From an uncultured bacterium (GTDB lineage Bacteria; Desulfobacterota_D; UBA1144), in assembly GCA_913050245.1 (NCBI GenBank), contig CAJWZJ010000004.1, positions 38,501-102,500 of the forward strand: DNA of 64,000 nt, read 5' to 3'. Below the pieces are notes generated by a model. It ran no database searches. It was not told the origin of the DNA and saw nothing but the letters and a program-made list of their open reading frames with translations. Of the stretch, positions 1 through 64,000 are shown one piece after another. The translations under genes and the position numbers were made by a program. Numbering within the stretch: the stretch's first letter is position 1; each line of letters starts with the position of its first letter.

Positions 1-1009
1 ATTTCTTGTAAGAAAGTTTTGATTTATTTTCCCTTAATATTTTAAAAGTTTTATTTAAATCTTCCTTGGGAACAGTGAATGTTAAATCTGTTTCTCCTTC
101 GGTGCTTATGTTTTGAACTATCATGTCTACGATAATACCTGACTGACTAATAGGTTTAAAAATTTTGCTAGCTATACCAGGAGTATCCTTTATTCCAATT
201 ATAGAAATTTTAGCCTGCTTCAAATCATGAGTAATGCCAGATACTACTTTTTTATCTTTTATTGGAATTTTATCTTCTTTCATTACTAGTGTCCCCTTTC
301 TACTGTTATTAAATGTAGATTTAACATATATTTTTATGTTTAACTGATTTGCCATTTCAACAGCTTTAGACTGAAGAACTTTTGAGCCTAAGCTGGACAT
401 TTCAAGCATTTCTTGATATGAAATATGATTAATTTTTTTTGCTTTATTATAAAGTCGCGGATCCGCCGAGTATATTCCATCTACGTCATCTTTTAGTAGT
501 TCACATCTATCTGCTTTTAAAATACCGGCAATAGCCACAGCTGATAAATCAGAACCACCTCGCCCAAGGGTTGTTATATCATTATTAGAATTAATACCTT
601 GAAATCCTGGAACAACCACAACAAATTTCTTTTTCAAATATTTTTTTATTTCTTTTGTTCCAATAGAAACTATTGAGGCTTTGCTATGTATATTGTTTGT
701 CATTAGATTAATTTTTGATGCATCTAATGAAATCGCATTAACATTTATTTCATTAAGGGCCATAACTAACAAGCTGGATGAAATTTTTTCCCCTGTAGAT
801 ATTATCTGATCATATTCTCTCTCATTAGGCACATCAGAGACAGAGTTGATTAATTTAATCAACCTATCAGTTTCTCCAGCCATTGCAGATACAACTAAAA
901 CAATGCTAACTCCTGTTTTTTTTAATTTTTTTATATTTAGCGCAATTTTTTTTATTTTTTTTATATCGGAAACACTAGTTCCACCATATTTTTGAACAAC
1001 AATTTTCAT
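1..1009 (-). CDS. lysC: Aspartate kinase (3' end truncated by window edge)
   Basis: My reverse-strand translation begins MKIVVQKYGGTSVSDIKKIKKIA and contains GRGGSDLSAVAIAG and DGIYSADPR, typical of aspartokinase; not in the ORF track because it is open at the edge. Confidence 0.9.
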   Translation of the reverse strand, partial: MKIVVQKYGGTSVSDIKKIKKIALNIKKLKKTGVSIVLVVSAMAGETDRLIKLINSVSDVPNEREYDQIISTGEKISSSLLVMALNEINVNAISLDASKINLMTNNIHSKASIVSIGTKEIKKYLKKKFVVVVPGFQGINSNNDITTLGRGGSDLSAVAIAGILKADRCELLKDDVDGIYSADPRLYNKAKKINHISYQEMLEMSSLGSKVLQSKAVEMANQLNIKIYVKSTFNNSRKGTLVMKEDKIPIKDKKVVSGITHDLKQAKISIIGIKDTPGIASKIFKPISQSGIIVDMIVQNISTEGETDLTFTVPKEDLNKTFKILRENKSKLSYKK

Positions 1010-1013
1010 AATC

Positions 1014-1448
1014 TTAAACTTCTAATTTTATCTCTCTTTGATTAATATTATCCTCTATAAATTTAAAATAAATACTTAAAGTCCTGTCTTCAAATTTATT
1101 TAGCTCGCTAATAAATTTTTCAGGCCATTCTATAAAATTAATTGAATTGCTTTGATTTAAACATTCATAGAAACCTATAGTCTCAAGTTCAAATATATCT
1201 TTAACTCTATATAAATCAAAATGATTTACTTGAAAATTATTTTTTGAATAATATGTATTGAGTATTAGAAAGCTAGGGCTTGAAACTTGATTGACTATAT
1301 TAATACTTTGGCAATATTCTCTGACAAAAGTTGTTTTACCAGCACCTAAATCACCGAAGAGAAGAATTATATTTTTCTTCTTAGATATTTTTTTAACTTC
1401 TTCAGCAAGTTCTTTTAATTCTATTAAATCGAATATTTTATTCATCAA
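1014..1448 (-). CDS. tsaE: tRNA threonylcarbamoyladenosine biosynthesis ATPase TsaE
   Basis: P-loop LFGDLGAGKTTFVREY, SSPSFLILNTY, HFDLYR; next to nnr as in many bacteria. Confidence 0.92.
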   Translation of the reverse strand: MMNKIFDLIELKELAEEVKKISKKKNIILLFGDLGAGKTTFVREYCQSINIVNQVSSPSFLILNTYYSKNNFQVNHFDLYRVKDIFELETIGFYECLNQSNSINFIEWPEKFISELNKFEDRTLSIYFKFIEDNINQREIKLEV

Positions 1449-3036
1449 TAGTTATTCTTAACCTTTCATCAAAATGGTTTTTATTAGAAATTTCAAAGCT
1501 TTTTGGAATATTTTTTATTATATCTGTAGCAAGAATCCCTCTGCTATGACTTTTATTGAATATTATATCTCCAGCCTTACCATGAATATAAACACCAATT
1601 ATTGCAGAGTTTAATTCTGAATATCCTTGAGCTGCCAAGCTCCCAATAATACCTGAAAGTGAATCACCCATTCCTCCTGTTGCCATTCCCTCGTTCCCTG
1701 AGCTATTAATATAAACATTATCATTAATGTCTGACACAACAGTTCTAAAACCTTTTAGTACCGTAATTAGTTTTGATTTCTTTGAAAAAGATCTTGCACA
1801 ATTATTTCTATCAATTTGAATGTCTTTTGTTTTTAGGCCTAATATTCTTGCCATTTCTCCGGGATGAGGAGTGATAATTATCTTACGCTTATATTTTTTT
1901 AACTTAAAGATATCATCTCCCAGGCTATTTAATGCATCAGCATCAAGAATAAATTTACAATCAAAATTTTTAATTAAATCAAATATTAGTTTTCTAAATT
2001 TTACATAATTACCCATTCCTGGTCCTATTACAATTGAACTAGGATTCTTTGTAAGCTTTGATTCTAAGTTTTTTATAAAATTTCTTTGATCAAATGTTTT
2101 TTTATCTTCAGAGTTAGGCATCTCAATTATTATTGCCTCTGGTACGCTTTTACTTATAGTATGTCCAATACATTTAGGTACACAAATACTAACTAATCCA
2201 CATCCTGCCCTGTAAGCTGACAAACCAGAAATTGTAATTGCTCCTGGCATATTTTTAGAACCACCGATTATTAAAGTATGACCATGACTACCCTTATTTG
2301 ATGACTTATCTCTGGGTAATAGTTGATTTATAAAAAATTTTTCATTTACAAAATAATTCTTTGTTATTGTCAAATCTTTATTTGGAGTACCTAAATTTAC
2401 TAAGTGGATTTTTTTTGATTTCTTGTAACCAGGATCATTAATCAGACCCACCTTCAAAATATCAAAAGTAATTGTTAAATCAGATTTTATGGATATTCCA
2501 AAATCGGTTCCTGTATCTGCAGATAGACCTGACGGAATATCTAGTGCACAAACTTTATTTTTAGATTTATTAATCATATTTATAACTTTATATATATGAG
2601 AATCTTTTCTTATATCTCTATTTAAACCAATCCCAAATATACCATCTAAGATTAAGTCATACCCCTGAATTGATTTGGTCGATATCTTTTCTATAAAAGT
2701 AGATTTTAGTTTTTTTAATATATTTATGTTCTCATTTAATTCTTTAGACCTTTTTCTTTTTGATTTTATTAGATAAATATTTACTTCAATGTTACTTACT
2801 TTAAGGTATCGAGCAACTACAGCTGCATCGCCACCATTATTTCCAAGACCAATAACTACTAGTACTTTTTTTAAATTAAAATTTTTTTTAATTATTTCTG
2901 AGGATTTGTAACCAGCAATCTCCATTCTTAATAGTGGGCTAATATTATATTTTCTACTTATTCTAGAGTCTATATATTTAGCCTCAACAGAATTTGCAAT
3001 ATTCATAATCAAATCATAAACCATCAAAAAATGCAT
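1438..3036 (-). CDS. nnr: Bifunctional NAD(P)H-hydrate epimerase/dehydratase
   Basis: YjeF-N motif GLGNNGGDAAVVARYL and C-terminal dehydratase motifs GHTLIIGGSKNMPGA, NEGMATGGMGDSLSGIIG. Confidence 0.93.
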   Translation of the reverse strand: MHFLMVYDLIMNIANSVEAKYIDSRISRKYNISPLLRMEIAGYKSSEIIKKNFNLKKVLVVIGLGNNGGDAAVVARYLKVSNIEVNIYLIKSKRKRSKELNENINILKKLKSTFIEKISTKSIQGYDLILDGIFGIGLNRDIRKDSHIYKVINMINKSKNKVCALDIPSGLSADTGTDFGISIKSDLTITFDILKVGLINDPGYKKSKKIHLVNLGTPNKDLTITKNYFVNEKFFINQLLPRDKSSNKGSHGHTLIIGGSKNMPGAITISGLSAYRAGCGLVSICVPKCIGHTISKSVPEAIIIEMPNSEDKKTFDQRNFIKNLESKLTKNPSSIVIGPGMGNYVKFRKLIFDLIKNFDCKFILDADALNSLGDDIFKLKKYKRKIIITPHPGEMARILGLKTKDIQIDRNNCARSFSKKSKLITVLKGFRTVVSDINDNVYINSSGNEGMATGGMGDSLSGIIGSLAAQGYSELNSAIIGVYIHGKAGDIIFNKSHSRGILATDIIKNIPKSFEISNKNHFDERLRITIDE

Positions 3037-3146
3037 TCCAATAGAAAACTTAAATATTTAACTTAAAATTGCATTAAAATTTAATAATTATAGTTATTAG
3101 CAAATTTTTTTTAATATAGTAATATTCAATATATTAGAAGATTGAT

Positions 3147-4124
3147 ATGTTAGATAGAAATAAAAATTTCATTGAATCGTTGAGCTTTTCAGCATTAGGT
3201 CTTTCTAAATTTTTGAAAACTAAAATATCTAATGCTCCTAAGCTTATTAATTTGGAAGTTACAAAATTGTGTAATGCTAGGTGTGATTTTTGTGATTATT
3301 GGCAAACTAGAAGTGAGGAAAGATTAGATGACTATACAGATTTGATTAAGAAAATCGATCCACTTGTTGTAATGGTAACCGGTGGTGAACCAATGTTGCG
3401 AAAAGATATAGTTGAGATAATAAGACAAATAAAATCTGCTTCTTTTTTTACCTATACAGGGATAATAACAAAAGGTGATCTGCTCAATATTGATAAAGCC
3501 AATAAAATGTATGAAGCAGGAATTGATCAGATTGCAATTTCTCTCGATTTTCTTGGAGATAGACATTCCGAAAATAGAGGAGTTAAGGGGTTATGGGATC
3601 ATATATCAAAATTGATTCCTGAAATTTCATCAAAATTACACAAAACAATATCCATAAATACCATCATAATGGATGATAATTTAGATCAAATAGTAAATAT
3701 GGCTAAGCAAGCTAGAGAGTGGAATGCCAATATATCATTTAGTTCTTACTCTGTTATGAAATCAAATAATGATAGTCACTTTGTTAAGGATGAAATATTA
3801 AGAGTCAAAGAAGTAATTAATGAACTACTTTCTCTCAAAAAGCAATGGAAAGATACTATTGTATCAAGCGATTATTATTTAAAGCAGATTCCAATTTTCT
3901 TTGAAAATGGACATGGCCCTGAATGTAATGCTGGGCATTCTTTTGTTACAGTAACACCTGATGGATTTATAAAAAGATGTTCTGAAATGCCTGCTGTTTG
4001 TCATTATACCGATTTTAAACCAGGATTTTTTAATAAAACAGAATGCACCACTTGCTGGTTTGGATGTAGAGGAGAAACTCAAGCTCCAGTGATGGAGAAG
4101 GCCAAAGAAATTATTGGTCTATAG
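3147..4124 (+). CDS. Radical SAM protein with C-terminal Cys-rich (SPASM-like) region
   Basis: CNARCDFCDYW (CX3CX2C) cluster motif, MVTGGEPMLR, C-terminal CNAGHSF..CSEMPAVC..CTTCWFGCRGE. Confidence 0.85.
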   Translation: MLDRNKNFIESLSFSALGLSKFLKTKISNAPKLINLEVTKLCNARCDFCDYWQTRSEERLDDYTDLIKKIDPLVVMVTGGEPMLRKDIVEIIRQIKSASFFTYTGIITKGDLLNIDKANKMYEAGIDQIAISLDFLGDRHSENRGVKGLWDHISKLIPEISSKLHKTISINTIIMDDNLDQIVNMAKQAREWNANISFSSYSVMKSNNDSHFVKDEILRVKEVINELLSLKKQWKDTIVSSDYYLKQIPIFFENGHGPECNAGHSFVTVTPDGFIKRCSEMPAVCHYTDFKPGFFNKTECTTCWFGCRGETQAPVMEKAKEIIGL

Positions 4125-5463
4125 GTTCCCAAGTAGTTGAATCTTTATTATCAATTAGTATGAATCCAAGACTTTCAGCCTGGCTCCTTAATTCGTCAGC
4201 CAATTTCCAGTTTTTATCCTTCCTAGCATTATTTCTTTTTATAACTATTTCAGAAATCATTTCTTCGTTTATATTTTCTTTTTGATTTATAAAAATTTCG
4301 CGCCATCCTTTAATACCCATAACAAATTCAAATTCTTCAATCTCTTTTATATTTGATTGGTTAATTAAACCCTCATTGATATATTTAAAAAATATTCCAA
4401 AAGCTTTAGCAGTATTAAAGTCATCTAGCATGGCTTCTTTCCATAAATCTCTAAATCCCTTATCTCCAGAATTATTACCCTGGGTATTTATTTTTTTTAC
4501 TATTTTCCTAACACTTTTCTCTACCTCTAACAATTTTTCTTCTGATAAATCTACTGGAGTTCTATAATGATGAGAAAGAAAAAAAATTCTTATTAAATTA
4601 AAATTCCATTTATCTAATGCATCTCTAATGTTAATGATATTACCTATAGACTTAGACATTTTCTCTTGATTAATATTTATTAGGCCGTTGTGCAGCCAAT
4701 AATTTGCAAAGCAACCATCATTAATACTTTCTGATTGAGCTATTTCATTTTCATGATGAGGAAATATTAAGTCTCTTCCACCGCCATGAATATCGAAATT
4801 TTTTCCTAAGTGATTACAGCTCATAACCGAGCATTCTATATGCCACCCAGGCCTACCTTTTCCCCAAGGACTTTCCCACCCAGGTTCATCATCTTTTGCT
4901 TTTTTCCATAGAGCAAAATCTAAATCATTATTCTTATTAGGATTAAATTCAATTCTATGATTAGTTAGCATGGAATCAGTACTTTGATTTGATAATTTTC
5001 CGTAATCTTTAAATTTATCAATTTGAAAATATACATCTCCGTTAGATTCATAGGCAAACCCATTACTAATAATTCTGGATATTAAATCTATTATTCCATC
5101 TATATTGTCAGATACACAAGGTTGGAAATCAGGATCTATACATCCTAGATTTCTCATATCTTCAATATATTCTTGCTTAAATTTTTCAGAAATATCCTTT
5201 GAATCAACTCCAAGTTCACTGGCTTTATTTATGATTTTGTCATCTATATCAGTGAAATTTTTTACATAAGTAACCTCATATCCAACAATTCTTAAAAACC
5301 TGACAATGACATCAAATACGATTGCAGAACGAGCATGACCCATATGACTACTTGAATAAACTGTTGGTCCACATACGTAGATTCCGACCTTACCATCTTT
5401 TATTGGTTTAAATTCTTCTTTTTTATTAGACAAGGAATTGTATAGAATGAGATTTTTTTGCAT
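4111..5463 (-). CDS. cysS: Cysteinyl-tRNA synthetase
   Basis: YVCGPTVYSSSHMGHARSAIVFDV, GWHIECSVMS, KMSKSIGN. Confidence 0.97.
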   Translation of the reverse strand: MQKNLILYNSLSNKKEEFKPIKDGKVGIYVCGPTVYSSSHMGHARSAIVFDVIVRFLRIVGYEVTYVKNFTDIDDKIINKASELGVDSKDISEKFKQEYIEDMRNLGCIDPDFQPCVSDNIDGIIDLISRIISNGFAYESNGDVYFQIDKFKDYGKLSNQSTDSMLTNHRIEFNPNKNNDLDFALWKKAKDDEPGWESPWGKGRPGWHIECSVMSCNHLGKNFDIHGGGRDLIFPHHENEIAQSESINDGCFANYWLHNGLININQEKMSKSIGNIINIRDALDKWNFNLIRIFFLSHHYRTPVDLSEEKLLEVEKSVRKIVKKINTQGNNSGDKGFRDLWKEAMLDDFNTAKAFGIFFKYINEGLINQSNIKEIEEFEFVMGIKGWREIFINQKENINEEMISEIVIKRNNARKDKNWKLADELRSQAESLGFILIDNKDSTTWEPIDQ

Positions 5464-6267
5464 TTAAGAGAGCTCTTCTCCACCATCTATTCTTATTATA
5501 TTTCCAGTTATCCAATCAGCTCCGGGATGAGACAAGGCTATAATACTTCCAGAAACATCCTCAGGTAAAGTTAACCTATTACTTGGATTAGCTTTTAATG
5601 CACCATCAACAATTTCTTTATTCCCAGGAATTTTTTCTAGCGCAGGAGTTAAAGTCACACCAGCACATAATGAATTTGCGGTAATTCCATGTGGTGCCAG
5701 TTCAACAGCTAATTGTCTAATATGTGATTCGAGTGCTGATTTTGCAGCAGAAACTGGACCATAAGTAGGCCAAATTTTTCTACTTCCCGCACTAGACATT
5801 GCATATATTCTTGCATTTTTACTAAAAAGTTTTCTCGAACATACATCTTGGGTCCAATACACTAGTGAATTGGCCATTACATCTAATGTCATTTCCATAT
5901 TTTTTTGAGTAACATTTGCAGAATTATCCTCTGATACATAAGGTTTTAGTGATCCAAAAGCTAATGAATGTAAAAGTATTTTAATTTTCTTCTCATTATT
6001 TTTTAAAAATTCACTTACTTCATCAAGACATTCTCTTCTTTTTGTTTCATCAGCTGCATTTATATTATAAAATTTTGCTTTTGAACCATTTTTTTCAATT
6101 GTATTAATTATTTCCTCAACATTTTGCATAGTCCCCTTTCTGTCTAAATGAATTCCAATTATGTTAACACCATATTGAGATAATTTTTTTGAAACCTCAG
6201 CTCCAAATCCACTAGACGAACCCAAAATTAAAGCCCATTCATCTTTAAGCCAGTTTTTAATTTCCAT
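5464..6267 (-). CDS. Short-chain dehydrogenase/reductase, possibly an enoyl-ACP reductase (FabI/FabL-like)
   Basis: SDR nucleotide motif LGSSSGFGAEV, YGPVSAAKSALE active site, C-terminal GADWITGNIIRIDGGEEL. Confidence 0.75.
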   Translation of the reverse strand: MEIKNWLKDEWALILGSSSGFGAEVSKKLSQYGVNIIGIHLDRKGTMQNVEEIINTIEKNGSKAKFYNINAADETKRRECLDEVSEFLKNNEKKIKILLHSLAFGSLKPYVSEDNSANVTQKNMEMTLDVMANSLVYWTQDVCSRKLFSKNARIYAMSSAGSRKIWPTYGPVSAAKSALESHIRQLAVELAPHGITANSLCAGVTLTPALEKIPGNKEIVDGALKANPSNRLTLPEDVSGSIIALSHPGADWITGNIIRIDGGEELS

Positions 6268-6343
6268 ATTTACATCCTTTAGAAGTTTTTATAGACAGTT
6301 TACGCATTAAGGACTCATATTCAAGGTATTATAAGTAGTGTCT

Positions 6344-7582
6344 ATGAAAAAAATTATAGAAATTATAACCACAGGTGATGAGATTTTATCTGGTATTACT
6401 CAAGATAGTAATTTTTATTGGTTGTGCGAGAATATTTTTGCAAGGGGCCTCAAAATTGACTTTCACCAATGTATTGGTGATGATTTGGACAATCTTGTTA
6501 ATTCGCTTGATCTCGCATTATCAAGATCAAATATCATTATATTTACCGGTGGCTTGGGCCCAACTTCAGATGATTTAACTCGTGAAGCAGCCTCAAAATT
6601 TTTTGGAATGAGTCTGAAATACAATAAAAAAATAGAAAACAAGATTAAAGAAATTTTTAAAAGAAGAAAAAGAAAATATTCAAATACTAATAAAAAACAA
6701 TCTTATTTCCCTGAGGGATCAAAAATTATTTCAAACCCATTTGGAACAGCAGATGGTTTTTTAATAAAGAAAAATAAGGCAGCATTTTATTTCTATCCAG
6801 GCGTTCCGAAAGAATTAAAAGCAATGGTTGAAATTTCTCTATTTAAAGATATTGAAAAAATCATTCAATCCTCCAAGAACTTTATGAACTCTGAGATGCT
6901 AAAGATTTATGGATTACCAGAATCAGAAGTAGCTGATAAGATAAAAACAATTAAATCAAATAAAACTCAAATTGGATATAGACCTAATAATTTTGAAATT
7001 CACTTAAGATTAAATTCTTTTGGAAAAACAAAAAAAGATGCCACTCTTGAGTCAACAAGGATTAAAAAAAAGATTTATAAAAAATTAAATCAATATATTT
7101 TTTCAGATGATGATACAAATCTTCCTGAAGCTGTATTCCAAATTTTACTAAAAAAAAGAAAAAAAATATCATTTGCCGAATCATGTACTGGAGGAATGAT
7201 TTCTAATTCATTTACTGACATACCTGGCTCATCGAGGGTTTATGGAACTGGTGTTAATACCTATAGTAATGAATCTAAATCAAAAATTTTAAATGTTCCA
7301 AAAAACTTATTGTCTAAGTATGGTGCAGTTAGTCGTCAAGTCGTAAGATCAATGGTAATAAATTTAGTTAAAACATCTGGAAGTGACATTGGTGTTGCAA
7401 TTTCTGGGATAGCAGGACCTGGTGGAGGTTCTAAAGAAAAGCCAGTTGGTACAGTCTTTGCTGCATATTATATAGATGGATTAATTAAATCCAAGAAATA
7501 TTTTTTCACTGGAACAAGAAAAACTGTGAAGCTTAGGACAACTCTTGAGGTATTCGATTATCTAAGAAGAAACATCAAATAA
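6344..7582 (+). CDS. cinA: CinA family nicotinamide mononucleotide deamidase
   Basis: MoCF domain TGDEILSG, TGGLGPTSDDLTREA; PncC domain AESCTGGMISN, GIAGPGGGSKEKPVGTV. Start moved from track 6338 to the second Met (6344). Confidence 0.92.
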   Translation: MKKIIEIITTGDEILSGITQDSNFYWLCENIFARGLKIDFHQCIGDDLDNLVNSLDLALSRSNIIIFTGGLGPTSDDLTREAASKFFGMSLKYNKKIENKIKEIFKRRKRKYSNTNKKQSYFPEGSKIISNPFGTADGFLIKKNKAAFYFYPGVPKELKAMVEISLFKDIEKIIQSSKNFMNSEMLKIYGLPESEVADKIKTIKSNKTQIGYRPNNFEIHLRLNSFGKTKKDATLESTRIKKKIYKKLNQYIFSDDDTNLPEAVFQILLKKRKKISFAESCTGGMISNSFTDIPGSSRVYGTGVNTYSNESKSKILNVPKNLLSKYGAVSRQVVRSMVINLVKTSGSDIGVAISGIAGPGGGSKEKPVGTVFAAYYIDGLIKSKKYFFTGTRKTVKLRTTLEVFDYLRRNIK

Positions 7583-7637
7583 ATTATATGGAAACAATGT
7601 CTTAAATCCTGTATATTAGAAAAATAGGAGTAATAAG

Positions 7638-8660
7638 TTGCCAGATACCAAGAAAAATTCAGATAACGATGATTCTAAAGATAAGCTGAAAGCAATTGAA
7701 TCAACAATATCATCAATAGAAAAACAATTTGGTAAAGGCTCAATAATGAGACTTGATGGTGATAGTGTAAAAGATGTTGTATCTATTTCATCCGGATCAA
7801 TATGCATTGATAGTGCACTTGGTGTTGGTGGATTCCCTAGAGGAAGAATTATTGAAATCTATGGCCCTGAAGCTTCTGGCAAGACAACACTGGCTCTACA
7901 TGCAATAGCAGAAACCCAATCTAATGGTGGCGTCACAGCTTTTGTTGATGCTGAACATGCATTTGATCCTTCTTATGCGAAAGGTATCGGGATTAAAAAT
8001 GAAGAATTATTAATTTCTCAGCCAGATTATGGAGAACAAGCGCTAGAAATAGTTGATCAGCTTGTGAGAAGTTCGGCAGTTGACATGGTTGTTGTTGATT
8101 CAGTAGCAGCCTTAACTCCAAAGTCAGAACTTGATGGAGAGATGGGAGACACTCATGTAGGGCTTCAAGCTAGGCTCATGTCACAAGCATTAAGAAAAAT
8201 TACAGCTACTGTATCTAGGTCAAAGTGCACAGTAATTTTTATAAATCAATTAAGAATGAAAATCGGTGTTCCTTCATATATGAGTCCTGAAACAACAACT
8301 GGTGGAAATGCATTAAAATTTTATTCATCTGTAAGGTTGGATGTTAGAAGAATAGCGTCGATTAAAACTCCAGATAGTGTTGTTGGTAATAGAGTTAGAG
8401 TAAAAGTGGTTAAGAATAAAGTAGCTCCTCCTTTTAAAGAGGCTGAAGTTGATATTATTTTTGGAAAAGGGATATCTAAGCTTGGAGAATTAATTGATTT
8501 AGGTGTTGAATTTGGTTTTGTCGAAAAAGCCGGTGCATGGTTTTCTTACTCTGGAGAAAGAATAGGGCAAGGTCGAGATAACGCTCAAAAATTTTTAAAC
8601 GAAAATTCAGATATGAAAAAGAAACTAGAGAAAGAGATAAAATCCAAAATTCAACTATAA
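7638..8660 (+). CDS. recA: Recombinase RecA (TTG start)
   Basis: [48 protein letters not shown]. Confidence 0.98.
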
Positions 8661-8664
8661 CTAT

Positions 8665-9297
8665 ATGAACTCACTGTCCGTAAATACTTCTGCAAGATCA
8701 ACCAGTATATGTATAAATAGCAATAATAACTTACATAGTAAATTTTTAGATTCAAACAAACCTAATCATTGTGAGGTTTTAATACCAATGGTTAACGAAG
8801 CTTTATCCGAAACAGGTATAAGTTTAAAAAATTTAGATGAAATTAGAGTAAATACAGGGCCAGGAAATTTAGTTTCATTGAGGATTGGAATAACTTTTGT
8901 AAATGTTTTATCAAGAAATCTAAATATTCCTGTTTATGGAATACCTTCCTTTTATGCTCATATAAATAGAAAAAAAATTCAAAAATCTGCATATCTGATT
9001 GCAATAAATATTAGGAATGGCTTTTATTCTTATGCAAAAATTGATTCTTGTTCAATGCAAATTATTGATTTTAATTTAAGGGCAAGTAAGAACATATTGC
9101 ATTCCATATCCCTTAATGATTGTGTTTTATTGTCTGATTCACTTATTGATGATGTTTTAATAGATATGGGATTTAAAGAAAATATCATTTCTGCTGATGA
9201 TTTAGCAAGGGTAGATGTATATAATTTAACCAGTCTAGTTCAACAAGATTCCCCAATTAAACCAATTAACGAATATTCTTTTATAGTTAATAACTAA
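8665..9297 (+). CDS. tsaB: TsaB-like threonylcarbamoyladenosine accessory protein (divergent)
   Basis: NTSARSTSICI, NTGPGNLVSLRIGITF weakly matching TsaB LD(T)S and GPGSFTGLRIG. Confidence 0.7.
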   Translation: MNSLSVNTSARSTSICINSNNNLHSKFLDSNKPNHCEVLIPMVNEALSETGISLKNLDEIRVNTGPGNLVSLRIGITFVNVLSRNLNIPVYGIPSFYAHINRKKIQKSAYLIAINIRNGFYSYAKIDSCSMQIIDFNLRASKNILHSISLNDCVLLSDSLIDDVLIDMGFKENIISADDLARVDVYNLTSLVQQDSPIKPINEYSFIVNN

Positions 9298-9318
9298 ATT
9301 TGATATATAATAAATCGA

Positions 9319-10851
9319 ATGAAAAAATTTCTTGGTGCAGAGCTTTTTTTTGAAAGTTTGTATAAACTTGGTATCAAAACAATCTTTGGACTCCCTGGGG
9401 GTTATGTTCTTAAAATATATGATGTGATGCCATCTTATGCAAAAAAAATTAAGCATATTCTGACAAGACATGAGCAAGCGGCTACACATATGGCTGATGG
9501 TTTTTCAAGAGCAAGTGGATTACCAGGAATCATCCTTTGTACTTCTGGCCCTGCTGCTACAAACACAATAACTGGAATTTCTACTGCATATATGGATTCC
9601 ATACCTGTTCTGGTCTTTACGGGCCAGGTGCCTACACCCTTTTTAGGTAGTGATGCTTTCCAGGAAGCTGATCACATTGGTATTACAAGGACATGTACAA
9701 AGCACAATACTTTAGTCAGAAAAACTATTGATCTTCCAAAGGCAATTGCAGAAGCTCTTTATATTTCTAATACTGGCAGGAAAGGGCCAGTCTTAGTTGA
9801 TATGCCAAAAGATGTTCTTATAGGTGAAAGTAGCTTTAAGATGCCAAAAAGTATTAAGATTAAAAGTTATGAAGATAGTGTGAACTTACAAAAAAAAGAA
9901 TATGATAATTTTTTAGCTGCCTTTAAAAAATCTAACAGACCACTTTTTATTTTTGGAAGAGGAGCATGTTCAGAAAAATCACAGAAGCAAATTACAAAAA
10001 TTTTGAATAAGTATAAAGTTCCAGGCCTCACTTCAATAATGGCTTTGGGGCTTCTTCATGATTCAAAATATAATTTTGGTTTAATTGATGAAAATTGTTC
10101 AAAAATATCCAAAGACATATTAAAAAAGTCTGATTTGGTTATTTCTGTAGGATGTGACTTGCCAAAAATTGTTAATTTGAAGAATAAGAAAATCATAAAT
10201 GTTAATATTGATAAAGTAGATCTTGATTCTACTAAAGAAGGAAATATTAATGTCCATACTGACTCTTGTGAATTTATTAACAAGTTAGATGATGAACAAA
10301 AATTAAGTTTTTTATGGAAAGAAGATGAATTTAAAAAATTTCATGATAATCATATAAGTGAATTAAATAAAGAGATAAAATTAAATATAAAAGCAAAAAT
10401 ATTCTCTGAAATCTCTAATTTATTTCCTAAAGATACTGTTTTCTGTTCAGATTTTAGTTATGAAGAGGTTAATCTGCAAAGATTTCTTAATATTTCTGAT
10501 TATAGAAATAACTTAATTTCTGGTGGTAATGGAACACCTGGATACGGTTTTCCTGCTGCTATAGGTGCTACCTTTTCCAGACCTAAGTCTAAAGTAGTTT
10601 CAATTTCATCGGGTAAAAATTTTCAATTTAACATGCAAGAAATGATTGTTGCTGTTGAGCAAAAAATTAATTTAACAATTATTGTTTTGAATGATTCTAT
10701 TAACAATAAATATCCTGGCCCAAACTATAAAACCCTAGCAGAATCCTTCAATGTAAGGTCTACAAGAGTAAAAGCTTCTGTATCAATGGGAAATACTATT
10801 AAAAAGTTTATGGGATACAAAGGAGTCACATTAATCGAAATTCTCATTTGA
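9319..10851 (+). CDS. Acetolactate synthase large-subunit-like ThDP-family protein with degenerate cofactor motifs
   Basis: N-terminal GGYVLKIYD, LTRHEQAATHMADGFSRASG, GQVPTPFLGSDAFQEAD match IlvB/IlvI; the C-terminal ThDP motif is SSGKNFQFN instead of GDG; followed by ilvH and ilvC. Confidence 0.8.
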   Translation: MKKFLGAELFFESLYKLGIKTIFGLPGGYVLKIYDVMPSYAKKIKHILTRHEQAATHMADGFSRASGLPGIILCTSGPAATNTITGISTAYMDSIPVLVFTGQVPTPFLGSDAFQEADHIGITRTCTKHNTLVRKTIDLPKAIAEALYISNTGRKGPVLVDMPKDVLIGESSFKMPKSIKIKSYEDSVNLQKKEYDNFLAAFKKSNRPLFIFGRGACSEKSQKQITKILNKYKVPGLTSIMALGLLHDSKYNFGLIDENCSKISKDILKKSDLVISVGCDLPKIVNLKNKKIINVNIDKVDLDSTKEGNINVHTDSCEFINKLDDEQKLSFLWKEDEFKKFHDNHISELNKEIKLNIKAKIFSEISNLFPKDTVFCSDFSYEEVNLQRFLNISDYRNNLISGGNGTPGYGFPAAIGATFSRPKSKVVSISSGKNFQFNMQEMIVAVEQKINLTIIVLNDSINNKYPGPNYKTLAESFNVRSTRVKASVSMGNTIKKFMGYKGVTLIEILI

Positions 10852-10901
10852 TTCATATATAATGATTGAATTAGATAAGTTTAAATACAGGGAGTTTAAT
10901 A

Positions 10902-11381
10902 GTGAGACATGTAATATCCATTCTTGTTGATAATGAACCAGGTGTTCTTGCAAGAATTGCAGGTTTATTTACAGCCAGAGGATTTAATATAGAAAGTCTA
11001 TGTGTAGCAGAGACTGAAAAGCAATCGTTATCAAGATTAACGTTGGTTACTTCAGGTGACGATTGGATAATAGAACAAATAATCAAAAGATTCGAAAACA
11101 TGATTAATGTTATTAAAGTGGATGATTTCAAAGAATCCCAAAGTTTACAACGTGAATTATTGATAGCACGAGTTAACCCTACTTCTAAAACAAGGTCAGA
11201 GGTATTAAGAGTTGCGGATATCTTTAGGGCTAACGTTGTTGACGTAGGTTCAAAATCATATGCTCTTGAAATAACTGGTAGCAAAGATAAGCTTGAAGCT
11301 TTTGTCGAAATACTCAGACCTTTAGGTTTGAAAGAAATTAATAGGACTGGACTTATATCTTTAAAAAGAGAGAAAAATTAA
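10902..11381 (+). CDS. ilvH: Acetolactate synthase small (regulatory) subunit
   Basis: ACT domain [32 protein letters not shown] start. Confidence 0.95.
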
Positions 11382-11397
11382 TATATGGAGTTATTTT

Positions 11398-12414
11398 ATG
11401 AAAGTATTTTATGAAAAAGATTGTGATATAGATTTAATAAAAAATCTTAATATTGGAATTATTGGTTTTGGTAGTCAGGGTCATGCCCATGCGCTAAATT
11501 TAAAAGATTCAGGCATGAACGTCTCGGTTGGGCTCAGAAAAGATGGTGAAAGTTGGAAAAAGGCCGAACTATCTGGATTAGAGGTATTAGAAGTTGCTGA
11601 TCTGGTTAAAAAATCTGATATTATAATGATCCTTGCTCCTGATACCAGTCAAAAAGAGATTTATGATAATCATATCAAGGACAATCTCACCACCGGAAAA
11701 TATCTAGCTTTTGGCCATGGTTTTAATATTCATTATGATCAAATTGTGCCAAATGATGATATAAATGTTTTTATGGTCGCTCCAAAAGCACCAGGACATA
11801 CTGTACGTGGAACATATGAAGAAGGAGCTGGGGTTCCTGGACTAATTGCGGTAAACCAAGATCCAACAGGAAATACTAAGGATATAGCCTTGGCTTATGC
11901 TGCTGGAATTGGCTCATCTAGAGTTGGAATTATTGAGACTACTTTTAAAGATGAAACAGAGACTGATCTCTTTGGTGAACAGTCAGTACTATGTGGTGGT
12001 TTGTCAAGCCTGATATTGGCGGGTTTCGAGACTCTAACAGAAGCTGGGTATCCACCTGAGATGGCCTACTTTGAGTGTTTACATGAAGTAAAATTAATTG
12101 TCGATTTAGTTTATCAAGGTGGCATTTCAAACATGAGATATTCCATCAGCGATACAGCTAAATATGGAGATATTACAAGAGGTCCTAGACTAATAGATGA
12201 GTCAGTAAAGAATAGGATGAAAGAAATTTTACAAGAAATACAGAGTGGTAAGTTTGCTAATGAATGGATTGAAGAAAATAAATCTGGTAGGAAAAACTAT
12301 ACAAAGCTGCTTAAAGATGGTGAAACGCACCCTATTGAAGATATAGGTGAAACATTAAGGTCAATGATGACTCCATTATTCAAAAAGAAGCTCGTAGATA
12401 AAGAAAAAAATTAA
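11398..12414 (+). CDS. ilvC: Ketol-acid reductoisomerase
   Basis: [58 protein letters not shown]. Confidence 0.98.
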
Positions 12415-12416
12415 TA

Positions 12417-13067
12417 ATGAAAATTGATTATGAATGGACTATTGCAAAAGAAGGATATATTCCAATCCTTCTTTCACTTTTAGTAACTTGGATTCTCACA
12501 GCATTTTTTGGTGTATCAATATTTTCACTTTTATTTTTTATATTACTTCTATTGATAATATATTTTTTTCGTGACCCTGATCGAATATTATTATCAGAAG
12601 ACGGTTTAATATCTCCCGCCGACGGCAAAATTATTACAATAGATACATGTAAGGAGACAGAATTTTTAAATAGAGAAATGAACAGAGCTTGTATTTTTCT
12701 ATCCGTTTTTGATTGTCATATTAATAGAGCGCCTTCAAATGTTAGAGTTGTGGAGACTAGATATTATCCTGGAGCATTTTTCTTTGCAAATTCATCTAGG
12801 TCAATAGAAAATGAAAGACTTTATATACATTTAAAAGATGAAAATGATGAAGATATAGTTTTAATACTTTATGCCGGCTTTATCGCAAGAAGAATTGTTC
12901 CTTACATAAAATCAGGTGATAATCTTAATAAGGCTGATAGGCTTGGGATAATTAAGTTTGGCTCACGTGTTGATATATTTGTTGAAAAAAAATATTCAAG
13001 TGATTTTAAATCGGGAGATAGCGTTGTTGCCGTAGAATCAATTTTATTTAAAAAAAATGAAAAATAA
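12417..13067 (+). CDS. psd: Phosphatidylserine decarboxylase proenzyme (short form)
   Basis: FRDPDR, SPADGKI, FLSVFDCHINRAP, IKFGSRVDIF processing site. Confidence 0.93.
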   Translation: MKIDYEWTIAKEGYIPILLSLLVTWILTAFFGVSIFSLLFFILLLLIIYFFRDPDRILLSEDGLISPADGKIITIDTCKETEFLNREMNRACIFLSVFDCHINRAPSNVRVVETRYYPGAFFFANSSRSIENERLYIHLKDENDEDIVLILYAGFIARRIVPYIKSGDNLNKADRLGIIKFGSRVDIFVEKKYSSDFKSGDSVVAVESILFKKNEK

Positions 13068-13821
13068 AAAAATTATTTCGTTAATTCCAAATTTACTAAC
13101 ATCATTAGCTTTATTGATGGGACTTTTAGCAATATTTAATCTAATAAATTTGAGTTTAAATTTATCGTCCAAATCAGAGTTTCTTAAATCTTTATGGTGG
13201 ACATGCATATTTATTTATACTGCCGCTTTCTTAGATTTTATTGATGGCAAGATTGCAAGATTACTTAACAAAGATTCAATGTTTGGAATGCATTATGATT
13301 CACTTTGTGACTTAATTTCTTTTGGTGTAGCCCCATCTATATTAGGATATGTCACATATTTATATCAATTTGAAAAATTTGGTTTGGTATGTTCAATTTT
13401 CTATGTTTTATGTGTTGCGCTTAGACTGGCAAGATTTAATACTCTTTCTCATGATGAAAAAGATAATTTTTTTATTGGTCTGCCAAGCCCAATGGCTGCT
13501 GGATTAATTGTTTCAATTGTTTTACTAAATCTTAAATTTAATGTAATAGCCCCATCTTACTTGGGTTACTTGTTTTTATTTCTAGTACCTGTTGTTGGAC
13601 TTTTGATGGTAAGTAATACGATTTTCATTAAGAGGCTAGCTTTTAAAGGAATCAATAGGTTTAATTTTTTAATTATTATTTCGATTGTATCACTTGCTTT
13701 AATAACTAATATTGAATTAGGATCTTTTATTTTCTTTTATTTTTATTTATTTTTTTCACTTTTTAAGTATTTTCTATTTAAGTTAAAGAAAAAGTCTGGC
13801 GAAACAAGCCAAAGTTTTTGA
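13057..13821 (+). CDS. pssA: CDP-diacylglycerol-serine O-phosphatidyltransferase
   Basis: DFIDGKIARLLNKDSMFGMHYDSLCDLISFGVAP (CDP-alcohol phosphotransferase signature); adjacent to psd. Confidence 0.93.
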   Translation: MKNKKIISLIPNLLTSLALLMGLLAIFNLINLSLNLSSKSEFLKSLWWTCIFIYTAAFLDFIDGKIARLLNKDSMFGMHYDSLCDLISFGVAPSILGYVTYLYQFEKFGLVCSIFYVLCVALRLARFNTLSHDEKDNFFIGLPSPMAAGLIVSIVLLNLKFNVIAPSYLGYLFLFLVPVVGLLMVSNTIFIKRLAFKGINRFNFLIIISIVSLALITNIELGSFIFFYFYLFFSLFKYFLFKLKKKSGETSQSF

Positions 13822-16427
13822 AAAATTTAATTATGGAAAACGTTAGAGAATTTTATTTAAAGAATGGCCTAAAAGTCTTGATAAAGGATGTACCTTCATC
13901 TACTGTATCATCAGTTTTTGTATGGATTAAAACCGGGAGTGCATATGAATCGGACTCAGAGCGAGGACTTGCACACGTTCATGAACACATGATTTTTAAA
14001 GGAACTACGAACCTTGGTGTTGGTGAAATTTCAAAGAAAATTGAATTTTACGGTGGTGATGTAAATGCTTTCACATCTTTTGATGAAACAGCTTACTATG
14101 CAACAGTTTCTAATAAATTTGTTCCAGAGATATTAGATATATTTTCTCAATGTATGTATGATGCAACTTTTGACAGTAATGAATTATCAAAAGAACTTGA
14201 AGTCATTCTTGAAGAAATTAAACGTGGAAATGATTCTCCATCCAATAGACTATGGGACATGGTTTTTGAATCAGTTTTTAAAGGTAATGATTATAGCTTG
14301 CCAATTATTGGCACTCCCGGGTCTGTTTCAAGTTTTAAACAAGAAAATGTAAAAGATTTTTACAATAAATGGTATGTAGCAAAAAATATGTCTCTTATAG
14401 TAGTGGGATCCATTAGCGATATTGATATTGATAGAAATATTGAGAAATATTTTTCTAAATTGAAAGAAGGTAACACACCAAAATTAAACAAAAATTTTGA
14501 AATAAATGAAGATATTAATCCTTCAATTAATTTTGCGGAAATGGATGTTAATGAAACCTATTTTAATATATCTTTTAAATCACCTGATGCCTCAGATATA
14601 AATTATGCATCATACGATCTCTTTTCGGGAATACTTGGTTCCGGTGAAAGCTCTATTTTACACAGAAATATAAAAGAGGATTTAGGTCTTGTTACATCTA
14701 TAAGTGCAGGAAATTATACATTAAGACATGGTGGACTTTTTTATATCCAAGGAACCTCTACTCATTCTGATATATACGAGGTTATATATAAAATAATTGA
14801 TTTATTAGTTGATTCCTTAAATGGTAATTTTGATAACAATCAATTACAAAGAATAAAAACTGATATTTTAGTTAACGATATTTATAGCCAAGAAACTGTT
14901 CAAAGTCAGGCAAGAACTCTCGGTTCGTTATATTCAAATAATCAGAATATTGATTTTCTTGAAAAATATAAAGAACAAATAAAGATTTTAAGCAAGACAC
15001 AAATATTATCAAAAATTAGAGAAAACTTAAAAGCCCGAAATATAAAAATAAACATATTGTCTCCTGTTTCAACTGATTTAAAGAAAAAAAACGATTTTGA
15101 GTCTATTTTGAATGATAAAATAAATTTTGCCGCACTTAAAGATTCACCTCAAGAAAAATTTAAAACAGTAAATTATGCAATAAATAAAATCGATAATCAT
15201 CAAATCCAGGAAATAAATCTTGGCCAAAATCTAAGGTTATTGGCTATGCAAAACAATAAGACACCGTTGATTTCCCTCCGCTCACTATCACTTGGAGGGT
15301 CAAGTTTTGAGAATATTGAAACAAATGGTGCCTTTGGCTTACTAAGTGAGATGCTTCTTAGAGGATCGAACAAATTTTCAAAGGATGAGATTTCTATGAA
15401 GACGGAAATATTAGGCGCTGAACTCTCTGGATTTTCAGGTAGAAATTCGTTTGGTTTAAAGATGATTTGCCCTTCGGATCATTTGGATAGCTTGATACCT
15501 ATATTTAGTGATGTTTTGTTGAATCCGTCCTACATCAATGATGAATTTAAAATAGCTAGATTAGATACAATTTCTTATTTAAACAAACTTTCTAAAAATT
15601 CTGCTTCAGTAGCTAGTGATAAATTTCATGAATTATTATTTAAAAATCATCCTTATGCTCTTAATCAATTTGGGAATCTTGAATCTATTAATAGTATTAA
15701 TATTGATCATCTAAAAGATATACATAAGAGATTCATAACTAAAAATAATTTAATTTTATGTGCTGTAGGGAATTTCTCTATGTCAAAACTTATCGATAAT
15801 ATTGATAAGTCGTTTTATATTCAAAATGAAGATTTTGTAGTTGATCCACTAAAAAGTTTAGATAAGATTGGAAGTGATATTTCTGAGAATATAAAATTAG
15901 GTGATAAAGAGCAAACTCACATTATGGTTGGTACATATGCTCCAGATTTAAAATCTGTGGATAGGTTTGCATTTAATATAATTAATTCTGTTTTGTCTGG
16001 TATGGGCGGTCGCTTATTTGTTGATTTGAGAGACAAAAAAAGCTTAGCTTACACTGTTACATCATTCTTTACACCAGCTGTTCATTATGGATATTTTGGA
16101 GTCTACATAGGATGTTCGCCATCGAAAAAAAATGAAAGCTTAGAAGCGATTAATGACCAAATCTCAAGTTTAATAAAATATGGTGTTACGGATGAAGAAC
16201 TTGAAAGAGCAAAAAATTCCTTAATTGGAAAGAATGATATTTCTCTTCAAAGAAATGCCTCGATTAACTCTAGAATATCTTTACCATATTTGTATGGATT
16301 AGATCCTCATGAGCCTTTTTCATTTGCTAATAATATTATGAACATCAAAAAAGATGATGTTCATTCAGTAATTGATAAATATTTGAAAGATGCAAATTTT
16401 GTGTCGGTTTCAGTTGACCCAAATTGA
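13818..16427 (+). CDS. M16 family zinc peptidase, two M16 halves in one chain
   Basis: HVHEHMIFKGT (HXXEH), second-half GGRLFVDLRDKKSLAYTV. Confidence 0.88.
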   Translation: MKNLIMENVREFYLKNGLKVLIKDVPSSTVSSVFVWIKTGSAYESDSERGLAHVHEHMIFKGTTNLGVGEISKKIEFYGGDVNAFTSFDETAYYATVSNKFVPEILDIFSQCMYDATFDSNELSKELEVILEEIKRGNDSPSNRLWDMVFESVFKGNDYSLPIIGTPGSVSSFKQENVKDFYNKWYVAKNMSLIVVGSISDIDIDRNIEKYFSKLKEGNTPKLNKNFEINEDINPSINFAEMDVNETYFNISFKSPDASDINYASYDLFSGILGSGESSILHRNIKEDLGLVTSISAGNYTLRHGGLFYIQGTSTHSDIYEVIYKIIDLLVDSLNGNFDNNQLQRIKTDILVNDIYSQETVQSQARTLGSLYSNNQNIDFLEKYKEQIKILSKTQILSKIRENLKARNIKINILSPVSTDLKKKNDFESILNDKINFAALKDSPQEKFKTVNYAINKIDNHQIQEINLGQNLRLLAMQNNKTPLISLRSLSLGGSSFENIETNGAFGLLSEMLLRGSNKFSKDEISMKTEILGAELSGFSGRNSFGLKMICPSDHLDSLIPIFSDVLLNPSYINDEFKIARLDTISYLNKLSKNSASVASDKFHELLFKNHPYALNQFGNLESINSINIDHLKDIHKRFITKNNLILCAVGNFSMSKLIDNIDKSFYIQNEDFVVDPLKSLDKIGSDISENIKLGDKEQTHIMVGTYAPDLKSVDRFAFNIINSVLSGMGGRLFVDLRDKKSLAYTVTSFFTPAVHYGYFGVYIGCSPSKKNESLEAINDQISSLIKYGVTDEELERAKNSLIGKNDISLQRNASINSRISLPYLYGLDPHEPFSFANNIMNIKKDDVHSVIDKYLKDANFVSVSVDPN

Positions 16428-16478
16428 TTTTAATTTCTATAATCAGTATATTAATACATTCATTTTTATTAATGATAA

Positions 16479-16560
16479 GGGAGCGTGGCGGAATTGGTAG
16501 ACGCACTAGATTTAGGATCTAGCGCCTTCGGGTGTGGGGGTTCGAGTCCCCCCGCTCCCA
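16479..16560 (+). tRNA. tRNA-Leu(UAG)
   Basis: Acceptor gggagcg/cgctccc, anticodon loop tttagga, ggttcgagtcc T arm; CCA not encoded. Confidence 0.95.
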
Positions 16561-16575
16561 TTTTGGAGATTTTTT

Positions 16576-17889
16576 ATGAGTTTTGAAATTATTGAAATTA
16601 GTAGTACAGAAAAACAGGCAAAATTTAGCGTTTCTAAAGACGAGGTATCCGAAGGTTATATGTCTGTAGCCAAACTATTCCAAAAAGATGCTGATGAAAA
16701 AGGTTTTAGAAAAGGTAAGGTTCCTTTAAATATTATTGAATCTAAATATTCTAAAGAAATTCTTGAGGAATTAAAAAGTAGACTTATCAATTTATATGTA
16801 AGAAAATTATCTGCTGAAGAAAAGCTTAATATTGTAAGAACTTCTAACCTTAAAGAAGATGAAATTAAAAGAGACTCAAATTTTAATTTTGAAATCAACT
16901 TTGAAATTATCCCAGAGTTTAAATTAAAAGAATATAAAAATATTAAGATTAATAAAGAAGTTTATAGTTTAAAAAATAAAGATATTGATGAAGCTAAATC
17001 TAATGTTTTAAACAATTTTGCATCAACCGAAGAGGTTGCGAGAAGGAAAAAACCTAAAAAAGGTGATTTTGTAGATATTAATTTCTCCGGATACATTGAC
17101 GATAAAGAGATTGATAAATTGAAAAGACAGAATGCTGTAGTTGAAATTGGAAATGGATCACTTATTCCAGATATCGAAAAAGAAATTATAGGAACTGAAA
17201 AAAATTCAGAGGTTCAATTCGATGTAACTTATCCGAAAGATTTCCCAATTGAAGAGGCAGCATCAAAAAAAGTAAGATGCTTATTAAAAGTAAATAAAAT
17301 ATTAAAAAAAGTAATTCCAGAAGTTAATGAAGAATTCTTAGAAAAGATTGGGTTTAAAACTGAGGATGATTTTAATAAACGTATATCTGATGACCTTACT
17401 GCATCATTAGAACAAAAATCTCAGTCTACTTTAAGGAAAAATCTTTTTGATAAACTTATAGATGATAATGAATTTGATTTTCCTCAATCTTTTGTCATCG
17501 ATGAAAAATCTAGGTTAGAACAAGATTATAAAAATAAGATGATGCAGCAAGGCGTAAAGGTCGATAATCTGGATGAAAAGTCAATTAAGGTTATTGATGA
17601 TTCTGCTTTTAGGAATGTAAAAATTGCTCTAATTTTCGCAGAAATATCTAAATTGGAGAATATTAAAGTCGAGGACAAAGAAGTTGGTGATTATTTAGCA
17701 GCATTTGCCGCCTCACAAAATGCTCCAATAGATAAAGTTCTTAAATATTATAAAGATAATAATTTGATGGATGATGTAAGAGTTAAATTGACCGATGAAA
17801 AGGTTATACAATTTCTTATTTCTAATGCTCAAGTTAAAGAAATAAAAGCAAAAAATGATAATAAAGAAGGCAAGAAAAAGAAAAGTTAA
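16576..17889 (+). CDS. tig: Trigger factor
   Basis: Start placed at ATG 16576 (track ORF runs into the tRNA); GFRKGKVPLNIIE, PKKGDFVDINFSGYIDD; followed by clpP-clpX-lon. Confidence 0.95.
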   Translation: MSFEIIEISSTEKQAKFSVSKDEVSEGYMSVAKLFQKDADEKGFRKGKVPLNIIESKYSKEILEELKSRLINLYVRKLSAEEKLNIVRTSNLKEDEIKRDSNFNFEINFEIIPEFKLKEYKNIKINKEVYSLKNKDIDEAKSNVLNNFASTEEVARRKKPKKGDFVDINFSGYIDDKEIDKLKRQNAVVEIGNGSLIPDIEKEIIGTEKNSEVQFDVTYPKDFPIEEAASKKVRCLLKVNKILKKVIPEVNEEFLEKIGFKTEDDFNKRISDDLTASLEQKSQSTLRKNLFDKLIDDNEFDFPQSFVIDEKSRLEQDYKNKMMQQGVKVDNLDEKSIKVIDDSAFRNVKIALIFAEISKLENIKVEDKEVGDYLAAFAASQNAPIDKVLKYYKDNNLMDDVRVKLTDEKVIQFLISNAQVKEIKAKNDNKEGKKKKS

Positions 17890-17937
17890 TAAAATCACTT
17901 AATTGACTATAGTTTTTACTTAATTAAAATCAACTTT

Positions 17938-18546
17938 ATGACAGATTCTTATTTTGTACCCATGGTAGTTGAGCAAAGCTCTCGAGGTGAAAGGGCTTTT
18001 GATATATATTCAAGACTTTTAAATGAGAGAATAATCTTTATTGGTGGCCCCATTGACGATAACCTAGCAAATATTGTTGTAGCACAAATACTATTTCTAG
18101 AGTCCGTAGACAGAGATAAAGATATCAGTATTTACATAAATTCTCCTGGTGGAAGTGTCACAGCGGGACTTGCTATTTATGATGCTATGCAGTATGTATC
18201 AAGTAATGTTTCGACTATGTGTTTTGGATTAGCAGCCAGCATGGCTGCTGTCATTCTTGCTAGTGGATATGAGGGTAAGAGATACTCATTGCCCAACTCG
18301 ACAATCATGCTTCATTCAGTTGGCACACAATTAGGCGGCCAATTTCATGATTTAGAAAAAGAAATGGAAGAAACTAAAAGAAAGCAGTTAATTATATCTC
18401 AGATTTTATCAAAACATCTCAAGAAAGACATAGATGCAATAAGTGCGGATATACAAAGAAACTTTTATCAAACTGCTAAAGAGGCTCTAGACTATGGCTT
18501 AATTGATTCTATAATTAGCAAAAAGGAGGATAGAAATGGCAAATGA
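17938..18546 (+). CDS. clpP: ATP-dependent Clp protease proteolytic subunit
   Basis: [35 protein letters not shown]. Confidence 0.98.
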
Positions 18547-19804
18547 TTCAAAAGATAATTTGCATTGTTCGTTTTGCGGTAAAAGTCAAAAAGAGGTAAA
18601 AAAACTCATTGCAGGACCTACAGTATATATATGTAATGAATGCGTAGATCTATGTAATGAAATAATTGATGACGAAGATGTTAAAGAAATCGAATCCGAG
18701 CTACAAGATGAGATTCCTAAGCCTCATGAAATTCAAAGTCACTTAAACTCTTATGTTATTGGTCAAAATGATGCAAAAAAATATTTATCTGTAGCTGTTT
18801 ATAATCATTACAAAAGAATTGCTTTTAATTCTATTCCAAAAAAGAAAAATGATCCGCACTCGGAAATTGAGATTCAAAAAAGTAATATCATGATGATTGG
18901 CCCTACAGGCTCAGGAAAAACACTTTTAGCGCAAAGTTTAGCAAAGTTTCTAAATGTTCCTTTTACAATTGTTGATGCTACTTGTTATACTGAGGCAGGA
19001 TACGTTGGTGAAGATGTCGAAAATATGTTAGTTAGCCTACTGCAAGCTTCAGATTTTGATGTACAACAAGCAGAAAAAGGCATAATTTATTTAGATGAGG
19101 TTGACAAGTTAGCACGTAAGAGTGGTGATAGTCCATCAATTACAAGAGATGTCTCTGGCGAAGGGGTTCAGCAGGCTCTTCTAAAAATTATTGAAGGCTC
19201 AATAGTTAACGTTCCTCCGAAAGGTGGAAGAAAACATCCTCAGCAAGATTTTATTCCAATTGATACAACAAACATATTATTTATTTTAGGTGGTTCTTTT
19301 AGTGGGCTCGATAAGATAATAGGAGAGAGGATAGGAAAAAATTCTATCGGATTTTCTAATCTTAATGAGACTAAAGACATGGATAGTGCTTCAGACCTTG
19401 TTCGTTCAGAAGACTTAGTTAACTTTGGTTTTATTCCTGAATTCATTGGTAGAATTCCTGTCGTAACCTCATTAAATGAATTAGACCATGATTCATTGAT
19501 AAAAATTCTTACTGAGCCAAAAAATGCTTTAGTTAAGCAATATCAAAAATTAGTAAATTTAAATGATAATGTTCAGCTTGAATTTACAGATGATGCATTA
19601 AAAGCAGTTGCCACTGAAGCTCTCAAAAGAGGGACTGGGGCGAGGGGCTTAAGATCTATTATTGAAAATTCTATCTTAGATATCATATATGATATTCCTT
19701 CTCAGCCAGGTTTAAGTAAGTGTATAGTGACTGATGAGGTAATTACCTCTAAAAAGAAACCCATATTATCATTTGAAAATAGCAAAAAAACTGGCAGTAA
19801 CTAG
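18536..19804 (+). CDS. clpX: ATP-dependent Clp protease ATP-binding subunit ClpX
   Basis: [18 protein letters not shown] zinc finger, [26 protein letters not shown]. Confidence 0.98.
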
Positions 19805-19920
19805 TAAAAAAAGCACTTTTTGAACATTTTTCGACTAATTTTATCAATATTTCTTGCATAAACCTAATAAATGGTTACCTTCAATATATAGAGTAATTTT
19901 TAACACTCTGGAGGTATTTT

Positions 19921-22320
19921 ATGAGTAACCCTGTCTATACTATCCCTTTATTACCACTTAGAGACGTAGTAATTTTTCCCCATATGGTCGCACCATTATT
20001 TGTTGGAAGAGAAAAATCTATAAGAGCCCTTGAAGAGGCAATGAAAAATGATAAAAAAATTCTTCTATCGGCACAAAAAGATGCAAAAACTAATGATCCA
20101 GGCCCTGAGGACATTTATTCAATAGGAACAATAGGCACTATAGTCCAAATGCTCAGGCTACCAGATGGCACTGTAAAAGTTTTAGTGGAAGGTAAGAATA
20201 GAGCTACTTTGAAAAGTTTTAATGACGAAAATAAATTTTTCTCTGTTGAAGTTGAAGATCTCGAAGAGAAAGTTGAATCTGATTCCGAAACTAATGCAAT
20301 AATGAGAACATTAATAGAAGCTTTTGAGGACTACATAAAATTAAATAAAAGAGTACCAAGTGAAACTCTTGCAACAATTTCTGCAATTGATGATCCAAGT
20401 AAATTATCAGATACAATTGCTTCTCATTTAACTTTTAAATTATCAGATAAGCAAGAAATATTAGAGAATCTTAATTCCTCAAATAGACTAGAGGCCATAT
20501 ATGAGAAAATTCAATCTGAATTAGAGATTCTTCAAGTAGAGAAGAAAATTAGGAACAGAGTAAAAAAACAGATGGAAAAAGCTCAAAAAGAGTATTATTT
20601 AACAGAGCAAATGAAAGCTATTCAAAAAGAGTTGGGAGATAAAGATGATTTCAAAAGCGAAATTTTGGAATTTGAAGATCAACTAAAGAAAAAAGATATA
20701 CCTGAAGATATCAAGACCAGAATTGAAAAAGAAATCAAGAAACTCAAAGGAATGTCTTCAATGTCTGCTGAGGCAACTGTAGTCAGAAATTATATTGATT
20801 GGTTAGTTAACTTACCATGGAATTCTGATTTAACAGAAGACGAAATATCAATTGATAATGCGCAAAAGGTCTTAGATAACGATCATTTTGGACTAGAAAA
20901 ACCCAAAGAAAGGATTACAGAGTATCTTGCTGTCAGGGCTTTAACTACAAAGCAGAGAGGACCTATATTGTGTTTGGTTGGCCCTCCAGGAGTAGGAAAA
21001 ACTTCTTTAGCTAAATCTGTTGCTAATGCTATGGGAAGGAAATTTGTTAGAATTTCATTAGGTGGTGTAAGAGATGAAGCTGAAATTAGAGGTCATAGGA
21101 GAACATATATCGGTGCATTACCTGGCAAAATAATACAAGGAATGAAGAAAGCAGGAACTAAAAATCCAGTTTTTCTTCTTGATGAGATAGATAAGATTGG
21201 AGCTGATTTTAGAGGAGATCCTGCATCTGCATTATTAGAAGCTCTCGACCCTGAACAGAATTCAACTTTCAATGATCATTACTTAGAAGTTGATTATGAC
21301 TTATCTCAAGTGCTATTTATAACTACAGCAAACGTTCTTCATACTATTCCTTGGGCACTTCAAGATAGAATGGAAATAATTAAGTTATCAGGTTATACAG
21401 AGCTTGAAAAAAAGAAAATTGCAGAAAAGTATTTAATTCCTAAACAATTAGAAAATAACGGACTTTCAGAGAATAATGCACCCATAACTGAAAAGGCTTT
21501 GGACTTTCTAATCCAAAGATATACAAGGGAAGCTGGAGTAAGAACTTTAGAAAGAGAAATCGGTAGTGTTTGCAGGAAAACTGCAAAGGAAGTTGTTAAG
21601 AATGGGAAAGACTTCTCTCTTAAAATAACTCCTAAAGTTGTTCAAAAGTATCTTGGAATTCCGAAATTCAAACATGGAGAGATTGAAGATAAAAATCAAA
21701 TTGGTATGTCTACTGGTTTAGCATGGACTGAAGTCGGGGGCGAACTACTAAACGTTGAAGTTTCTGTTGTTCCTGGAAAAGGTGCTTTTACTGTTACTGG
21801 TAAGCTCGGTGAGGTAATGCAAGAATCAACAAAAGCCGCTATGAGCTACGTTAGGTCTAGAGCAAAAAGGCTTGGGCTTGATAGAAACTTTTACCAAAAA
21901 ATTGATATTCATGTCCATGTCCCTGAAGGTGCACAGCCAAAAGATGGACCTTCTGCTGGAATAGCTATTTCCACTGCTATAATTTCAGCTTTAGTCCAAA
22001 AAGAAGTTAAAAAAGATGTTGCAATGACTGGTGAGATCACTCTTAGAGGACGAGTTTTACCAATCGGCGGTCTAAAAGAGAAAATTCTCGCTGCACATAG
22101 AGGTGGTGTCAAACTGGTTTTAATACCTGACGAAAATGAAAAAGATCTTGTTGATATTCCTAAAGAGGTAAAAAAAGATTTATCTATCATCAGTGTTAAG
22201 CACATGGATGAAGTTATTTCTCATGCTATGTTATCTAAAGAGCCAATATTGAAAGATCTTGTAGTCCCTGATATGCCAGTGGAGATGGATTCCAATGAAA
22301 AACCACTAAACTTATCTTGA
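19921..22320 (+). CDS. lon: ATP-dependent protease Lon
   Basis: [48 protein letters not shown] catalytic Ser. Confidence 0.98.
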
Positions 22321-22356
22321 CTTTTAACTCTCCCGATATAGTATAGAAATCTTATT

Positions 22357-22428
22357 GGGCGCTTAGCTCAGCGGGAGAGCGCTTCCCTTACAAGGAAGAT
22401 GTCACAGGTTCAAATCCTGTAGCGCCCA
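22357..22428 (+). tRNA. tRNA-Val(UAC)
   Basis: gggcgct/agcgccc acceptor, anticodon loop cttacaa. Confidence 0.95.
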
Positions 22429-22437
22429 TTTAATAAT

Positions 22438-22511
22438 GGGGTCGTAGTTCAGCTGGTTAGAATGCCGGCCTGTCACGCCGGAGGTCGCGGGTTCGAATCC
22501 CGTCGGCCCCG
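22438..22511 (+). tRNA. tRNA-Asp(GUC)
   Basis: ggggtcg/cggcccc acceptor, anticodon loop ctgtcac. Confidence 0.95.
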
Positions 22512-22528
22512 TTAAGGAAGTATATTAA

Positions 22529-23965
22529 TTGGAAAAATCTGACTTGAGAATTCCAGGAATAACTGAAGATTCATATAAAAAGCAAATATCAATACTAAAA
22601 AATGATAAGGTTTTGCATAAGTTATTTTTAGAAAAACCTTGTAGTCTTAATGATGGAATAATTCCTATAGACCACTTTGATGATTTTTTGACTGATTCTT
22701 CTTTTAAACTAGATGAAACATTTTGCTCTTTTATTCCTGCTTCAGGCTCAGCAACAAGAATGTTTGATATACATAGCCTTGAAAATCATTTTATTAGCAA
22801 TATAAAAAAATTACCTTTTTATAATGAAATTAAGATGGATTTTGAAGAGAAGAAAGATACTATAATTGAATTAATTAATCAAAAAGATTTTAAAAATTTT
22901 AATGAAATTTATTTATATGTTTTAAGAAAATATATAAAAAAACCTAAGGCAATTTTACCATTTCATATTATTGATAAATTTAATATTTCACCAATTGAAG
23001 AGATTATCTACCTTAATTCCACAATATCTAGAGATAGGAAGATGTATTTTACAATACAAAGTGGGCATATGGATGATATAAATAATTTTTTAGATAATTC
23101 TAAGTTCTTAGAATCAAAAAAAATTAATTTGAAAAGTAATATAGATTTTTCATTTCAAAGTTTACGAACAAATAGTATATGTCTTCTTGATAATGACGAA
23201 ATATTGAGAGATTCAAATGGAGATGTTTATTCGCATCCATCAGGACATGGAGCATTAATAGAAAATATTAATAATATAAAAGAAAAATATTTTTATATTC
23301 ATAATATTGATAATATATCTCCACATGGATTTCAGAGAAGAATTAATAATATAAAAAAAATGAGTAAAATTATTTCACTTATCAAGATAAATTTTAATAA
23401 AATTATACGTGGGTGTTTGGAGAATAATTTAATACTTATTAAATCTGATAATTTTTATAATAATTTTATCAAAGATTTTTTTCCGAATATTTACAAAGAA
23501 AAATTAACTGCTGATGATTTACAAACTCTAGCAATTACATTGAATAGGCCATTAAGAGTATGCGGATTTGTTAAAGATGAAAATTCTAAGGGAGGAAAGC
23601 CATTCTGGGTCAAAGATAAAAATAATGCTAGTTTACAAATAGTAGAAGAGTCTCAAGTTAATTTAGATGATCCTAGAGAACAAAAAATTTGGAATCAATC
23701 AGACTTTTTCAACCCTGTTGAGATGATTTGCTGTAACAGAGACTTTAATGATAAGAAATTTAATTTAATGAATTTTAGTGATGATAATTTGCAAATGATT
23801 GTAAAGAAGAAAATTTTTGGAAAAGATGTTAGATTTATTGAAAAACCTGGATTATGGAACGGATCCATGCATAACTGGAATTCTATTTTTGTAGAAATTA
23901 ATCCTGATTCATTTACTCCTGTAAAAAATATTTGTGATTTATTTTTAGATATTCATCAGCCATAA
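22529..23965 (+). CDS. DUF4301-like protein of unknown function (TTG start)
   Basis: SFIPASGSATRMFDI, GHGALIENI, PHGFQRR, RPLRVCGFVKDENSKGGKPFWVKD. Confidence 0.7.
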   Translation: MEKSDLRIPGITEDSYKKQISILKNDKVLHKLFLEKPCSLNDGIIPIDHFDDFLTDSSFKLDETFCSFIPASGSATRMFDIHSLENHFISNIKKLPFYNEIKMDFEEKKDTIIELINQKDFKNFNEIYLYVLRKYIKKPKAILPFHIIDKFNISPIEEIIYLNSTISRDRKMYFTIQSGHMDDINNFLDNSKFLESKKINLKSNIDFSFQSLRTNSICLLDNDEILRDSNGDVYSHPSGHGALIENINNIKEKYFYIHNIDNISPHGFQRRINNIKKMSKIISLIKINFNKIIRGCLENNLILIKSDNFYNNFIKDFFPNIYKEKLTADDLQTLAITLNRPLRVCGFVKDENSKGGKPFWVKDKNNASLQIVEESQVNLDDPREQKIWNQSDFFNPVEMICCNRDFNDKKFNLMNFSDDNLQMIVKKKIFGKDVRFIEKPGLWNGSMHNWNSIFVEINPDSFTPVKNICDLFLDIHQP

Positions 23966-23985
23966 TTTATAATTATTTTTTAATA

Positions 23986-24075
<90 letters not shown>

Positions 24076-24152
24076 AAATAATTGTTTTTAATATCATAAG
24101 TGTCAAAATATCTATATGATATAAATTCAATTATTAATTCTATGTTTTAGAT

Positions 24153-24227
24153 GCGCCTGTAGCTCAGTTGGATTAGAGTGCCAGATTACGGCTCTGGAGG
24201 TCGAGGGTTCGAGTCCTTCCGGGCGCG
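24153..24227 (+). tRNA. tRNA-Arg(ACG)
   Basis: gcgcctg/cgggcgc acceptor, anticodon loop ttacggc. Confidence 0.95.
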
Positions 24228-24228
24228 T

Positions 24229-24891
24229 TCATTTGTTAATATTTTTTAAAATTAAATTTACATTTTTTATTGATTTTTTAATCCACTCTAATCTCAGTAA
24301 TTCTTTTTCGGTACTATTTAATGCGATCTTCTTTTTTGTTTCTCTAAGTCTAAACATCATATTGCTTAATATGATTGCACATGATACTGATATATTATAG
24401 CTTTCGGTAAAACCATACATTGGAATTGATATTATCTCATCGCAATTTTTTAATAATTCGTTGCTTAATCCTTTTTCTTCGTTACCAAATGCAACTATTA
24501 TTTTCTTATCAAACTTAATTTTTGATACCTCAGTTGTAGTGTTAGTGTTTTTAGGGACTGTTCCAATTACTTTGTATTCTTGTCTCTTAATATTAGATAA
24601 GTAGTCATTAACCTTTTGGTTCCTAGGCTTTGTCTTAACAGTCAACCACTTTTCGGCACCAAGTGAAACATTTTTGCCTGATTTTTTAATTTTATCTGAT
24701 TTTAAAGAATAAATATCCTGTATCCCTAAATTATCACATGTTCTCATAACAGCATTAATATTGTGAGATTGATATATATTTTCCAACATTACTGATATAA
24801 ATCTGGTTCTTTTGTTCAATACAGATTCAATAATCTTTTTCCTATTATTAGTTACTAACTCTTCTAATATATTCTCATATGATTTAGCCAT
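24229..24891 (-). CDS. trmH: SpoU-family tRNA (guanosine-2'-O)-methyltransferase
   Basis: LENIYQSHNINAVMRTCDNLGI, IVAFGNEEKGLSNELL, SIPMYGFTESYNISVSCAIIL. Confidence 0.9.
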   Translation of the reverse strand: MAKSYENILEELVTNNRKKIIESVLNKRTRFISVMLENIYQSHNINAVMRTCDNLGIQDIYSLKSDKIKKSGKNVSLGAEKWLTVKTKPRNQKVNDYLSNIKRQEYKVIGTVPKNTNTTTEVSKIKFDKKIIVAFGNEEKGLSNELLKNCDEIISIPMYGFTESYNISVSCAIILSNMMFRLRETKKKIALNSTEKELLRLEWIKKSIKNVNLILKNINK

Positions 24892-24941
24892 TTTTTATTT
24901 TCCAATTATAAATCCTAGGATATCATATTAGATAATAAATC

Positions 24942-25949
24942 ATGATAAAAAAAGATATTTTAGTAACAGGTGACAGACCGACAGGTAAGTTACACTTAGG
25001 ACATTATGTAGGTACTTTAGAAAATAGAATAAAGTTGCAAAATGATTATGATTGTTTTTTTCTTATAGCAGACTTACATATGCTTACAACTCATAATGAA
25101 AAAGTTGGTGAGTTAAGAGGAAATATTGAATCATTAGTTATTGATTGGTTATCAATAGGTCTAGATCCAAAGAAATCTTGTTTTTATCTTCAATCTCTAG
25201 TTCCTGAAATTAATGAATTAACATTATTGCTATCAATGATTTGTTCAGTTCCAAGAGTACAAAGAATACCGACTCTTAAAGAAAAATTATCCCACATGGG
25301 TGATACTGATAATTACTCTTTAGGATTATTGTCATATCCGATATTAATGTCAGCGGATATTTTGATTTTCAATGCTAATAAGGTTCCTGTTGGCGAAGAC
25401 CAGCTTAGTCATGTTGAACTTGCCAGAGAATTATCAAGAAGATTTAATTCACTTTATGGAAATACAATAGTTGAGCCTGAACCGTTGATCAGTGAGTTCT
25501 CAAGGCTTGTTGGAATTGATGGTAAAAGTAAAATGAGTAAATCGTTAAACAATTGTATTTACTTAGCTGATGATGATACAGAGGTTCAAAAAAAAGTAAT
25601 GAAAATGTTTACAGATCCAAATCGTACAAGCCCAGATATTCCTGGTAAGGTTGAGGGTAACCCTGTTTTTATATACCATGATATCTTTAATAATAATCTT
25701 GAGGAGCTCGAAGATTTTAAAGACAGATATAGTAAAGGAAAAATAGGTGATGTAGAAGTAAAAAAATCTTTAGCCAAAAACATAAATAATTTCCTGGATC
25801 CTATCAGAGAAAAAAGGTTGCAAGTTTCCAAGAATAGAGGTGAAATATTTGATATAATAATAGAAGGTTCAAAGCAAGCCAGGTTAATAGCTAAAGATAA
25901 TTTAGAAAAAATAAAAGATGCTATGAAAATAACTTTTAAGGAGATTTAA
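24942..25949 (+). CDS. trpS: Tryptophanyl-tRNA synthetase
   Basis: TGDRPTGKLHLGHYVG, DGKSKMSKSLNN. Confidence 0.97.
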   Translation: MIKKDILVTGDRPTGKLHLGHYVGTLENRIKLQNDYDCFFLIADLHMLTTHNEKVGELRGNIESLVIDWLSIGLDPKKSCFYLQSLVPEINELTLLLSMICSVPRVQRIPTLKEKLSHMGDTDNYSLGLLSYPILMSADILIFNANKVPVGEDQLSHVELARELSRRFNSLYGNTIVEPEPLISEFSRLVGIDGKSKMSKSLNNCIYLADDDTEVQKKVMKMFTDPNRTSPDIPGKVEGNPVFIYHDIFNNNLEELEDFKDRYSKGKIGDVEVKKSLAKNINNFLDPIREKRLQVSKNRGEIFDIIIEGSKQARLIAKDNLEKIKDAMKITFKEI

Positions 25950-27182
25950 ATGTCAAAAAATTCATATTCTGATCCATTACCAGTCGGGGTTATTCCTGAT
26001 TTAGATTTTACGCCCAAACAAATGAGAGCTTGGGTTATAAGGAAAGAAAGACATGGAGAGCCAACAAAATCATTCCAAGAAGAAATTATGCCAGTCCCAG
26101 AATGTGGTCCAAACGATGTTTTGGTCCTAGTTGTTGCAACTGGAATTAATTTTAATGGTGTATGGGCCGGACTTGGTGAACCTATATCAGTTCTGGATGT
26201 TCATAAAGGTGATTTTCATATCGCTGGAAGCGATTGCTCTGGTATTGTGTGGGATGTAGGCTCGAATGTTAAAAGCTGGAAGAAAGGTGATGAGGTCATT
26301 ATTCATTGTGGTGTTGAGAGTGAAGAGCCACATTCTAATATGACCCAAAGTAATGCCGATTTTATAAGTTATGATCCAATGGTTAGCAAGCAAGCACAAA
26401 TATGGGGATATGAAACTCCTAATGGATGTTTTGCTCAATTCACAAAGGTTCAAGCACAACAAATATTGAAGAAACCTAAGAATTTATCATGGGAAGATGC
26501 TGCTTCTTACGCTTTATGCTATTTTACGGCATACAGAATGCTTATTACAAAGGCCAATATTCAACCTGGGGAAGTAGTTCTTGTTTGGGGTGCTGCAGGA
26601 GGCCTTGGAGTTTTTGCATTACAAATTTGTAAAATGATGGGTGCAAAAGCTATAGCAGTTGTATCTTCAAATGATAAGTTCAAAATGTGTGAGGATCTTG
26701 GAGCTGTTGGAGTAATTAATAGAAAGGATTTTCCTAATTTACCTTATAAGAAAAATGAAACCGAGGAAGAGTCACAGCTTAGATTTAAAGAAATGAAGAA
26801 CTTTGGCAAAAAGATATGGGAGATATTAGGAGAGAGAAGAAGCCCAAATGTAGTATTTGAACATCCTGGTGAGACAACTTTCCCTGCTAGCGTTTTTGTT
26901 TGTGAAAGATTTGGTAGGGTTGTTATATGTGCAGGTACAACAGGTTATGATTGTATGTTTGATGTCAGATATCTTTGGATGTTACAAAAAGATGTTATTG
27001 GATCTCATTTTGCTAATGCTTTAGAGTGTGTTCGTGCTAATGAGTTAGTTCATCAAGGCCTAATTAAGCCTGTGGTTTCAGAAATTTTTAATTATGATGA
27101 GATTCCGAAAGCGCATCAACTAATGTATGAAAATAAGCATTCAGGAAAAATGGTTTGCATGGTTCAAGGAGCTAAAGTTTAA
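25950..27182 (+). CDS. ccr: Crotonyl-CoA carboxylase/reductase
   Basis: GINFNGVWAGLGEPISVLDVHKGDFHIAGSDCSGIVWDVG, WGAAGGLGVFALQICKMMGAKAIAVVSS. Confidence 0.92.
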   Translation: MSKNSYSDPLPVGVIPDLDFTPKQMRAWVIRKERHGEPTKSFQEEIMPVPECGPNDVLVLVVATGINFNGVWAGLGEPISVLDVHKGDFHIAGSDCSGIVWDVGSNVKSWKKGDEVIIHCGVESEEPHSNMTQSNADFISYDPMVSKQAQIWGYETPNGCFAQFTKVQAQQILKKPKNLSWEDAASYALCYFTAYRMLITKANIQPGEVVLVWGAAGGLGVFALQICKMMGAKAIAVVSSNDKFKMCEDLGAVGVINRKDFPNLPYKKNETEEESQLRFKEMKNFGKKIWEILGERRSPNVVFEHPGETTFPASVFVCERFGRVVICAGTTGYDCMFDVRYLWMLQKDVIGSHFANALECVRANELVHQGLIKPVVSEIFNYDEIPKAHQLMYENKHSGKMVCMVQGAKV

Positions 27183-27963
27183 GATCGTTTAAAATATAGT
27201 TAGGACTATGTGTAGAATTCTTAAGGGCGGATTTCGTTGTCTTTCCTGTTAAAATTAGTGCAGAATCAATACCATTTCTTTTAGCACCATATATATCTGT
27301 TATTAAGTTATCACCAAGCATAATAGTATTTTTTTTATTGGTACCTAAAGTTCTAAGAGCCATTGAAAAAATTGATTTTGATGGCTTACCAAGATTTATT
27401 ACTTTAGCATTATGAGTCTTAAGAATTGCGGCAATTATGGAACCAGTTGCAGGAACATTTCCTAGCTTTGTGGGATAAGAATTGTCGGTGCTAGTAGCAA
27501 ATAATTCCGCACCATTTTGAACACATAGTGAAGCATACATTAAATCTTTATATGAAAAATTTATATTGCCAGAAACAATTATTTTTTCAGCATTTTTATA
27601 ATTATCTATATTTTTGATTACCTTAATGCCTGATTTTATTAGATAATTTTTTAATTTACTACTGCTAAAAACCATCAAATTTCTGTTTTTTATTTTTTTA
27701 ATATCAACTAAGTTAATAAAATTATTTATTGGAGTTATGATTTGATCTTTACTACATTGAATTCCTTCTGACTTAAGTAATTTACTATATTCATTTGGCG
27801 ACAAGCTAGAATCGTTCGTCAAGAAAACATATTTTTTATTCTGTTTAATTAATTCATTAATGAAAGTCTTAGAATATTTAAAAGGTTTTTTATCTAAATA
27901 AATAACACCATCTAGATCGATAATGAAACCATCATATTTTGAAAGTAATTTTTTCATCCCCAA
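27172..27963 (-). CDS. HAD-superfamily hydrolase (NagD/TIGR01459-like)
   Basis: YDGFIIDLDGVIYLDKKPF, FLTNDSSLSP, GKPSKSIF, MLGDNLITDIYGAKRNGI. Confidence 0.85.
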   Translation of the reverse strand: MGMKKLLSKYDGFIIDLDGVIYLDKKPFKYSKTFINELIKQNKKYVFLTNDSSLSPNEYSKLLKSEGIQCSKDQIITPINNFINLVDIKKIKNRNLMVFSSSKLKNYLIKSGIKVIKNIDNYKNAEKIIVSGNINFSYKDLMYASLCVQNGAELFATSTDNSYPTKLGNVPATGSIIAAILKTHNAKVINLGKPSKSIFSMALRTLGTNKKNTIMLGDNLITDIYGAKRNGIDSALILTGKTTKSALKNSTHSPNYILNDLKL

Positions 27964-28277
27964 ATTTCTTTAGCAAGTTTTTGGTCTCTAATTCTTGTGG
28001 ATTCTTTACTTGTAATTTTTATAATTTTCTCTTCTGGTTCCTCGGCGATAAGAATTTCAAGCAAGTCTAAGACTTGAAATGAGGCTTTTTTGAAACCTTC
28101 ATAGAATTCTGTTGACTCGCCAGATGCTTTTGCCGTTTTATTATCTAAAAAAAGTGCAATCGCTGCAAAATCTTTATTGATGTCTTCATCAATCTGAATC
28201 TTCCAATCTGAATAGTCACCTACCAAATAAACTTTGCTCCATTCAGCAAGGATTTCATCGAAATTTAAAGCACTCAT
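27954..28277 (-). CDS. Small acidic protein, unknown function
   Basis: 107 aa ORF in tight operon context: overlaps the HAD gene start and shares a base with the EIIA gene start codon region. Confidence 0.6.
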   Translation of the reverse strand: MSALNFDEILAEWSKVYLVGDYSDWKIQIDEDINKDFAAIALFLDNKTAKASGESTEFYEGFKKASFQVLDLLEILIAEEPEEKIIKITSKESTRIRDQKLAKEIWG

Positions 28278-28672
28278 TATATATTAAGATCTCCCGCAAC
28301 AATTATATTCTCTTTACAAGAATTGACTATTATTTTAACTGCTTCTTCAAAATTATCATCATTTTCTATGGTTGAAGCTTTTAAAAGCATAGGCAGATTT
28401 ACTCCCGATATAATTTCTATTTTTCCTTTTTTATAGTACGGCAAGCTAATATTTGATGGAGTACCTCCAAACATATCAGTAAAAATAATATTATATTCAG
28501 ATTCTATTAAACTGTTAGCAATTTTGTTAGAATATGAATCAAAATCTCTTGAATTTTCATCTATACTAATTGTAAATATTTTTTTTTCTGAGGATTTGTC
28601 TAATATGAATTCAACAGATGACTTTAATTCTTCACATAGATTTCCGTGAGTTATAATTAGAATATTAAACAT
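28277..28672 (-). CDS. PTS EIIA component, mannose family
   Basis: ILIITHGNLCEELKSSVEFI with His site, FTDMFGGTPSNISL. Confidence 0.9.
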   Translation of the reverse strand: MFNILIITHGNLCEELKSSVEFILDKSSEKKIFTISIDENSRDFDSYSNKIANSLIESEYNIIFTDMFGGTPSNISLPYYKKGKIEIISGVNLPMLLKASTIENDDNFEEAVKIIVNSCKENIIVAGDLNI

Positions 28673-28700
28673 TGTAGAATTCTAAACATATATTCTAATT

Positions 28701-29177
28701 TTACAATCTGCCTTCAAAATTTAATTTTTTAACAGCAATCTCAATTAATGTTGATATGTTTCTTCCAGGACTTACAGGAATTTGAATTGATGGAATTTTT
28801 ATGTCTAATATTTCTACTTCGTTTGCATCATATCCAAGTCGATCATATTTATTCTCTTTATCAAATTCAATTAAATCGACGATTAAATTCAATCTAGACT
28901 TGTCTAAAGTTGAAGAATAACCAAAAACATTACGTACATTAATAATTCCAATTCCCCTTATCTCAATTAAATTTTTTATATTTTCAGGTGGATATCCAAC
29001 TATATTTTGATTCTCTTTTTCTATCATAACTAAATCATCAGCAACTAATTGTGCACCTTTATTTAAGAGCTCAGCAGCACATTCGCTCTTCCCAATCCCA
29101 CTCTTACCCCTTATTAGAATCCCATAGCCACTTATATTTAATAGTACGCCATGAATATTAATATTATTTTTTTTCAT
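28701..29177 (-). CDS. hprK: Short HPr kinase/phosphorylase (catalytic domain only)
   Basis: IRGKSGIGKSECAAELLNKGAQLVADD, LIEIRGIGIINVRNVFG, IPVSPGRNISTLIEIA. Confidence 0.9.
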   Translation of the reverse strand: MKKNNINIHGVLLNISGYGILIRGKSGIGKSECAAELLNKGAQLVADDLVMIEKENQNIVGYPPENIKNLIEIRGIGIINVRNVFGYSSTLDKSRLNLIVDLIEFDKENKYDRLGYDANEVEILDIKIPSIQIPVSPGRNISTLIEIAVKKLNFEGRL

Positions 29178-29622
29178 AACTTTGTATTAATCTATATATA
29201 TCATAAGATTCATTTGACTGAATAATTTCATTAACTATTTTTTTATCTGAGAAAAGAGTTGCTATGTTTTTCAAAATTAATAAATGATTCTTAGAATCAG
29301 CTTCTGGATGAAGAAGTACTATTATTATTTTTGTTAATTCACCATCAACTGAATCAAAATCTATTCCTTTTTTATTAACTGCCAAACCACAATGACTCCT
29401 TGTGAGACCTGGAATTTTTGCATGTGGTATTGCAATATTGTTATCTAAAGCCGTACTACATAATTTTTCTCGATTTAAAATTAATCTTAAAGTTAAATCA
29501 GGATTTAATTGGGTTTCAAAATTACAAATATTTTTTACTATTTCATTTAAGCAAGAACTCTTTTCACTTGCTTTAATATTAGTAAAGATTAATCCTGGTG
29601 TAAGAATTTCTGATAATTTCAT
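29164..29622 (-). CDS. ptsN: PTS EIIA(Ntr)-like protein
   Basis: MKLSEILTPGLIF start chosen over track 29694; NREKLCSTALDNNIAIPHAKIPGL phosphorylation site. Confidence 0.9.
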   Translation of the reverse strand: MKLSEILTPGLIFTNIKASEKSSCLNEIVKNICNFETQLNPDLTLRLILNREKLCSTALDNNIAIPHAKIPGLTRSHCGLAVNKKGIDFDSVDGELTKIIIVLLHPEADSKNHLLILKNIATLFSDKKIVNEIIQSNESYDIYRLIQSYEKK

Positions 29623-29623
29623 T

Positions 29624-30943
29624 CTATGCTCTTCTTCTTGAGGATGAAGGTATTTTAAGTACATTTCTGTATTTTGCAATAGTTCTTCTGGCAATATTAA
29701 TATTTTTAATTGCTAATTTCTCTCTAATTGATTCATCAGAAAGTGGATTTTTTTTATCTTCGCTTTTCACCATTTCTTCGATTAAAGATCTAATTGAAAC
29801 AGATGATGTATCACTATCTGAGTCAACTTTATTGCTGAAAAATTCTTTTAGATTTATTATTCCTCTTTCACATAAAATATATTTATTACTTGTTATTCTA
29901 CTTACGGTTGATTCATGAACATTTAGTTCTGAAGAAATATCTGAAAGTTTCAAAGGCTTAAGATATTTTTCTCCTTTCTTTATAAAATTACTTTGAATTT
30001 CGCAAATTAATTTAATAGCTTTTTCATACATATCATTTCTTTCTCTTATTGTCTTTATTAAAAGTGAAGCATGGTCTATTTTTAATCCTATGAACTCAGA
30101 TACCTCTTTACTCAGGCTCGATTTATTGGTAATTAATTTTTCATAATAATCTGAGATTTTGATTTCTTTATAAGCTTTATTTGGTTGATATACTAATTTG
30201 TCTTCTTCAAAATAAACATAAGCCTCATAATCACTTGGCCCCGGACTAGCTTTCTCATTACTTAATAAATCACCAGGCTTTGGGTTAAGATCTTTAATTT
30301 CATCAAAAAAGATATTCAAAAATTTTTTCGATACACCATATTTAATTGCTAATTCTTGAAAGTCTTTATTACCTAAGAGCTCAATGTCGTTGGATATTAT
30401 TTTATTTTTTAAATCTATATCTTCAAGATTTTTGAACCGCATTTGAACTTTTAAACATTCTGCAAGACTCCGGGTAAAAATACCTGGTGGATCAAAGCTC
30501 TCCTGACATTTTTTTATTATTTCTTCTATTTGAATTTTTGTATATTTTTTACTTAAGTTTTTATTTACTAAATCTAAAATTTCTTCGTTACTTTGATCTA
30601 TTTGCCCAGAATCGTTTAATGAAAAAATTATTAATTGAACAATTTTCTTATCTTTCGCTTTCATATTTAGAGTTCTTAATTGTTCCATTAGGTAATCTTT
30701 CAAAGTTAGAGGATCATTTTCTATTTGAAAATTAGGATCATTATAATTTATAGAATTATCAAATTTTGATTTAGTACTAATCATAATTTCTTCAATACAA
30801 GGATTATCATCTAATTCATCAGAAATTAATTTATCCAGCTTTGTATTATTTAGTGATATAAGTTTTATGAATAGCTTGGATTGTGGACTAAGGTTAGCCT
30901 TTTGCTTGGTAGATATGATTATTTTATTAGATATTTTATTCAT
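29624..30943 (-). CDS. rpoN: RNA polymerase sigma-54 factor
   Basis: Region I SPQSKLFIKLISLNNTKLDKLI; HESTVSRITSNKYI; RpoN box variant ARRTIAKYRNVL. Confidence 0.94.
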   Translation of the reverse strand: MNKISNKIIISTKQKANLSPQSKLFIKLISLNNTKLDKLISDELDDNPCIEEIMISTKSKFDNSINYNDPNFQIENDPLTLKDYLMEQLRTLNMKAKDKKIVQLIIFSLNDSGQIDQSNEEILDLVNKNLSKKYTKIQIEEIIKKCQESFDPPGIFTRSLAECLKVQMRFKNLEDIDLKNKIISNDIELLGNKDFQELAIKYGVSKKFLNIFFDEIKDLNPKPGDLLSNEKASPGPSDYEAYVYFEEDKLVYQPNKAYKEIKISDYYEKLITNKSSLSKEVSEFIGLKIDHASLLIKTIRERNDMYEKAIKLICEIQSNFIKKGEKYLKPLKLSDISSELNVHESTVSRITSNKYILCERGIINLKEFFSNKVDSDSDTSSVSIRSLIEEMVKSEDKKNPLSDESIREKLAIKNINIARRTIAKYRNVLKIPSSSRRRA

Positions 30944-30969
30944 TTTTAATATTAGTTTAAAATGCTAAT

Positions 30970-31173
30970 ATGACATTTGGCAAATTAATAATTATCATTG
31001 GGGCGATATTTGTTTTAATAGGATTATTTTATGAATATACTTCTATATTTTCTTTTATGAAAAATAACCCCTTAGACTTTAAATTTACTATTGGAAATAC
31101 TAAAATATATTTTCCTTTGGGTACATGTTTAATTATTAGTATTGTAATAACTTTATTAATTAAATTATTTTAG
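30970..31173 (+). CDS. DUF2905-like small membrane protein
   Basis: [16 protein letters not shown] ... [31 protein letters not shown]. Confidence 0.8.
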
Positions 31174-31754
31174 AAATATTTCTTCTCATATATATCAATT
31201 TTATCCGAATGAACCAGAGTTAATGCAATATCGTCAAGTCCCTCAAGTAAACATTTTTTTCTAAATGGATCAATATCAAAAGAATATTTATTATCACTAT
31301 CCTCAATAAGCTGATTATTTAAGTCTATGGATAATTCATATGATTCATTATTTTGAGCAGACATAAAAAAATTATTTAATAAATCAGTATCAACAATGAT
31401 GGGTAATATTCCATTCTTGAAAGAGTTATTATAAAAAATATCAGCAAAAGAGGTTGAAATTATGACTTTGAATCCATAATCCCTTAAGGCCCAAGGTGCA
31501 TGTTCCCTGGAACTGCCACAGCCAAAATTATCTTGGGCTAAAAGTATTTGCGAGCCAGCATATTCAGATTTGTTTAAAACAAAATCATTATTTGGAGAAC
31601 CATCATCATTAAATCTCCAATCAAAAAAAAGAAATTCTCCAAAGCCTGTTCTTTCAATTCTTTTTAGGAATTGCTTTGGAATTATTTGGTCAGTGTCAAC
31701 ATTTGCTGAATTAAGAGGCATAACTTTACTCTTAAAGTTAATAAATTTTTCCAT
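31170..31754 (-). CDS. leuD: 3-isopropylmalate dehydratase small subunit
   Basis: [30 protein letters not shown]. Confidence 0.97.
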
Positions 31755-31757
31755 CTT

Positions 31758-33167
31758 TTAATAATCTCCCCAATCAATATCATAATCTCTAATATCAACA
31801 AATTTACCATTTACAGCTGCCGCAGCTGCCATTATAGGACTAACTAGATGAGTTCTTCCACCTTTTCCTTGCCTACCTTCAAAATTTCTATTCGACGTAC
31901 TTGCACATCTCTCTCCTGGTGATAATTTATCTGGATTCATGGCTAGGCACATGCTACAACCTGATTCTCTCCATTCACAACCCGCATCTTTAAAAATTTT
32001 ATCTAGTCCAAGTTTTTCTGCTTGATATTTAACCAGTTGTGATCCTGGAACAACTATTGCATTTATGTTGCTTGCAACTTTATTTCCTTTGAATACCTTG
32101 CTTGCTGCAATCAAGTCTTCAATTCTTGAATTAGTACAAGATCCTATGAAAACAGTATCAAGCTTAATATCAGTAATGTTTGTATCTGCTTTAATACCCA
32201 TATAGTCTAAAGCATCTTCAGTTGATTTTCTTTGAATTGGATCTTCAATATTTTTAGGATTAGGAACTTTATTACCAACTCCTGTAACCATTCCAGGGCT
32301 TGTGCCCCAGCTTACTTGAGGTGACATCTGATTTGCATCAAGCACTAAAGTTTTATCAAATTGAGCATCTTCATCAGTTCTGAGATTATCCCAGTCTTTA
32401 ATCATAACTTCTATATTTTCCATATTAGGTTTATCTTTTAGGTATTCAAAAGTTATTTCATCAGGACTTATCATTCCAGCCCTTGCACCCCCTTCTATAG
32501 ACATATTGCAAATTGTCATTCTTTGTTCCATAGATAATGAGGAAATAGCTTGACCCGTATATTCAATAACATGACCTGTAGCTCCAGCAGTGCCAATATT
32601 ACCAATTATACTTAATATAATGTCTTTAGCAGTAACACCTTTTGGTCTGCTACCGTTAACTCTAACCTCAAATGTCTTAGGTTTTATTTGCCATAAACAT
32701 TGGGTCGCTAATACATGTTCGACCTCACTTGTACCTATACCAAAAGCTAATGAACCAAATGCACCATGAGTTGAAGTATGGCTATCACCACATACAATAG
32801 TCATACCAGGTTTGGTTAGCCCTTGTTCCGGACCTATAACATGAACAATCCCCTGGTAAGGGCTAGCTAAATCAAAAAGTTTAATTCCAAATTCTTCACA
32901 ATTTTTTATAAGCGTTTCTATTTGTTGAGCTGAAATAGGATCATCAATATTAGTTCTATTAAGAGTAGGAACATTATGGTCCATTGTAGCAAAGGTTAAA
33001 TTTGGCCTTCTTACTTCTCTTTTTGATTCTCTCAAACCTTCAAAAGCTTGAGGAGATGTTACTTCATGAACAAGATGCAAATCAATATATAGTAAAGAAG
33101 GTTTTCCTTCTTCTTCGTGGACTAGATGTTTATCCCAGATTTTATCGAACAATGTTTTTTTTGTCAT
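31758..33167 (-). CDS. leuC: 3-isopropylmalate dehydratase large subunit
   Basis: [51 protein letters not shown]. Confidence 0.98.
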
Positions 33168-33189
33168 AATCGAGATATTATAATACCAA

Positions 33190-34464
33190 TTATGATGATA
33201 TTTTAAAAGTACTTAAGCCAGCAAAACTAGCTTTTTCTTTCAACATGTCTTCAATTCTCAACAGTTGATTATATTTTGCTGTTCTATCCGTTCTCGAGCA
33301 AGATCCTGTTTTTATTTGCCCTGATTTAGTTCCAACTGCTATATCAGATATTGAAGAATCCTCAGTTTCACCAGAACGATGAGATATAATATAAGAATAA
33401 TTATTATTTTTTGCCATTTCTATAGTATCCAATGTTTCGGATATTGATCCGATTTGGTTAATTTTAACTAGTATACTATTAGCGGATTTTGATTCTATTC
33501 CTTTTTCTAATTTTATTTTGTTAGTTACGAAAAGATCATCTCCAACTAATTGAACCTGGCTACCGATTTTTTTTGTTATTGTCTCCCAAGATTCCCAATC
33601 GTCTTCATCAAATGGGTCTTCAATTGAAATTATGGGGAATTTAGAAACTAACTCGCTATAGATACTGACTAAATCACTAGATTCGATTAATTGACCTTCG
33701 AATTTATATTTTCCATCTAAAAAAAGTTCAGAAGAAGCCACATCTAATGCAAGAAAGATATCTTTTCCAGGCTCATATCCTGCAAGATTAATTGAATCTA
33801 GAATTAGATTTAACGCTTCTTCATTTGTTTTAAGATCAGGAGCGAAACCACCTTCATCACCAACTGCTGTCGAATAGGATTTGTCATTTAATAATTTCTT
33901 AAGACTAGAAAAAGTTTCAACACCTGCACGTAAGGAATCACTAAAGCTATTAAAACCCGCAGGTACTATCATAAATTCTTGTATATCTAATCCATTATTT
34001 GCATGCGCACCACCATTAATTATATTCATTAAAGGACAGGGTAGTATAAAATTATTATCCTTACTCAAAAATTCAAAAAGTAATTTATTTTTATATTGAG
34101 CTATACATTTAATAAAAGCTAAAGAGCAAGCCAGTACAGCATTAGCACCTAAAATTGATTTATTCTCTGAACCATCAATCTCTAAAAGTTTGTTATCAAA
34201 TTCTTTAGCGTTATCATAGTTGTTGTTAATTACTTGATCTTTAATTTTAACATTAACGTTCTCTATAGCTTTCAAAACTGATTTTCCAAAGTAATTTTTA
34301 TCACCATCTCTTAATTCTACTGCCTCATATTTTCCAGTAGATGCTCCAGATGGAACAGATGCACGACAAATGATTCCGTTTTCAATTGCCATGTCCACCT
34401 CAACGGTTGGCGTACCTCTTGAATCAAGGATTTGTAAAGCTTTTAAGTAAGTAATCTTTGGCAT
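33190..34464 (-). CDS. eno: Enolase
   Basis: [45 protein letters not shown]. Confidence 0.98.
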
Positions 34465-34561
34465 ATGAATAAATATTCATATTATATTAAAGTATGATTT
34501 TTTCAACGCTTATGAAAAATTTTGAAAAAAAATGTGAATCGTATAATGTATTTTATTAATC

Positions 34562-36526
34562 ATGGATAAAAGAATTCCAAACGCAATCAGATTTCTTTCT
34601 ATGGATGCAGTTCAGAAAGCAAATTCAGGCCATCCTGGAATGCCAATGGGAATGGCTGACATAGCTTCAGTCTTATTTACGGAGTTTATTAAAATTAATC
34701 CAAAAGACCCAAAGTGGGTAAATAGAGATAGGTTTGTGTTATCTAATGGACATGGATCAATGCTTATATATTCGCTGTTATATCTCCTTGGGTATAAAGA
34801 GCCATCATTGTCAGATATTAAAAAGTTTAGAAAAGTTGGTTCAAAGACTCCAGGCCATCCTGAATATAAGCATACGATAGGTATTGAAACAACAACTGGC
34901 CCTCTTGGCCAAGGCCTTGGTAATGCCGTAGGAATGGCATTAGGAGAAAAAATTCTTAGTAATAAGTTTGGATCTGCAATGATTAACCATTATACATACG
35001 TATTTGCAGGTGATGGATGTTTGATGGAAGGAATAAGTCATGAAGCGCTCAGTCTAGCGGGCCACCTTAATTTAAATAAGATGATAGTATTTTATGATGA
35101 TAATGATATTTCCATTGATGGTCCTACTTCTCTTTCATTTACAGATGATACAGAAAAAAGGATTATTTCCTATGGTTGGGAATATATAAAGATATCTGGT
35201 CATAATCATAATCAAATTAGAAAGGCAATTAAAAAAGCTCAAAAATCAAACAAACCTACTATGATTGCATGTAAAACTACAATAGGATACGGATCACCAA
35301 ATAAAGCTGGTAGTCATGAATCCCATGGTGCAGCATTAGGTGAATCTGAGATTGCTTTAACAAGAAAAAAATTGAATTGGCCATATAAGCCGTTTGAAAT
35401 ACCTGATGATGTTCTAAATTTTTGGAGAAAATCAGGAAGAAGATCGGAAGCAAAATATAATTCTTGGAAAAGAAAATTAAAAAAATTTAAAAGAGCTAAT
35501 GAATTTAGATCATTTACAACACAAAATATTACTTCAACTCTAATTAATAAAATAGTCTCAGATTTTTATAAAAAAACTTCTGATATTTCTAAAATATCAA
35601 CAAGGAAAGCAAGCCAGCTTTGTCTTGATAGCATCAATACTTTTATTGATAATACAATTGGTGGGTCTGCCGATCTTACTCCTTCGAATAATACCAAATC
35701 TAAAGATTTATCTATACTTAATAAGACTAATTTTGATGGAAGATATATTCACTATGGGGTCAGGGAGCATGGAATGGCTGCGATCATGAATGGATTATCT
35801 CTTCATTCAGGTTTTATACCTTACGGAGGAACTTTTCTAGTTTTTTCTGATTATTGTAGACCCTCAATTAGATTATCCTCTATGATGGGCGCAAAAGTAA
35901 TATATGTAATGACACATGATTCAATTGGTTTGGGTGAAGATGGTCCAACTCATCAGCCAGTTGAACATTTAATGTCTCTAAGACTTATACCTAAATTAAA
36001 AGTTTTCAGGCCTTGTGATTTAAATGAGACTTTAGACTGTTGGGTTAAAGCTTTAAATTATAATGGCGCATCAGTTATGGCACTTTCCAGGCAGGACTTG
36101 AAGGTAGTGAATGGCAATTCAAAGAAAAGACTAGCTTTTTTTGATAGATATAATGCCAATTTAATTTTTGGTGATTTAATAAATAGGGATATTACTTTTA
36201 TAGCAACTGGAAGTGAAGTTGAAATAGCTTATGAAGCAGCAAAAATATTATATGATAAGTCAATATCGGCAACTGTTATATCCATACCATGTGTAGAAAA
36301 TTTTTCTGATATGGGCATTGCTAAAATTAATAAAATTCTTGGATCTGGTAAAAAAATCTATATAGAGGCTGGCGTGTCCACTGGATGGAGATCATTCTTT
36401 GATGATACTACTGATTTTATTAGTGTCGAAACCTTTGGAGAGAGTGGTCCAAAAGATGATGTATACAATAAATTTGATATTTCAGTTAAAAGCTTGGTAA
36501 ATAAAACAATCAAAGCATTAAAATAA
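34562..36526 (+). CDS. tkt: Transketolase
   Basis: ANSGHPGMPMGMADIA, GDGCLMEGISHEA, GVREHGMAAIMNG, THDSIGLGEDGPTHQP. Confidence 0.97.
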   Translation: MDKRIPNAIRFLSMDAVQKANSGHPGMPMGMADIASVLFTEFIKINPKDPKWVNRDRFVLSNGHGSMLIYSLLYLLGYKEPSLSDIKKFRKVGSKTPGHPEYKHTIGIETTTGPLGQGLGNAVGMALGEKILSNKFGSAMINHYTYVFAGDGCLMEGISHEALSLAGHLNLNKMIVFYDDNDISIDGPTSLSFTDDTEKRIISYGWEYIKISGHNHNQIRKAIKKAQKSNKPTMIACKTTIGYGSPNKAGSHESHGAALGESEIALTRKKLNWPYKPFEIPDDVLNFWRKSGRRSEAKYNSWKRKLKKFKRANEFRSFTTQNITSTLINKIVSDFYKKTSDISKISTRKASQLCLDSINTFIDNTIGGSADLTPSNNTKSKDLSILNKTNFDGRYIHYGVREHGMAAIMNGLSLHSGFIPYGGTFLVFSDYCRPSIRLSSMMGAKVIYVMTHDSIGLGEDGPTHQPVEHLMSLRLIPKLKVFRPCDLNETLDCWVKALNYNGASVMALSRQDLKVVNGNSKKRLAFFDRYNANLIFGDLINRDITFIATGSEVEIAYEAAKILYDKSISATVISIPCVENFSDMGIAKINKILGSGKKIYIEAGVSTGWRSFFDDTTDFISVETFGESGPKDDVYNKFDISVKSLVNKTIKALK

Positions 36527-36533
36527 TTTACTA

Positions 36534-36560
36534 TTGACATATTATCTTAGGTAATATACT
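36534..36560 (+). promoter_or_regulatory. Putative sigma70-type promoter of rpsU-dnaG-rpoD
   Basis: TTGACA (36534-36539), 15-nt spacer, TATACT (36555-36560), 16 nt before the rpsU ATG. Confidence 0.5.
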
Positions 36561-36576
36561 TTTTAGCCTAATAGTT

Positions 36577-36771
36577 ATGCCAGGAATACATGTAGGAAAC
36601 AATGAAAACCTTGAAAATGCCTTAAGGCGTTTTAAGCGACAGATCGAAAAGGGTGGTGTGCTGTCAGACTATAAAAAGAAAGAATTTTTCGAAAAACCCA
36701 GTGAAATCAAGAAGAAAAAACTTTTTGCTGCAAAAAAGCGCCAAAATAAAAAAAATAAAAAATATAGATAG
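36577..36771 (+). CDS. rpsU: Ribosomal protein bS21
   Basis: ENLENALRRFKRQIEKGGVLSDYKKKEFFEKPSEIKKKK. Confidence 0.95.
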   Translation: MPGIHVGNNENLENALRRFKRQIEKGGVLSDYKKKEFFEKPSEIKKKKLFAAKKRQNKKNKKYR

Positions 36772-36774
36772 ATC

Positions 36775-38529
36775 ATGCCTTCCTCCAAGGAAAATATTTC
36801 TCTCGAAGACATATTAAAAAAAACATCTTTAGTAAAATACATAGAACATAATTGGCAACCTTTAAAAAAGGTTGGGTCAGAATATAAAACTCTCTGTCCA
36901 TTTCATGATGATAGCAATCCCTCATTATCAGTAAATGATGAGAAAGGTGTCTACTATTGTTATTCATGTAAAGCTGGAGGAAATATAATTACATTTATAA
37001 AAGATTTCAAAAACCTTAATTCAAAAGAGGCAATTAATGAAATTGGTAGCTTTTTCAACATAAAAGTTTCAAATATTAAAATCGATTTTGAAGATAATCA
37101 AGAAAGAAAGAATTATTTAATAAATTTAAATAGCTCAGTGGCAGATTTATATAATAAATTCTTAATAAAAAAAGATGTTGCAAGTAAAGCAATTGAATAT
37201 TTAAAATCTCGAGGCTTCAATCAGCAAGATATTGAAACAAATCAAATAGGCTTTGCACCTGATTCATGGGATTTTTTACCATCATTTGTTAAAAATGATA
37301 AAAATAAATTAGGTGCATTAGAGGAGCTTGGTCTAGTCAAGAAAAAGGATGAAACAGGTAAATATTATGATTTCTTCAGAAACAGGATTATATTTCCAAT
37401 AAAGAATAGGCAAGGGACCATATTAGGGTTTGCAGGAAGATCAATAGACGATTCAACACCAAAGTATCTTAATTCAAAAGAATCAATCGTTTTTTCTAAG
37501 AGAAAAGTTTTATATGGAATAGATAAGTTTAATAATTTTAAAGGAACTAAGCCAAAATTTGTTTTTCTTGTTGAGGGATATACTGATGTACTTATGATGA
37601 ATAAGATTGGAATATATAATACAGTTGCCTCAATGGGTACATCTTTAACGCTAGATCATGCAAGTGAAATCAAAAAGTTCTCTGATAAAATAATAATTAA
37701 TTTTGATTCTGACAAAGCAGGTCTTGATGCTGCTTTTAAAAGTATAGAACCTCTTTTTGAAAATAATTTTGACGTTTATAAATTAAACTTACCTGATGGA
37801 CTTGATCCATGTGACTTTATAACCTCTAGAGGAAAGGATGCTTTTTTAGATTTAGTAAAACAATCAGATTCAATTATTGACTCATTTATAGAATTTTCAA
37901 AACAGCAATATCTTGATAAAAATATAAGTTTGAACAATATAATCTTAGACTTTATATCAAAAGTATCATGTGTAAAAGATATTTTTAATAGAGATCTAAT
38001 GACAAATAAATTTATTTCAGCATTCGGACTATCTAAAAATGAATTAGAAAAGAAAATAATAGAGAATCAAAACGAGAAAGATATAAACCATAGTTCAAAA
38101 GAAAAAGAACTTACGACTACAATAGATATTATCTTAAAGTTACTTTTGGAGTCAAAAGAGTTAAGAAGTTTGGAGATCATTAATTCTATTAAAAATCATG
38201 TAATTTCTAATCACACTGAAATTTTAACTTTATTAGAGGAGAATATAGATTCTGATCCATCAATTTTAATAAGTATTTCAAATGATAATCTATCAAAAAA
38301 GATTTCAGATCTTTTATTCACTAAAATAGCAATTGATAATGATATAGTCAAACAAAAGAAAATGCTCGATGATTGTTTAATAAAATTAAAGCTGGAAGAT
38401 CTAAAAGAAAGAAAAAGAAGAATAAATATGAGATTGAACTATCAATCGGAGCTTAATGTAGATGAAGAAAAAAGACTTTTAAATGAGCTTCAAAAAATTA
38501 TTGAAAGCGAGAAAAAGTTAAAATATTAA
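36775..38529 (+). CDS. dnaG: DNA primase
   Basis: CPFHDDSNPSLSVNDEKGVYYCYSCKAGG zinc motif, FVEGYTDVLMM toprim-type region (VEGYTD), rpsU-dnaG-rpoD order. Confidence 0.97.
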   Translation: MPSSKENISLEDILKKTSLVKYIEHNWQPLKKVGSEYKTLCPFHDDSNPSLSVNDEKGVYYCYSCKAGGNIITFIKDFKNLNSKEAINEIGSFFNIKVSNIKIDFEDNQERKNYLINLNSSVADLYNKFLIKKDVASKAIEYLKSRGFNQQDIETNQIGFAPDSWDFLPSFVKNDKNKLGALEELGLVKKKDETGKYYDFFRNRIIFPIKNRQGTILGFAGRSIDDSTPKYLNSKESIVFSKRKVLYGIDKFNNFKGTKPKFVFLVEGYTDVLMMNKIGIYNTVASMGTSLTLDHASEIKKFSDKIIINFDSDKAGLDAAFKSIEPLFENNFDVYKLNLPDGLDPCDFITSRGKDAFLDLVKQSDSIIDSFIEFSKQQYLDKNISLNNIILDFISKVSCVKDIFNRDLMTNKFISAFGLSKNELEKKIIENQNEKDINHSSKEKELTTTIDIILKLLLESKELRSLEIINSIKNHVISNHTEILTLLEENIDSDPSILISISNDNLSKKISDLLFTKIAIDNDIVKQKKMLDDCLIKLKLEDLKERKRRINMRLNYQSELNVDEEKRLLNELQKIIESEKKLKY

Positions 38530-38543
38530 GTTAGAATTATTTA

Positions 38544-39878
38544 ATGAATTTGCAGACCGAACATAATATTGATAGAGTCGTTGCCTTCCTACCAGAATTT
38601 ATAAAATCTGTCCTCCCTAAAATAAAAATTGATTTTAAATATGAAAAGAACATTGAAATTAATCTATCAACTTCAAAAGTAGAACCCTCAGATGATCCAA
38701 TAAAGACTTATTTGAATACAATTGCATACCATTCTCTTCTTAATAAATCAGAGGAAATGAAAGTCGCAAAAAATTTTCATGATGCAAAGCAAATTATATC
38801 AGAATATGTTTCAAATAATTTTGAAATTGCAGAATTACTTTATTCCGAACTTAGGAATGATTTTAATTTTGAAGCAAGTGAAGATGAAGATTTTACTCTT
38901 AATGAAGTTGATACAGATGAATCATCATATAAATCCACAAGAAGAGTTATGAATCTTAGAGATATTTTAAACTCAGTTGTTGAAAAGAAAGTAATCAATA
39001 AAGAGACTAAGATTAAAATTAATAAAATTATGATGCAAATTGAATTCCCCGGAGACTTCCTTCAATCAATTGTTTTATTTATGAAAAAAAATAGTTTTGA
39101 TAAATTTGAAACTGATGAATTTAGAAAAGCTAAACTCTCATATCTTAGCAACAAGCAAAGACTTGTAGAATCTAATTTGCGATTAGTTGTAAGTATTGCT
39201 CGAAAATATATAAACAAGGGTTTACCTTTTTTAGATTTGATACAAGAGGGAAATATTGGGCTTATTAGAGCAGTTGAAAAATTTGAATATCAAAGAGGCT
39301 ATAAATTCTCTACTTATGCAACATGGTGGATAAGGCAAGCTATTACGCGGTCACTTGCTGACCAAGCTAGAATAATTAGAATACCAGTCCATATGACTGA
39401 ACAGATAACAAGAATAAATAGTGTTACAAGGAAGTTGGTTCAAAAATTAGGGCGCGAACCCTCAAACTTAGAGATTGCTCAAGAGTCTAATTTTTCAGAA
39501 GATAAGGTTGATAGTATTCAGCGAGTTACAAAAGACCCAATAGCGCTTGATGCACCTATAAATGAAGAGGAGTCCGGACAGACTCTACTTGATTCTATAA
39601 GCGATGATAATCCTAACCAACAAGATTATATTGAAACTAATGAATTAAAGAATCTTATAAACAATTCACTGCTGAAAGTTCTTAATGATAGAGAAAAAGA
39701 TGTTATTAAGAAAAGGTTTGGAATAGATGAAGACCAGGCATTTACCTTAGAGGAGATTGGTAGGGAATTTAATGTAACAAGAGAGAGAATAAGGCAGATA
39801 GAGTTGAAAGCGCTCAAGAAGCTTAAGAAGGTCAGAAAATCACCAGTTTTAAATTACTTAGGTAATACAAAATATTGA
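38544..39878 (+). CDS. rpoD: Primary RNA polymerase sigma factor (sigma70)
   Basis: [56 protein letters not shown]. Confidence 0.97.
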
Positions 39879-39902
39879 CAAGGTTCTTTTTTTGGATAAG
39901 AT
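39875..39902 (+). promoter_or_regulatory. Putative 5S rRNA promoter overlapping the rpoD stop codon
   Basis: TTGACA (39875-39880), 16-nt spacer, TAAGAT (39897-39902), 8 nt before the 5S 5' stem. Confidence 0.55.
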
Positions 39903-39910
39903 TAAGACTT

Positions 39911-40026
39911 CTAGGCAGCCATACTGGAGGGGGTACACCCGGATCCATTCCGAACCCGGCAGTTAAGCCCTCAGAGGCCGATGATACTTGTACCTATTGG
40001 TTCTGGGAAAGTAGGTAGCTGCCTAG
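39911..40026 (+). rRNA. rrf: 5S rRNA
   Basis: ctaggcagc/gctgcctag terminal helix with ggtacacccggatccattccgaacccggcagttaagccc core. Confidence 0.95.
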
Positions 40027-40037
40027 TTAAATTTCTT

Positions 40038-40643
40038 ATGTCGAATAAATTTAAAATCGCTATTTTTTCTTCTGGAAGTGGGTCAAACTTCGAAGCTATA
40101 GTTAAAGCTAAAATACCAAATGTTGAGGTTTGCTTCTTATTTTGTAATGTTGAAGATGCTTTTGTACTAGAGAGAGCAAAAAATTTAGGGATTCAAACTA
40201 TTATATTATCTCACAAAGGGTATAAACTTAGAAAAGAATATGAAGAAAAAATTATTTCATTAATTAACGAATACAATTTAGATCTTATTGTACTTGCAGG
40301 TTTTAAAAGAATTTTATCTCCTTTTTTTACTGGCAAATTTCAAAATAAAATTATTAATCTTCATCCTTCATTACTACCAGCATTTACCGGTCTTCATGCC
40401 CCTAGACAAGCCTTGGAATATGGAGCTAAATTCACAGGTTGTACAGTCCATTTTGTTGATGATGGAATAGACACTGGACCAATTATTATGCAAGGATTGG
40501 TAAGCATAGATCAAGAAGATGATGAGGATTCTTTAATATCAAAAATAAATTCAAAAGAACACGAAATTCTTCCTAAGTCAATTGAATTACTATCTTTAAA
40601 CAAATTTATAATTGAGGGAAGAAAAGTTTTCCTGAAAGACTAA
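40038..40643 (+). CDS. purN: Phosphoribosylglycinamide formyltransferase
   Basis: MSNKFKIAIFSSGSGSNFEAI, INLHPSLLPAFTGLHAPRQALEYG; track start at 39981 lies inside 5S rRNA so start moved to 40038. Confidence 0.93.
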   Translation: MSNKFKIAIFSSGSGSNFEAIVKAKIPNVEVCFLFCNVEDAFVLERAKNLGIQTIILSHKGYKLRKEYEEKIISLINEYNLDLIVLAGFKRILSPFFTGKFQNKIINLHPSLLPAFTGLHAPRQALEYGAKFTGCTVHFVDDGIDTGPIIMQGLVSIDQEDDEDSLISKINSKEHEILPKSIELLSLNKFIIEGRKVFLKD

Positions 40644-41659
40644 ATATCTCTTCCAATAGAATTTGCAATTATTCTGGACTTTTCAACCATCAAATTGAAC
40701 TTTTTAGGTTTTAATGATTGACCACCATCACTTAATGCTATTTCAGGCTGATCATGAACTTCAACAGCAAGACCATCAGCACCTGCGGCAATTGCTGCAT
40801 AAGCTATAGGCGAAACATACTGCCAGTATCCAGTCCCATGCGCAGGATCTGCTATGACAGGCAAATGCGTTTTTTCCTTCAAAACTGGAATTGCATTAAT
40901 ATCAAAAGTATTTCTGGTTGCTGTTTCAAAAGTCCTGATTCCTCTCTCACAGAGTGCGACTGACATATTCCCTTCTGCGAGCAAATATTCAGCACATAAT
41001 AAAAATTCATTTAATGAAGTAGACATGCCTCTTTTTAGTAAAACAGGTTTTTTTGATTTACCAGCTTCTTTCAATAACGCATAATTCTGACAATTTCTAG
41101 CACCTATTTGAAGCATATCAGCATATTCGCAAATAAGATCAAGATCTTTGACGTCGAGTACTTCAGTGACAATTGGCAGCCCAACTTCATTACCTGCATT
41201 CTTAAGAAACTTTAAACCTTCTTCACCTAATCCTTGGAAAGTATAAGGAGATGTTCTTGGTTTGAACGCGCCACCTCTTAATATAGTAGCGCCACCTAAT
41301 TTAACAGCCTTTGCTATATCGAAAATTTGCTTTTCACTTTCGACTGAGCATGGACCTGCAATAAGCGTGAGAGATTTTCCACCAACATTTGCATTTCCAA
41401 CCTTAAAAGAAGTATCCTCATTTTTGAATTCTCTACTACCGAGCTTGTTAGGCTGCATTATAGGAACTACTGATTCTACACCGGGAAGTTGTCCTAGTAG
41501 ATTCATATGCTGCTGTTTTTCTTTTTGATTTCCTACAGCACCAATAATTGTTCTAGCTTCTCCCTTTACTATTTCTGCTTTATATCCAAATTCTTTTATG
41601 GATTTTTCAATCCTACTAATTTCTTCTTCAGAAACTGTTGGCTTCAATACGACTATCAT
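40640..41659 (-). CDS. aroF: 3-deoxy-7-phosphoheptulonate synthase with N-terminal regulatory domain
   Basis: LIAGPCSVESEKQIFDIAKAVKLGGATILRGGAFKPRTSPYTFQGLG, VIADPAHGTGYWQYV. Confidence 0.95.
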   Translation of the reverse strand: MIVVLKPTVSEEEISRIEKSIKEFGYKAEIVKGEARTIIGAVGNQKEKQQHMNLLGQLPGVESVVPIMQPNKLGSREFKNEDTSFKVGNANVGGKSLTLIAGPCSVESEKQIFDIAKAVKLGGATILRGGAFKPRTSPYTFQGLGEEGLKFLKNAGNEVGLPIVTEVLDVKDLDLICEYADMLQIGARNCQNYALLKEAGKSKKPVLLKRGMSTSLNEFLLCAEYLLAEGNMSVALCERGIRTFETATRNTFDINAIPVLKEKTHLPVIADPAHGTGYWQYVSPIAYAAIAAGADGLAVEVHDQPEIALSDGGQSLKPKKFNLMVEKSRIIANSIGRDI

Positions 41660-41753
41660 TAAATTCCTCCAAGTATTATCTATAGTATTTTATGTAAAAA
41701 AAGTTCTATATCAAATAAATTGAAATAAATTTCAATTAAATTAAGCTCTATAA

Positions 41754-42449
41754 ATGCTAATTTCATATATTAAATGGGTGCTAATAGCATTATTTACAAT
41801 TTTCTTTGCGCTTATTACAATACTTATTTCTTTAATATCTCCAAAAATTGCCGCTCTAAGTACTGTGAAACTTTGGGGCCGTTTAATATTGATTATATCT
41901 GGAGTGAAGATTAAATTAGAAGGCATCGAAAATATAAAAAACAAGCCCACCATAGTTATGTATAACCACAAGAGTTACTTTGATATTTTTTCATTTGCTT
42001 CATTTATGAAATATGATTGGCGTGCAATGATGAAAAAAGAGTTGTTAAAGATTCCTTTTTTTGGTACCGCAGTAAAAATCATGGGACATTATTTTGTAGC
42101 TCGTGATGGATCCTTTTCAGATAGAAGAGAAGTAATAAAAATTTTAAAAAAAATTAAAAATGGAAAAATTATTTTTATAGCACCAGAGGGTACTAGAAAT
42201 CCTAATAAAGGGTTGCTAGATTTTAAAGATGGGGGATTTTTCATATCTTTAAAAACCAAAGTCAATATTGTTCCCATGATAATTCAAGGTGCTGATTCAA
42301 TTATTAAAAAAGGTTCATGGAAAATTAATTCTGGTTTAATCAAAATTAAAATAATGCCAGAGGTTGACGTCGATAAATATAATAAGCTAGATAATTCATT
42401 AGAAGAATTGAAAAAAGATATCAGAAATATATTTGAGAGAAATATCTAG
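41754..42449 (+). CDS. plsC: 1-acyl-sn-glycerol-3-phosphate acyltransferase
   Basis: MYNHKSYFDIF (HX4D-like NHKSYFD), APEGTRNP. Confidence 0.9.
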   Translation: MLISYIKWVLIALFTIFFALITILISLISPKIAALSTVKLWGRLILIISGVKIKLEGIENIKNKPTIVMYNHKSYFDIFSFASFMKYDWRAMMKKELLKIPFFGTAVKIMGHYFVARDGSFSDRREVIKILKKIKNGKIIFIAPEGTRNPNKGLLDFKDGGFFISLKTKVNIVPMIIQGADSIIKKGSWKINSGLIKIKIMPEVDVDKYNKLDNSLEELKKDIRNIFERNI

Positions 42450-43036
42450 TTTTTTGTTAGATATAATGCATATATTTCCTTATTTGTATTTTTAAAATCT
42501 TTTTGAAATTTTGTTAATGGCAAAGAGTTTTTTTTATATGATTTCCATTTCTTAAATTTGGATTCATTTATTTCCTTCTTCATATATTCTAAATATTCTG
42601 AAGAGTCAGTTTTTATGATCATTTCACCGTTTCTAATGAGAATTTGAAACAGTTTATTTAGCAAATTTGATTTAATAATTCTATTTTTTATATGTCTATC
42701 TTTTGGCCATGGATCAGGATTATTTATATATATATTCTTTATATTATTTGAATAAAATATAGATTCAACAATGGGATTAATATCACCGTATATAAATTTT
42801 ATATTTTTAAGCCCTATTTTATCAACTCTTTTTAACGATTTAATAATCCTTCCATATTTTATTTCAATACCAATATGTAGCTCGTTCTTATTCTTTATAG
42901 CTAATTCTGTTAAAAATTCCCCCTCTCCAGACCCTATATCTAATATAATATTTTTTTCACTATTTAGTTTAATGATTTCATCAGTCTTTGATATATCAAG
43001 ATAATTTTGTTTATATTTATATATTTTTAAATTCAT
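42446..43036 (-). CDS. trmB: tRNA (guanine-N7-)-methyltransferase
   Basis: LDIGSGEGEFLTELA, IGIEIKYGRI, INNPDPWPKDRHIKNRI. Confidence 0.92.
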   Translation of the reverse strand: MNLKIYKYKQNYLDISKTDEIIKLNSEKNIILDIGSGEGEFLTELAIKNKNELHIGIEIKYGRIIKSLKRVDKIGLKNIKFIYGDINPIVESIFYSNNIKNIYINNPDPWPKDRHIKNRIIKSNLLNKLFQILIRNGEMIIKTDSSEYLEYMKKEINESKFKKWKSYKKNSLPLTKFQKDFKNTNKEIYALYLTKN

Positions 43037-44102
43037 TTAGATATTTTATTAAAACTTTCTTAATTGTCTTTCTGCTTACTTCCACTGTATGCTTATCTTT
43101 AATTTTCATAATTGTTCCAATTTTACATGGTAAAGAAAAAGTTATTGAAGAGCCTTTATTTTTTTTATCAAGTTGCATGTAATCTAACAATAATTCAACT
43201 TGATTAATATTATAAGTAACTCTTCTAAGACCAAATTTATCCAAAATATTTATTATTTTTAAAAGATCTTCATGCTTAAGATCAAAATATTCATGTGCAA
43301 GAATCGATTCAATGGCCATACCAACCCCAATACAGTCACCGTGTGATTTTTTGTATGAATATAGTTTCTCTATTGCATGACCAATTGTATGACCAAAATT
43401 CAAAATACTTCTGAGGTCTGATTCTTTGAAATCTTTTTGAACAACTTTGATTTTAATTTCCATACATTTTTTTAAAATACTAGCTATATCTTTTTTATTA
43501 TTTTCCATAAACCGAACATTAGAGCTCTCTAATTTTCTAAATAATTTTAAATCTTTTATTATTCCATACTTAATTATTTCACCTAAACCCTGCCTTATCT
43601 CTTTATCAGGCAATGTCTCAAGGAATTTTGTATTAACTACAATTTCTGTTGGGTTATAGAAAGATCCTATAAGGTTTTTACCCATATTTGAATTTATTCC
43701 AGTTTTTCCACCAATAGAACTGTCAACAATTGCCACCAATGAAGTTGGTATATGAATTAAATCCACACCTCTTAAGAGTGTAGCAGCAATAAAACCTGTT
43801 AAATCTCCAACGACTCCACCTCCCAAACCAATTAAAAGAGAATTTCTATTAAATTTGCTTCTAAGTAGTTCTTCGTCCAATCTATTTTTTACAATATGAG
43901 ATTTAGATGTCTCTCCAGGTTTTATTTTTAGAACTAATAAGCCTTTTATTTTTAATATATCCTTATAAATTTTATAGAGATTATTATCAGTCAAAATTGC
44001 AACTTTATAATAGTTATTTAAATTTCTTTTTATGAATTTTTTTAGATTTACATCAAATGAAATCCTATACTTCTGATTTTTAATAGTAGTATTTACAATC
44101 AT
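43017..44102 (-). CDS. aroB: 3-dehydroquinate synthase
   Basis: GGGVVGDLTGFIAATLLRGVDLIHIPTSLVAIVDSSIGGKTGIN, NFGHTIGHAIE. Confidence 0.97.
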   Translation of the reverse strand: MIVNTTIKNQKYRISFDVNLKKFIKRNLNNYYKVAILTDNNLYKIYKDILKIKGLLVLKIKPGETSKSHIVKNRLDEELLRSKFNRNSLLIGLGGGVVGDLTGFIAATLLRGVDLIHIPTSLVAIVDSSIGGKTGINSNMGKNLIGSFYNPTEIVVNTKFLETLPDKEIRQGLGEIIKYGIIKDLKLFRKLESSNVRFMENNKKDIASILKKCMEIKIKVVQKDFKESDLRSILNFGHTIGHAIEKLYSYKKSHGDCIGVGMAIESILAHEYFDLKHEDLLKIINILDKFGLRRVTYNINQVELLLDYMQLDKKNKGSSITFSLPCKIGTIMKIKDKHTVEVSRKTIKKVLIKYLNEFKNI

Positions 44103-44612
44103 TTAATAATCTATTAAAGAATGTATGTTTTCACATTCAATATTGCTTCTCCCATTTAAATTCATCAACTCTATTACAAAACAAGCAGAGTTTATTTCGC
44201 AATCAAAATTTTTTATTAGATTTTCTAAGGCCGAAATTGTTCCACCAGTTGCTAATAAATCATCAATAATTGCAACTTTTTTCCCTGGTTTTAATGAATC
44301 TATATGCATCTGGAAACAGTCTGAGCCATATTCTAGTTCATACTCAACTTCGAATGTCTTATATGGAAGCTTTCCCTTTTTTCTGGCTAAGATTAACTCT
44401 TTGTCAAGATTGAAACAGACTGCTGACGCAAAAATAAATCCTCTTGATTCTGGTGCTACTATAGAGTCTGTATCTTCAGGAATTAATTCTGATAATTTAT
44501 TAACAACAAATTTAAAAGCCGAGGTATCTTTGAGCAGCGGTGTTATATCTCTATACAATATTCCTTCTTTTGGAAAATCAGGAATAGATCTAACATAATT
44601 TTTTAATTCCAT
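44103..44612 (-). CDS. apt: Adenine phosphoribosyltransferase
   Basis: IPDFPKEGILYRDITPLL, APESRGFIF, AIIDDLLATGGTISAL. Confidence 0.96.
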   Translation of the reverse strand: MELKNYVRSIPDFPKEGILYRDITPLLKDTSAFKFVVNKLSELIPEDTDSIVAPESRGFIFASAVCFNLDKELILARKKGKLPYKTFEVEYELEYGSDCFQMHIDSLKPGKKVAIIDDLLATGGTISALENLIKNFDCEINSACFVIELMNLNGRSNIECENIHSLIDY

Positions 44613-45181
44613 TTGTAGTATAAATATATAATTAAAACACCTATAAGGCCAATCATAATTAGATTAAATTTTTTACTTTTAGTTATCCTTTCGAAGTCAT
44701 GTCCGTACTTATATCCTAGATATCCAAAAATAAAAAATCTTGATCCTCTACCTAATATAGAGCCAAAAATAAAATCAACAAAGTTTACATTTATTGCTCC
44801 AGCTGATATGCAAAAGATTTTAAATGGTAGTGGTGTGAATGCTGATGTAAGCATCATGATAAATGTTTGATTATCAATCTTCAATTTTAAACTCTCAATA
44901 TCATTAATATATTTATTTATTAATTTGATATCATATTTCTGGGATAAGCTCACTATTTGATCCCCTAAATAATATGCAATACAGCCTCCAAGCACCGAGT
45001 AAAAAGTACAGAGCAGAGTAAATTTACACAATTCAGAAATCTTTTTTTTAATGCATAGAAGTGCTAAGAAAGGATCAGGCGGTATTATAAAGAATATAGA
45101 TTCTGTAAAAGAAACAATACACATTGTTAAAACACCCTTTGGGCCTTTCATTATATGTAAAATTTTATCAATCATTTTCAA
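44603..45181 (-). CDS. YqaA/DedA-like membrane protein
   Basis: GCIAYYLGD, TPLPFKIFCISAGAINVNFVDFIFGSILGRGSRFF. Confidence 0.75.
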   Translation of the reverse strand: MKMIDKILHIMKGPKGVLTMCIVSFTESIFFIIPPDPFLALLCIKKKISELCKFTLLCTFYSVLGGCIAYYLGDQIVSLSQKYDIKLINKYINDIESLKLKIDNQTFIMMLTSAFTPLPFKIFCISAGAINVNFVDFIFGSILGRGSRFFIFGYLGYKYGHDFERITKSKKFNLIMIGLIGVLIIYLYYKWN

Positions 45182-45911
45182 TTTTTATATCAAATTCTTC
45201 AAATTCATAATCCGTATAATCTGTTTTCAAAGGAGTTATGGAGACATATCCAGATTTGAGCGCATCAATGTCACTCCCATTAATAGATTTATAACTTAAA
45301 TCAGTACCCCCAATCCAATGATACTCATTACCACGCGGATCTTTTTTAGATAAAATCTCATGACCATATGCTCTTTGACCTTGAGAAGTAAATTTTATTC
45401 CTTTGAGGCTATCTAGTCCTCTATTTGGAAGATTAATATTTAGAAAAAAATTCTTCATGTTTCTTTTAATTATATTTTCTAATATTATTGAAAATACTTC
45501 AGCACATAATTCAAATTTAGGATTTTTTTTATTCCCTATAGAAACAGCTATGGAATTAATTCCATGGAGATACCCTTCACGTGCAGCACCAACAGTGCCA
45601 GAATAATTAATATCATCACCTACATTTGCCCCGTCATTAATTCCTGAAATAACTAAATCAAATTTTGGTTTTATTTTTTTACTGTTTATTGCAAAATTTA
45701 CACAGTCTGCTGGTAATCCATCCACTGCATATATATTTTTAGAAACTTCTTTACATCTTAAGGGCCGGTTTAAACTTATTGAATGACTTGTAGTGCTTTG
45801 ATTATTTTCTGGAGCAACAATAGTTATATTCCCAAATTTAGAAATAAATCTCTCTAAAATTTTTATACCTGGTGCTCTATAGCCATCATCATTTGTAATT
45901 AAAATATTCAT
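45168..45911 (-). CDS. surE: 5'/3'-nucleotidase SurE
   Basis: MNILITNDDGYRAPGI, SGINDGANVGDDINYSGTVGAAREG. Confidence 0.97.
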   Translation of the reverse strand: MNILITNDDGYRAPGIKILERFISKFGNITIVAPENNQSTTSHSISLNRPLRCKEVSKNIYAVDGLPADCVNFAINSKKIKPKFDLVISGINDGANVGDDINYSGTVGAAREGYLHGINSIAVSIGNKKNPKFELCAEVFSIILENIIKRNMKNFFLNINLPNRGLDSLKGIKFTSQGQRAYGHEILSKKDPRGNEYHWIGGTDLSYKSINGSDIDALKSGYVSITPLKTDYTDYEFEEFDIKIEND

Positions 45912-45918
45912 TATTTAA

Positions 45919-45991
45919 TCGGGGTGATTGGACTTGAACCAACGACCCCTGGTCCCCCAGACCAGTGCGCTACCAGCTGCGCCACACCCCG
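45919..45991 (-). tRNA. tRNA-Pro(GGG)
   Basis: Reverse strand cggggtg/caccccg acceptor, anticodon loop ctggggg, ggttcaagtcc T arm. Confidence 0.93.
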
Positions 45992-45995
45992 CTTA

Positions 45996-46337
45996 TTATG
46001 GAGTATCTATTAAGTTTTTTATTTTCTTTCTTATATCTTTTAATTTTTCAAGGATCTCCCTTTGTCTATTTATTTTACCTGCTAATCTTAGATCAATATC
46101 ATTATAATTAGATTTAATTTTGCTCTCATTCTTAAATTTATTTAAATCAAGGATTATATCTATTGCATTGTGGTGGTAGAGCTTGTGAGTATATCCTGTT
46201 GTACTTCTAAGTTGATTTTTTAAACTCTCATGGATTTTTGTCCAATATCTAATTTTAGATGATGGAACACCTGTTATTTTTTCTAATTCACCTATTTTAT
46301 AGAAATATTTTTCTTTATCATCTGATATGGATATCAT
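45996..46337 (-). CDS. MerR-family transcriptional regulator
   Basis: YKIGELEKITGVPSSKIRYWTKIHESLKNQLRSTTGYTHKLYHHNAI. Confidence 0.85.
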   Translation of the reverse strand: MISISDDKEKYFYKIGELEKITGVPSSKIRYWTKIHESLKNQLRSTTGYTHKLYHHNAIDIILDLNKFKNESKIKSNYNDIDLRLAGKINRQREILEKLKDIRKKIKNLIDTP

Positions 46338-46361
46338 AAAATCAAAATAATTTATTAATAT

Positions 46362-46988
46362 TTAACTGTCAATTAGCTTTATTTTAAAACTTTTTCTATG
46401 CATAAATGATTTTCCATATACTTTTATACCTTTAACATGCTCAGCTGTACCATAGCCAGCATTTTGAGATAATTTATAAAATGGAAAAATTCTATCATAT
46501 TTTTTAATTATAAAATCTCTGATAAATTTGGCCATAATCGATGCTGCACCTATAACTTTGCATTTATTATCACCAGATATAATAGATTCTTGATATATCT
46601 CAATTCCAGGTATCTTGCTTATTCCATCAACTAATGCGGCATCGATATTTTTATTTATATTTTGAATTGATTTTTTCATTGCTAATTCTGATGCATTTTT
46701 AATATTGATGTCATCAATCTCTTTGTTCTCCACAAAGCCAAGACCAAATGTACACTCCTTTTCAATCATTTGATTAACTAAATAATTTCTCTTTTTCTCT
46801 GATAATTTTTTTGAATCTTTTATTTTTTCTAGCTCAATTGATAAAAACTTTTCATCTAGTAATACAGAGCAGGCTACAACTGGTCCAAATATCGATCCCC
46901 TACCAACTTCATCAATACCAACTATATTTTTATATTTATTAAGTAGTTTGTTTTCTTCAACTGATAATAAATTATTTAAATTTTTAAT
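46362..46988 (-). CDS. rnhB: Ribonuclease HII, apparent ATT start
   Basis: The track ORF (46362..46769) is N-truncated; in-frame extension gives KNLNNLLSVEENKLLNKYKNIVGIDEVGRGSIFGPVVACSVLL..DSKKLSEKKR..ALVDG..GAASIMAKFIRD with no in-frame stop. Confidence 0.85.
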   Translation of the reverse strand: MKNLNNLLSVEENKLLNKYKNIVGIDEVGRGSIFGPVVACSVLLDEKFLSIELEKIKDSKKLSEKKRNYLVNQMIEKECTFGLGFVENKEIDDINIKNASELAMKKSIQNINKNIDAALVDGISKIPGIEIYQESIISGDNKCKVIGAASIMAKFIRDFIIKKYDRIFPFYKLSQNAGYGTAEHVKGIKVYGKSFMHRKSFKIKLIDS

Positions 46989-47872
46989 TTTAAAATTTCC
47001 TTAATTAGAGCTGATGTTAGGTTTTTGTCCAAGGTTGTTAATGGCAGCCTGATCACATTTTCACATAGCTTAAGATAGCTCATTGCAAATTTAATAGGAA
47101 TAGGATTTGTTTGAATGAAGAGCAACTTATTGATTTTGCTTAATTTTTTATTTAATTCGGAACAATGTTTTAATTTACCCAAGACAAACGAATCATACAT
47201 ATTAGAGCAGCTCTTTGGGTCAAGATTAGATGTTACAGATATGTAACCTCTTCCACCATTCTTTAATATTGGAAGATTTAAACTATCCTCACCAGATAAA
47301 ACAATAAACTTTTTGGAACAATCAGATATTATCTCCTTTACTTTTTTAATTGAACCAGATGCCTCTTTAATGCCAATTATATTTTTATTTCTTTTTTCCA
47401 GCCTTACTATTGTTTCTGTTTCAAGATTTACAACTGATCTTCCAGGAATATTATAAAGAATTATAGGTAGCTTAGTTCTTGATGCAATCTCATTGAAATG
47501 TTTGAATAAGCCTATTTGATTTGGTTTATTATAGTATGGAACAACCTGTAAGCTTGCATCTGCACCAGCTTTTTCAGCAGCTTTTGTGAGTCTTATTGCT
47601 TCTAATGTAGAGTTAGATCCGGTACCTGCAATTACGGGAACTCTCCTTTTAGCTTCTTTTACTGTTATTTCTATAACTTTGTCATGCTCATCATGGCTAA
47701 GAGTAGGCGATTCCCCAGTAGTTCCACAAGGAACAAGTCCATGAACTCCATTTTCAATTTGACGTTTAATCAATTTTTTGAGGCTAATTTGATCCAACTT
47801 CCCTTTTTTGCTGAAGGGAGTAATTAAGGCGGTTATGCAACCATAAATTCTAGTCATAGATTTATAATACAA
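46976..47872 (-). CDS. dapA: 4-hydroxy-tetrahydrodipicolinate synthase
   Basis: GCITALITPFSKKGKLD, PCGTTGESPTLSHDEH, YNIPGRSVVN; true start probably MTRIYG, 5 codons in. Confidence 0.95.
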   Translation of the reverse strand: MYYKSMTRIYGCITALITPFSKKGKLDQISLKKLIKRQIENGVHGLVPCGTTGESPTLSHDEHDKVIEITVKEAKRRVPVIAGTGSNSTLEAIRLTKAAEKAGADASLQVVPYYNKPNQIGLFKHFNEIASRTKLPIILYNIPGRSVVNLETETIVRLEKRNKNIIGIKEASGSIKKVKEIISDCSKKFIVLSGEDSLNLPILKNGGRGYISVTSNLDPKSCSNMYDSFVLGKLKHCSELNKKLSKINKLLFIQTNPIPIKFAMSYLKLCENVIRLPLTTLDKNLTSALIKEILKLKI

Positions 47873-47880
47873 TACTTATT

Positions 47881-48873
47881 CTATACTAAAAGCTCGGCAA
47901 TCTGTATAGCATTAAGTGCTGCACCTTTTCTAATTTGATCACCTACTATCCAAACCGATACACAATTATTTTTACTGTAGTCTTTTCTTATTCTACCAAT
48001 TATGCAATTGTCCTTATTGCTTGAATCAATTGGTGTGGGAAATTTATTCTTTTTTGGATCATCAACCAGATCAATGCCTGGAAATTTACCTATCTCTTTT
48101 TTAATTCTATTAATCTCTATATTTCCATTAAACTCAATATTCAAACTAATACTATGTGACCTAAGAACCGGAACCCTCACAGTAGTGGCAGTTAAGAGAA
48201 TAGTCTTGTCATTTAATATTTTTCTTGATTCATTATTAAATTTCATTTCCTCATCGGTGTAACCATTTGGCTGGAAAGATCCAATCTTAGGTATAACATT
48301 AAAGGTTATATTTTTATCGAAAACCTTATTTTGGCTTTTTTTATTATTAAAAAATCTCTTTGTATTTCTGAGAAGCTCATCCATACCGTTATTGCCAGCA
48401 CCAGAAACTGATTGAAAACTTGTTGCTACAACCCTTTTTATTTTCTTAACATTCGACATTGGCTTTATACCCATTAGTGAAATTATAGTAGTACAATTTG
48501 GGTTAGCTATAATTTTACTATTAGAGCTTTTTATTTCATTAGAATTAATTTCAGGAACTATTAGAGGTATATTCTTTTTAAGCCTAAAAGCAGAACTATT
48601 ATCAATTACATAAGAACCATTCTTTGCAGCAATTGGTGCAAATTCTTTACTCACAGAAGACCCCGCTGCAAAAAAGACTAAGTCTAGACCTGATAAATTC
48701 TTTTTATTTAATTTTATAATTTTATATATTTTACTTTTAAATTTAATTTTTTTCCCTACCGATTTATTTGAAGCGAAGAGTCTAATTTCGGAAAATATGA
48801 ATTTCCTTTCTTTTATAAGTTCAAGAAGTTCTTTTCCAACAGAGCCAGTAATACCAACTATTCCAATTTTCAT
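47881..48873 (-). CDS. asd: Aspartate-semialdehyde dehydrogenase
   Basis: GIVGITGSVGKELLELI, NPNCTTI, TSFQSVSGAGNNGMDEL, VPVLRSHS. Confidence 0.95.
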   Translation of the reverse strand: MKIGIVGITGSVGKELLELIKERKFIFSEIRLFASNKSVGKKIKFKSKIYKIIKLNKKNLSGLDLVFFAAGSSVSKEFAPIAAKNGSYVIDNSSAFRLKKNIPLIVPEINSNEIKSSNSKIIANPNCTTIISLMGIKPMSNVKKIKRVVATSFQSVSGAGNNGMDELLRNTKRFFNNKKSQNKVFDKNITFNVIPKIGSFQPNGYTDEEMKFNNESRKILNDKTILLTATTVRVPVLRSHSISLNIEFNGNIEINRIKKEIGKFPGIDLVDDPKKNKFPTPIDSSNKDNCIIGRIRKDYSKNNCVSVWIVGDQIRKGAALNAIQIAELLV

Positions 48874-49310
48874 TTTATATTATCAATTCTCCTTATATTT
48901 TCAAGCTCTTCTGTATCTACCTGAGTATTAATCCAGCTTAAGATAATATTCTCAATATTTTTTCTATCAACAGACATAATCCCCATTGTCAGTATATTCG
49001 AATCATTCCATTTTTTAGCGCATATGGCAATTTCTTCAGTATTACATAGACTTGCCCTAACTCCCCTGTATCTGTTCGCAACTATTGTAACTCCAGTACC
49101 TGTATGGCAAAAAATTATTCCTAAATTGACAACTTTATTTGCAACATCACTTGCAATTTCATTAGCAATATCAACCCAGTTTTTATTTTCATTGCCTACA
49201 CTACCGTGAAGAATCACTTTGAATTTATTTCTTATTAATATGTCCTTTACTTCTTCGACAATTTTATCATTAGAGTCAGCACCTAATGCTATAACAGATT
49301 TATTAATCAT
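48870..49310 (-). CDS. rpiB: Ribose-5-phosphate isomerase B (RpiB/LacAB family)
   Basis: IALGADSNDKIVEEVKDIL, IFCHTGTGVTIVANRYRGVRASLC, NDSNILTMG. Confidence 0.9.
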   Translation of the reverse strand: MINKSVIALGADSNDKIVEEVKDILIRNKFKVILHGSVGNENKNWVDIANEIASDVANKVVNLGIIFCHTGTGVTIVANRYRGVRASLCNTEEIAICAKKWNDSNILTMGIMSVDRKNIENIILSWINTQVDTEELENIRRIDNIK

Positions 49311-49334
49311 ATTTAAAATATTATCATATAAAAA

Positions 49335-52049
49335 TTAATTAAAATTTAAATACTTTCCAGTTATTGAATTAGAGTTTTTTTTAATTTCCTCTGGTGTTCC
49401 TACAGCAATTATTTTCCCACCCTTATTGCCCCCACCTGGGCCTAGATCAATTACATGATCTGCTATTTTGATAATATCAAGATTATGTTCAATTATAAGA
49501 ACTGTATTACCCTTATCAACTATTATATTTAAAGTCTCAATTAATTTTTTCAGATCATCAACATGGAGTCCGACAGATGGCTCATCCAGTATAAAGAGAA
49601 CATCTTTTGTATTTTTAGATACAAGATATTTTGCTATTTTAATTCTCTGCGACTCGCCACCAGACAGAGTATTAGATGACTGTCCTAACTTTAAATAACC
49701 AAGCCCAACAGATTGTAATATCTCCAATAAGCTTACTATCTTTTTATTTTTGTTAAAAAAAAGTTTTGCTTCATCAATTGATAGATTTAATATTTGATTA
49801 ATATTTTTTCCATTATATTTTATTTTTAATATTTCATCCTTAAACTTTTTACCCTTACAAACTTCACATTCAACTTCAACGTCAGCCAGAAACTGCATTT
49901 CAACAATTTCCTTTCCTTCGCCTTTGCAATGTTCGCATCTGCCACCATCTGTATTAAAAGAAAAACTTCCAGCTTTAAACCCCATAATTCTTGCGTCTGC
50001 AGTGGATGATATCAATTTTCTGATTTCGTCATATATCTTTAAATAACTTGCAGGATTTGATCTCGCACTTTTACCAATAGGCTCTTGATTAATCATTATA
50101 ATTTCTTTGATCTTTTCCAAGCCTGTTATCTTTTTTACTTCACCCGCATTTTCAAACCCTATACCAAATGTTTTAATTGCATTACCATAGAAGCAGTCAT
50201 TTATTAATGAACTTTTTCCTGAACCTGAAACGCCAGTAACTGCTGTAATTACATTTGTGGGGATTTTAAAGTCAACATTCTCCAGATTATTTTTCTTTGC
50301 GCCCTCAATTGATATATATTCGGCATGTTTTCTTCTAACTGTAGGAACTTCAATTTTCTTCATACCATAAATATATTGTGATGTGATAGAGGATTTATTT
50401 TTTTTAAGATTTTTAATTCCACCACTAAAAATAACATTACCTCCTTCTTGACCAGCCTTAGGCCCCATCTCGACTATCCAGTCAGCCTTTCTTATTATTT
50501 CTAAGTCATGCTCAATAAGTAAAATTGTATTATCAAGTTTTTTTAAGCTTTCTATTGTTTTATAAAGTTTCTCCGCATCCATTTGATGAAGGCCAACTGA
50601 AGGTTCATCCAGAACATATAGAGTATCGGTAAGTTCTGAGCCAAGTTGTTGAGCCAAATTAACTCTTTGTGCTTCTCCACCTGATAAGGATCTTGATAGC
50701 CTTCCAAGTGTGAGATACTCTAGACCAACCTGAATCATAAAATTCAATCTTGAATTGATTTGATTTAAAGGTTCAGCAACTACCTCTTTTAAATTTTTTG
50801 ATATCCTTAAATTCTTTAGGAAATCTCTTAAATCTAAAATATTCAAATTACATAAATCTTTAATATTTTTATTTTTAATAAGAACATTTGATGCTAACTT
50901 TCCTATTCTGGTACCATTACATTCAACACAATCAGATGGAGATCTAAATTTAGATAATAGTATTCGGATATGCATTTTATATGATTTAGCTTCAAGTCTT
51001 TTAAAAATTCCTCTGATACCCCCATAGTCTTTATTACCATTTAAAATCAAATTGACTTCTTTTTTTCTAAAATCTTTATATGGTTTATTTATATCTAGAT
51101 TATTATTTATACAAAAATTGATAAATTTTCTTTTAGCATATGAGAGAGATGGTCTTTCAAGTACTGAAATACATCCTTCATCTATTGATATATTCTTATT
51201 TTGAATAATAAGGTCAAGATCTGGTAATAATACATTGCCAAATCCCTTGCAAGTTTTACATGCTCCATCAGGACTATTAAAGGAAAATTTATTAGGAGAC
51301 AGATTCTTATAAACTTTTAGACAACTCGGACAACAAAATTCTTTTCTATAGTCATTAGATATTTCTGAATTTTCTTGGTCAAATACTTTAACGGTACGAA
51401 ATGAGTCAAATGCGAATTCTAGAGACTCTATAATTCTAGATTTATTTTTATTACTTATTAGAACTGAATCAAATAGTGGATATTCTTGAACTTTTTTATT
51501 GCTCCCTTCTAATAATTCGACTTTACCATTATTATAAAATTCGAAAATACCGTATTTTTTAAGATCAATCTCTTTTATTCCAAGATCATTTATTGCACAT
51601 AGATGAATTTTCTTTCCTTCAAAATTACTTAATAAGTTTTCAAAAATCTGATTATTAGATAGGTGTTCGCATTTTTTTTGACAATCTGGACAATGAATTT
51701 CTCCTATTTTGCTGAATATTACCCTTAAATAGTCATATATCTCTGTCATGGTACCAACAGTCGATCTAGAATTTTTTATATTATTCCTACTTTCTATGCA
51801 TATTGATGGAGGAAGACCTTCAAGGCTATCAAACTCAGGCTTATCTATTTTTTCTAAAAATTGCCTTGCATATGTCGACATAGATTCCAAATATCTTCGT
51901 CTGCTTTCAGAATGTATTGTATCTAATGCAAGAGAGGATTTTCCAGAGCCAGAAAGGCCAGTTACAACAGATAGGGAATACCATGGAATCTCAAGATCAA
52001 TATTTTTTAGATTATTGCTAGTTGCGCCTCTTAAAATAATTTTTTTCAT
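49335..52049 (-). CDS. uvrA: Excinuclease ABC subunit UvrA
   Basis: VVTGLSGSGKSSLALDTI, YARQFLEKIDKP, LSGGEAQRVNLAQQLGS, two ABC modules with zinc CX2C pairs. Confidence 0.97.
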   Translation of the reverse strand: MKKIILRGATSNNLKNIDLEIPWYSLSVVTGLSGSGKSSLALDTIHSESRRRYLESMSTYARQFLEKIDKPEFDSLEGLPPSICIESRNNIKNSRSTVGTMTEIYDYLRVIFSKIGEIHCPDCQKKCEHLSNNQIFENLLSNFEGKKIHLCAINDLGIKEIDLKKYGIFEFYNNGKVELLEGSNKKVQEYPLFDSVLISNKNKSRIIESLEFAFDSFRTVKVFDQENSEISNDYRKEFCCPSCLKVYKNLSPNKFSFNSPDGACKTCKGFGNVLLPDLDLIIQNKNISIDEGCISVLERPSLSYAKRKFINFCINNNLDINKPYKDFRKKEVNLILNGNKDYGGIRGIFKRLEAKSYKMHIRILLSKFRSPSDCVECNGTRIGKLASNVLIKNKNIKDLCNLNILDLRDFLKNLRISKNLKEVVAEPLNQINSRLNFMIQVGLEYLTLGRLSRSLSGGEAQRVNLAQQLGSELTDTLYVLDEPSVGLHQMDAEKLYKTIESLKKLDNTILLIEHDLEIIRKADWIVEMGPKAGQEGGNVIFSGGIKNLKKNKSSITSQYIYGMKKIEVPTVRRKHAEYISIEGAKKNNLENVDFKIPTNVITAVTGVSGSGKSSLINDCFYGNAIKTFGIGFENAGEVKKITGLEKIKEIIMINQEPIGKSARSNPASYLKIYDEIRKLISSTADARIMGFKAGSFSFNTDGGRCEHCKGEGKEIVEMQFLADVEVECEVCKGKKFKDEILKIKYNGKNINQILNLSIDEAKLFFNKNKKIVSLLEILQSVGLGYLKLGQSSNTLSGGESQRIKIAKYLVSKNTKDVLFILDEPSVGLHVDDLKKLIETLNIIVDKGNTVLIIEHNLDIIKIADHVIDLGPGGGNKGGKIIAVGTPEEIKKNSNSITGKYLNFN

Positions 52050-52120
52050 TTTAATTTATATTAACCATATTTTTTCATAGCTTGAATTTTTTTAACAATA
52101 GAGTAATTTAAGTTTACGCT

Positions 52121-53368
52121 ATGAATTCTTATAAAAAACAAGATCCTGAAGTTTATTCAATTATAAAAGACGAAATACTACGTCAAGAAAATGAGTTGCA
52201 AATGATTGCCTCAGAGAATTATGCCAGTAGGGCTGTAATGGATGCTGTAGGTTCGGTTCTTACAAATAAATATGCTGAAGGATACCCAAACAAAAGATAC
52301 TATGGTGGGTGTGAACATGTTGATAAAGCTGAAGAACTTGCAATAGAGCGCGCAAAAGAACTTTTTGGTGCTGAGTCAGTTAATGTCCAACCACATTCAG
52401 GTGCCCAAGCTAATATGGCAGTTTTCTTAGGATTTCTTCAGCCTGGCGATACAGTTTTAGGTATGAGTTTAGACCATGGTGGACATTTATCTCATGGATC
52501 GAAAGTAAATTTTTCTGGAAGGATTTACAATTCTGTTTTTTATGGTGTCAAGGAAGATACATTTCTTATTGATTATGAACAGGTTGAACAAATGGCAATG
52601 GAGCATAAGCCCAAATTGATTATTGCTGGATGGAGTTCATATCCTAGAGATTTAGATTATAAAAAGTTTAGAGAAATTGCAGACAAATCTGGATCTTTAC
52701 TACTCGCTGATATAGCACATCCTTCAGGCTTAATAGCAGCCGGTCTTTATTCAAATCCCATACCATATTGTGATTTTGTAACCTCAACGACTCATAAAAC
52801 ACTTAGAGGCCCTAGAGGTGGAATTATAATGATGAAAGAGGAGCATTCTAAAATAATAAACAGTAGAGTTTTTCCTGGTACTCAAGGTGGACCTTTGATG
52901 AATTCCATTGTTGCTAAGGCTGTTGCATTTAAAGAAGCACTAAGTGATTCTTTCAAAGAATATCAGAAACAAGTCCTCTCTAACTCTAGACTTCTTGCAC
53001 AAATTTTAATGGATGACGGTTTTAATTGTATAACCGGAGGAACAGATACACATCTAGTATTATTAGACTTAAGAGAATCTGGAGTTACCGGAAAAGATGC
53101 TGAGAGAGCGCTCTCTGAAGCTGGTATCACAACTAATAAGAACGCAATACCTTTTGACCCCCAGCCTCCAGCTATAGCTTCTGGTGTTAGAATCGGAACT
53201 CCTGGAGTTACAACAAGAGGCATGAAGGAAGATGAAATAAAAATTATTGGTCGCTTAATCATTAAGGCAGTAAGGAATAATGATAATCCGGAAGTATTAA
53301 ACTCTTGTAGAAAAGAGGTAAATAATCTTTGCTCTAAATTCCCTATTTATACTGATTTAATTTCATAA
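52121..53368 (+). CDS. glyA: Serine hydroxymethyltransferase
   Basis: [56 protein letters not shown]. Confidence 0.98.
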
Positions 53369-53409
53369 TCTTGCTTCTTTTTTACTATATCTATATGATA
53401 ATATGAAAT

Positions 53410-53874
53410 ATGTTCTGTGATGATGAAAAGTGTAAAGGTCGTGATGTTGGATCTAGAGTTATAGATTCACGCCAAAGTGCCGATAAATTATCTATAAGAA
53501 GAAGAAGAGAATGTTCTGAATGTGGAAAAAGGTTCACAACTCACGAAAGACTCGAAGAATTTGAACTTATTGTTATCAAGAAAGATGGTTCTACTCAAGC
53601 TTATGATAAATCTAAAATAGTTTCTGGAATGCTTAGAGCTTGTGAAAAAAGACCTGTAAGCATAAATCAAATTGAGAATATTGTTTTTCTAATTGAAAAA
53701 AAATTAATTGATACTGGAAAGAGAGAAGTTAATACAACAGATATTGGAGACTCTGTTATTAGGCATTTATATGAAATTGATCAGGTTGCATATATTAGGT
53801 TCGCTTCAGTCTATAGGTCATTTGATGATTTAAATGAATTTTTGAGTGAATTAAATAATATTTTAAAAAAGTAA
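53410..53874 (+). CDS. nrdR: Ribonucleotide reductase repressor NrdR
   Basis: SRQSADKLSIRRRRECSECGKRFTTHERLE, ATP-cone. Confidence 0.94.
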   Translation: MFCDDEKCKGRDVGSRVIDSRQSADKLSIRRRRECSECGKRFTTHERLEEFELIVIKKDGSTQAYDKSKIVSGMLRACEKRPVSINQIENIVFLIEKKLIDTGKREVNTTDIGDSVIRHLYEIDQVAYIRFASVYRSFDDLNEFLSELNNILKK

Positions 53875-53877
53875 AAA

Positions 53878-54630
53878 ATGTTAATAGATACGCATTCTCA
53901 TATTGATAAAGAAGAAGATATTGAGGGATTATTAATTGAATGTGAAAAAAATCTAGTCACAGAAATAATAGCTATATCAACTGATCTAGAAAGTTCAGAA
54001 AAAAATATTAATTTATCATCAAAATATCAGAATATATTTTGTGCGGTAGGATATCATCCAGGTAATATCAAAAAAAACGATTTAGACAAACTTGATCAAA
54101 TCGAGAACTTTGGTGCTAATGATTCATGTAAGGCGATTGGTGAAATTGGAATTGATTATTTTTATGAAGGATATGATAAAGATTTACAGTTTGAATTTTT
54201 TGATAAACAAATATCTATGGCTGAACGATTAAATAAGCCTTTTGTTATACATTGCCGTGATGCATATAACGATGTTATAAATTTTTTAAAAACTAAAAAA
54301 TTAAATACTAAGTTTGTTTTCCATTGTTTTACTGAAGATTATGAAACAGCAAAAAGAATTTTAAACATTGGCGGTCTCTTGTCATTTACTGGCATTCTAA
54401 CTTTCAAAAAGTCTCATGATTTAAGGGAATTGGTAAAGAAAATACCTTCAGATTCTTTTATGATAGAGACTGATTCACCCTATTTATCCCCCGAACCAAA
54501 AAGAGGTAAAAAGAACAATTCATCTAATTTAATTTATATAGCAGAATGTGTTTCAAGAATATTAAATATTCCTTTAGAGCAAATAGCAAAACAAATTAGA
54601 TCAAATTCTGTTAAATTTTTTAATATATGA
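53878..54630 (+). CDS. tatD: TatD-family deoxyribonuclease
   Basis: MLIDTHSHID, GEIGIDYFY, FVIHCRDA, IETDSPYLSPEPKRGKKN. Confidence 0.95.
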   Translation: MLIDTHSHIDKEEDIEGLLIECEKNLVTEIIAISTDLESSEKNINLSSKYQNIFCAVGYHPGNIKKNDLDKLDQIENFGANDSCKAIGEIGIDYFYEGYDKDLQFEFFDKQISMAERLNKPFVIHCRDAYNDVINFLKTKKLNTKFVFHCFTEDYETAKRILNIGGLLSFTGILTFKKSHDLRELVKKIPSDSFMIETDSPYLSPEPKRGKKNNSSNLIYIAECVSRILNIPLEQIAKQIRSNSVKFFNI

Positions 54631-55550
54631 AATGTAAACCAATAGCATTAACTCTTGGGGACTATAATGGAATAGGGCCCAAATGTATAGAGCTTGCTTT
54701 GAAAAATATAAGTCTTAAGAATAAAAAATTTTATATTATTGGTGATAGAGATATTTTTAATAAATTAAATTTTCCAAAAAGTACAAGTATAGAACTTATT
54801 GATGTTAAAAATAAAATATCTTTTAATCCTGGAAAGCCAACAAAGATGTCAGGAAAGGCATCACTAAATTACATAGATGAGGCTATTAGATTGATAAATA
54901 ATAAAAAAATATCAGGATTAGTCACTGGGCCAATTAGTAAGGAAGCTATACAAAAAGCAGGATCACTTTTTAAGGGGCATACAGATTTACTAGAAAGTAA
55001 ATTTCATTCAGAAAATGTAATAATGGCATTCTGGTCAAAAAAAATTAAAGTTTCTTTATCCACAATACATGTTCCTTTGGTTGAAGTTGTAGATCATTTA
55101 GATTCTAAAAAGTTATTTAATCAATTACAATCAATTGATAAAAATTTTTCAAAACTGCTGAAGAAAAAACCTAAAATTGCCTTATGTGCTATTAACCCAC
55201 ATTCTTCAGAGAACGGCGCTATAGGAAACCATGATATGAAAATTACTTACCCAGCAATTAAAATGGCCAGAAATAAAGGGATTGATGTTCATGGCCCGTT
55301 CCCTGCTGATACATTATTTATTAAGAAAAATATTCAAGCTTTTGATTTATTCCATGCAATATATCATGATCAAGGATTGATACCATTTAAGATGCTTTCG
55401 TTCGATACAGGCGTTAACTTCACTTTAAATCTTCCTTTTATAAGAACTTCTCCAGATCATGGCACTGCATTTGATATAGCATGGAAAAAGAAACCAAACA
55501 GTAAAAGCATGGTAGAAGCAATCAGACTAGCATTAAAATTACAGATTTAG
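54627..55550 (+). CDS. pdxA: 4-hydroxythreonine-4-phosphate dehydrogenase
   Basis: TLGDYNGIGPKCIELAL, TGPISKEAIQKAG, GHTDLLES, YHDQGLIPFKML, RTSPDHGTAFDIA. Confidence 0.96.
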   Translation: MKCKPIALTLGDYNGIGPKCIELALKNISLKNKKFYIIGDRDIFNKLNFPKSTSIELIDVKNKISFNPGKPTKMSGKASLNYIDEAIRLINNKKISGLVTGPISKEAIQKAGSLFKGHTDLLESKFHSENVIMAFWSKKIKVSLSTIHVPLVEVVDHLDSKKLFNQLQSIDKNFSKLLKKKPKIALCAINPHSSENGAIGNHDMKITYPAIKMARNKGIDVHGPFPADTLFIKKNIQAFDLFHAIYHDQGLIPFKMLSFDTGVNFTLNLPFIRTSPDHGTAFDIAWKKKPNSKSMVEAIRLALKLQI

Positions 55551-57661
55551 ATATTTACTTTCCTAGGTTTGCCTGCTGCTTCCTGCTCCCCAACGATTCC
55601 CTCTCTTTCCATCATTTCAATTATGTTGGCTGCTCGATTATAGCCGATCTTTAATCTCCTTTGAACCATTGATATCGATGCTTGTTTTGTTTGGGTCACT
55701 ATTTCCAAGGCTTGTTCATATAATGGGTCCTTACTAATATTTATATCTTCGGTATCAAATGATTCATCAGGTATTTTAGTAATCTCTTCATTATATTCAG
55801 GAGGACTTTGATCTTTAAGATGTGTAGAAATATTTTCTCTTTCTCCATCAGAAATTATTGATCCTTGAATTCTAATAAGATTATTTGGTGGTTGGAGTAA
55901 CAACATATCACCTTTACCTAGCAATTCTTCAGCGCCAGACGAATCTAAAATTATTCTCGAATCCGTTTTTGAGGATACTGCAAACGAGATTCTAGCAGGA
56001 AAATTTGCTTTTATTAAACCCGCCACAACATCAGCTGAAGGTCTCTGGCTTGCAACAATTAAGTGAATACCAGCAGCTCTAGCCATTTGAGAGAGTCTAG
56101 TGATTGATTCTTTAATTTCGTTTGGAGCAACAAACATTAAATCAGCAAGTTCATCAATAATAATTACTATATAGGGTAATAAATCAGAATCTGTATTATA
56201 ATCTGAACTCTTTTGAACCTTAGAGTTATATGAATCGATATCCCTTACTCCTATGTCAGATAGGAGTTTGTATCTAGTTTCCATTTCACGCACAGCCCAT
56301 TTCAAAGCAGCTGCAGATTTTTTTGGGTCTGTTACAACAGGATGGAGCAAGTGTGGAACATCCTCATACCCTGACAACTCGAGCATTTTAGGATCAATCA
56401 TAATGAATCTTAATTCTTTTGGTGATGCTTTGTACAACATGCTGGTTATAATGCTATGCAAAAAAACACTTTTTCCTGACCCTGTTGTACCGGCAATCAT
56501 TAAGTGTGGTGCTTTTTTTAGGTCCATAAACATTGGCGCACCTGAAATATCTTTACCCAAAGATAGGAAGATTGGGCTTGAATCATTTTTGAATTTTTCT
56601 TTAGAAAGCAATTCCTTCAGGAAGACCGTTTCTCTATTATCATTTGGAACTTCAATTCCTACTACATCTTTACCTGGAATTGGGGCAATTATTCTTACTC
56701 TTGTAGCCTTCAAGGCCATTGCCAAATCATTAGAAAGTGAAGCAATCTTGTTTATTTTTGTTCCAGCCTCTGGCTTATATTCATACATTGTAATAACAGG
56801 ACCGGGTTTGATTTCTGTTATTTTTCCTTCTATCCCAAAGTTTAGTAATTTTTCTTCTATACCTTTCGCTTTTTCTATTGCAATATTTTTATCATAAGGA
56901 ACTTTTGGTTCTACAGGCTCATCTAATAAATTGAGTCCAGGCAAAATAAAATCATCATATTTTTTCTTATTATTATCCTTAATAATTTTTTTAGTATTAG
57001 TTTTATCCAAAGGCTCAGAAACTAGAGCTTCTGCTTCTGAAACCTTAATATTGTCCTTCTCAATATTAATTTTTATTTCTTCATTTTGATTAATTTTCTC
57101 CTTCTTATTATCGCTTACTCTTTCTTTCTTATTAAAAGTTTTAATTATTTTTATAACGTTAGTGAAGAAATTATTTTTAAGTTGTAAAATAGAGAAGACG
57201 GAAATAAATAAATAAAATATAGTAGTGCCAATGCTACCTGCCAAAATTTTTATTAAAAATTCTGATAACTTAAAAGGAATCAATCCAATTATTTGATAAT
57301 TATTGAAAAGATTTACATATTCTCTGAAAAGATATATCAACCCACCAGTAGATATCGATAGAATAAAAATGAAAAAGAATCTTTTACCTAAACCTTTATC
57401 AATTTTATGTGTAAAAAAATTTAGCAATTTTTTTATTGAATATATAGATATAATTAATCCAGAAATACCAAAAAAATAATAAAATTTAGTTGATATATAT
57501 GAACCATAAACTCCAAGTATTACTTTCTTATCTGATACATTAAAGACTTCGGCTATTATACCAATACTAATTATAAGAAAGGTTAAAAGCGCTAATATAA
57601 CCAATATATATATTGGAACCATTCCAAAAAATTTAGTGAACTTATCTTTTAACTTCAACAT
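55547..57661 (-). CDS. ftsK: DNA translocase FtsK
   Basis: IAGTTGSGKSVFLHSIITSML, LIVASQRPSADVVAGLIKANFPARISFAVSSKTDSRIILD, C-terminal gamma winged helix. Confidence 0.96.
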   Translation of the reverse strand: MLKLKDKFTKFFGMVPIYILVILALLTFLIISIGIIAEVFNVSDKKVILGVYGSYISTKFYYFFGISGLIISIYSIKKLLNFFTHKIDKGLGKRFFFIFILSISTGGLIYLFREYVNLFNNYQIIGLIPFKLSEFLIKILAGSIGTTIFYLFISVFSILQLKNNFFTNVIKIIKTFNKKERVSDNKKEKINQNEEIKINIEKDNIKVSEAEALVSEPLDKTNTKKIIKDNNKKKYDDFILPGLNLLDEPVEPKVPYDKNIAIEKAKGIEEKLLNFGIEGKITEIKPGPVITMYEYKPEAGTKINKIASLSNDLAMALKATRVRIIAPIPGKDVVGIEVPNDNRETVFLKELLSKEKFKNDSSPIFLSLGKDISGAPMFMDLKKAPHLMIAGTTGSGKSVFLHSIITSMLYKASPKELRFIMIDPKMLELSGYEDVPHLLHPVVTDPKKSAAALKWAVREMETRYKLLSDIGVRDIDSYNSKVQKSSDYNTDSDLLPYIVIIIDELADLMFVAPNEIKESITRLSQMARAAGIHLIVASQRPSADVVAGLIKANFPARISFAVSSKTDSRIILDSSGAEELLGKGDMLLLQPPNNLIRIQGSIISDGERENISTHLKDQSPPEYNEEITKIPDESFDTEDINISKDPLYEQALEIVTQTKQASISMVQRRLKIGYNRAANIIEMMEREGIVGEQEAAGKPRKVNI

Positions 57662-57748
57662 CTAGTTTTAGTATGAAAATAGCGAAGACTAAAAAATATG
57701 TCAACTTTTAATTTTGTTAATATTTTTTTTAAAGTAGAATAAGGAAAA

Positions 57749-58792
57749 ATGCTCTATAATCTTTTAAAGCCTTTAATTTGGCAGATTAATCCTGAAACTG
57801 CACATAATTTTGTAATTAATTTATTGAAAACTAACTTGTTAAATATTATTAAGTCTAAAAATCCAAATCCAATTCTAAAAACAAACCTTGCAAACATGGT
57901 TCTGCCATCACCTTTAGGACTCGCTGCAGGCTTTGATAAAAATTTTGAAGTTTTTGATAAAATGTTTAATTTAGGTTTCGGATTTGTTGAGTCAGGCACC
58001 GTTACACCACACCCTCAGGTAGGAAATGCCAAGCCTAGAATTTTTCGACTCATTGAGGATGAGGCTCTAATTAATAGACTCGGATTCAATAATGATGGTT
58101 TAGTAAAGATCAAAGAGAACATATTGGACAAGTTTGATAGGTTCGCTTTAAATAAGCTAGGTGCAAATATAGGTCCAAATAAAAACTCAAAAAATAGAAT
58201 TGAAGACTACATTATATGCTATAAATCCTTAGCTAAGATCTCTGATTACATAACTATCAATATATCATCGCCTAATACACCTGGTCTCAGAAATTTTGAA
58301 ACTTCAGAGATTGATGAACTACTAACAGAAATAAATAAATCCAGGATTAATGAAAATTCTATTTTTGTTAAGCTATCTCCAGATATTAGCAATAAAGACT
58401 TAGAAATTTCATTGCAAAAAATAGTTCAATATGGAATGAATGGTGTGATTCTTACAAATACAACTTTAGCCAGACCAAATTTTATAAAATCCAATTTCTT
58501 AAGTGAAAAAGGAGGCTTATCTGGAAAACCACTTCTCGATAGATCAAAGGAGTGTATATCAATTGCGTATAAACTAATTGGGCGAGATATTCCAATAATC
58601 GGTGTTGGTGGAATATCATGTCTCGATGATGTCTTATCATACCTAAATGCAGGTGCAAGCGCTGTTCAGCTATATACAGGATTAATTTACAAGGGCCCAA
58701 AAATTGCTAGCAATATAAATGATGAGTTGGCAAAATATCTAATTTCTAATAAAATCAGTAATATTTCCGAATTAGTAGGAATTAATCATTAA
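57749..58792 (+). CDS. pyrD: Dihydroorotate dehydrogenase (quinone-type)
   Basis: LGLAAGFDKNFE, GFVESGTVTPHPQVGNAKPRIFRL, NISSPNTPGLRNF. Confidence 0.96.
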   Translation: MLYNLLKPLIWQINPETAHNFVINLLKTNLLNIIKSKNPNPILKTNLANMVLPSPLGLAAGFDKNFEVFDKMFNLGFGFVESGTVTPHPQVGNAKPRIFRLIEDEALINRLGFNNDGLVKIKENILDKFDRFALNKLGANIGPNKNSKNRIEDYIICYKSLAKISDYITINISSPNTPGLRNFETSEIDELLTEINKSRINENSIFVKLSPDISNKDLEISLQKIVQYGMNGVILTNTTLARPNFIKSNFLSEKGGLSGKPLLDRSKECISIAYKLIGRDIPIIGVGGISCLDDVLSYLNAGASAVQLYTGLIYKGPKIASNINDELAKYLISNKISNISELVGINH

Positions 58793-59488
58793 TCTTTCTG
58801 CATTATCAATATTAAAAATTTTTCCATTAATTTTTTTGTCTTTCAGTATGTAGTCTATAAATTTAAGAATGGAAGAAATTCCATCTTTAGATCTATAATT
58901 TGTCTTATAAATATTATTAATTTTTTTGTCACTTGGCTTCATAATTGGCCCTAGGTTCAAGGAATTGACTCGTACTTTATTATTAAAATTTTTTGACATA
59001 GTTTTTGTAAGAATATTTAAGCCAGATTTTGAAATAGTATATCCTGTAAATTTATGCCAAGGATTATTTAAAGATAACGAATCGCCAATATTAATTATAT
59101 TACCACCGCAATTTTTTTTCATATGTTCACCTAAATATTTTGTAAGAAGCATTGGGGATATTAAATTTATATTCATATTTTTAACAAGAAGTCTTTCATC
59201 TATTTCATCCTCCTCAAAAATGGAGGCATTGTTTATAAGCAACTCTATTGATCCATATTTCTTAATGCATCTTTGAGAAAAATTTCTAATCTTTGTTGTA
59301 TCATTGAAGTCATACTTTATTGTTTTACAATCTAGCCCGAGATCTTTAAGATTTTCACTTAAATCTTTGGCCTCATTAAAACTATTATTATAATGAATGA
59401 GCAGTTTATATTTTTTCGAGAGGTGTAGGCTGATTTCCCTTCCTATCCTTTTTGAGCCACCAGTAATTAATGCTACTTTTTTATTCAT
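58772..59488 (-). CDS. SDR oxidoreductase, pteridine-reductase-like
   Basis: VALITGGSKRIGREISLHLS, NNASIFEEDEI, YTISKSGLNILTK; start at MNKKVAL preferred to track 59503. Confidence 0.78.
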   Translation of the reverse strand: MNKKVALITGGSKRIGREISLHLSKKYKLLIHYNNSFNEAKDLSENLKDLGLDCKTIKYDFNDTTKIRNFSQRCIKKYGSIELLINNASIFEEDEIDERLLVKNMNINLISPMLLTKYLGEHMKKNCGGNIINIGDSLSLNNPWHKFTGYTISKSGLNILTKTMSKNFNNKVRVNSLNLGPIMKPSDKKINNIYKTNYRSKDGISSILKFIDYILKDKKINGKIFNIDNAERLMINSY

Positions 59489-59906
59489 AAATTTTTGTTT
59501 CAATTTCTATAAACTCATCTTTAATCTCATCAATTTCCCAAGTTATTAAATTCTTGAATTTATTTTCATAAATAGAGTAAATCATATAAGCCATTTCCGG
59601 CCATGCATAAAGCTTATCAGTTTCTGATGCAATAGCTGGGTGACTTGGATGAGAATGATAAATACCTATAATAGATAAACCCAAATCTTTTGCAATCTTT
59701 TCACCTTGCATATAATCTTTGGGGTTTAGTTCATATCTATCAGCTGCTCTTGCTTTATTTAAATTTTCACAATCATAAAAGTCTTTGATTATATATTTAT
59801 TATTATTTTTTGTTCCAATTAAAACTCCACAAACTTCATATGGAAAACCTTTCTCACAAATTCTCATAATTTTATCATTAATACTCTTAGAGATCTCTAC
59901 CACCAA
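59481..59906 (-). CDS. M67 (Mov34/MPN/PAD-1, Mec-like) metallopeptidase
   Basis: PYEVCGVLIG, GIYHSHPSHPAIASETD (JAMM motif). Confidence 0.88.
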   Translation of the reverse strand: MVVEISKSINDKIMRICEKGFPYEVCGVLIGTKNNNKYIIKDFYDCENLNKARAADRYELNPKDYMQGEKIAKDLGLSIIGIYHSHPSHPAIASETDKLYAWPEMAYMIYSIYENKFKNLITWEIDEIKDEFIEIETKIYE

Positions 59907-60823
59907 ACACCTCCACTTAAATACCTATATCCACCATCCGGAATTACACAAACGATAGATGCCATATCAACTTTTTTTAACTCCTCCAGCGCAGCTAAAA
60001 CGACTGCCCCTCCAGAATGACCAACAAACATTCCTTCAAGTTTCACTAAATCTTCCATTACTTCATAAGATTTTTCTGTATTTGCCCAATAGGTTTCGTC
60101 AATTATTTGATCACTATATATGCCAGGGACAATAGAAGTCGGAATGTGCTTCAAACCTTCAAGCCCATGTAAGGAATTATCTGGCTGTACAGCTATGACT
60201 TTTATTTTTTCATTTTTTTCTTTAAGGTATTTTGATGACCCCATGACTGTTCCACTAGTTCCAATACCTGCAATAAAATGAGTAATTTTGCCATCTAATT
60301 GATCCCAAATCTCTGGACCTGTTGTGGAATAATGTGCCAAGGGATTTGCAGGATTATTATATTGATCAGGCATAAAATATTTATCTGAAAAATTTTTTGC
60401 TAATTTTCTTGCCTCAATTATTGCTCCATCTGACCCCTCGAAAGGACTTGAATATATTATTTTTGCGCCATAAGCTTCAAGAGTTTTTTTTCTTTCTATA
60501 TTTATATTTTCTGGTGTAACTAGTTCTACTTTAAATCCTAATGCTGAACCAATCATTGCATAAGCAATAGCCGTATTGCCAGATGATGAATCCATAATAG
60601 TTTTTTTTGAAGTTAGTTGCTTATCTTCTATGCCACTCTGAATCATTGATAAAGCGGCACGATCTTTTATAGAGCCACCAGGATTAAACCACTCAGCTTT
60701 TATAAAAATTTGTTTATCTGTGGATAGACCTTCAAATCCAGATAATCTAATCATTGGAGTTTCACCGATTAAATCTACTATTGAGTTTATATTTGAAAGC
60801 TGATTTTTAATTTTACTCATCAA
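59897..60823 (-). CDS. cysM: Cysteine synthase, CysM-like
   Basis: LIGETPMIRL, NPGGSIKDRAALSMI, SSGNTAIAYAMIG, GIGTSGTVMGSSKYL. Confidence 0.92.
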   Translation of the reverse strand: MMSKIKNQLSNINSIVDLIGETPMIRLSGFEGLSTDKQIFIKAEWFNPGGSIKDRAALSMIQSGIEDKQLTSKKTIMDSSSGNTAIAYAMIGSALGFKVELVTPENINIERKKTLEAYGAKIIYSSPFEGSDGAIIEARKLAKNFSDKYFMPDQYNNPANPLAHYSTTGPEIWDQLDGKITHFIAGIGTSGTVMGSSKYLKEKNEKIKVIAVQPDNSLHGLEGLKHIPTSIVPGIYSDQIIDETYWANTEKSYEVMEDLVKLEGMFVGHSGGAVVLAALEELKKVDMASIVCVIPDGGYRYLSGGVWW

Positions 60824-60852
60824 AGTTAATTTAACACATTCTTATTAATGTA

Positions 60853-61551
60853 TTAATTACTGTAGAAATTAATAACAGATTTAAATAATTTTAAGCCATC
60901 AGTATTACCAAATATTTTTTCACTTGCACGCTCGGGATGCGGCATCATTCCAATTACATTCTTTGATTTATTGGTAATACCTGCAATGTTAAGCATGGAA
61001 CCGTTTGGATTTATATTACTATTTAAGTCTCCATTTGAATCGGAATAAGAAAAAATTATCTGGTTATTCTTTTTCATTTTGTTAATTGTGATCTTATCGG
61101 CATAAAAGTTTCCCTCAGCATGTGCTATTGGAATTTTTATTATCTCATTATTTTCATATAAATTTGAAAATCTACTATCATTATTAACTTTCAAATTCAC
61201 ATCTTTACAAATAAATCTTAAAGATTTATTTCTTAGCAATGTTCCAGGCAGCAACTTTAATTCAGTTAGTATCTGAAATCCATTACATATACCAATTATT
61301 GAACCACCATTAAGCGAAAATTGCTTTAATTTTTTAGCAATCTTACTTTGTGATGCAATGGATCCTGTTCTTAAATAGTCACCATATGAAAAACCACCTG
61401 GTACTACAATACAATCGACCCCAGATATAGAACTACTATCATGCCATATATATTTACATTTCTGTTTCAAGATTTTTGTCAAAACATGAAAGCAATCACG
61501 TTCACAATTCGATCCAGGAAAATTCAATACAGCAAAATTAATTTTTTTCAT
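60853..61551 (-). CDS. purQ: Phosphoribosylformylglycinamidine synthase subunit PurQ
   Basis: MKKINFAVLNFPGSNCERDC, VPGGFSYGDYLRTG, GICNGFQILTEL, MMPHPERAS. Confidence 0.95.
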   Translation of the reverse strand: MKKINFAVLNFPGSNCERDCFHVLTKILKQKCKYIWHDSSSISGVDCIVVPGGFSYGDYLRTGSIASQSKIAKKLKQFSLNGGSIIGICNGFQILTELKLLPGTLLRNKSLRFICKDVNLKVNNDSRFSNLYENNEIIKIPIAHAEGNFYADKITINKMKKNNQIIFSYSDSNGDLNSNINPNGSMLNIAGITNKSKNVIGMMPHPERASEKIFGNTDGLKLFKSVINFYSN

Positions 61552-61798
61552 CATAAATTTCAAAACTATATTCTTCAATAACTTCATTGACTAAAAGTTT
61601 TTGACATAAATCTTTAACTATTTCTTTACATTTTCTTTTATTGCTAGCCCTAACTGTAAAAGTTATTTTTTTTCCTACTCTGAATCCAGAAGCAGAGGGA
61701 TTTGAGGAGTTCTTCAAAGAATTTTCAATTGCCTCGCCCTGGGGGTCTAAAACGCTTGGAATGGGCATTATATTTAAATTAATTTTATAACTAGGCAT
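61538..61798 (-). CDS. purS: Phosphoribosylformylglycinamidine synthase subunit PurS
   Basis: VLDPQGEAIENSLKN, FRVGKKITFTV, CQKLLVNEVIEEYSFEI. Confidence 0.93.
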   Translation of the reverse strand: MPSYKINLNIMPIPSVLDPQGEAIENSLKNSSNPSASGFRVGKKITFTVRASNKRKCKEIVKDLCQKLLVNEVIEEYSFEIYDEKN

Positions 61799-62643
61799 TA
61801 TTTTTTAAAAAACTTTATTAAATTATTAAGCTCCTCCAAGCTATTAAATTTTATCTCAACTTTACCCGATTTTGAACCACCTTTTATATTTACTGTAAGG
61901 CCTATTTTATTTTCTAGATCATTTCTAATGCCATCCAGATATATGTCATTTTGATTAGAATTTCTTTTAAAATTCTCTTTCTTACTTTTTCTTGCTAGTT
62001 TTTCGACCTCTCTGACACTTAAACCATCAGAAATAATATTTTGTGAAATTTCTATAATTTTTGATTCATCTTCAAAGGACAAAAGCGCTATCGCATGTCC
62101 CCTTGTTAGTTTATTATCTATTATCAAATCAATTACTTGATTGGGAAGTTCTAAGATTCTTAAAGTGTTAATTATACTTGCTCTTTTTTTACCAGTTATT
62201 TTTAAGATTTGATCATTGCTAAAATTATAGTCATTAATTAATTTCTTAATAGCTTTTGCAGTTTCAATAGGATTTAAATCTTCTCTTTGAATATTTTCAA
62301 CTAAAGCTAGTTCAAAAGTATTTTGATCATCAGAAGAAAGTATATTGACTGGAACCTTCTTCAATCCTATTACTTGAGATGCTCTCCACCTTCGTTCACC
62401 AGCAACAATTATGTACTTTCCATCTTTATTATCTATTACGGAAATTGGTTGAATTAGACCGTGTTCTTTTATTGAGTCTGCCAAATCATTTATTAGATCA
62501 ACATCAAAATTCTTTCTTGGTTGATTGGGATTTGGCATTAAATCTGTAATAAATAATTCACTATTGTCAATTTTACTTAATGGATCAGGTTTATTATTTG
62601 ACCTTATTAATGAATCAAGACCTTTACCTAGAGATTTTTTCAA
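61798..62643 (-). CDS. parB: Chromosome partitioning protein ParB
   Basis: KKSLGKGLDSLI, PNPNQPRKNFD, IVAGERRWRAS, ALVENIQREDLNPIE. Confidence 0.97.
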   Translation of the reverse strand: MKKSLGKGLDSLIRSNNKPDPLSKIDNSELFITDLMPNPNQPRKNFDVDLINDLADSIKEHGLIQPISVIDNKDGKYIIVAGERRWRASQVIGLKKVPVNILSSDDQNTFELALVENIQREDLNPIETAKAIKKLINDYNFSNDQILKITGKKRASIINTLRILELPNQVIDLIIDNKLTRGHAIALLSFEDESKIIEISQNIISDGLSVREVEKLARKSKKENFKRNSNQNDIYLDGIRNDLENKIGLTVNIKGGSKSGKVEIKFNSLEELNNLIKFFKK

Positions 62644-63427
62644 CGTAATCTCCTCCGTTTTTAGATATTAATTCTTTTGAAAGTTCCATATAAGACTTTG
62701 ATCCTAAACAAAATCTATCATAATCAAATATGCATTTACCAAAACTAGGGCTTTCTGCGAGCTTAACATTTTTTGGTATTATAGTTTTCAATACTTCTTC
62801 TCCAAAATAATTTTTTACTTCATTAACAACTGTTTTACAAATATTATTTCTTGAATCGAACATCGTAAGAAGAAACCCTTCAATTTGTAAATTGTTATTT
62901 ATTCTTTCTTTAACCAAATTAATAGTCTTATTAAGTTGAGCTAATCCTTCCATAGCATAAAATTCACATTGTATTGGCACTAATATGGTATTCGATGCTG
63001 ATAGTGCATTGATTGACAATAAACTTAATGAAGGAGGACAGTCAATTATAATAAAATCAAAATTATAAACATCCTGGGACTCTATATTTTTCTTTAAAAT
63101 ATTTTCTCTATCATCTAAATCATAAAGTTCAATATCCGCTCCTGAAAGTTCAGCTGTAGCAGGAGACAAATAGATTTTCTTATTATCACCTATTTCAATT
63201 TTTTTGATTATATCGCTAATGTCTTTGTTTGCTGAAAGTAAATCGTAAGTTGTAAAATTCAAGGAATTCTTGTCTATCCCTAATCCACTAGAAGCATTTC
63301 CTTGAGGATCTAAATCTATTATTAAAACTTTTTTGCCTAGCAAGCTTAATCCTGCACTGAGATTTACCACAGTAGTGGTTTTGCCAACACCACCTTTTTG
63401 ATTTATAACTGCAATAATTTTTGGCAT
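62624..63427 (-). CDS. parA: Chromosome partitioning ATPase ParA
   Basis: IAVINQKGGVGKTTTVVNLSAGL, DLDPQGNASSGLG. Confidence 0.97.
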   Translation of the reverse strand: MPKIIAVINQKGGVGKTTTVVNLSAGLSLLGKKVLIIDLDPQGNASSGLGIDKNSLNFTTYDLLSANKDISDIIKKIEIGDNKKIYLSPATAELSGADIELYDLDDRENILKKNIESQDVYNFDFIIIDCPPSLSLLSINALSASNTILVPIQCEFYAMEGLAQLNKTINLVKERINNNLQIEGFLLTMFDSRNNICKTVVNEVKNYFGEEVLKTIIPKNVKLAESPSFGKCIFDYDRFCLGSKSYMELSKELISKNGGDYVEKISR

Positions 63428-63482
63428 TTTTAGTATTATATAATTAAAATTCAGCTTTATAAAAATATATTTTGTAAGTTTC

Positions 63483-63506
63483 TTGACAATTAACTAGTTT
63501 AATATA
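63483..63506 (+). promoter_or_regulatory. Putative rRNA promoter region
   Basis: TTGACA at 63483 with TATACAT-like -10 sequence about 14-16 nt downstream, roughly 100 nt before the 16S 5' end. Confidence 0.45.
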
Positions 63507-63518
63507 CATTAATAAGCT

Positions 63519-63532
63519 CCACGTTTTCGTGG
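63519..63532 (+). other. Short hairpin in the rRNA leader
   Basis: ccacg-tttt-cgtgg perfect inverted repeat between putative promoter and 16S. Confidence 0.5.
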
Positions 63533-63603
63533 GTGATATTTGAAAATTTATTAGAAGATACGTGTGAGTTTTTCGAGCCAATTAAATTAAACAAAATCTT
63601 TTT

Positions 63604-64000
63604 TATATGAAGAGTTTGATCCTGGCTCAGAGTGAACGTTGGCGGCACGCCTAACACATGCAAGTCGAGCGAAGTAGCTTGCTACTTAGCGGCGAACGGG
63701 TGAGTAATGCTTGGATAATCTGCCTTTAGGTCTGGGACAACCACAGGAAACTGTGGCTAATACCGGATATGACCACATTTACCAAGGTTTATGTGGTAAA
63801 AGATTTATCGCCTTTAGATGAGTCCAAGTCGCATCAGGTTGTTGGTAGGGTAATGGCCTACCAAGCCTATGACGCGTAGCAGGTCTTAGCGGATGATCTG
63901 CCACATGGGGACTGAGATACGGCCCTGACTCCTACGGGAGGCAGCAGTGAGGAATATTGGGCAATGGACGCAAGTCTGACCCAGCGATGCCGCGTGAAGG
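63604..64000 (+). rRNA. rrs: 16S rRNA, 5' portion (runs off window)
   Basis: agagtttgatcctggctcag (27F site), ctcctacgggaggcagcagt (338 region). Confidence 0.98.

Follow-up and report, generated by a model that had tools for sequence, protein, structure and literature searches.

The gene for RNase HII (rnhB) in the 64,000-nucleotide window analysed here is proposed to start at an AUU codon nested within the 3' end of dapA, a reading to which we assign a probability of roughly 0.75. The proposal covers a clade of seven genomes, comprising the window genome (G000), four others of the same genus (g1, G001–G004) and two of genus g4 (G007 and G010), which group together with a support of 98. The features on which the argument turns are as follows.

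46362–46988, minus strand: rnhB, RNase HII of 208 aa with the proposed AUU start, recognised by Pfam and NCBIfam matches, catalytic motifs and pN/pS
46767–46769, minus strand: ATG, first canonical in-frame start of rnhB, 3' of the first catalytic motif
46976–47857, minus strand: dapA, NCBIfam TIGR00674 at 359.7 bits, above cut-off, with the Shine-Dalgarno (SD) element inside it
46986–46988, minus strand: ATT, proposed rnhB start codon, invariant in all seven clade genomes and always followed by AAA
46998–47003, minus strand: TAAGGA, SD element with a 6-nt anti-SD match, whose TAA is the in-frame stop bounding the rnhB frame

RNase HII is a DNA-repair enzyme, and rnhB is an intact gene for it. 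Its minus-strand frame is open from the codon after the TAA at 47003–47001 to the TAA at 46364–46362, and, in agreement with the preliminary description of this DNA, contains no ATG, GTG or TTG between the upstream stop and the catalytic GIDEVGRG motif. The product matches RNase HII across its full length, scoring above cut-off with both Pfam RNase_HII PF01351 (E 1.6e-37, 129.8 bits against a cut-off of 25.8, profile positions 1–197 of 199) and NCBIfam NF000595 (194.4 against a cut-off of 167), and the motifs GIDEVGRG, LVDG and AKFIRD are all present and align with the solved RNase HII 3o3g. These matches make the 208-aa reading a complete RNase HII, in line with the earlier claim that its length is normal for the enzyme. 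Translation from the ATG at 46769 would yield the 135-aa ORF that had been described as missing the first catalytic motif, and GIDEVGRG indeed lies 5' of this codon; the full set of catalytic acidic residues (DE, D, D) requires translation to start 5' of the DE motif. Among 60 window ORFs rnhB is an outlier in this respect, its first canonical codon being codon 77 vs codon 22 or earlier in the others. A pN/pS of 0.39 across the rnhB body, computed with seven relatives, indicates purifying selection on the gene.

The comparison drew on stretches of ten family genomes, the window genome itself being a 798-kb draft that is 80% complete; a scan of genome contigs returned a single locus, on the same contig as G001. 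In all six closest relatives (G001–G004, G007, G010) the gene after dapA is rnhB, again in the −1 frame, and in five of these, spanning two genera, as in the window genome, no canonical rnhB start lies ahead of the DE motif. The exception is G002, which has an ATG exactly at the dapA TGA stop (ATGA), four codons 3' of the ATT. In other genera of the family rnhB has an ATG that lies at the dapA stop or immediately 3' of it.

An ATT at 46988–46986 preceded by AAGGA about 9 nt upstream, inside the dapA tail, was the start put forward in the preliminary description, and the coordinates agree, the gap in the window being 9 nt. Conservation of this arrangement in relatives had been suggested as a check, and the presence of ATG, GTG or TTG at the same position as evidence to the contrary. 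The element [A/G]AGGA-N9-ATT-AAA is kept inside the dapA tail in 7/7 clade genomes and both genera, and a search of close relatives for a canonical codon at the ATT position found none. The SD–ATT gap is constant at 9 nt, whereas ATT precedes the dapA stop by 10, 13 or 22 nt, depending on the genome. TAAGGA matches over 6 nt the anti-SD of the 16S 3' end, GGATCACCTCCTTA, taken from relatives as the window genome is without a full 16S; a 16S rRNA gene start is found at window positions 63604–64000, where it is cut by the contig end. In aligned spacing the rnhB ATT lies 7 nt from its SD, and clade ATG genes with an SD peak at 4–7. Comparison thus supports the assignment of the start to ATT well: the codon is conserved with the same SD spacing in two genera, other candidates are not conserved, and purifying selection acts on the gene. 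The G002 ATG four codons further on weighs against it.

The last 13 nt of dapA, which ends with the TAA at 46978–46976, overlap rnhB. Since the SD–ATT element is embedded in a conserved protein tail (K-E-x-x-[KR]-L-K), part of its conservation comes from DapA, and much of it could; synonymous choices were therefore examined. The lysine codon that forms the SD is written AAG in 6/6 clade genomes having lysine there, although AAG accounts for only about 9–18% of lysine codons before GAA in the sampled stretches; the seventh genome, G004, has glutamate, written GAG, and hence a weaker SD match (GAGGA). Synonymous shuffling that left the DapA protein unchanged and followed the codon usage of each genome gave the arrangement a probability of 0.08–0.12 per genome. 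G000 and G001 differ by about 0.58 at synonymous sites, so that G000, G001–G003, G004 and the g4 pair count as almost independent, and the seven genomes amount to only about four near-independent lineages at such sites. The product of the per-genome values places the joint chance of the arrangement, by estimate, in the order of 1e-4. Against this must be set the outgroup G008, whose dapA also reads AAG GAA with no SD role.

Substitution patterns place the beginning of translation at or before the dapA stop, since codons just 3' of it show purifying selection in G001–G003 (pS 0.23–0.61 vs pN 0.06–0.14). Between G000 and G001, however, the N-terminal rnhB segment shows lower conservation than the remainder of the gene (pN 0.41 vs pS 0.57), which counts against the AUU reading. 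It can also be read from the sequence that a change of ATT to ATG would make a dapA TTA codon (Leu) a TGA stop. The persistence of the codon is thus explicable without a regulatory role, and regulation should not be assumed from it.

The main rival to the AUU start, which we consider unlikely, holds that ribosomes terminating on dapA start again at the codon that overlaps its stop, the upstream ATT being incidental.

46977–46979, minus strand: TTA over the dapA stop, rival start position, ATA in G001, G003, G004, G007 and G010 and ATG in G002

Sister genera illustrate such a configuration at the same place, with TAATG in G006 and an ATGA overlap in G008, and G002 keeps its ATGA and could use that ATG. 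In infC and hflX this lineage evidently starts translation at AUA, and most family genes are devoid of a clear SD. Yet the window has TTA here, a codon not known as a start; ATA results trivially whenever a dapA codon with A in third position precedes TAA or TAG; and the SD lies at a variable 18–27 nt from this position, as opposed to a constant 9 nt from ATT throughout the seven genomes. A start at another codon of the 30-codon interval, such as the ATA just before GIDEVGRG, appears improbable. Some RNase HII proteins do begin a few residues before the motif (in 1io2 and 2dfe the match begins at residue 3), but this ATA is not conserved, ATT is the one in-frame NTN codon of the interval that the seven clade genomes share together with an SD at working spacing, and the upstream codons are under purifying selection in G001–G003.

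A −1 frameshift near the dapA end, producing a DapA–RNase HII fusion for which rnhB needs no start of its own, is very improbable. The −1 frame of rnhB relative to dapA and the heptamers near the dapA end (TTTAAAA in the window, AAAAAAA in G001, G007 and G010) would suit such an event, but the heptamers differ in place among genomes, G002, G003 and G004 have no slippery heptamer, sister genera have a separate, ATG-started rnhB, and RNA structure in the region stays at chance level. The fusion was rejected because no slippery heptamer before the dapA stop is conserved. Sequencing or assembly error, or decay of the gene, is scarcely credible despite the draft state of the genomes and the many N in G003: the same state recurs in relatives of two genera whose genomes were assembled separately, AG-470-J09 among them, which refutes error as a general explanation for an arrangement found in seven related species, and the frame is open, with catalytic residues present and purifying selection evident.

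In the AUU model, AAGGA, which lies in the coding part of dapA, would pair with the 3' end of the 16S rRNA and so place the ribosome at AUU 46988–46986; initiator tRNA would then read this codon, presumably less efficiently than usual. The dapA overlap would help hold the codon non-canonical. Judging from the sister genera, the SD–ATT element probably took the place of an ATG that once stood at the dapA stop. The intact gene, the lack of canonical starts and the clade-wide conservation of SD, spacing and ATT are shown, whereas actual AUU use, low rnhB expression and IF3 control are inferred. Coupling of rnhB to dapA translation is plausible, as is sensitivity of the rnhB start to IF3, considering that infC is found in 13/14 family genomes and itself begins with AUA. 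RNA structure predicted around the rnhB start did not rise above shuffled controls, and scans for promoters and terminators stayed at chance level.

Comparison with established systems makes rnhB a putative member of the genes with non-canonical starts, two of whose marks it combines, namely no canonical codon before an essential region and a conserved AUU with its SD; as a further mark, initiation at this codon would be weaker than at AUG and rise when IF3 is impaired. The classic AUU starts are those of E. coli pcnB and infC, the latter serving IF3 in the autoregulation of its own synthesis. rnhB resembles infC in having a conserved start of the AUU/AUA type, a rare class against which IF3 discriminates, and an SD at working distance, but it does not encode a translation factor and hence has no self-loop, its start is nested in an upstream gene and confined to one clade, and its use is inferred here. 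E. coli pcnB likewise combines an AUU start with a nucleic-acid enzyme gene, and this start is reported, as cited in PMC13009471, to limit expression (Binns and Masters 2002); gene and organism differ, and the pcnB start is experimental whereas that of rnhB is deduced. In S. aureus, infC and ccpN (AUA) and cvfC1 (AUU) have non-canonical starts with extended SDs, and reporters of cvfC1, ccpN and citZ give about 10–30% of AUG expression (PMC13009471). As in cvfC1 and ccpN, start and SD are both conserved in rnhB, but the S. aureus starts were mapped by ribosome profiling and reporters while the rnhB start comes from sequence, and its SD is shorter (5–6 nt). Short same-strand overlaps coupled by termination–re-initiation are also known (PMC10666635, PMC2268962). 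At 13 nt the dapA/rnhB overlap is of this short same-strand kind, and sister genera have its ATG version; unlike in coupled overlaps, the conserved rnhB start precedes the dapA stop, has an SD to itself and is not AUG.

An SD match of at least 5 nt at working spacing occurs in 15% of 602 family ATG genes (internal control 2.8%), and is commoner at the non-canonical starts of rnhB (6/7), infC (11/13) and hflX (8/12). The high rnhB figure speaks for the AUU reading, as does the use of AUA, mostly with an SD, in infC and hflX. When 932 ORFs from ten family genomes, all with inter-genus homologues, were scanned and the results sorted by eye, only rnhB, hflX and prfB were flagged as without a canonical start, beside ordinary late ATGs and rRNA-overlapping frames. 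The prfB flag reflects the known RF2 programmed frameshift; locus L123 (17570–18625) is the second part of prfB without its own start, as expected for that frameshift. infC fell below the threshold of the scan and was found by separate search: in 13/13 family genomes holding it (L031–L043) the start is AUA after a purine-rich, mostly GGAGG, site. These data come from relatives, as the 80% complete G000 holds no infC match. Several other genomes of the class have ATAGCYAGA near the same place in infC.

The ribosome-splitting GTPase HflX provides what appears to be a stronger case than rnhB, and one apparently unreported, no mention of an AUA start in hflX having been found in the literature searched.

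Near 10362–11405 of G000:C8 (locus L079), minus strand, and L074–L117 across the class: hflX, invariant ATA at the apparent start

The codon five before the N-terminal motif is ATA in 40/40 class loci with a recognisable motif, whereas the codon three positions after it, mostly isoleucine, varies (ATC 15, ATA 12, ATT 5, CTC 4, others). A canonical in-frame codon before or just after the motif is absent from 31/40 loci and present in 9/40. In other phyla, hflX genes with no canonical N-terminal start have ATA (L171, L178), ATC (L241) or CTA (L217) nearby.

These starts may, tentatively, delineate a small IF3-gated gene set, with infC and hflX (AUA) class-wide and rnhB (AUU) recruited in one clade, in which initiation stringency would jointly set the levels of IF3, HflX and RNase HII; this remains a doubtful proposition. 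The invariant hflX AUA allows a direct test of a link between the levels of IF3 and HflX. To our knowledge few conserved natural AUU or AUA starts exist outside infC, and rnhB would add an AUU case nested in another gene, whose overlapping frame blocks mutation to AUG. Gene callers limited to ATG, GTG and TTG would here cut RNase HII short, leaving a product that lacks the catalytic site, and would commit the same error in hflX and infC.

Some minor observations concern other window features. The 5S rRNA gene at 39911–40027 overlaps the open frame that precedes a purN-like gene, which is why the frame ahead of the purN-like ATG looks conserved; the late-canonical-start ORF at 39915–40640, overlapping this 5S gene, is accordingly ordinary. 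The surE frames of relatives were likewise set aside as ordinary, the open frame merely running upstream of their own ATG. In the window a tRNA-Pro (GGG) at 45919–45991 lies between a MerR-like gene and surE.
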